Shown here in pieces: positions 1 through 36,967 of a stretch of 36,967 nucleotides of DNA; positions within the stretch are counted from its first letter, which is position 1; the number at the start of each line of letters is the position of its first letter. The notes beneath the pieces were generated by a model. The model ran no database searches. It worked only from the letters and a program-made list of their open reading frames with translations, and had not been told where the DNA came from. The stretch comes from Chloroflexota bacterium (lineage in GTDB: Bacteria; Chloroflexota; Anaerolineae; Aggregatilineales; J027): assembly GCA_010092845.1 (NCBI GenBank), contig JAADYW010000070.1:1-36967 (forward strand). The letters are read 5' to 3'. The position numbers and the translations under genes are program-made.

Positions 1-53
1 CATATTGCCCTCTAACCACGAGTGAAAAACGGCTGGTCGTTTGCTGCTGGTAG

Positions 54-59
54 TATAAT
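54..59 (+). promoter_or_regulatory. possible -10 box upstream of the sat-cysC gene
   Basis: A perfect TATAAT hexamer lies about 80 bases before the ATP sulfurylase start codon. No convincing -35 hexamer is seen at 16-18 bases upstream, so this is a candidate only. A GGAG ribosome-binding site at 125-128 precedes the ATG at 140. The first 139 bases hold no other recognisable gene. Confidence 0.35.
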
Positions 60-97
60 TCCACCTATTGACTCCCCAAGGTTTTGCGATATGGTAG

Positions 98-1861
<1,764 letters not shown>

Positions 1862-1949
1862 CCTGTACCGAAGGCATCGGGCATTGCGGTTGCCTGAGGA
1901 TCCCTGTTAATAGATCGCCGCTGGGTCACTGGACGAGGAGCGCTCAATC

Positions 1950-2336
1950 ATGGCGAGTATCTCAATTGGTTTAAGTGGTGAGAAAACAACAACCGTGGCC
2001 GAGGAACAGACGGCCCGGCATCTTGGCAGTGGCGGGATTGACGTCTTTGCCACCCCGGCGATGATCGCTTTGATGGAGGGTGCGGCAGTAAATGCACTAG
2101 ACCATCTGCTGGCTGACAAACAGGCGAGTGTCGGTATTGAGATTGCGATCAAACACCTGGCCGCTACACCGCTGGGGCACACGGTACGGGCGCGGGCGGA
2201 GGTAACCGCTGTAGATGATCGCCAGATCCATTTCAAGGTTGAGGCGTGGGACGAGGCCGAGAAGATTGGCGAGGGCACTCATACCCGCTTCATCATTGAT
2301 GTCGAACGCTTCAAAGGGCGTCTGGAGAAGAAGTAA
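1950..2336 (+). CDS. FlK-like hotdog-fold acyl-CoA thioesterase
   Basis: A 128-residue single hotdog domain. The family includes fluoroacetyl-CoA thioesterase FlK, whose catalytic residues are Thr42, Glu50 and His76. Here Thr35 (in FATPAM), Glu43 (in LMEGAA) and His69 (in KHLAATPLG) have exactly the same spacing (8 and 26 residues), which supports an active thioesterase. The family is common in bacteria that never meet fluoroacetate, so the substrate is probably an ordinary short acyl-CoA or unknown. GAGGAG about 10 bases upstream supports the ATG. It follows sat-cysC by 88 bases and precedes the alpha-mannosidase by 57 bases on the same strand; co-transcription is possible but no shared pathway is obvious. 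Confidence 0.85.
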   Translation: MASISIGLSGEKTTTVAEEQTARHLGSGGIDVFATPAMIALMEGAAVNALDHLLADKQASVGIEIAIKHLAATPLGHTVRARAEVTAVDDRQIHFKVEAWDEAEKIGEGTHTRFIIDVERFKGRLEKK

Positions 2337-2393
2337 TCTCCGTTATTGGTCCCTGGCTGGCAAGATGCTAACCCGCGATAGAGAGGATCGTCT

Positions 2394-5537
<3,144 letters not shown>

Positions 5538-5550
5538 TCTGCGCTGAGAA

Positions 5551-5572
5551 GGCGCTAGCGAGATTCAGCGCC
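5551..5572. terminator. weak hairpin between convergent genes
   Basis: A GGCGCT / AGCGCC inverted repeat (6 bp, 10-base loop) lies between the stop codons of the alpha-mannosidase and the convergent histidine kinase. There is no clear T-tract on either side, so termination function is only a guess from position. Confidence 0.3.
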
Positions 5573-5574
5573 TG

Positions 5575-6615
5575 CTATTCTTCAGAAGTGGCCCGTGGCC
5601 CATTGCGTATAGGGAGGGTGACGATAAAGGTGCTGCCCTGGCCAACAGTGCTAGTCACCTTGATGTCCCCACCGTGCCGCTCAACGATTGCCTTAGCGAT
5701 GGATAATCCCAGGCCCGTGCCATCGGCATCTTCGTTGTTGGGCACGCGATAAAAGCGCTTGAAAATATGAGGTAAGTGCTCGGTGGGTATACCAGCCCCG
5801 GAATCCTTGATTGTTATTATAATGCTTTCGCTATTGGCACTCGTCTGGATGGCGATGGTGCCGCCGATGGGGGTATATTTGATGGCGTTCCCAACCAGGT
5901 TGACCATCACCCGTTCGAGGCGCTGCGGATCGCCATAGGTTTGGGGCAGCTCCTCATCGATGCTCAGGTCGATAACGATTTGGCGCTTATCGGCGTGATT
6001 TTCCAGTACCTCGGCTGCTGCCTTGACGATGTAGCCAACTTGAACGGGTTCTGTCTCCACCGGATGTCCAGCATCGATCCAGGCGATATCCAGAAGATCT
6101 TTGACCAGGCCGTGCATTGTACGAATGGCCTGCTGGATCCGGTCTAGATGCTGAAGTTGACGGTCGTTAAGCCCTCCGCTAGCCCCTACAAGATCGGAAT
6201 AACTTTTGATGGCTGAGAGCGGGGTCTTGAGGTCGTGGGCGACCATGTGCAGTGCGGCGTTCTGCTGCTGCTCGATTTCTTTGAAGCTGGTGATGTCCTC
6301 GAAGGTGAAGACCACACCAATCTTACCAATCCGTTGCATCCGCACCAGACAATAGAGGCTATCCATAACCGACAATACCACTGGCGCGATCTGGGGTTGG
6401 GGCTTCTCAAGCATCGGAAGTAGCGCGGCAAAATCATCCATCTCCCGCAGCGAATGCCCCTCCAGACGCCCAGGTTCGTCGCCGAACAGGGCGGCGGCTG
6501 AGTTATTGAGGAGTTGGACTACTCCGTCGTTATCACAGATCATGGCAGCAATGCCAAAATTGTCGAGCAAGCGCAGGGTCTGGACAGCGTTGCTGGTATC
6601 GTGTATCAAACTCAC
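5575..6615 (-). CDS. soluble PAS-domain sensor histidine kinase
   Basis: A 346-residue kinase without transmembrane segments. Residues about 12-112 form a PAS-like sensor domain. The dimerisation/phosphoacceptor helix has AHDLKTPLSAI with His127. The ATPase domain has the N-box (NLVGNAIKYTP), G1 (DSGAGIP), F-box (FKRFYRVP) and G2 (GTGLGLSIAKAI), all intact. It starts at a GTG that overlaps the TAG stop of the upstream solute-binding-like gene by one base (TAGTG), a classic arrangement for translational coupling. No response regulator is adjacent, so the phosphotransfer partner is elsewhere. It is probably the last gene of the minus-strand run that begins at 12530. The signal sensed by the PAS domain cannot be inferred from sequence. 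Confidence 0.93.
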   Translation of the reverse strand: MSLIHDTSNAVQTLRLLDNFGIAAMICDNDGVVQLLNNSAAALFGDEPGRLEGHSLREMDDFAALLPMLEKPQPQIAPVVLSVMDSLYCLVRMQRIGKIGVVFTFEDITSFKEIEQQQNAALHMVAHDLKTPLSAIKSYSDLVGASGGLNDRQLQHLDRIQQAIRTMHGLVKDLLDIAWIDAGHPVETEPVQVGYIVKAAAEVLENHADKRQIVIDLSIDEELPQTYGDPQRLERVMVNLVGNAIKYTPIGGTIAIQTSANSESIIITIKDSGAGIPTEHLPHIFKRFYRVPNNEDADGTGLGLSIAKAIVERHGGDIKVTSTVGQGSTFIVTLPIRNGPRATSEE

Positions 6616-7559
6616 TAATCTTTCCCCTTATCCGCGAGACGTGCACGAAATTCATCCAGCATAGGTGGTAGTTCTGTCAATGCTAGGGATAAACGCGTTC
6701 CATGCCACGTTAGTAGCGAACCATCAATTAGATAGATTGTACCATGCTGTGCAGCGGGGATATCGAGCTGATAGAATTCCGCGGCATCTTTTTCGGTGAA
6801 TTGATAGGGTTCATTTGGCAAGAGAACCACTTCTGGTTGTGCCGCTTCGATTTCCGCCAGTGATACGCGCGGGTAGCGGGTGTCCCGCCCGGCAACACGT
6901 GGATCATCATCAACTAAGGGAGTTATGTCGCCATATTCTGCCTTGAGCGGGAAACGGCGCTCTCGTTCGGCGAAGACATTGACCGCACCTAGATTGGATA
7001 GCAGGTCATGGGTATACGTCTGAGCATTGAATGTCATCCATGGATCGCGCCAAATGGGAACGAAAACCCGCAGCGAGGGCATGTTCTTGGCCGCGAGCGC
7101 CGTATAGTCGAAGACCTGTTCGATATGACGTACCCGTGGGACCATCGCGGCCTCGTCGAAGACATCCATGATCTCCCATAACAGATTGATGGCCTCTGCC
7201 ACTGTCTGGGGCCCTGTGGCCCAGACCGTTACGCCAGCGTTCTGCAGCGCGTCGGCGTCCTCGCGGCGATTCTCTTCAGTGTTCATAATCACTAGATCGG
7301 GTTGCATGGCGATGATGCGCTGTACATCGGGGTTTTTGGTCCCGCCCAGTCGGGGTAACTGCGCCACCTGATCGGCTGGATGAACACAGTAGTCGGTTAT
7401 CCCAATCAGGCGATTACCGAGTTGCAGGTCGAACAGTGATTCTGTGACGCTGGGCACCAAGGAGATAACGGTGTGTGGGGTGAAGCTTGTGGGTGCCGGC
7501 ATCGAATAGATCTGAGGCTCAGGCGGAACAGAGGAGGTGGGATCTGGGTCACTCATCAT
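6615..7559 (-). CDS. BtuF/FecB-type helical-backbone ligand-binding protein lacking a signal peptide
   Basis: A 314-residue protein with the hallmarks of type-III periplasmic binding proteins for cobalamin and iron chelates: an N-terminal VISLVPSVTESLFDLQLGNR strand-helix, GITDYCVHP, LPRLGGTKNPDVQRI, and an alternation of 'QPDLVIMN' and 'QPEVVLLPNEPY' lobes. Family members are normally exported lipoproteins. Here the N-terminus (MMSDPDPTSSVPPEPQ) is polar and proline-rich, with neither a hydrophobic core nor a lipobox Cys, so the protein should stay in the cytosol. No ABC permease or ATPase gene is nearby. It follows purA by 11 bases and shares one base with the histidine kinase start, which suggests a role in sensing rather than transport. 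The fold assignment is strong, the ligand unknown. Confidence 0.85.
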   Translation of the reverse strand: MMSDPDPTSSVPPEPQIYSMPAPTSFTPHTVISLVPSVTESLFDLQLGNRLIGITDYCVHPADQVAQLPRLGGTKNPDVQRIIAMQPDLVIMNTEENRREDADALQNAGVTVWATGPQTVAEAINLLWEIMDVFDEAAMVPRVRHIEQVFDYTALAAKNMPSLRVFVPIWRDPWMTFNAQTYTHDLLSNLGAVNVFAERERRFPLKAEYGDITPLVDDDPRVAGRDTRYPRVSLAEIEAAQPEVVLLPNEPYQFTEKDAAEFYQLDIPAAQHGTIYLIDGSLLTWHGTRLSLALTELPPMLDEFRARLADKGKD

Positions 7560-7570
7560 GGCACTGCAAA

Positions 7571-8860
7571 CTATAGAACGATAATCTGATTGCGCTCGGG
7601 CCCGACACTCAAATATGTGATGGGTATATGGACCAGGCTGGCGATAAAATTCACGTAGTTCTGGGCGGCCGGGGGTAAATCATGCCAATCGCGAACATGC
7701 ATGATGTCTTCTTTCCAGCCGGGTAGAGTCTCATATACAGGTACAGCGCGCGCCATCTCGGCCTCGTTGCCAGGTAAGTCCTCGGTCTGGACACCATCGA
7801 TCTCGTAGGCGACCGCTACATTTATTGTCTCGAAACCGCTCAAAACGTCAAGCTTGGTTAGTACCAGTTCGGTGAGACCATTGACCTGGGCTGCGTATCT
7901 AAGCACGACGCCGTCTAGCCAGCCACAGCGCCGGGGACGGCCGGTGGTTGTGCCGAATTCATCCCATGGATTGTCGCCCGTACCCCGCAGGCGGTCACCA
8001 ACTTCATCGTGAAGTTCGGTCGGCATCGGGCCACTGCCGACCCGTGTACTGAATGCTTTGGCAACACCAACCACCCGCTCAACCTCTGATGGACCAAAGC
8101 CGAGGCCGGTTAGGGCCCCGCCAACGCTGGCGGAAGAACTGGTCACATACGGATAATGGCCCATATCGATATCCAGTAGGGTGCCCTGAGCCCCTTCGCA
8201 CAACAGTTGTTTGCCAGACCGGAGGGCCGTGTGAATCGGCGGGACCGTATTGGTTACATACGGTGCCAGGGCTTCAGCATGGGCGGTGTATTCAGCCGTG
8301 ATTGTGTCAGCATCTAGGGCGCTCGCCGCCGTTGGGAGTGAGGCATTGACATTCTCAATATGCTGGCGAATCCGTTCGCCAAATGCCTCCGGGGAGCGCA
8401 TCAGACCTGCCTGAATCCCTGTGCGCTTGATCTTGTCGGTGTAGGCAGGGCCGATACCACGTTTGGTTGTGCCGATGGACTGATCCCCAAGGGCTGTTTC
8501 GTGGGCACTATCGAGGGCGATGTGGCCTGGCGTGATAATGTGCGCGCGCTCACTAACCAGCAAGCGCTCAGGCGAAGTATCAATACCCTGGGCCGCGAGG
8601 TTCCCAATTTCTGCCAGGAGCCGCTCGGGATTGATGACCATCCCATGCCCCAGGACGCAGATGACATGGTGTTGCAGAATACCAGATGGGATCAAATGCA
8701 GCTTGAAGGATTGTTCACCGAGCTGGACCGTATGTCCGGCATTGTCACCCCCTGCGTACCGACCCACGACATCAGCTTGAATGGCCAGCCAATCGGCAAC
8801 CCGGCCTTTGCCTTCGTCTCCCCATTGTACACCGACCAATATTGTAGCTGGCACCGGCAC
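7571..8860 (-). CDS. purA: adenylosuccinate synthetase
   Basis: A 429-residue enzyme of normal length that joins IMP and aspartate with GTP hydrolysis to give adenylosuccinate, the first committed step to AMP. Visible motifs are the N-terminal GTP-binding loop VQWGDEGKGRVADW, GGDNAGHTV, QSIGTTKRGIGPAYTDK, EGAQGTLLDIDMGHYPYVTSS and TTTGRPRRCGWLD. The start at 8860 is 8 bases after the stop of the upstream gamma-glutamylcyclotransferase-like gene. It sits in a compact minus-strand run with no other purine gene. The product is a soluble cytosolic homodimer in the known family. Confidence 0.97.
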   Translation of the reverse strand: MPVPATILVGVQWGDEGKGRVADWLAIQADVVGRYAGGDNAGHTVQLGEQSFKLHLIPSGILQHHVICVLGHGMVINPERLLAEIGNLAAQGIDTSPERLLVSERAHIITPGHIALDSAHETALGDQSIGTTKRGIGPAYTDKIKRTGIQAGLMRSPEAFGERIRQHIENVNASLPTAASALDADTITAEYTAHAEALAPYVTNTVPPIHTALRSGKQLLCEGAQGTLLDIDMGHYPYVTSSSASVGGALTGLGFGPSEVERVVGVAKAFSTRVGSGPMPTELHDEVGDRLRGTGDNPWDEFGTTTGRPRRCGWLDGVVLRYAAQVNGLTELVLTKLDVLSGFETINVAVAYEIDGVQTEDLPGNEAEMARAVPVYETLPGWKEDIMHVRDWHDLPPAAQNYVNFIASLVHIPITYLSVGPERNQIIVL

Positions 8861-8868
8861 TATCCCTT

Positions 8869-9366
8869 CTACCCACGTGCTGTTATCGCCTGGCCTGCAT
8901 CGCTGACGAAACGTGCGAACCGTGTATTCATCATAATATTCATCTGGTGGGCTGTCCAGTCTTCGCCAGGCACCTGTGGGTAACGCCCCAGGACAAAGTC
9001 GCGTGTCCCGACATAGGCCCAGGCCCAGACACGCTCACCATCGGCCTCGCGGACCACTTGAATCAGGTTGCGCTGATAAAGGCATTCACCAGCCACGAAT
9101 GGGCGAAACCCTTCCAGATAGTCGATGCGTTCCTTAAGCTGATCATATATACGGTGTTCCAGGGTAACCAGCTCGCCTCTTACCGTATGATCACCGGGAA
9201 CCATCATTGGGAAGTTGCCCAGTGAATACAACTCCATTTGCGGAGCCAGAGCCGGTTCTTCTATGGACGTATTGCTGCGCAGTAGCGCGTAGTTTGGCTG
9301 ACCACGGCGTAATGTGCCATAGAAGAAAAACGGGTATTTCTCCTCGGTATCAGTCTCTCCAGACAT
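8869..9366 (-). CDS. gamma-glutamylcyclotransferase-like (AIG2/GGCT fold) protein
   Basis: A 165-residue protein with the signature YGTLRRGQ at residues 16-23, which forms the substrate-binding loop of this fold. Glu85 in IDYLEGF corresponds by position to the catalytic glutamate of gamma-glutamylcyclotransferases. The reaction in characterised relatives releases 5-oxoproline from gamma-glutamyl amines or peptides. Many bacterial members have no proven substrate, so the activity is a family-level call. The start overlaps the end of the M20 amidohydrolase gene by 17 bases, so the two are almost certainly co-transcribed. Confidence 0.85.
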   Translation of the reverse strand: MSGETDTEEKYPFFFYGTLRRGQPNYALLRSNTSIEEPALAPQMELYSLGNFPMMVPGDHTVRGELVTLEHRIYDQLKERIDYLEGFRPFVAGECLYQRNLIQVVREADGERVWAWAYVGTRDFVLGRYPQVPGEDWTAHQMNIMMNTRFARFVSDAGQAITARG

Positions 9367-10528
9367 AGTGTGCTACCGCCTCCGTAAGTAGTGTCATGCC
9401 GGTCTGTAAGGCCGCCTCATCGATGTCGAAGCGGGGATGGTGATGTGGGAAAGTCAGTTCCTTAGCGGCGTTGGCTGAGCCAACCAAGAAGAAAACACCA
9501 GGTACTGCGTTCAAGAAGTGACCCATGTCTTCGGAGACCATCACTTGTAGCTCGTCAATTATCTCAAGCGATTGATCGGCCTGACGAAACCGACCTGCAA
9601 GCTGCTGGGCAACCGCGGGATCATTCACCAGCGGCGGGACCGAGCGCAATATCTCCAGCTCGGCGGTGCAATTCATCGCGGCGGCGATGCCGGTGGCGAT
9701 CATCTCCAGCCGGCTGATGAGCGTTTCCCGGACCGTAGAGTTGAAGCTGCGGATTGACCCGTTAAGCTCGACGCCATTCGGAATGACATTGAAGGCATCC
9801 CCCCCGGTGATCTGGGTAAACGAGATCACTCCGGCATCAAGGGGGCTGACGTTGCGGCTAACCACCGTCTGGCTGGCAACGATAATCTGGGCAGCGGCGA
9901 CAATGGGATCACGCGTTTCGTGAGGGAGGGCAGCATGCCCACCTTGGCCCGCAATACGCAACGTGAAGCTCTCAGCACCCGACATTAGCGGCCCGCCACT
10001 GACTACAATTTGCCCGACTGGCGCTGTGTTCCACATATGTAGCCCCAATGCGACATCTGGTCTGGGGTTGTCCAATGCACCGTCGTCAATCATCGCTTTA
10101 GCTCCTGCGCCGATTTCTTCAGCCGGCTGAAAAACGAACTTGACTCGTCCGGCTAGCTTGTGACGACTCTCCGCTAAGATTGTAGCGGCACCCAGGGCAA
10201 TCGCGGTATGTGCATCATGACCACATGCATGCATCCGGTTCGCGATTGTAGATACATAGGGGACTTCATTGGCTTCCTGAATGGGCAGCGCGTCCATATC
10301 AGCACGTACCAGCACCGTGGGGCCATCTTGCTCACCTTCCAACAGGCCGATAACACCTGTCTGGCCGATGCCACGCTGAACCTCAAATCCAAGCCCGTCA
10401 AGTGTGGCCGCAACAATACCCGCCGTTCGTGTCTCCTCGAATGCTAGCTCGGGGTGCCGGTGAAAATCGCGGCGCCACGCCACCAGTTGCGCAGACAATG
10501 CTGCCACCTGCTTGTCAAATAGGGCCAT
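9350..10528 (-). CDS. M20-family amidohydrolase (N-acyl amino acid / aminoacylase-like)
   Basis: A 392-residue metallohydrolase of the M20D type, related to hippurate hydrolase, IAA-amino-acid hydrolase and N-acetyl-diaminopimelate deacetylase. Metal-binding segments are visible: MHACGHDAHTAIALG, VFQPAEEIGAGAKAMIDDGAL, GLHMWNTAPVG, and HHHPRFDIDE near the C-terminus. The dimerisation lid follows SFTLRIAGQGGHAALPHE. A strong GGAGG site 7 bases upstream fixes the ATG at 10528. It lies 20 bases after the PIG-L gene and overlaps the GGCT-like gene. The exact acyl substrate cannot be read from sequence. No signal peptide, so cytosolic. Confidence 0.93.
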   Translation of the reverse strand: MALFDKQVAALSAQLVAWRRDFHRHPELAFEETRTAGIVAATLDGLGFEVQRGIGQTGVIGLLEGEQDGPTVLVRADMDALPIQEANEVPYVSTIANRMHACGHDAHTAIALGAATILAESRHKLAGRVKFVFQPAEEIGAGAKAMIDDGALDNPRPDVALGLHMWNTAPVGQIVVSGGPLMSGAESFTLRIAGQGGHAALPHETRDPIVAAAQIIVASQTVVSRNVSPLDAGVISFTQITGGDAFNVIPNGVELNGSIRSFNSTVRETLISRLEMIATGIAAAMNCTAELEILRSVPPLVNDPAVAQQLAGRFRQADQSLEIIDELQVMVSEDMGHFLNAVPGVFFLVGSANAAKELTFPHHHPRFDIDEAALQTGMTLLTEAVAHYVWRD

Positions 10529-10548
10529 TGCGGGTCCTCCTAGGTTTC

Positions 10549-11280
10549 TTATGACAGCGTAATAAGCCGGAAATATTCCGCATAGCGCGGCTCATTTGCT
10601 GAGGAGAGCGTCAGGTCATGATTGGCGGCCAGCCGTTGGCGCAAGGCTTCGAAGTCGTGGATCTGGCTCTTATGCTCAGATAATGCGGCTAACTTCTGGG
10701 GCTGGAAGGCAGTCGTCTCAATGCGCAGATTTGGCTCGGTGGGCAAAGCCAGGTATAGGTAGGTTGTAATGTAGGGTTCTAAACCCTCATCGCGGAGCAG
10801 CTCCGGAAAATTCAGATGATCCCGCGCCGCCGGATACACTGCACTCATCACCTCGCTGGCTACGATCCAGTGGTCGGGATGATTCAGGCGCCGGTTACCT
10901 CGCCACCGGTTGCGTGGGTCACTGCTGAGCACGGTATCGGGTTGCTTGAGGCGAATCATCCTCACAATGGCTCGCCTTAATGCCAGCGACGAGATCACCT
11001 CGCCATCGGGCCAGCGCATGAAGATCACATCATTGATGCCCAACATCTCGGCGGCGCTGCGGGTCTCGGTTTCCCGAAGGTTACGCAAGTCTGCCGGCGA
11101 GAATGTGCGGTCACCTGTGCCCTTGTCGCCGCTAGTAATGAGAAAAAGCGTAATGTGAGCACCTTCGCTCGCCCAGCGGGCAATGGTGCCGCCGGCAAAG
11201 AACTCGGCGTCATCAGGGTGTGCGTAGATGACAAGAACCCGGCGGGGCGGCGGATAGTTGCTGAGCAGGGTCTCGCTCAT
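10549..11280 (-). CDS. PIG-L/LmbE-family zinc deacetylase
   Basis: A 243-residue protein with the family zinc site: HPDDAE at residues 21-26 and NHPDHW around 133-138. Relatives remove acetyl groups from GlcNAc-linked compounds (for example MshB and BshB in mycothiol and bacillithiol synthesis, or GlcNAc-PI de-N-acetylase). The ATG overlaps the TGA stop of the upstream PSP1-family gene (ATGA), showing translational coupling. No glycosyltransferase of the MshA/BshA type or cysteine ligase (MshC/BshC) is in the window, so a thiol-cofactor role is only a possibility; other sugar amides are equally allowed. Confidence 0.9.
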   Translation of the reverse strand: MSETLLSNYPPPRRVLVIYAHPDDAEFFAGGTIARWASEGAHITLFLITSGDKGTGDRTFSPADLRNLRETETRSAAEMLGINDVIFMRWPDGEVISSLALRRAIVRMIRLKQPDTVLSSDPRNRWRGNRRLNHPDHWIVASEVMSAVYPAARDHLNFPELLRDEGLEPYITTYLYLALPTEPNLRIETTAFQPQKLAALSEHKSQIHDFEALRQRLAANHDLTLSSANEPRYAEYFRLITLS

Positions 11281-12530
11281 TCGGTGTTGTTATCCTTTGG
11301 CTCATCGCCCCGTGGCCGACGCGAACGCCGCCGACGCCGGTTAGATTTCTTCTTGCCCGAAGACTGTTCTGATTTGGTATCAGACTCCTTCTGGTCACCC
11401 GCTTGTTCTGCTTTGTTCTCGCTCGCGGAGCCTTTGCGTTTCTTGCCACCTCGACGTCGGCGCCGAGAAGACCGCCGCTTGGACTTCTCGGAAGTCTCTT
11501 CGTCCTGCGACGTGTCGGTGCTGCCGGTCTGTGGTTGGGTGGTTGTCGCGGTATGTGCGAGATCAAGAGCGGCGTTCAGATCTTGGCTGGATGACTTCGG
11601 GCGCCGTGCCCCGCAGTCACAACCACCATTCTCGTTTTTGGAACAGCCGGCTTCGGCTTTCTCTTTGAGTGCCCGGAATTCTTCGAGGGGGATGATGTCT
11701 TCGCGGGCGACGAAGTGCCGCTGATCGTCGATTTCAACATTGACACCGTCTCGCAAGGGGAAGATATCGACGACACGTCCTTCACCCAGGGGTGTTCCAA
11801 TGGTTTTGTTGCGCTTGGGAAGCTGTTTGCGTGCTTCGACGTATTGTTCATATTCATAGATCAAGCAGCAGCGGAGGCGCCCACACATGCCCGTGATCTC
11901 GGTCGGATTAAGGGGAATACCCTGCACCTTAGCCATCTTAATGGAAATCGGGCTGAACTCCGTCAGGAAGGTGCTACAGCAGCGCGGTCCGCCGCAGGCG
12001 CCCTGTCCGCCCATAATGCGTGCGACATCGCGCGGGCCGATCTGGCGGAACTCCAAGTTCGCGGCTTGAACCTTCTTTTTGAGCTGGTTGCGCAATGGAT
12101 TGGGATTGAACCGGTCTTCAGTACTGTACATGATGGTCAAGGTGGCACCATCGAAGGTGTACTCTGCCTTGACGAATTTGACTTCCCGATATTGGCCGTT
12201 CTTGCTGGCTGCTTCACGGCAATTGATGAGGGCCTCGACTTCCTTGGATTGCCACTGTTGGCGGAGCAGCATATCGCGCGGGGTGGCAACGCGCAGGATC
12301 GGTTTGTATTCGCGCTTGTCATCCTCGCGGGGGGCAAATCCGATGATCTGGCCCATTTGCAAGCCGCGTGTTGTCTCGACGATCACATGATCGCCGGTGA
12401 TGAGGTCCGGAAAGTCAGTGAAGTCGAAGTGATAGAGCTTGCCAAGCTTCTGAAACCGTACCCCAGCAACATGTGAGGATGGATCGTGCGGAGTTGTCAC
12501 CTGTGTATTGGGCTGGGAGGCGATAGACAT
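11277..12530 (-). CDS. PSP1/YaaT (RicT)-like protein with long basic C-terminal tail
   Basis: A 417-residue protein. Residues about 20-275 are the PSP1 C-terminal-type domain found in Bacillus YaaT/RicT. It carries two cysteine clusters, CGGPRCC near 177-183 and CGRLRCC near 214-220, and the phrase FSPISIKMAKVQ typical of the family. A further Cys group (CSKNENGGCDC) lies near 296-306. The last ~90 residues are low-complexity, rich in Lys, Arg, Ser and Glu, ending in blocks such as RRRRRSRRPRG. This looks like a disordered nucleic-acid- or ribosome-binding tail. In Bacillus, RicT works with RicA and RicF in an Fe-S-containing complex affecting RNase Y; those partners are not visible here. AAGGAA upstream supports the ATG. 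First gene of the compact minus-strand run. Confidence 0.88.
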   Translation of the reverse strand: MSIASQPNTQVTTPHDPSSHVAGVRFQKLGKLYHFDFTDFPDLITGDHVIVETTRGLQMGQIIGFAPREDDKREYKPILRVATPRDMLLRQQWQSKEVEALINCREAASKNGQYREVKFVKAEYTFDGATLTIMYSTEDRFNPNPLRNQLKKKVQAANLEFRQIGPRDVARIMGGQGACGGPRCCSTFLTEFSPISIKMAKVQGIPLNPTEITGMCGRLRCCLIYEYEQYVEARKQLPKRNKTIGTPLGEGRVVDIFPLRDGVNVEIDDQRHFVAREDIIPLEEFRALKEKAEAGCSKNENGGCDCGARRPKSSSQDLNAALDLAHTATTTQPQTGSTDTSQDEETSEKSKRRSSRRRRRGGKKRKGSASENKAEQAGDQKESDTKSEQSSGKKKSNRRRRRSRRPRGDEPKDNNTE

Positions 12531-12641
12531 TGTAATTCCTTAGCCTATAAATAGATCGATGATATCGCAACAATAAAACTGAGTGTTCCTCCCAATACTA
12601 GTCAACATTAAGCTTAACCGCAATATGCATAATCCCATCGC

Positions 12642-14381
12642 CTAACTGCCAGGGTGATAATCCCGCAGGATGGAGTCCCCAATAAACTCGCGCAGCAGCG
12701 AATTATCCGGCACCAGATCGAGCCCCAGCGGGCGCACCCAGCGCAGGAAAGACAGCAGACGATGGGCCTCAACCCGCAACGGACTATCCGGATTGACCCG
12801 TAGCAGCAATGGTTCGACGAGCGGCCGCAGCACAGCCAGCTCGTAGACAAGCGCCGAGTTGAACATGATGTCGGCATTTTCTTGATAGGGAAATATGTTG
12901 CGTTTTTCGCCGCGGCGGACACTTGGCCAGCGCGCGAGGGTGTCTTCAGCAGTGTAGTGTCGATGCCGGGCGTCGCGCACGATGCGGCGGATGAGCCGTA
13001 TATCCGTAGTGGGGACACGGTTGTGGCGGTCGATGTTGAGTTGCGTCAACGCCGAAACATAGATCCTGAAGGTGTCATCACTGGATAGGGATGGTGTCAG
13101 ATCTGGGTTCATGCCATGGATACCTTCCAGGATGATGACATGATCTTGGCTGATTTGTATGGTGCGTCCTGGGCTGCTCTTGCCGGTCAAGAAATCGAAT
13201 CGAGGTAGTGAAACCGGTTTGCCATCAATTAAGTCGAGCAGGTTCGCATTGAGCAGTTCGACATTCAGAGCCTGGAGGCTTTCGAAGTCGTACTCACCGT
13301 TTTCATCAAGTGGAGTCAACTCCCGATCCACAAAATAGTTGTCCATTTCCAGAGTGAACGGTCTGATTCCGTGTGTCATCAACTGTATGGCGAGGCGCTT
13401 GGAGAAAGTTGTCTTGCCACTTGACGACGGCCCGGCGATAAGGGCAACCCGAACCCCTCTGGCATGTTGGTGGGCAATCTGCTGTGCAATCTGGGCAATA
13501 TTGCGCTCGTGCAGCGCCTCAGCGACCATGATGATCTCGCGGATGCGGCCATTGGTGATGGTGCTGTTCAGTTGACCAATATCCTCTACGCCAATGAGAT
13601 TAAGCCAATGCTGTGTCTGTTTGAAGACATCAGCCAGTTTCGGAGATTCGACAAAGGGCAAGACTGTGCCCGGCGTTTCATGGCGTGGAAAGCGCAACAC
13701 GAAGCCTTCATCAAAAGCGTGCAGATCGAAGCCATGGACATAACATGTTGAGGGCGCCATATAGCCGAAGAAGTAGTCAACATAGCCCCGGAGCTCATAG
13801 ACGCTCAAATAGTCACCTTCTCGGACATCCAGAAGGCGCACTTTGTCGTCGTCACCGCGTTCTGTGAAAATCTTGTAGACCACATCTAGCGGGAGATTCT
13901 GGCGCACAATGGGGGCATCGGCCTCGATGATCTCAGTCATCCGGGTCTTCAATTGGCTGAGTTCTTCGGGAGTCAGGTTCTCGCGGCCATGAATGCGGCA
14001 GAAGAATGCGCCTGTCGGCAAGGAGTGCTCAATCGTCACCTGACGTTCCGGGAATAGCTCGGCAGCGGCCACCACCAGCAAAAACGAGAGTGTCCGGCGA
14101 TAAATCCGGTTGCCATCACTATGGCGGAGGGTCACTGGTGTCACAGCGACATCGCGTGTCACCGGAACGGTAAGCTCGCGCAAGCGGTTATCGACAATCG
14201 CGGCGATGGCGCGCTCTTCCTTGGGAACGCTGTTATCGTTTTCCCATGCCTGGAAGAATGCCTGCAAGCGCGTACCTACCGGTCCTTCGTAGGGGGCTCT
14301 GTTCTCAAACAGTACCTGAACACGGTCGCGAGGCGCCGCAGGTTGGATATGCATAGTTGTGTCTGGCTTACGTGCTGTCAT
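12642..14381 (-). CDS. ThrRS-like N-domain / uridine-kinase-family nucleoside kinase fusion
   Basis: A 579-residue protein. The N-terminal ~90 residues resemble a TGS domain. Residues about 90-210 resemble the threonyl/alanyl-tRNA-synthetase second additional domain (segment FFCRIHGRENLTPEELSQL). The C-terminal half is a uridine-kinase-type P-loop kinase with AGPSSSGKTTFSKRL near 314-328, LEMDNYFVDRE, LPRFDFLTGK and ILEGIHGMNP. This architecture is known from several bacteria, but its physiological substrate is not settled. I chose the ATG at 14381, with GGAAA upstream, over an in-frame TTG at 14408 that lacks a ribosome-binding site. It ends 111 bases before the PSP1 gene and could be the first gene of that run. 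It is divergent from the LysM/M23 gene. Confidence 0.9.
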   Translation of the reverse strand: MTARKPDTTMHIQPAAPRDRVQVLFENRAPYEGPVGTRLQAFFQAWENDNSVPKEERAIAAIVDNRLRELTVPVTRDVAVTPVTLRHSDGNRIYRRTLSFLLVVAAAELFPERQVTIEHSLPTGAFFCRIHGRENLTPEELSQLKTRMTEIIEADAPIVRQNLPLDVVYKIFTERGDDDKVRLLDVREGDYLSVYELRGYVDYFFGYMAPSTCYVHGFDLHAFDEGFVLRFPRHETPGTVLPFVESPKLADVFKQTQHWLNLIGVEDIGQLNSTITNGRIREIIMVAEALHERNIAQIAQQIAHQHARGVRVALIAGPSSSGKTTFSKRLAIQLMTHGIRPFTLEMDNYFVDRELTPLDENGEYDFESLQALNVELLNANLLDLIDGKPVSLPRFDFLTGKSSPGRTIQISQDHVIILEGIHGMNPDLTPSLSSDDTFRIYVSALTQLNIDRHNRVPTTDIRLIRRIVRDARHRHYTAEDTLARWPSVRRGEKRNIFPYQENADIMFNSALVYELAVLRPLVEPLLLRVNPDSPLRVEAHRLLSFLRWVRPLGLDLVPDNSLLREFIGDSILRDYHPGS

Positions 14382-14426
14382 GATGTTTTTCCAGATAACT
14401 TGATACAATTGTTGGTTGGTAGTTGG

Positions 14427-14455
14427 TTGCCTAGACTAGCAAACAATCCTATCGT
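14427..14455 (+). promoter_or_regulatory. candidate sigma-70-like promoter for the LysM/M23 gene
   Basis: TTGCCT at 14427-14432 and TATCGT at 14450-14455 are separated by 17 bases, in the short region between divergent genes. The following ATG lies about 50 bases downstream. The -10 box is a weak match. Confidence 0.35.
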
Positions 14456-14504
14456 TACTGGTATATACATTGCAACCGCTGGAAGTTGGATCGCCTGGTT
14501 ACGC

Positions 14505-15962
14505 ATGAGTTCACATCAGAAGAACCTGAAAAGTCTATTTGGCAGTGCAGTGGCGGCTATGGCCATTCTACTTGCCATCTTTGTTTCGGTTGGTGACCCA
14601 ATGCCGGGTGTCCGGGCGCAAGACGGTTCACCTACTCCTATACCCAGCACAAATACAGTGCATGTTGTGCAGCGCGGCGAGACCCTCTATGGAATTGCAG
14701 CACAGTATGGCTCGTCTGTCGAGGCAATTATGACCGTCAATGGTATTACTGATGCGCGCTTCATTGCGGTTGGCCAACGACTACTCATCCCCGGCGCCCA
14801 GGCTGGCACCACTGCGAGCACGGCTGTCACGCATATCGTCGAACCAGGAGAAACATTGTATGCTGTGGCTGAGCGCTATCATACCACCGTCGATGCCGTG
14901 GCCATGCTAAACAATGTTACCCATCCCCGGCGGCTCTATGCAGGGCAGCGTCTCTCCTTGGGCGACCGGACTCCCAGCGGTGAGACTTTTGCGCGCTATG
15001 AAGTCCAGCCAGGTGATACGTTGCTACGTATCGCGGTCCAGTTCGCGATACCAGTGACCAGGATTGCTGCGGTAAACAATCTCTTGCCCCAATCCCCCGT
15101 CTGGCCAGGGCAGAATCTGCGTATTCCGGAGCAACCGCCAAATGGCGCCTGGCTTGATATTCAGGCACCGCTGGTAGCGCTGAGTATCAGTCCGGTTAAC
15201 CCCATTCAGGGTCAGTCAATCGGCCTGCGCTTCGAGTCCGATCGACCAGTCGAGGCAACAGGATCCTTTATGGGCCGTACCTTCCAGCCTTTGATGATCG
15301 AAGAGGGGCGCTACGGCGCCGTTCTGGGCGTGCATGCGTTTACTGTACCGGGCGTATATCCGATCCATTTACAGTTGGTTGCGGCTGATGGGCGCATTCA
15401 CTGGTACGATGTTCGCATCCGGGTTGACGATGGTGGCTATGGCAGCGAAGCCATCAATATCCCCGAAGATCGTCAATATCTTCTCGCCGGTGAGGTGGTG
15501 CAGACTGAGCTTGAGCGTGTCATCACGATCATGGCGGGTTTCAACACGACGCGGTACTTCGACGGGTTGATGGCGCTCCCGGCAAGCGGACCTGTAACCT
15601 CACAGTTTGGTACCCGCCGCTCATACAACGGTAGTCCCTATAACACATTTCATGCTGGTACCGATTTTGGTGGCGCCGTTGGCGCGCCGTTGACAGCCCC
15701 GGCAGATGGCGTGGTGATGCTGGCTGAGACGCTCCAGGTGCGCGGTAATACTGTGATCCTTGATCACGGCTGGGGAGTCTACACTGGCTATTGGCATCAA
15801 TCAGAGATCTACGTTGAAGTTGGGCAGCAAGTCAGTAAGGGTGACGTGATCGGTGCCCTGGGCGGGACCGGGCTGGTCACCGGGCCGCACCTCCATTGGG
15901 AAATGTGGGTCCAGGGTGTTCAGGTCGATCCGATGCAGTGGGTCCAGCAGACCTTTCCGTAG
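14505..15962 (+). CDS. secreted LysM-repeat M23 (LytM) peptidoglycan endopeptidase
   Basis: A 485-residue protein. The N-terminus has a Lys-containing n-region followed by a hydrophobic stretch (AVAAMAILLAIFVSV) and VRAQ, a signal peptide with a likely cleavage near residues 38-40. Three LysM repeats follow at about 53-96, 109-152 and 165-208, each with the GETL or GDTL signature. A linker/beta domain (about 215-350) precedes the M23 domain. The zinc site is intact: His383 and Asp387 in HAGTD, and H462-L-H464. It should cleave peptide cross-links in the cell envelope. The reading frame stays open to 14121 upstream, but the ATG at 14505 is the one that places the signal peptide at the terminus. 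Confidence 0.92.
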   Translation: MSSHQKNLKSLFGSAVAAMAILLAIFVSVGDPMPGVRAQDGSPTPIPSTNTVHVVQRGETLYGIAAQYGSSVEAIMTVNGITDARFIAVGQRLLIPGAQAGTTASTAVTHIVEPGETLYAVAERYHTTVDAVAMLNNVTHPRRLYAGQRLSLGDRTPSGETFARYEVQPGDTLLRIAVQFAIPVTRIAAVNNLLPQSPVWPGQNLRIPEQPPNGAWLDIQAPLVALSISPVNPIQGQSIGLRFESDRPVEATGSFMGRTFQPLMIEEGRYGAVLGVHAFTVPGVYPIHLQLVAADGRIHWYDVRIRVDDGGYGSEAINIPEDRQYLLAGEVVQTELERVITIMAGFNTTRYFDGLMALPASGPVTSQFGTRRSYNGSPYNTFHAGTDFGGAVGAPLTAPADGVVMLAETLQVRGNTVILDHGWGVYTGYWHQSEIYVEVGQQVSKGDVIGALGGTGLVTGPHLHWEMWVQGVQVDPMQWVQQTFP

Positions 15963-15996
15963 CACTGACCTCTGGTGGCACAGGTAATCCAGTGCT
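15961..15996 (+). terminator. possible terminator hairpin after the LysM/M23 gene
   Basis: AGCACTG / CAGTGCT pair perfectly, with an additional inner ACCT / AGGT stem. The repeat begins inside the stop codon. The following sequence is only moderately T-rich (catcttctgctatgc), so it may be a weak or factor-assisted terminator. Confidence 0.4.
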
Positions 15997-16116
15997 CATC
16001 TTCTGCTATGCTATTTCTCATCAAACGCCATTGCTCAAACATGGTACAGTAAGGTGGTTGTGCTGTTCGTCCATGGCCCTATCTATCGCAGCCTAACCAC
16101 CGGGAGAAAGCCTACC

Positions 16117-17745
16117 ATGCAGAAATTCACCCTTTCTGATGCCACTGGACGCTGGACGCTGGTTTCAACAATCCTGGCGTCGAGTATGGCGTTTATTGCG
16201 AGTGGGGCACTCAATGTGGCCCTCGATGCCTTGCAGCGTGATCTTGGCGCCACAGGCACGGAGTTACTCTGGATCGTCAATGGCTATCTGGTGTTTCTGG
16301 CGGCGTTAATCCTGGTTGGCGGCTCGTTGGGCGATCATTTTGGGCGCAAACGCATATTTGGCGGCGGCATCATCCTCTTTACGACAGCGTCGGCGGCGTG
16401 TGGAGTCTCACCCTCAATTGAGACCCTGGTCCTGGGCCGGATGGTACAGGGTGTCGGTGCTGCATTGATGGTGCCCGGCAGCCTGGCTTTGATCTCAGCA
16501 CTGTTTGCCGATCAAGTTCGGGGCAAAGCGATCGGGATCTGGTCTTCGGTGAGCACGATCACCACGATTGGCGGTCCGATCATCGGCGGTTTTCTGGTGG
16601 ATGAGCTTTCGTGGCGCTACGTGTTTTTCATCAATGTGCCTGTAGCTCTGGTGGCCCTGTTTGCGCTGTGGCGCGTTCCCGAAAACCGCGATGAGATGGC
16701 GTCCCCTAAACTCGATTATCTGGGTGCGGCTTTGATCACGATTGGGTTGGGCAGCCTGACCTATGGCTTCGTCACGTTAGGGGACAAGATCGGGACGGAA
16801 GGTGCCAATCTACTGCCGTCCCTGGTGGCGTCTGTCGTTGGGATACTGGCCTTGATCGCCTTTGTCTGGGTCGAGGCCCATAGCGAAGCCCCGATGGTCG
16901 ATCTTACGCTGTTCAAATCACGGACGTTTAGCGGCGCCAATCTCATGACCAGCTTGCTATATGCGGGTCTGTCGGTGACGTTGTTGTTTTATCCGCTCAA
17001 TCTTATCCAGGTTCAGGGGTACTCAGCATCGACAGCCGGCCTTTCGGTTATCCCCTTCAGCATTATGATTACCCTCTTGTCGCCCTGGGCGGGTAACCTT
17101 GTCGATCGCTATGGCCCCCGTATGCCGCTGACGGTGGGGCCCTTCATTGTGGCAGCAGGTTTTGGTCTCTTTATGTTGCCGGATGTTACCGGTGGGCCAG
17201 GCGACTTCTGGACGAGTTTCCTGCCAGGCATCACGGTCACAGGCATCGGGATGGGTGTCACGATCGCACCGCTAACCTCGACCGTGATGGGGGCAGTTTC
17301 CTCAGAACGGTCCGGGATTGCGTCGGGAATCAACAATGCGGTGACCCGATCATCGCAGGTGCTCTCGACCGCCATCCTTGGAGCGGTTGCGCTGGGGGTT
17401 TTCACCTCCGCGCTGACGTCACGTACCGACGATATCACAATGTCCAGTATGGCACGTGATGAACTGGCCGAGTCCGCTCATGAGCTGGGAAATGCGACGC
17501 CACCTGAAGCCCTGGAGGCCGATAGGACGGATGCGGTTCAACTGGCGATTGATCTCGCCTTTGTCGATATGTTCCGCGTTATCAACTTGATCTCAGCGGC
17601 GCTAGCGATCCTAAGCGGTATCCTGGCGTATGTGTTGCTGTCACCAGAAGCTGAGGAACCGAGTTCCGAGGCCGGCGGAGAATGGTATCATACGGCGGAT
17701 TGCTATAAGCGGAGTGTCACAGGTGGGCTTGCTTCGTCAGATTGA
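16117..17745 (+). CDS. MFS multidrug/efflux transporter, DHA2 (EmrB/QacA) type
   Basis: A 542-residue integral membrane protein with about 14 predicted hydrophobic segments, the normal number for DHA2 proton-driven drug antiporters. Motif A is seen as GDHFGRKR in the loop after TM2, and the motif-C-like GSLALISALF/GPIIGGFLVDELSWRYVFFINVP segment is typical of the EmrB/QacA group. The ATG at 16117 is preceded by GGGAGAAAG at a suitable distance; the frame is open further upstream but without a better site. No MarR- or TetR-type regulator and no membrane-fusion protein lie next to it, so it is probably a stand-alone pump. Substrate unknown. Confidence 0.93.
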   Translation: MQKFTLSDATGRWTLVSTILASSMAFIASGALNVALDALQRDLGATGTELLWIVNGYLVFLAALILVGGSLGDHFGRKRIFGGGIILFTTASAACGVSPSIETLVLGRMVQGVGAALMVPGSLALISALFADQVRGKAIGIWSSVSTITTIGGPIIGGFLVDELSWRYVFFINVPVALVALFALWRVPENRDEMASPKLDYLGAALITIGLGSLTYGFVTLGDKIGTEGANLLPSLVASVVGILALIAFVWVEAHSEAPMVDLTLFKSRTFSGANLMTSLLYAGLSVTLLFYPLNLIQVQGYSASTAGLSVIPFSIMITLLSPWAGNLVDRYGPRMPLTVGPFIVAAGFGLFMLPDVTGGPGDFWTSFLPGITVTGIGMGVTIAPLTSTVMGAVSSERSGIASGINNAVTRSSQVLSTAILGAVALGVFTSALTSRTDDITMSSMARDELAESAHELGNATPPEALEADRTDAVQLAIDLAFVDMFRVINLISAALAILSGILAYVLLSPEAEEPSSEAGGEWYHTADCYKRSVTGGLASSD

Positions 17746-17857
17746 CGTGGGCTGCGAGTGGGGTTGTCTTACCGGGGCCAGTACCCGCCAAGTCTTGTTG
17801 AGTATGCCCAATTGCCATGCAAATGCCGGCCGAATCCAGCGCTCTGCAATAGCTACC

Positions 17858-17887
17858 TTGCAGGGTTAGATGTGAAATCGTTATAAT
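17858..17887 (+). promoter_or_regulatory. sigma-70-like promoter for the unassigned gene pair
   Basis: TTGCAG at 17858-17863 and a perfect TATAAT at 17882-17887 are separated by 18 bases. The predicted transcription start (about 17894) leaves a leader of about 40 bases before the ATG at 17935. This is the best promoter match I found in the window. Confidence 0.6.
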
Positions 17888-17934
17888 AGCGTGGTCATGC
17901 TGGAATTAGAGCGAAAGCGAGGGTGTGGCAGGCG

Positions 17935-19506
17935 ATGGAAACAAAAACCATTTTACCTCGACTAAGCAACGAAGAATCATTCTGGACCGACGCGTTCGAG
18001 GTCACGAACGACGACCTGGACTATCTCTTCAACCTGTTTCTTGAGACTGAGACACCGTTGAGCTTGCGTGATCTGACGCTGAAACTCATCGCGTATCGCT
18101 TGAATCAAGAAGAGCGCCGGATTGCCCAACAGATCAAGCGCGGGCAGTTGTTCCAGCCCCGTGCCCACTACGAAATTGGGCAGGAGATCGTTTTTCCTAC
18201 CCGGGACTACGAGGTGGGCGAGGTGGTCGCCACCCGGCCAGGCAACAACCCGGAATATGGCGAATTTGCCGTTATCAAGGTTCGTTTCGAGGACGGCAGG
18301 ACCGTCGAGTTCGCCAGTGATCTCCTGACACCGCATGTCCTCAACGTGGATGTGGAACAAATCGGGGATGATACAGTTGATCCGATGTTGATCCTGCGTC
18401 GGTACGGTCGCCATATCGCGCATAAGCTTAAAGACCGCTTCGATGAAGAAGAAGATGTCGTCTATCTCGCCGGACGCTGGTTTCTCAAATCGCTGTTGGC
18501 GGATGTCAATATTGCCCACCTGCACCTCTCTGAGGCGGTTCTCGATATGCACGGCGGGGGGCCCCTGGATACAGAGGCCATTCTGCAAGAGATTGGCATG
18601 GAATTTGACGCCAACGAACGTCTGCAGGTTTTCTCGATGGACTACGCCCTACAACAGGACGATCGCTTCGATGAAGTTGGGCCGGCGGGACGGGTGATCT
18701 GGTATTTGCGCCAATTGGAGCCAGATGCAGTCCGTCAGGTTCCGCCCCAACTCCGGTACGAGCCGATTCCCTATGAGCTAGGCCCATTGAGCGATGATAT
18801 GCAGGAGCTCATCATCGAGCTGGATGACGAGCTATCGCCGATTGAGCTACCCGATTACGAAGAGGACTCGGCAACGATTACGCTGACTTATCCCTATCGC
18901 CGCACCGGGACCTTACCCCTCGCCGCTAGTATGCAGCATCTGTTTCCCACCGCCTTTGAGACAAACCGCATCATGACGACGCTGATCGATTCGCAGACGG
19001 ATGAGGAAGTCCAGGGGTGGGTTGTGCGAGAGCAGGGGTACGTATATGGGCTGGAGAAATTCTATCGCCAGTATCAGATCCCGATTGGGGCCTATGTAAC
19101 GGTGCGGCGCCATGAGGACCCCGCCAAGTTGATCATCGATTTTGCCAATCACCGGCCGCGGACCGAGTGGATTCGTCTGGCCATTCCGGAAGAGAGCCTA
19201 CTCCGTTTCGAGAACCATAAACGCTCGATTGGTGCTGCCTATGATGACCTGATGATCTTTGGCGTGGAAGACATCGCCGCTTTCGATGCGCTATGGGTTC
19301 GTTGTCAAACAATGTCAATTGAAACGATTGTCAAGCGCCTGGTGCCGGAACTAACCCGCCTGACACCGCAACAGGCTGTGCACTTCAAGACTCTGTATAG
19401 TGCGGTTAATCTTGTTAAACGCTGCCCGCCAGAGCCTATTCTTGCAATTCTTGTCGGCCATCCTAATTTTGAACTTGTCGGAGGTGCTTACTGGAGGATG
19501 GCATAA
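17935..19506 (+). CDS. protein of unknown function, 523 residues, acidic
   Basis: I do not recognise this family. The product is soluble, with no signal peptide or membrane segment, and strongly acidic. Residues about 20-65 form a helical segment (DLDYLFNLFLETETPLSLRD and following) resembling a winged-helix start. Residues about 75-130 read like a small beta-barrel (GQEIVFPTRDYEVGEVVATR ... EFAVIKVRFEDGRTVEF), as in SH3- or KOW-like domains. A long middle part carries an EDSATITLTYPYRRTGTLPL beta segment and a conserved-looking VVREQGYVYGLEKFYRQY. The C-terminus (LVPELTRLTPQQAVHFKTLYSAVNLVKRCPPEPIL) looks helical. GTG at 17923 is an alternative start. It is followed after 29 bases by the 148-residue gene, very likely as an operon driven by the promoter at 17858. 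Confidence 0.8.
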   Translation: METKTILPRLSNEESFWTDAFEVTNDDLDYLFNLFLETETPLSLRDLTLKLIAYRLNQEERRIAQQIKRGQLFQPRAHYEIGQEIVFPTRDYEVGEVVATRPGNNPEYGEFAVIKVRFEDGRTVEFASDLLTPHVLNVDVEQIGDDTVDPMLILRRYGRHIAHKLKDRFDEEEDVVYLAGRWFLKSLLADVNIAHLHLSEAVLDMHGGGPLDTEAILQEIGMEFDANERLQVFSMDYALQQDDRFDEVGPAGRVIWYLRQLEPDAVRQVPPQLRYEPIPYELGPLSDDMQELIIELDDELSPIELPDYEEDSATITLTYPYRRTGTLPLAASMQHLFPTAFETNRIMTTLIDSQTDEEVQGWVVREQGYVYGLEKFYRQYQIPIGAYVTVRRHEDPAKLIIDFANHRPRTEWIRLAIPEESLLRFENHKRSIGAAYDDLMIFGVEDIAAFDALWVRCQTMSIETIVKRLVPELTRLTPQQAVHFKTLYSAVNLVKRCPPEPILAILVGHPNFELVGGAYWRMA

Positions 19507-19535
19507 GCACCGGCAACCAGGAGTATAACTGATCT

Positions 19536-19982
19536 ATGGACACAAACCCGTCGAGTAGCCATCTTCATCGCCGCCGCATTAAGCCAACGCTGGATACGCA
19601 ATTTCAAATCGATTACAGTTGGTGGGATCGTCAGGAAGCCGAGTTGCGAACCTATATCAGTAGTTTCCTGTCCGATGACCAACAGCAGGTCCTATCGAAT
19701 ATGGGTGAGGAAGAAGCGCTGGACGTGATTGATAGCGAAACGGCAGAGGTGCGACAGATCGACCCTTTGCAACATGCATTGAAGGAAGGCGTTGAACAGA
19801 TTGACTTTGCCCATATGCCCCTGGTCGATGCCGTGTTTCGCGTATTCCTGATGAATGGTAACCAGCCCCTGTCCCCCAATGAGCTGTCACACGTCATTCA
19901 ACGACCGGCAACAACGATCCTCAGAACACTCTCAGGCGCCCGCGTTTACCGTGGGATTCGGCCCGTTATCGAAGATGGATAG
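19536..19982 (+). CDS. small protein of unknown function, 148 residues
   Basis: Not recognised. The N-terminal ~20 residues are basic (HLHRRRIKP). The middle is acidic and helical, rich in Glu, Gln and Asp. The last ~45 residues (PLVDAVFRVFLMNGNQPLSPNELSHVI and on to ILRTLSGARVYRGIRPV) look like a winged-helix fold with a recognition helix and wing, so nucleic-acid binding or protein interaction is possible. CCAGGAG 12 bases upstream supports the ATG. It follows the 523-residue gene by 29 bases, and both contain a short helical '(P)LS...L' segment, hinting that they work together. A tRNA gene follows 56 bases downstream. Confidence 0.72.
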   Translation: MDTNPSSSHLHRRRIKPTLDTQFQIDYSWWDRQEAELRTYISSFLSDDQQQVLSNMGEEEALDVIDSETAEVRQIDPLQHALKEGVEQIDFAHMPLVDAVFRVFLMNGNQPLSPNELSHVIQRPATTILRTLSGARVYRGIRPVIEDG

Positions 19983-19994
19983 TCAGAAATATGC

Positions 19995-20023
19995 TAGAAC
20001 ACGGTAGGGTGACATGGTAGAAT
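19995..20023 (+). promoter_or_regulatory. candidate promoter of the tRNA gene
   Basis: TAGAAT at 20018-20023 is a good -10 match 15 bases before the mature tRNA start. A poor -35 (TAGAAC, 19995-20000) lies 17 bases upstream of it. The distance is right for a short tRNA leader. Confidence 0.45.
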
Positions 20024-20038
20024 AGCCAGGGGAAACAG

Positions 20039-20114
20039 GCCCCCATAGCTCAGAGGTCAGAGCAGCGGTCTTCTAAACCGTCGGTCGGGAGTTCGAATCT
20101 CTCTGGGGGCACCA
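20039..20114 (+). tRNA. tRNA-Arg (anticodon UCU)
   Basis: A complete 76-base cloverleaf. The acceptor stem is GCCCCCA with TGGGGGC, and the D stem is GCTC with GAGC. The anticodon arm is GCGGT-CTTCTAA-ACCGT, so the anticodon is TCT and it reads AGA (and AGG by wobble). The variable loop is CGGTC and the T arm is GGGAG-TTCGAAT-CTCTC. The discriminator A is followed by an encoded CCA at 20112-20114. It stands alone and is followed by its own terminator. Confidence 0.96.
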
Positions 20115-20131
20115 AACGCTACATGCAACGA

Positions 20132-20163
20132 ACCGGTAGCCGGTGGGCTACTGGTTTTTATTT
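20132..20163 (+). terminator. rho-independent terminator of the tRNA-Arg transcript
   Basis: A 10-bp stem (ACCGGTAGCC with GGCTACTGGT, one G-T wobble) around a GGTG loop is followed at once by TTTTTATTT. It lies 18 bases after the tRNA 3' end and insulates it from the signalling gene downstream. Confidence 0.85.
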
Positions 20164-20307
20164 GCTTGGCTCCGGCGTCGGCAGGACAAAGGGGTGCTTC
20201 CGCCGTTTAAGTCGGGCCTGTTGAGCACTGTAATGGTGCATAAGATGCGCTAGAATAGGTCCAGTGGCCGGGCTGCTCATCCTGGCTGGGAAGCAAGGGA
20301 GACATCT

Positions 20308-23226
20308 ATGTCAGATCAGAACGATGCCACAGACGCACTACCCGATTTTCCCATTGTTGCGCTATGTGCTTCCGCGGGTGGCTTACAGGCTTTCGAGACG
20401 TTTTTTGACGCCATGCCACCCCGCTCGGGGCTGGCCTTCGTTGTTGTGCAGCACCTCGCCAGCCAGCAGGAAAGTATCTTGCATGACCTGATCCAGCGCC
20501 ATACAGATATCGTCGTCCAGCCCATCAAGGATGATGTACTGGTCAAAGTGGATAACGTCTATGTGTTGCCGTCGCGCTATGCGCTCGAGTTCTCGAACGG
20601 GCACCTTCAGTTGGTATCGCCTAAACCGCTGGATGGCTGGCCGCGCACAATTGACCGTTTTCTCAAGTCCCTGGCGGAGGGCCACGGCCAGCTTGCAGGT
20701 GCTGTGATCCTCTCCGGAGCAGGGTCGGATGGTCTGGAGGGCGCACGCGCCGTCAAACGCTATGGTGGGCTGGTGTTTGCCCAGGATCCCGAATCTGCCG
20801 CACAGAACGGTATGCCGTCGAACATCATCGAGAGCGGGTTAGCGGATGCTGTGCTCGTGCCAGGGCAGATGCCGGAGGCCCTCCTGCGCCACTTCGAGAT
20901 TACGCCCTCGGCGGCCCCGGCAATTGAGGAAATCGGCGGGGACATCAGCGATGTGGAAGTTGAGATGGTGATCCGACGCTTGCAGCGGCAGACCGAGCGC
21001 GACTTCAGCAATTACAAATACAGCACCCTGCGGCGGCAAATTGCGCGCCGGATGGGCATCCACCAGTTCGACACGATTGATGACTACCTCGAATACATCA
21101 ATGACCATCCGGGGGAATCCCAGCAGCTTGCCCGCTATTTGCTCATCAATGTGACCAGCTTCTTTCGCGACCCGGAGGCCTTCGAATCCCTTAAGGTCAA
21201 TGCGCTGGAGCCGGCTTTGCGCAAGCTGGATATCGACTCCATCTTCCGGGTGTGGGTACCAGGTGTTGCTAGCGGTGAGGAGGCTATCTCCATCGCCATT
21301 GTGATTCACGAATGTCTGCGTGAGTTGGATATGCCAGAAATGCAGGTGCGTATCTTTGCGACCGACGTGAAACCGGAGCTATTGCAGCGCGCCCGTAGTG
21401 GCCTCTACCCCCAGGCAGTTGCGGAGGACATCACCCCCAGTCGCCTGCGCGATCACTTTATCGAGGAAGACAAAGGCTATCGCGTGCGCAACCATATCGA
21501 CCGCATGCTCATCTGGTCCGAGCATAATCTGGTGGAACACCCACCGTTCTCCAATCTGCACCTGATTAGCTGCCGCAATGTGCTGATCTACTTCCAGCGC
21601 CGCCTGCAGGAGCGGGTGTTTGCGCTATTCCAGTTTGCGCTACGCCCGGAGGGCACCCTCTTCCTGGGCCCGTCAGAGACGATGCCCCACGAGACGGATG
21701 CTTTTGCTCCTATTGACAGCAAACACCGTATTTACAGGCGCAAGGCTGGGCCACGCGGCGCCTGGTTACGTATTGACCAACCGTTGCTCATGAAAGTTCC
21801 GGACTACGCGGAGGCCCGTATGCCCAAGGATAATCCACCCCAGACCAGCCGCGAGGACCGCGAGCTTGAGGTTATCAAGCGTATGCTGGTCGAGTACTAC
21901 GATACTACGTGCGCGATTGTCAACGAGTTCTACCAGGTGCGCTACACATTTGGCGAGATCGATCGCTATCTGCGTATCGTCGCTGGCCGCGAGGGACAGC
22001 ACAATATCCTGGATATGGTGCGGGAAGGGTTGGATGTCGAGCTGACCATCGCGCTGCACGAGGCGTTCGAGACTGACAAGGTCGTTGTGCGGAAGAGTGT
22101 GTGGGTTAAGACCAATGGCGACGAACGTATCATCAACCTGATCGTCAAGCCTATCGTGGACGAGGGCCTGAGCGGCAACCTCAGGCTCATCATCTTCGAG
22201 ATGGTGTTGTCCGGCGAAAACCGCAACGTCGCAGATGGGGACCACGCTGATGGGGAAGAAGGCGCTACGATCAAACGCTTGCGTCAGGAACTCCAGCAGT
22301 CCCAGAAGGCTCTGCAGAACGTGACCCAGGCCCTGCAGGCCAAGAGCGAAGAACTGACCTCGTCAATGGAGGAGATTCGCTCGGCCAACGAGGAGGTTCA
22401 GACCACCAACGAGGAGCTGCGTACCTCCAAAGAGGAGCTCGAGTCGATGAATGAGGAGCTGAACACCCTCAATACCCAGCTCACCGACCAGAACGCGGAG
22501 CTGACGCGGGCCAATAACACACTCCACAACTTCCTGCAATCGACCGAGATCGGCATGATTTTCCTCGATCAGGACATGGCCATCCGCGAATATACTGCGG
22601 CCGTAACGGACATCTTCGGCCTGCGCCCCAGCGATATGGGCCGCCCACTCGCTGAGATCGCCAACCAACTTGCCTACCCGAAGTTGATCGAAGACGCCGA
22701 AAGCGTGCTCGATACCCTTAACAACGTCGAGAAAGACGTTCAGGCCGGCGATGGCAGGTGGTTCAATGTGAGGATTCGCCCCTATCGCACCACCAACAAC
22801 GTTATCGATGGGCTGGTGCTGACCTTCTCCGATATCGCTGACCAGAAACAGGCCCAGGCCCAGGCTGAGAAGCAGGCGTCCTACATGCGCCAGGTCTTCG
22901 ATACTATCGAGAACAGCTTACTGGAACTCAATGGCGACCTCCGCGTCGTCGGGGCCAATAACGCCTTCTACGAGAAATTCCAGGTTGCTGAAGAAGACAC
23001 CATCGGGCAGATGCTCTACGATCTGGGCAACGGCCAGTGGGACATTCCCGAACTGCGCCGCCTGCTCAATGAGATCATCCCACAGCGGACATTTGTGCGT
23101 GAGTACGAAGTCTCGCACGACTTCCCTGATCTGGGCCAGCGGACCATGCGCCTCAATGCACGCCAGATCGCTGAATTAAACCGTATTCTGCTGGTGATTA
23201 CCGACATCTCAGCAGGCGACGGCTAG
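20308..23226 (+). CDS. hybrid CheB methylesterase / CheR methyltransferase with coiled coil and PAS domains
   Basis: A 972-residue cytosolic protein. Residues about 15-195 form a CheB methylesterase domain without the usual receiver domain; the expected triad is Ser22 (CASAGG), His50 (VVQHLA) and Asp142 (GAGSDG). Residues about 215-475 form a CheR methyltransferase: LRRQIARRMG, NVTSFFRD, GVASGEE at 320-326 (in place of the usual GCSTGEE), FATD, and SCRNVLIYF. A long Glu-rich coiled coil follows (about 655-740), then two PAS-like segments (about 740-850 and 865-970). It ends there, with no kinase domain. Such CheB/CheR hybrids often feed histidine kinases. No receptor, CheA or CheW is nearby. 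The convergent PAS kinase, 6 bases from its stop, is a candidate partner. AAGGGAG supports the start. Confidence 0.94.
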   Translation: MSDQNDATDALPDFPIVALCASAGGLQAFETFFDAMPPRSGLAFVVVQHLASQQESILHDLIQRHTDIVVQPIKDDVLVKVDNVYVLPSRYALEFSNGHLQLVSPKPLDGWPRTIDRFLKSLAEGHGQLAGAVILSGAGSDGLEGARAVKRYGGLVFAQDPESAAQNGMPSNIIESGLADAVLVPGQMPEALLRHFEITPSAAPAIEEIGGDISDVEVEMVIRRLQRQTERDFSNYKYSTLRRQIARRMGIHQFDTIDDYLEYINDHPGESQQLARYLLINVTSFFRDPEAFESLKVNALEPALRKLDIDSIFRVWVPGVASGEEAISIAIVIHECLRELDMPEMQVRIFATDVKPELLQRARSGLYPQAVAEDITPSRLRDHFIEEDKGYRVRNHIDRMLIWSEHNLVEHPPFSNLHLISCRNVLIYFQRRLQERVFALFQFALRPEGTLFLGPSETMPHETDAFAPIDSKHRIYRRKAGPRGAWLRIDQPLLMKVPDYAEARMPKDNPPQTSREDRELEVIKRMLVEYYDTTCAIVNEFYQVRYTFGEIDRYLRIVAGREGQHNILDMVREGLDVELTIALHEAFETDKVVVRKSVWVKTNGDERIINLIVKPIVDEGLSGNLRLIIFEMVLSGENRNVADGDHADGEEGATIKRLRQELQQSQKALQNVTQALQAKSEELTSSMEEIRSANEEVQTTNEELRTSKEELESMNEELNTLNTQLTDQNAELTRANNTLHNFLQSTEIGMIFLDQDMAIREYTAAVTDIFGLRPSDMGRPLAEIANQLAYPKLIEDAESVLDTLNNVEKDVQAGDGRWFNVRIRPYRTTNNVIDGLVLTFSDIADQKQAQAQAEKQASYMRQVFDTIENSLLELNGDLRVVGANNAFYEKFQVAEEDTIGQMLYDLGNGQWDIPELRRLLNEIIPQRTFVREYEVSHDFPDLGQRTMRLNARQIAELNRILLVITDISAGDG

Positions 23227-23232
23227 GCACCC

Positions 23233-24522
23233 TCATTCGGGGTCCGCGGCGGCGTGGCGCGGCATATCGAGGCTGAAGGTAGTGCCCTTACCCGGCGCCG
23301 AGGCACAGGTGATCTCCCCGCCATGGGCCTGCACCGCGCGCTGGACCGTGAAGAGCCCGATCCCCACACCGGGTACGAACTCGGCATTGCGGCCGCGATA
23401 AAAAGCCTCGAAGATGTGTGCCTGTTCTTCGGGCGGAATTCCCACCCCACGATCCTGCACCTGGATCTGGATCGTCGCTTCCTGGCACCGGAGGTAACCG
23501 ATGACATCATCCTCCGAGAATTTGAACGCGTTGCTAAGCAGGTTGGTCAGGATGCGTTCGTAGAGGGCCCGGTCCCAGGTGACAGTCTCGGCTGATGATG
23601 GGGCATCGATCCTCAGGTCTACCTGGCGGCCCTTCGCAGTGGGCAAGCCCATGTCATCTATGATTTGCCGGGTGTGCGCGATTACATCGAATGACGTGGC
23701 ATTGAGCGGCGGCCGGTCATCACCGCTGGCCCCGGCCGCCCGTGCCTCCTCGACGACGGTATTCAAGCGCCACACCAGGCGGCGGATCTTGTCATAGTGC
23801 TGGCGTCGCTCGTCCGCGCTGAGCTGATCGCCGAAGCTCTCGAGCAGCTCGACAGAGGACAGGATCGTGGCCAGCGGCGTGCGAAATTCATGCGAGATCA
23901 CTGCCAGGATACGCTCGCGCAATGCATTGAGCGCCATTTCGTGGGCCAGCGCGTTGCGTAAGGCTTCTTGCGCCTGCTTCAGCGTCGAGATGTTGATAAT
24001 GGCGCTGCGCAGCGTCTCAGCATGGTCATCATGAAGGTGCGTACTCAGCCGGGCATCGAAGGTCGTGCCATCTGGCCGCCTGATCTGGACCTCACAGTGC
24101 TGATCCTCCCGTTTGTGCAGGACCGCCCGCCGGTGCAGGTGATAGGTGTCCTGATCCTCGCTGGCGATCCAGTCACCAAATAGTGCGTTTTTTGAGGCAG
24201 CCAGGTCAGCCCCGAGGAGGCGGCTGGCCATCTCATTGGCCTCCAGGATTTTGCCCTGCGGGTCAGTGATGATGTAACCCACGGGCGCGAACTTAAACAG
24301 GCTGGCATAGCGCTGGGTCGTAGCGTCCAACCGGGCGTTGGTCTCTTGCAACTCTTCGAACTGCATCTGCACTTCAGTGTAATAAACGCGGATCTCATGG
24401 ATAAGCCCGTCGATACTGACCGTGAAGATATCAGGGGGTAAGTTCTCAGTGCTGGTGAGTTGTTTGAGGAGCGCTTCAGCCTGCTCACGTAAGCTTTCAG
24501 GTGTGCGTATGCGCTTATACAT
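23233..24522 (-). CDS. soluble PAS-domain histidine kinase
   Basis: A 429-residue kinase with no membrane segment. An N-terminal helical/coiled-coil stretch (about 1-70, with EVQMQFEELQETNARL) leads into a PAS domain (about 72-185). Next come the phosphoacceptor helix with VISHEFRTPLATI (His211) and an ATPase domain with N-box (NLLSNAFKFS), G1 (DRGVGIP), F-box (FEAFYRG) and G2 (GVGIGLFTVQRA). The ATG at 24522, preceded by GGGGGAAAC, is preferred; the frame is open upstream to 24630 but that extension looks non-coding. Its stop lies 6 bases from that of the CheB/CheR hybrid. No response regulator is adjacent. Confidence 0.92.
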   Translation of the reverse strand: MYKRIRTPESLREQAEALLKQLTSTENLPPDIFTVSIDGLIHEIRVYYTEVQMQFEELQETNARLDATTQRYASLFKFAPVGYIITDPQGKILEANEMASRLLGADLAASKNALFGDWIASEDQDTYHLHRRAVLHKREDQHCEVQIRRPDGTTFDARLSTHLHDDHAETLRSAIINISTLKQAQEALRNALAHEMALNALRERILAVISHEFRTPLATILSSVELLESFGDQLSADERRQHYDKIRRLVWRLNTVVEEARAAGASGDDRPPLNATSFDVIAHTRQIIDDMGLPTAKGRQVDLRIDAPSSAETVTWDRALYERILTNLLSNAFKFSEDDVIGYLRCQEATIQIQVQDRGVGIPPEEQAHIFEAFYRGRNAEFVPGVGIGLFTVQRAVQAHGGEITCASAPGKGTTFSLDMPRHAAADPE

Positions 24523-24772
24523 GTTTCCCCCACAGACCCATTCCGGGCGCAGAGATATCGATGCCCCACGGAATGGATCGCTTGTTGGGCCGCTGACGGC
24601 AAAAACAGTAGTCCTACAATAAGATAACAAATATGCTGGACTACGCCAGGGTGAGTATACCCATCATAACTGGGTTATGTCACCCATATGAGTGTTGTTC
24701 CCAACAGAAGCCTGACTTCTGCCACGGTGGGCCGTGTTAGGGGCCGGCGGCATGCGCATGCGGCGGTTTGCC

Positions 24773-26197
24773 TTACCTGGGTGGTGCGGTATCTTGCCAC
24801 TCAGTGTGGAATGTGCCCCCTTTATCCGTGCGTTCGTAGGTGTGGGCGCCAAAGTAATCACGTTGCGCCTGGATCAGGTTGGCCGGCAACCATCCGCTGC
24901 GATAGCTGTCGTAATAGGCTAGCGCACTACTGAGGGCCGGGGCAGGAATCCCGCGTTGCACTGCAATCTGGATGGTCTGGCGCCAGCCGGATTGGGTATC
25001 GGCCAGCACACGGCTGAAATGGGGTGCAACCATCAGGTTGGGGAGTGTGCCATCCTGCGCGAAAGCGTCACGAATGTCGTCCAGCATCGCTGCGCGGATG
25101 ATGCAACCGTTGCGCCAGATGCGCGCGATATCGGCCAGATTCAGGTTATAGTCATATTCGTCGCTGGCGAAGCGCAGGGCGGCGAATCCCTGGGCATAGC
25201 TACTGATCTGGGTGGCTAGCAGCGCCGCCTCCAGTGCGTCAACCAGGCCCTCCGGAACACCATCAGGCGAGATTTCCGGGCCGCGCAGCACGCTTGCGGC
25301 GCGTTGGCGTTCTTCCTTGAGGGCGGAGATCACCCTTGCTTCAACGGCAGCACTGATTGTGGGTACGGGGACGCCCATATCGAGCGCATTCTGGGTGGTC
25401 CATTTGCCGGTGCCTTTCTGCTTGGCGCGGTCCAGGATCATCTCGATCAGCGGCGCGCCCGTCTCTGGATCGGTATAGGCCAGAATCTGGCCGGTGATTT
25501 CAATCAGGAAGGAAGCCAGCGGGCCTTCGTTCCAGCGCTGGAAAATCGTGCTGATGTCACCTGGCCGCATCCCGGCGCCATGTCGCAACAGGTCGTAAAC
25601 CTCTGCAATGGCTTGCATGATGCCGTATTCAATACCGTTGTGCACCATCTTGACGTAGTGGCCGGCGCCCCGTGGCCCAAGATAGGCGACGCACGGGTCG
25701 CCGTCAACATCAGCCGCGACGGCCTCCATGATCGGCTGCACACGCGCATACGCTCCCGGCTGGCCCCCCGGCATCAGGCTGGGGCCCTGCCGTGCACCTT
25801 CCTCGCCACCCGAAATCCCCATGCCAATGAAGCGGATCTCTTCGCGGGCCAGCATTTCGGCCCGGCGTTCAGTGTCTTTGAAATGTGAGTTGCCGCCATC
25901 AATGATGATGTCGTCGGTCTCCAGGTGGGGCTTGAGCTGGTCAATGACCGCGTCAATTGGCGCGCCGGCCTTAACAATCAGCAGAATGACCCGCGGTCGC
26001 TTGATGAGATTGGTAAAGGTTGCCAGGTCGTAGGCCGCTTCGAGCGGCCTGTAGCCAGCCGCTTCCTGCATGAAGCGCCTTGTTTTTTCTTCCGTGCGGT
26101 TATAGACTGCGACCTGAAAGCCGCTATCCGCCATGTTCAGGGCCAGATTTTGTCCCATCACGGCCAGGCCGTAGATCCCAATGTCATTGTTACCCAC
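24773..26197 (-). CDS. gnd: 6-phosphogluconate dehydrogenase, decarboxylating
   Basis: A 474-residue enzyme of normal length for the long (decarboxylating) form. It oxidises 6-phosphogluconate to ribulose-5-phosphate plus CO2 in the oxidative pentose phosphate pathway. The NADP-binding turn is GLAVMG at 10-15, with NRT at 33-35. Catalytic residues Lys183 and Glu190 and the conserved Asn187 lie in YVKMVHNGIEYG, and the substrate-binding GGNSHF is at 101-106. The start is a GTG at 26197, well supported by AAGGAG 8 bases upstream. It stands alone, with no zwf or pgl nearby. Confidence 0.97.
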   Translation of the reverse strand: MGNNDIGIYGLAVMGQNLALNMADSGFQVAVYNRTEEKTRRFMQEAAGYRPLEAAYDLATFTNLIKRPRVILLIVKAGAPIDAVIDQLKPHLETDDIIIDGGNSHFKDTERRAEMLAREEIRFIGMGISGGEEGARQGPSLMPGGQPGAYARVQPIMEAVAADVDGDPCVAYLGPRGAGHYVKMVHNGIEYGIMQAIAEVYDLLRHGAGMRPGDISTIFQRWNEGPLASFLIEITGQILAYTDPETGAPLIEMILDRAKQKGTGKWTTQNALDMGVPVPTISAAVEARVISALKEERQRAASVLRGPEISPDGVPEGLVDALEAALLATQISSYAQGFAALRFASDEYDYNLNLADIARIWRNGCIIRAAMLDDIRDAFAQDGTLPNLMVAPHFSRVLADTQSGWRQTIQIAVQRGIPAPALSSALAYYDSYRSGWLPANLIQAQRDYFGAHTYERTDKGGTFHTEWQDTAPPR

Positions 26198-26243
26198 TCT
26201 CTGGTCTCCTTCGCGTTTCTTCTCTTCGGGTACGTCAATTCTG

Positions 26244-26271
26244 AGCGTAGCGAATGGTGTCAGGGATGCAA
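26244..26271 (-). promoter_or_regulatory. candidate promoter of gnd
   Basis: On the minus strand, TTGCAT (26266-26271) and TACGCT (26244-26249) are spaced by 16 bases, about 50 bases before the GTG start codon. A moderate match only. Confidence 0.35.
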
Positions 26272-26373
26272 GATGCGGATGGAGGGACTCGGTTAGGCCT
26301 TTCGGACTATCTATATATGGATCTATAGCCCCTGTAGATACTCGCTTATGGACCCATGGGAAGCTGAATCACC

Positions 26374-26405
26374 CTTGCTACACTGAAAGCAGAGTGTCTA
26401 GCAAG
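26374..26405. promoter_or_regulatory. 32-base dyad upstream of the Rieske-FAD oxidoreductase gene
   Basis: CTTGCTA at 26374-26380 and TAGCAAG at 26399-26405 are perfect inverted arms. Inner CACT / AGTG arms extend the symmetry, with a 2-base bulge on the right. A second small dyad, CCTTA-ATCAA-TAAGG, sits at 26416-26430, just before the ribosome-binding site (GAAGGG). Either could be an operator or a leader hairpin controlling the gene that starts at 26450. Confidence 0.4.
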
Positions 26406-26449
26406 CAGACAGTCGCCTTAATCAATAAGGATATTGAAGGGACACTACC

Positions 26450-28030
26450 GTGCAAACGCACAGTTTAGGCAATGCACAGGATTTGCTCGATGAAGGGCAT
26501 ATGAAGCTTTTCGAAATCGGCGACAAGTCGATTGTCCTCGCTAAACGCGATGGCGAATACTACGCTTTTGACTCAACTTGTACGCATTATGGCGGGCCAC
26601 TCCAGAATGGCGTCCTGCACGGTCATACGGTGATGTGTCCCTGGCACCACGCCTGCTTCGATGTCCGGACCGGGGCGCTGCAAGAGCCGCCCGCTCTCGA
26701 CGCGATCGCGAGCTACCCGGTCCATATCGTTGATGGAGAAGTCAGCGTCGAACTCGACCCGATTGCCAGGCCCGCTCCTGAACCCATAGCAGAAGGTAAG
26801 TCGTTTGTTATTGTTGGTGGTGGCGCTGCTGGCGAAGCCGCCGCGGAAGCGCTCCGCAGCCAGGGGTTTGCCGGAACGCTGATCCTCCTGAGCGCTGCAG
26901 ATAAGGTGCCGATTGATCGCCCCAATGTCTCCAAGCATTACCTGGCTGGCGACGCGGATGCGGAATGGATGCCGTTGCGTAGCCGCGAGTGGTACGCGCG
27001 GCAGGAAATCGACCTGCAGCTCAATACGCGCGTCACGCGGATTGATACCACAACACACACACTCGTCACCGATAAAGGTGCCACCCTCTACTATGACAAC
27101 CTACTGCTGGCCTCTGGCAGCGATCCCCTGATGCTGGACAACCTGCCTGGCGCGACTCTGGAGAACATCTTTACCTTACGGACCCAATCCGATGCCGATC
27201 ACATCATTGCGCAAACCCTTGAAAACAGTCGGGTTGTTGTCGTGGGGGCTAGCTTCATCGGCATGGAGGTCGCGGCGTCGCTGGGCAAACGTGGCGCCGA
27301 TATTACGATCGTTGCGCTTGAGGAGGTTCCTTTCGCCCCGCTTCTGGGGGAGGCTGTTGGTCGCTTCTGGCAGGATGTGCACGAGGAGCACGGGATCAAG
27401 TTTCAGTTGGATAGCAGTGTCAAGCAGTTCCATGGCGCCGATGGCCGTGTAACGGGTGTTGAGATATCTGATGGGACTAAGCTACCGGCTGATCTCGTCA
27501 TCGTCGGGATTGGTGCCGCGCCCTCAACGGCCTATCTTTCCGGCTCGGGCATAGCTCTAGATGAGGAAGATCAATCTGTGATTGTGGATCACCACTTGCA
27601 GACATCCGTACCAGACGTCTATGCGGCGGGTGATATTGCCCGTTTTCCTCTTGACCAGGATCGCCAGATTCGGATTGAACATTGGCGGGTGGCGCAACAA
27701 CACGGCTTTATTGCAGCCCATAATATGCTAGGCCGGCCCGATGATGTTCGTACGCATGTTCCCTTCTTCTGGACGGCGCAATGGGGAACACGTCTGCGTT
27801 ATGTCGGGTTTGCTGGCGGTTGGGACGAGATTGTCTTCCGTGGCGATCCGCAGGATGGTGAATTCATCGCGTTCTATCTACGGGACGGTAAGCTACTGGC
27901 CGCCGCCGGTGTATCCCAAGATGTCGAGATGAGCGCTCTGGAATTCATCTTGAAGCATGATCTGCCGCTCTCACCAGACGACATGCGCAACCCTGAATTT
28001 GACCTAGTTGCCCGGGCGCGTTCAACTTGA
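26450..28030 (+). CDS. Rieske [2Fe-2S] / FAD-dependent NAD(P)-type oxidoreductase (AIFM3-like)
   Basis: A 526-residue fusion. Residues about 10-100 are a Rieske ferredoxin domain with the cluster ligands Cys44, His46, Cys63 and His66. The remainder is a pyridine-nucleotide-disulfide-type reductase: FAD-binding VIVGGGAAGEAAAEAL near 119-135, NAD(P)-binding VVVGASFIGMEVAASLGKRG near 261-282, and the FAD-contacting VYAAGDIARFP near 390. A ferredoxin-reductase-type C-terminal domain follows (WTAQWGTRLRYVGFAGGWDE). This is the layout of AIFM3-like proteins and of reductases feeding Rieske oxygenases. No oxygenase or ferredoxin gene is adjacent, so the electron acceptor is unknown. The start is GTG, with GAAGGG 8 bases upstream. 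Confidence 0.93.
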   Translation: MQTHSLGNAQDLLDEGHMKLFEIGDKSIVLAKRDGEYYAFDSTCTHYGGPLQNGVLHGHTVMCPWHHACFDVRTGALQEPPALDAIASYPVHIVDGEVSVELDPIARPAPEPIAEGKSFVIVGGGAAGEAAAEALRSQGFAGTLILLSAADKVPIDRPNVSKHYLAGDADAEWMPLRSREWYARQEIDLQLNTRVTRIDTTTHTLVTDKGATLYYDNLLLASGSDPLMLDNLPGATLENIFTLRTQSDADHIIAQTLENSRVVVVGASFIGMEVAASLGKRGADITIVALEEVPFAPLLGEAVGRFWQDVHEEHGIKFQLDSSVKQFHGADGRVTGVEISDGTKLPADLVIVGIGAAPSTAYLSGSGIALDEEDQSVIVDHHLQTSVPDVYAAGDIARFPLDQDRQIRIEHWRVAQQHGFIAAHNMLGRPDDVRTHVPFFWTAQWGTRLRYVGFAGGWDEIVFRGDPQDGEFIAFYLRDGKLLAAAGVSQDVEMSALEFILKHDLPLSPDDMRNPEFDLVARARST

Positions 28031-28127
28031 GCTATTCATTGCTGAAGATATCGTCCGATTCTGATAGTTGTTTGCCCTAAGACTAGCCGTTTCGCACGGT
28101 GAGTGCACAGGAAGATGCTGAGCTCAT

Positions 28128-28181
28128 ATGGCGGCACATATTCCCGGCGCCGCCAATGTGCCTGTGGCGGTTAACTATGAC
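28128..28181 (+). pseudogene. possible relic of a rhodanese domain
   Basis: One plus-strand frame reads AAHIPGAANVPVAVNYD, which strongly resembles the GHIPGAVNVPV motif of rhodanese domains. No open frame extends from it far enough to be a gene, and nothing homologous is evident on either side. The real rhodanese gene nearby is on the other strand and carries its own copy of the motif. It could be a remnant of a deleted gene or chance. Confidence 0.3.
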
Positions 28182-28510
28182 GCCCCGGGACCAGGTTTTC
28201 GCTTCGTTGCGGGGATATTGCTTCCGAGACGGATGATGTAGTGAATGCCTTCGGCGGGTCTTTGGAGATTTGGCAAGTTGAAGGTGGTTTCACCATCCCC
28301 GTTCCCGAAACGCTCCCCAATTACCTCGAAGAGATGTGGGTAAGTTTCACGCTCGAGCGCTGCGCCGTCACAAATCCCCCAATCAGTTGGCGGAACTTGG
28401 CCCGCGTATAGCATAATAGTGCCAGGGGGTTGTAGATTCCCCTGCAGGGCATCGTCCAGACGGCTTTTCAGTCCTTCTGTTTTTCGGTGTTCTTTGTCAC
28501 CACCGACCAT
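28175..28510 (-). CDS. small phage tail-collar-domain protein
   Basis: A 111-residue protein whose centre matches the tail-collar (MdpB/microcystin-dependent-protein-like) domain: PPGTIMLYAGQVPPTDWGICDG, then TYPHLFEVIGERFGNGDGETTFNLPNL and a closing YIIRLG. The domain normally occurs in trimeric tail fibres or phage-derived contractile particles. The ATG at 28510 is preceded by GGAGGAGG with a 10-base spacer, so I prefer it over the in-frame ATG at 28549, which has no such site. The N-terminal ~25 residues are charged and the C-terminus is a short basic/Pro tail. No other phage gene is near, so it is a domesticated or stand-alone member of unknown role. Confidence 0.82.
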   Translation of the reverse strand: MVGGDKEHRKTEGLKSRLDDALQGNLQPPGTIMLYAGQVPPTDWGICDGAALERETYPHLFEVIGERFGNGDGETTFNLPNLQRPAEGIHYIIRLGSNIPATKRKPGPGAS

Positions 28511-28590
28511 TTGGTTTTCGCCTCCTCCATTCTCGGGCAAGTCGATCAATTCGTGAATCTAAGTCTTTTGCATAGCGCCTGTCCCGCTTT

Positions 28591-29475
28591 TCATCGTATT
28601 TGCTCCACCGGTTTCCGCTCATCATTGCCCCATTCTTGCCACGAGGCATCATAGTTAGAGGCGTGGGCAGACAGACCGGCAATCCGTATGCCCAGGATGC
28701 CCAGGCACGATACGACGCCGACATTGCCATAGAAAATCACTTCAGGCGTGGCGTCATCAATGCTTTTCTCTGCGAAACGCTGACGCAATTGGTCAGGTGG
28801 CAGCAGCGTCGAATCTTCCTGAACCAGCGAATTCACCGGGATGTTGACGGCGCCGGGGATATGTCCCCGCAACCGTGCCAGGGATGTCTCACCGTTGTAC
28901 TCTTCGGGCAGTCGCATATCAACAAGACGGGTGGTCTCATTGAGTAGGTGGACGATATCATCACCCTGGCGTAGCAAGCTGGGATCTGGCTTGGGTTCAA
29001 AATTCGTCGGGCTAATCCGGGGCATTTCTGCTGTTATTGAGCGACCTTCGCTATGCCACTTCCGCCAGCCGCCATCCAGCACAGCCACCTGTGAATGGCC
29101 ATAGTAGTTCAGTGACCACCACATGCGTGATGCTAGTGTATTACTGGCATCGTCATAGACAACAACAAAGTGTTCATTGGTGATACCGAGTTTTCCCATG
29201 GTGCTGGCAAAAGCATCTGGTGGTGCGATGCGTTTGTGCTGCGGATCATCGGTAATGTCTTCAGCCCAGTTGACAAACACTGCCCCCGGAATATGCTGCT
29301 GCACATAGTCTTCGTAGTGATTGAGGACGCGGGATGGGTCTTCCGCTGTTGAGCGCTCCTGAGGAGATAGCATTTCAACAGGCGCGAGCGACTTGCCACG
29401 GATATCAATAATCCGCAGTTTAGGATCGTTGAGCTGATCTTCCAGCCATTGTGTTGATACTAGATTCGTCGTCAT
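28591..29475 (-). CDS. two-domain rhodanese-like sulfurtransferase with the catalytic cysteine replaced
   Basis: A 294-residue tandem rhodanese of the thiosulfate/3-mercaptopyruvate sulfurtransferase type. Domain 1 spans about 1-145, with the HIPGAVFVNW and DGGWRKW motifs. Domain 2 spans about 165-290, with RGHIPGAVNIPV and DASWQEWGN. In active relatives the domain-2 loop begins with the catalytic cysteine (pattern Y-C-G-x-G-V-T-A). Here residues 249-257 read YGNVGVVSC, so the catalytic position (250) is Gly. The only nearby Cys, 257, lies at a non-catalytic position. It is therefore probably inactive as a classical sulfurtransferase, or uses another mechanism. GGAGG 5 bases before the ATG at 29475 fixes the start. 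Confidence 0.9.
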   Translation of the reverse strand: MTTNLVSTQWLEDQLNDPKLRIIDIRGKSLAPVEMLSPQERSTAEDPSRVLNHYEDYVQQHIPGAVFVNWAEDITDDPQHKRIAPPDAFASTMGKLGITNEHFVVVYDDASNTLASRMWWSLNYYGHSQVAVLDGGWRKWHSEGRSITAEMPRISPTNFEPKPDPSLLRQGDDIVHLLNETTRLVDMRLPEEYNGETSLARLRGHIPGAVNIPVNSLVQEDSTLLPPDQLRQRFAEKSIDDATPEVIFYGNVGVVSCLGILGIRIAGLSAHASNYDASWQEWGNDERKPVEQIR

Positions 29476-29812
29476 AAAACCTCCATAAGAACTTGACATT
29501 CTGGCCCAGAGGGTCTCTGGCGATTGTTTCGTTCCACTTCAAAACGACTGTAACAAGTCTAGCTTGCTTGCCCGGGCCAGCAATCAGTCATCTTGCGTAT
29601 ACTCGGTGTCCAGCCTACCCATTTTTGGGGTAGCAATTTCGTAGTATGACTTAGTGGCCGATTTGGTCTACCTGCGATTGGCCTATATGGCCGCTGCGTT
29701 GCGGGGGCGAGATAGGTAGGATCATCATGATGGATTGTATAGAGTGTGAACTGCGAGAAAAGCACTCATACGAACTTGTGTATGGAACTGCCTTCCGGAG
29801 GAGAATGTTGAC
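29476..29812. promoter_or_regulatory. 337-base intergenic region between divergent rhodanese and dodecin genes
   Basis: No gene is seen here. It must hold the promoters for both flanking genes, though I could not identify convincing -35/-10 pairs. Inverted repeats are present: CCAGAG-GGT-CTCTGG at 29506-29520, just upstream of the rhodanese start, and CTACCC-(7)-GGGTAG at 29615-29633. There is also a near-palindromic GGCCTATATGGCC at about 29678-29690. A GGAGGAG site precedes the dodecin ATG. Confidence 0.4.
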
Positions 29813-30025
29813 ATGGCGCGTATAGCCAAAGTAATTGAGATTATCGGGTCCTCAGAGAGTAGCTGGCAAGACGCTGCCGATAGCGCCCTGCAAGAGGCGA
29901 AGAAGACAGTATCTCACATCTCTGGGATCGAAGTGGGTGAAATGACCGCTGATGTGCAAGATGGCAGGGTAACTGCTTATCATACTGTGATCAAAGTCGC
30001 GTTTGCTGTCGAACGAGCAGAGTAA
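29813..30025 (+). CDS. dodecin family flavin-binding protein
   Basis: A 70-residue protein matching the full length of dodecins: an N-terminal RIAKVIEIIGSSESSWQDAA strand-helix, a central helix, and TADVQDGRVTAYHTVIKVAF. Dodecins assemble into 12-mers that bind riboflavin or FMN and act as flavin stores or quenchers; some bind CoA as well. The conserved SWQDA segment contains the tryptophan that stacks on flavin. GGAGGAG about 11 bases upstream supports the ATG. It lies 286 bases before the pyruvate dehydrogenase operon on the same strand. Confidence 0.93.
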   Translation: MARIAKVIEIIGSSESSWQDAADSALQEAKKTVSHISGIEVGEMTADVQDGRVTAYHTVIKVAFAVERAE

Positions 30026-30311
30026 GAAGAGGCCGCTTCTAGCACCGAATGCTGCTACCGTGCGTGCCAACTTAGTATATGTCTAGCGGCGATTCTTCAC
30101 GCTGGTGAAAATGGTGCATGGTTAGTTCGTCAGCACCACCACGCGGTCGCTACGCTACATTTTCTTCAATATGAATTACCTCAACGAGAGGTGGCTGCTG
30201 AGCCCTAAGCGCGATGATGGCAGCCAATTGTGTAGCATGGCATGCCTGCCTGAAGAGCATGTGTCGTCTATGCCAGTGGCTACCCACCTCCACAATCTTC
30301 AAGGGGAAGAC
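30026..30311. other. 286-base region upstream of the PDH operon
   Basis: The region probably contains the pdh promoter, but no clear consensus pair is seen. A TGGTGC / GCACCA inverted repeat (30112-30117 and 30133-30138) could be an operator. A short AGAAG / CTTCT hairpin follows the dodecin stop. An in-frame ATG at 30171 would extend PdhA by 47 residues, but that stretch shows no family similarity. Confidence 0.35.
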
Positions 30312-31424
30312 ATGGCCAGAAAAACGATAGATTTACCTTATCAGATTGAATATCTCTCTATCTTTGATGAAGAGGGCAATCTGGATGAGGATCTTGAACC
30401 AGATATTTCTGACGACTTACTACTGGATATGCACCGTTGCATGCTCCTATCACGACGCTTTGACGAGCGCATGTTAAACATGCAGCGCCAAGGACGTATC
30501 GGTACTTTTGCGCTGGTTCAGGGTCAGGAGGCTTCCCAGGTCGGGAGCGTGGCCGTGCTCCAGGCGGAGGATTGGATGGTGCCATCCTATCGCGAAACGG
30601 CTGCAATCGCCTGGCGTGGCCGGCAGCAACCGGTCGAGACGATGGTTAAGCTCTTGCTATACAATGCTGGCTTCTATCAGGGAAGCGCCAGTGAACGCGA
30701 AGAGCATAATTTCCCCACCTCAGTTCCAGTGAGTAGCCAGATTTTGCACGCCGTCGGCCTGGCATATGGTAGCAAGTATCGGGAGGCCGGGGAAGTGGTT
30801 ATGGTCTATTTTGGTGATGGAGCGACCTCTGAGGGGGATTTTCACGAGGCGATGAACTTCGGGAGCGTATTCCAGACGCCGACGATTTTCGTGTGCCAGA
30901 ATAATCAATGGGCGATTTCCATTCCTCGTGAAGAACAGACTGAGTCCAAAACGCTGGCTCAGAAGGCTCTTGGCTATGGTATGCCCGGCATTCAGGTTGA
31001 CGGCAACGATCTCCTGGCTGTCTATGCGGCCACTCAGGAAGCCATTGCGCGCGCCCGCAAGGGGGATGGTCCGACGATGATCGAGTGTGTCACTTATCGT
31101 CTGTCGCTACATACCACCGCTGACGACCCCACGCGCTATCGTGAGGACGAAGAAGTCGAAAGGTGGGCAGAACGCGAACCCTTAACCCGCATCCAGAACT
31201 ATCTGAAGCAAAAGGAACTGCTCGACGATAAGGCCATCGAGAAGCTGGAAGACGAGATCAAGGCGCAGATCAAGGATGCTGTCGAGGAATTCGAGAACAG
31301 ATCTGAGGAACTCAAGGATCAAGCCTTGACAATGTTTGAACATATATACGCAGAGATTCCAGCTTACTTACAAGAGCAGCGTGATGAACTGGCGATTGAA
31401 TTAGAGGGGGCCTCAAGTGAGTGA
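30312..31424 (+). CDS. pdhA: pyruvate dehydrogenase E1 component, alpha subunit
   Basis: A 370-residue thiamine-diphosphate-dependent subunit that, with E1-beta, decarboxylates pyruvate and passes the acetyl group to lipoyl-E2. The TPP/Mg motif starts at GDGATSEGDFHEAMNF (168 onward) and ends at QNNQWAIS near 197. Also seen are RQGRIGTFALVQGQEAS, typical of Bacillus-type PdhA, and the HTTADDPTRYR phosphorylation-loop segment. AAGGGGAAG just upstream supports the ATG at 30312. The end overlaps the pdhB start by 8 bases. Branched-chain 2-oxoacid dehydrogenase is the main alternative, but the N-terminal region looks more like PDH. Confidence 0.93.
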   Translation: MARKTIDLPYQIEYLSIFDEEGNLDEDLEPDISDDLLLDMHRCMLLSRRFDERMLNMQRQGRIGTFALVQGQEASQVGSVAVLQAEDWMVPSYRETAAIAWRGRQQPVETMVKLLLYNAGFYQGSASEREEHNFPTSVPVSSQILHAVGLAYGSKYREAGEVVMVYFGDGATSEGDFHEAMNFGSVFQTPTIFVCQNNQWAISIPREEQTESKTLAQKALGYGMPGIQVDGNDLLAVYAATQEAIARARKGDGPTMIECVTYRLSLHTTADDPTRYREDEEVERWAEREPLTRIQNYLKQKELLDDKAIEKLEDEIKAQIKDAVEEFENRSEELKDQALTMFEHIYAEIPAYLQEQRDELAIELEGASSE

Positions 31425-32397
31425 CAAAACCATGGTCGAGGCGCTCAATATGGCCTTGCATCAGGAAATGGATAGCGACAATGACGTCCTGGTCCTGGGC
31501 GCTGATGTTGGTGTTGACGGCGGCGTCTTTCGGGTGACTGAAGGTCTCATTGAGAAGTTCGGCGAACAACGTGTCATTGATACCCCGCTGGCGGAAGGGG
31601 CCATCGTTGGAACCGCCATCGGTATGGCCGCCTACGGTCTCAAGCCCATCTGTGAGACGCAATTCTCCGGGTTCAGTTATTACGCGTTCCAACAGCTAGA
31701 ATCGCATGCCGCACGCTTACGCTGGCGCTCGCGCGGCACTTATCACGTGCCTATGGTATTGCGTACCCCGTACGCGGCGGGGATCCGTGCGCTGGAGCAT
31801 CATTCCGAAAGCCGGGAAACCTACTGGGCACACACGCCCGGTCTGAAGATGGTAATTCCATCTGGACCGCGAAATGCCAGGGCGCTTCTGCTCAGTGCCA
31901 TTCGTGATCCAGATCCAGTTGTGTTTTATGAGGCGAAGTCCATCTATCGAGCCTTTTCTGAAGATGTGCCGGATGAAGAGGAAACCATGCCCCTTGGCAA
32001 GGCACAGGTTCAGCGTGAAGGTGCAGATCTCACCCTAATTTCCTACGGAGCTATGATGCGTCCTACCCTGGAAGCGGCGGAAATACTGGCCGAAGACGAT
32101 GGCATCCAGGCCGAGGTTATTGATCTCCTATCGATTTCTCCGCTGGATCACGAAACGGTCGCAGCGTCCGTTAGTAAAACTGGCCGGGCGGTTGTTGTCA
32201 ACGAGGCACCCCGAAGCTTCAGCGCCGCCTCAGAAGTGGTGGCCCGGCTCGTTGAGAAGGCCTTCTGGTATTTGGAAGCACCCATTCGGCGTGTATCAGC
32301 GCCAGATGTTATGGTGCCGCTATTTGCCTATGAGCAGGCATACCTCCCGGATACGAAGCGGGTATTGCGCGCCGCGCGCGAAACATTGGAGGCATAA
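31417..32397 (+). CDS. pdhB: pyruvate dehydrogenase E1 component, beta subunit
   Basis: A 326-residue transketolase-like beta subunit of normal length. It begins at a GTG (SDKTMVEALNMALHQEMDSD), overlapping the end of pdhA by 8 bases in another frame. Family segments include VLGADVGVDGGVFRVTEGL, RVIDTPLAEGAIVGTAIGMA, the FQQLESHAARLRWRS region, and VVFYEAKSIYR. The C-terminal transketolase domain (VIDLLSISPLDHETV, VVNEAPRSF) is intact. It forms the alpha2-beta2 E1 heterotetramer with PdhA. E2 follows after 4 bases. Confidence 0.95.
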   Translation: MSDKTMVEALNMALHQEMDSDNDVLVLGADVGVDGGVFRVTEGLIEKFGEQRVIDTPLAEGAIVGTAIGMAAYGLKPICETQFSGFSYYAFQQLESHAARLRWRSRGTYHVPMVLRTPYAAGIRALEHHSESRETYWAHTPGLKMVIPSGPRNARALLLSAIRDPDPVVFYEAKSIYRAFSEDVPDEEETMPLGKAQVQREGADLTLISYGAMMRPTLEAAEILAEDDGIQAEVIDLLSISPLDHETVAASVSKTGRAVVVNEAPRSFSAASEVVARLVEKAFWYLEAPIRRVSAPDVMVPLFAYEQAYLPDTKRVLRAARETLEA

Positions 32398-32401
32398 CCA
32401 C

Positions 32402-33721
32402 ATGACCAAGCAGTTTGAGCTCCCCGACCTGGGCGAGGGTATTCACGAGGGTGAGATTCTCGAAGTACCGGTTTCGGTCGGAGATGAGGTCCAGGAAGAT
32501 GACATCATTGTAACGGTTGAGACGGACAAGGCCTCGGTTGAAATCCCTTCACCATATGCTGGGAAGGTCCAGGAGATTCATGTTAAAGAGGGTGACCTGG
32601 TCAATGTAGGTGATGTCATCATCTCCTTCGGCGATGGAGATGAAGGACCTCCACCAGAAGCCCGGGACGAGGCGGAAGAGGCCAAAGACGGGGCCAAATC
32701 GGAAGAACGGAAAACGCAGCCATCGGGACAACGGGACGAAAGCGGTACACCTCGTGAAGGCCGGCCTGTTCCTGCGGCACCTGCTACCCGGCGGCTAGCA
32801 CGCGAGTTGAACGTCGACCTGCGGCAAGTTGCCGGAAGTGGCCCCGGCGGACGAGTCACGCGCGATGATGTGCAAACTCATGCTGATGAAGGTCCTTCAG
32901 AACGCGAGGCAGCACCCGGGGGTGAGGAGGCAAAGCCATCTCCTGAGAAGGCAAAAACACCAGGCAAATCGCTGCAACCGGAGGCACCGCGCCTGCCCGA
33001 TTTCAGCAAATGGGGAGAAATCGAACGACTCCCCCTGCGATCAGTGCGTCGAGTGACAGCCCAGCGGATGGCACAGTCATGGTCCCAGATTCCACATGTA
33101 ACCCACCATGATGTCGCCGATGTGACTGATCTGGAGCAGCTCCGGCAGCAGTATCAGGATGAGATGAATCTTGATAGCCTGACATTGACCTTATTCGTCA
33201 TGAAGGCTGTCGTCGCTGCATTGAAGAAGTATCCCCGTTTCAACGCTTCGCTGGATGCCGATTCAGGCGAGATCATCCTCAAGCACTATTACAATCTTGG
33301 CCTCGCTGTCGATACGGATCGGGGCTTGATCGTGCCCGTAACTACGGATGTGGAGAGCAAGAGTCTGGTGCAGCTTGCCAAAGAGATACGTGAACTCGTC
33401 GAACGCACACGAGCGGGCAAGACAGAACTGGAAGAAATGCAGGGGGGCACTTTTACCATCACCAACGTTGGCCCTATTGGAGGCACGCATTTTGACCCGA
33501 TTGTCAATTTCCCGCAGGCGGCGATCCTCGGAATGGCGCGTGTTGGTTGGGAACCGGTCGTTGAGATGGCCGACGGCCAGAAGAAGATCGAACCACGTTA
33601 CATGCTGCCTCTGGTGCTTGGTTTCGATCATCGCCTGGCAGACGGAGCAGAGGCGGCCAGATTTGTCAACGATATCGTTACCATGCTGGAAGACCCCGAC
33701 CGCTTTATGCTACGGCTATGA
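32402..33721 (+). CDS. pdhC: dihydrolipoamide acetyltransferase (E2 of pyruvate dehydrogenase)
   Basis: A 439-residue E2. Residues 1-78 form one lipoyl domain with the lipoylated Lys43 in VETDKASVEIP. A charged Glu/Lys/Pro/Ala-rich linker follows, then the peripheral-subunit-binding domain (about 125-160, ATRRLARELNVDLRQVAGSG), a second linker, and the catalytic acetyltransferase core (about 205-439). The core ends with FDHRLADG, which carries His410 and Asp414 of the active site. The ATG lies 4 bases after the pdhB stop; the frame is open upstream, but only as a shadow of pdhB. It forms the core of the complex with E1 and the following E3. Confidence 0.95.
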   Translation: MTKQFELPDLGEGIHEGEILEVPVSVGDEVQEDDIIVTVETDKASVEIPSPYAGKVQEIHVKEGDLVNVGDVIISFGDGDEGPPPEARDEAEEAKDGAKSEERKTQPSGQRDESGTPREGRPVPAAPATRRLARELNVDLRQVAGSGPGGRVTRDDVQTHADEGPSEREAAPGGEEAKPSPEKAKTPGKSLQPEAPRLPDFSKWGEIERLPLRSVRRVTAQRMAQSWSQIPHVTHHDVADVTDLEQLRQQYQDEMNLDSLTLTLFVMKAVVAALKKYPRFNASLDADSGEIILKHYYNLGLAVDTDRGLIVPVTTDVESKSLVQLAKEIRELVERTRAGKTELEEMQGGTFTITNVGPIGGTHFDPIVNFPQAAILGMARVGWEPVVEMADGQKKIEPRYMLPLVLGFDHRLADGAEAARFVNDIVTMLEDPDRFMLRL

Positions 33722-33745
33722 TCAAGCTGAAAGGAAATCGCCACA

Positions 33746-35164
33746 ATGGTTATGGGCGAAGAAACACTGCAAACCGAGTTACTAGTGATTGGTGGCGGTA
33801 CTGGCGGCTATTCGGCTGCTTTTCGCGCCGCCGATCTCGGCGTAAAAGTTGCTCTGGTAAACGATGAGAAGCGGTTAGGCGGCGTCTGCTTACATCGGGG
33901 CTGCATTCCTGCCAAATCGCTCTTGCAGCCCGCTCGGCTGATGATGGAAGCCCGCCGTGCGGATGATTGGGGCGTAGCATTCGCTGACCCCAGTATTGAT
34001 GTCGAAAAGCTGCGGAGCTGGAAAGACGGTGTTGTTGACAAACTTGTCAATGGCCTGGAAACGCTCAGTGAACGTCGTGATATTCGCATCGTTCGTGGCC
34101 ATGCTGTTTTTGAATCATCCAATCAGGTCCGGCTGAGGAACCCAGACATGGTCAGCAATGTCGAATTTGAGCATGCGATTATCGCCACTGGCTCGCGACC
34201 CATTGCGTTGCCGGGCACAGAATTCAAGTCGGATAGCCGGATCATGGACTCCGCGACTGCATTGGGACTGCCGGAGATTCCTGAGACACTCTTGATTGTC
34301 GGGGGTGGATATATCGGGCTTGAGATGGGCATGATCTATGCATCACTTGGGAGCCGCATTACATTGGTCGAACTACTCGATGGCCTATTGCCCGGGACTG
34401 ATCGGGAACTGGTGAAGCCTGTGGCTCAAGAGGCTGCGGGGATGTTCGAGGCGATTCACCTGAACACCAGCGTCGAATCTTTGCAAGAAGAAACCGATGG
34501 AGTCCTGGTGGAATTCAATGGTGATGTGGGTGATGAACAACAAAAATTTGATCGTGTACTGATAGCGATTGGACGTCAGCCGAGCACAGACAAGCTACAA
34601 CTTGAGAATACTGATGTAGAGCTGGACGATCATGGTTTCATCCGGGTAGACGCCGAACGTCGTACCACCGAGGAGCATATCTTTGCCGTGGGCGATGCTG
34701 CGGGGAAGCCGCTCCTTGCCCATAAGTCCATGCACGAGGGCAAGATCGCTGCTGAGGTTATCGCTGGGAAGCCAGCCAGCTTTGATGTGCGGTGTATTCC
34801 CAAGGTGATCTTCACTGAGCCAGAGCTTGCATTGTGCGGATTGTCAGAAGAAGACGCGCATGAGCAAGGTTATGCAGTTGAGATTGGCCGGTTTCCCTGG
34901 CGTGCCTCAGGCCGAGCACTGACTAAAGGTGCGCCGGACGGCCTCACCAAAATCGTGTTCGACGCCGAGTCGGGCCGGGTGCTCGGCGTCGGTATCGTGG
35001 GTAGCGGTGCTGCCGAACTGATTGCTGAGGGAGCGCTGGCAATTGAAATGGGCGCTGTTGCCCACGACCTTGCGCTGACCATACACCCGCACCCAACCCT
35101 GAGCGAAACCATTTCTGAAGCGGCCGAGGCCTTTCTCGAAAAACCCATCCATACTCTGGCCTAA
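33746..35164 (+). CDS. lpdA: dihydrolipoyl dehydrogenase (E3)
   Basis: A 472-residue flavoprotein that reoxidises dihydrolipoyl-E2 and makes NADH. The N-terminal FAD motif is GGGTGGYSAAFRAADLG, followed by the redox disulfide Cys48/Cys53 in GGVCLHRGCIPAKS. The NAD-binding motif is VGGGYIGLEMGMIYASLG, and VGDAAGKPLLAHKS binds FAD. The dimer-interface active-site pair His449 and Glu454 sits in HPHPTLSE. AAAGGA about 11 bases upstream supports the ATG. Last gene of the four-gene pdh operon, 24 bases after E2. Confidence 0.97.
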   Translation: MVMGEETLQTELLVIGGGTGGYSAAFRAADLGVKVALVNDEKRLGGVCLHRGCIPAKSLLQPARLMMEARRADDWGVAFADPSIDVEKLRSWKDGVVDKLVNGLETLSERRDIRIVRGHAVFESSNQVRLRNPDMVSNVEFEHAIIATGSRPIALPGTEFKSDSRIMDSATALGLPEIPETLLIVGGGYIGLEMGMIYASLGSRITLVELLDGLLPGTDRELVKPVAQEAAGMFEAIHLNTSVESLQEETDGVLVEFNGDVGDEQQKFDRVLIAIGRQPSTDKLQLENTDVELDDHGFIRVDAERRTTEEHIFAVGDAAGKPLLAHKSMHEGKIAAEVIAGKPASFDVRCIPKVIFTEPELALCGLSEEDAHEQGYAVEIGRFPWRASGRALTKGAPDGLTKIVFDAESGRVLGVGIVGSGAAELIAEGALAIEMGAVAHDLALTIHPHPTLSETISEAAEAFLEKPIHTLA

Positions 35165-35199
35165 GGATTGCCCAGATACTAAGAAAGTGAAGCTAAAAC

Positions 35200-36018
35200 T
35201 TGACCTATCGATTAGAACTTCGCGAATCCGTTCAGGAGGGCGTTGCGCGTATTCTGAACGAGCAAATCGACAAAGCTCTGCAGAGTCTCAATCAGACAGA
35301 GGATAGTCCTGAAGACGCCATCCATGACGCGCGTAAACGCTTCAAGAAGATCCGGCGGTGCTGCGATTGGTCCGCGATGAAATCGGTGATGATGTCTCCC
35401 AACGTGAAACACCTGTTATCGGGATGCTGGGCGCCGACTTGCAACCCTACGCGAGAGCACAGTTGCCATCGAGACTCTTGGCGAAGTCCCGGCCATTTTG
35501 CCGAGGAGCTTGCTGACGGTGCTTTTCAGGAAACGCGACAGACCCTGGTTGCGCGTCATCAGGTTAGGCGCAAACGCTTACTGGCCACCTACGCAGTTGA
35601 AGATGTGGCAACGACTATTGCCGAAGCCCGCTCGCGGGTTGATTCCCTGCCGATAACTGGGGACGGATCTGATGTGTATCGCGACGGGTTGGAGCGGGTC
35701 TAAAAGCGGGGCTACAGAGGGCTTGATAACGCCTACGCCGAGCCCAGCCGTCAGAGTTTTCACGAGTGGCGCAAGCGCGTCAAGTATCTCTGGTATCACA
35801 TGCGCCTACTCAATTTGCTGTGGCCGGATATGCAAGATGAGTTCGCGGATGCCATACATGACCTGGCTGACTATCTGGGCGATGCTCACGATCTAGCCGA
35901 GTTCTACGACGTTATTTCGAGCGATGTTGAGGTTCCTGATGATGGCGAAACACTACAGGCCCTGATCGGGCTAGCAAATCGCTGGCGACGCAAGCTCGAG
36001 ATGAAGGCACGGCCGTAA
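35200..36018 (+). pseudogene. CHAD-domain gene, inactivated
   Basis: The stretch encodes the pieces of a ~270-residue CHAD-domain protein (conserved-histidine helical domain, polyphosphate-binding in studied relatives). Pieces in order: HDARKRFKKIRR in the frame that starts at TTG 35200; VLRLVRDEIGDDV in a second frame from about 35358; STVAIETLGEVPAIL in a third frame around 35450-35490; then back to the first frame with QTLVARHQVRRKRLLATYA. That frame meets an in-frame TAA at 35701-35703 and resumes with KRGYRGLDNAYAEPSPESFHEWRKRVKY up to 36018. Three single-base frame changes plus one nonsense codon in a recognisable domain mean decay rather than annotation error, unless the assembly is poor here. 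It lies 35 bases after lpdA. Confidence 0.85.
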
Positions 36019-36062
36019 GGATACTGGGTTTATGCTGAAAAACCGAAGGCCGTTGTGAGGCG

Positions 36063-36076
36063 AATGAGGACTCATT
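36063..36076. promoter_or_regulatory. perfect 6-bp dyad upstream of atpD
   Basis: AATGAG-GA-CTCATT is a perfect inverted repeat about 95 bases before the ATP synthase beta start. A second pair, AGCGG-(6)-CCGCT, lies at 36134-36149. The 152-base gap (36019-36170) otherwise shows no gene and no clear promoter. These could be operator sites for the ATPase operon. Confidence 0.3.
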
Positions 36077-36164
36077 GGAGGGCTGCACAGCTCGATCTGG
36101 CAGCAGAAGCAGCTACCGATTACTAGCCAGCATAGCGGTTACCTCCGCTGTATTAGCTTACTGA

Positions 36165-36967
<803 letters not shown>

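Follow-up and report, generated by a model that had tools for sequence, protein, structure and literature searches.

Two adjacent genes conserved across a bacterial class

The window, a stretch of 36,967 nucleotides, contains two adjacent genes on the same strand that encode a larger multidomain protein and a small partner protein (Table 1). As the sequence-only reading of this DNA had proposed, the larger gene encodes 523 amino acids from its ATG (527 from an upstream GTG), the small gene encodes 148 amino acids, and 29 bases separate the stop of the first from the start of the second. Homologues of the two proteins shared 37 to 65% identity over the aligned length, and a survey of 199 genomes from the class recovered the larger protein in 184, almost always as a single copy, which together support both open reading frames as real genes. 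Because the named relatives were metagenome-assembled genomes of Chloroflexi or Anaerolineae, the class carrying the pair is probably Anaerolineae of the Chloroflexota. The larger protein is indeed acidic (pI 4.7, with 88 D/E versus 52 K/R). The basic N terminus ascribed to the small protein was observed only to a slight degree (pI 8.4 for residues 1 to 30), and the protein is acidic overall (pI 4.9).

Table 1. Features of the two-gene locus, with positions in the window
Feature	Position	Strand	Basis
Sigma-70-like promoter: TTGCAG, 18-nt spacer, perfect TATAAT at 17882-17887	17858..17887	+	Sequence; conservation of the -10 element
Larger gene, 523 aa, multidomain B3 protein (B3 very likely)	17935..19506	+	ORF, homologues, profiles
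N-terminal helical HTH-like domain, residues ~13-69	17971..18141	+	AF2 helices; mini-ORF profile match 93%
SH3-like barrel, residues 72-132	18148..18330	+	Structural aligner VIA, Z 5-6.4; without CarD profile support
Middle winged-helix-like region, residues 150-262	18382..18720	+	Profile match to other clade 99%; natural short forms end here
Very likely B3-type DNA-binding domain, residues 310-408	18862..19158	+	VIA Z up to 9.7; plant B3 profile 75.7%
C-terminal helical basic domain, residues 446-523, possibly HTH	19270..19503	+	AF2 helices; pI 8.8; weak HARE-HTH similarity
Small gene, 148 aa, partner protein	19536..19982	+	ORF, homologues, conserved adjacency
Putative winged helix of small protein, residues 93-146	19812..19973	+	AF2 model; VIA Z ~4 to IdeR/DtxR/Rex winged helices
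tRNA-Arg(TCT), conserved neighbour immediately 3' of the pair	20039..20114	+	Neighbourhood comparison
Terminator-like hairpin after the tRNA	20130..20157	+	Sequence

We analyzed the co-occurrence and order of the two genes in 61 close genomes. Presence and absence of the two proteins were identical, with the same 55 genomes possessing both and the same 6 lacking both. Of the 56 copies, 55 had the small gene next after the larger gene on the same strand, with the matched ends 23 to 288 bases apart (median, 57); the sole copy without an adjacent small gene was at a contig end. These findings substantiate the proposal of a two-gene operon with conserved order, and homologues routinely found apart were not seen. 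No detectable relatives of the pair were found in plasmids, phages, or viral contigs, and a mobile or phage origin was rejected. This result, together with the occurrence of the larger gene in 184 of 199 genomes at nearly always one copy, indicates that the pair is resident rather than mobile cargo, and the operon would have been inherited vertically in the class. One genome (G014) also contained a second, highly diverged paralogue of the larger gene (24% identity; a 628-amino-acid open frame at L142:5617-7407, minus strand), and we did not detect the small partner in the stretch fetched around this paralogue.

Genes flanking the pair in the window, as read by sequence, appear to encode a LysM/M23 peptidase (14121-15962), an MFS transporter (16054-17745), and a CheB-CheR-PAS fusion (20308-23226). 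Five further loci also had a LysM/M23-like peptidase as a neighbour of the pair.

Promoter and downstream tRNA

The operon had been described as lying behind the best sigma-70-like promoter in the window. The TATAAT of this promoter is perfect and conserved, but the ranking was not strictly true, since the site matches consensus at 9 of 12 positions and a match of 10 of 12 occurs at five sites elsewhere in the window; the -35 element (TTGCAG) is weak, with 3 of 6 matches. A perfect TATAAT occurred within 150 bp upstream of the larger gene in 34 of 42 relatives versus 1.7 expected from shuffled sequences. With start codons set by the same automatic rule in targets and controls, a perfect TATAAT was also found upstream of 16 of 23 targets versus 16 of 103 control genes (Fisher P = 7e-7). 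These two comparisons support the promoter as real, and conservation of a consensus -10 element argues for steady, strong expression of an operon likely driven by this sigma-70 promoter. In many class families (L146-L165), the pair has kept the tRNA-Arg(TCT) gene as its neighbour, suggesting that this gene may be cotranscribed with the pair.

Domain layout of the two proteins

We did not find a known family for either protein, consistent with the earlier reading; no match was obtained in Pfam, NCBIfam, PADLOC, or PHROGs, and none of the searches gave a confident match to a housekeeping family. No curated Pfam model was satisfied by the window proteins, by 40 and 39 class members of the respective families, or by ten distant orthologues, and no NCBIfam model was satisfied by the window proteins or the ten distant orthologues. 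Four representative proteins gave no convincing PADLOC or PHROGs match. Searching solved structures by sequence with the family profiles found nothing, and a viral fold library provided nothing informative. The pair of proteins is undescribed and is not listed in Pfam or NCBIfam.

The AF2 model of the larger protein was weak overall (mean pLDDT, 57) because only eight sequences were usable for folding. Local confidence was fair to good at residues 11 to 170 and poor at residues 190 to 310; pLDDT stayed under 40 through most of the middle region, the fold of which (residues 150 to 262) was not resolved by the model, and ranged from about 36 to 80 by ten-residue block across the B3 region. The SH3-like beta segment anticipated from the sequence was recovered by the model at residues 72 to 132. 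The model of the small protein was in keeping with the expected C-terminal winged helix, with helices at residues 96 to 106, 114 to 121, and 125 to 133 and a strand at residues 141 to 143. This region aligned to the winged helices of IdeR, DtxR, and Rex with a VIA Z score of about 4, and several members of the small-protein family gave weak matches to HTH models in Pfam. A Foldseek search with the small protein alone returned no significant match.

A B3-type domain very likely occupies the second half of the larger protein

B3 domains occur in plant transcription factors and bacterial restriction enzymes. The top Foldseek match of the AF2 model of the larger protein was the B3 domain of VAL1. 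When residues 310 to 408 of this modest-confidence model were compared with solved structures by VIA, the first 25 rows were all B3 domains with Z scores of 6.9 to 9.7, the best having an rmsd of 2.6 over 94 residues. These rows comprised plant ARF, FUS3, LEC2, NGA1, VAL1, TEM1, RAV1, and VRN1 and bacterial LlaJI, NgoAVII, and BfiI, with EcoRII below them at a Z score of 5.5.

For a test independent of AlphaFold, nine plant B3 sequences from solved structures were compared with residues 306 to 442 of both clades described below by profile-profile alignment. The plant B3 profile matched the both-clade family profile by hhalign at 75.7% probability with a score of 33.9, whereas 40 reversed or column-shuffled profiles reached at most a score of 16.2 and a probability of 1.2%, and other domains scored no higher than 14.8. 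Against the profile of each clade alone, the probabilities were only 31% and 16%. The alignment was collinear with the B3 strands. Residues G325, P328, P338, and G372 were invariant in both clades and G385 was 98% conserved, and all of these lie in core B3 motifs shared with plants. No curated B3 family model was found among 50 proteins at an E value of ≤1, which is still compatible with diverged membership. On the basis of the structural matches, the plant profile score, the collinear strands, and the invariant residues in shared motifs, we consider it very likely that residues 310 to 408 form a B3-type DNA-binding domain.

Natural short forms define a minimal module

The larger gene of five class families (f40, f44, f53, f54, and f56) ended cleanly after approximately residue 262 and was directly followed by the small gene. 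We did not detect the B3 half in genomes of these families by a search that detected it in ten control genomes, with one of three distant controls (G392) giving no signal. Because these five families have dropped the B3 half and kept the small gene, the constant unit in the class is residues 1 to 262 plus the small protein. The minimal module is therefore an HTH-SH3-winged-helix protein with its small partner, and the B3 half is ancient but dispensable. Loss of residues after ~262 with retention of the small gene would also place the partner contact on the N-terminal half. Furthermore, dispensability of the B3 half in several lineages implies that B3-mediated DNA binding is not the whole function. 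A sixth family (f13; L271 and L272) kept the N-terminal half, but its C-terminal half, ~300 residues long, was strongly diverged and gave no match to the B3 profile.

A split form in a second clade of the phylum

Profile searches identified diverged orthologues of the larger protein (~540 to 740 residues; 17 to 21% identity across the full alignment) in another large clade of the phylum, which is probably Chloroflexia; such an orthologue was not seen by this search in many other families of the phylum. Two genomes with the orthologue are ones that we take to be Chloroflexus aurantiacus and Roseiflexus sp. RS-1. In 16 of 16 distant loci, a separate ORF of ~50 codons ended close to, or overlapped, the start of the orthologue. 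A profile built from 15 of these 16 mini-ORFs matched the N-terminal helical domain of the class protein at 93% probability with a score of 33.7 (null maximum, 17.7). Judged from this match, one clade probably has the N-terminal domain as a free protein and the other has it as a fusion. The split and fused forms tie this domain to the remainder of the larger protein, and only those parts are linked in this way.

The small winged-helix protein belongs to the class of the window: a search of 13 genomes from outside the class, the majority of them with the distant orthologue, detected it in none, whereas in-class genomes gave matches in the same search. We also considered whether the small protein corresponds to the N-terminal domain of the distant orthologues, and this was rejected, as they had no similarity. 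Several distant orthologues (L126-L141) precede a conserved run of genes, named by eye, that encode an acidic HEAT-repeat-like protein and then PIG-L-like, FemAB/GNAT-like, and MurE-like proteins.

Proposed function of the operon

Presence of the B3 domain suggests that the larger protein is probably a lineage-specific DNA-binding regulator. In our model, the B3 domain would grip a specific duplex DNA site through an N-arm motif (RRxGTLPL) and a C-arm around GWVVRExxYVYGL, and the N-terminal HTH-like, SH3-like, and middle domains would form a platform joined by the small winged-helix protein. The complex would then act constitutively on transcription or local chromosome organization. We infer DNA binding, sequence specificity, a physical complex of the two proteins, and a role in transcription, and we judge the chances to be about even that the operon products form a housekeeping DNA-binding complex that constitutively regulates transcription or local chromosome organization.

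Universal, single-copy occurrence in the class, a strong conserved promoter, and several HTH-like regions within one complex would also suit a nucleoid-associated or chromosome-organizing complex with broad, low-specificity DNA binding in place of site-specific regulation. Both proteins are acidic, however, as is the B3 segment, and this overall acidity (pI 4.7 for the larger protein and 5.2 for its B3 segment) favours a factor that is site-specific or forms a complex over a nucleoid protein that coats DNA. In addition, B3 domains with solved DNA complexes, such as those of R.NgoAVII and BfiI, recognize specific sites (PMC4267653). We thus regard a nucleoid role as unlikely.

A factor for DNA repair, replication, or segregation that contacts DNA through its B3 and HTH-like regions without regulating transcription would fit the housekeeping distribution and the multiple predicted DNA-contacting regions equally well. 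This reading appears improbable to us, as linkage to dnaA was lacking in complete genomes and no recurring repair or replication neighbour was recognized in the neighbourhood comparison. The genes rnpA and yidC are usual neighbours of the replication origin. In one family (L156, L157, and L158; three genomes), the pair adjoins rnpA- and yidC-like genes; a link to the origin was nonetheless rejected, since complete genomes have dnaA at a distant position.

In an RNA- or translation-linked complex, the SH3-like barrel would bind either RNA or a translation-machinery protein, and the linkage to tRNA-Arg would be meaningful. Among natural proteins, domain I of EF-P is nearest to this barrel, with Z scores of 5 to 6, and the tRNA is a conserved neighbour in many families. 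Small SH3 barrels are generic, however, and these Z scores are within the stated background of the aligner; adjacency to a tRNA is a common accident of operon structure, and the distant orthologues have no adjoining tRNA. The sequence-only reading had suggested a complex, perhaps associated with DNA or RNA. Since B3 is a duplex-DNA fold, its presence points to DNA over RNA as the partner, and we consider an RNA role improbable. Finally, a defence or restriction-related system is highly improbable, even though B3 and HARE-type HTH domains are both found in restriction enzymes and bacterial B3 domains of known function are in such enzymes (PMC4267653), because neither protein matches a nuclease, ATPase, or methyltransferase family, no restriction-modification neighbour recurred in the neighbourhood comparison, and the pair is fixed at a near-universal single copy in the class with none in plasmids or phages.

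Our preferred reading remains a DNA-binding regulatory complex. These proteins may, as a tentative proposal that we hold at somewhat below even chances, represent a bacterial nonrestriction lineage of B3 regulators of transcription or chromosomes that is ancient in Chloroflexota, exists in a fused form with a small winged-helix partner and a split form with a mini-HTH gene, and is possibly nearer to plant B3 transcription factors than the B3 domains of restriction enzymes are. Such closeness would provide another possible bacterial origin for the plant B3 family, and a fixed housekeeping B3 protein in two major clades of one phylum, with a dedicated partner in one of these clades, would widen the known uses of the fold. 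The pair would also give a tangible starting point for work on chromosome biology and gene regulation in Chloroflexota, with the split form testable in culturable Chloroflexus and Roseiflexus if our identification of those genomes is right. We found no paper linking B3 domains with Chloroflexi or Chloroflexota in a search that left most subscription papers outside its reach and that is weak evidence of novelty.

Comparison with known systems

The SH3-like barrel resembles the RNA polymerase-interacting domain of CarD and TRCF (PF02559), with VIA Z scores of 5.0 to 5.5 to CarD. The resemblance is at the level of fold, and we do not propose a CarD-type RNA polymerase-binding domain, as the profile comparison gave 1% probability and a score of 12.8 (null maximum, 15.2).

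The middle, C-terminal, and N-terminal helical regions each resemble HARE-HTH or RNA polymerase delta-type winged helices (PF05066) at approximately 35% probability, with a shared motif of DxRFxxVG..G..WxL. These values are below any accepted threshold, although non-HTH controls gave less than 1%; the profile-profile score of the middle domain was 23. The larger protein did not reach the curated cutoff of PF05066, which in the window genome only another protein passes. Across the phylum, 17 of 151 genomes passed this cutoff, whereas nearly all genomes of its class carry the larger gene. We treat the HARE-HTH similarity of these HTH-like regions as a weak lead only. The window-genome protein that passes PF05066 is 353 amino acids long (C7:14491-15003, minus strand), with two HARE-HTH domains and an apparent Mrr-type restriction endonuclease domain.

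Among bacterial proteins, the B3 pseudobarrel is shared with the N-terminal domain of LlaJI.R1, R.NgoAVII, BfiI, and EcoRII (Z scores of 8.1, 7.3, 7.2, and 5.5, respectively). The B3 restriction enzymes studied combine the B3 domain with a nuclease (PMC4267653). In contrast, the larger protein contains no detected nuclease or ATPase domain and has no recurring methyltransferase neighbour, and the pair is fixed and near-universal in its class. The missing nuclease and this fixed distribution make a restriction role unlikely.

Likeness to the plant B3 domains of VAL1, FUS3, LEC2, RAV1, and ARF extends over approximately 95 residues of fold (best Z scores of 8.8 to 9.7) and includes the collinear motifs G-x-L-P ... 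FP ... D ... G(W/L) ... GD/GA. Identity to these domains is about 10 to 18%, and the protein described here is bacterial and without the plant companion domains. Instead, its B3 domain sits among HTH-like, SH3-like, and winged-helix-like regions and is accompanied by a dedicated partner gene.
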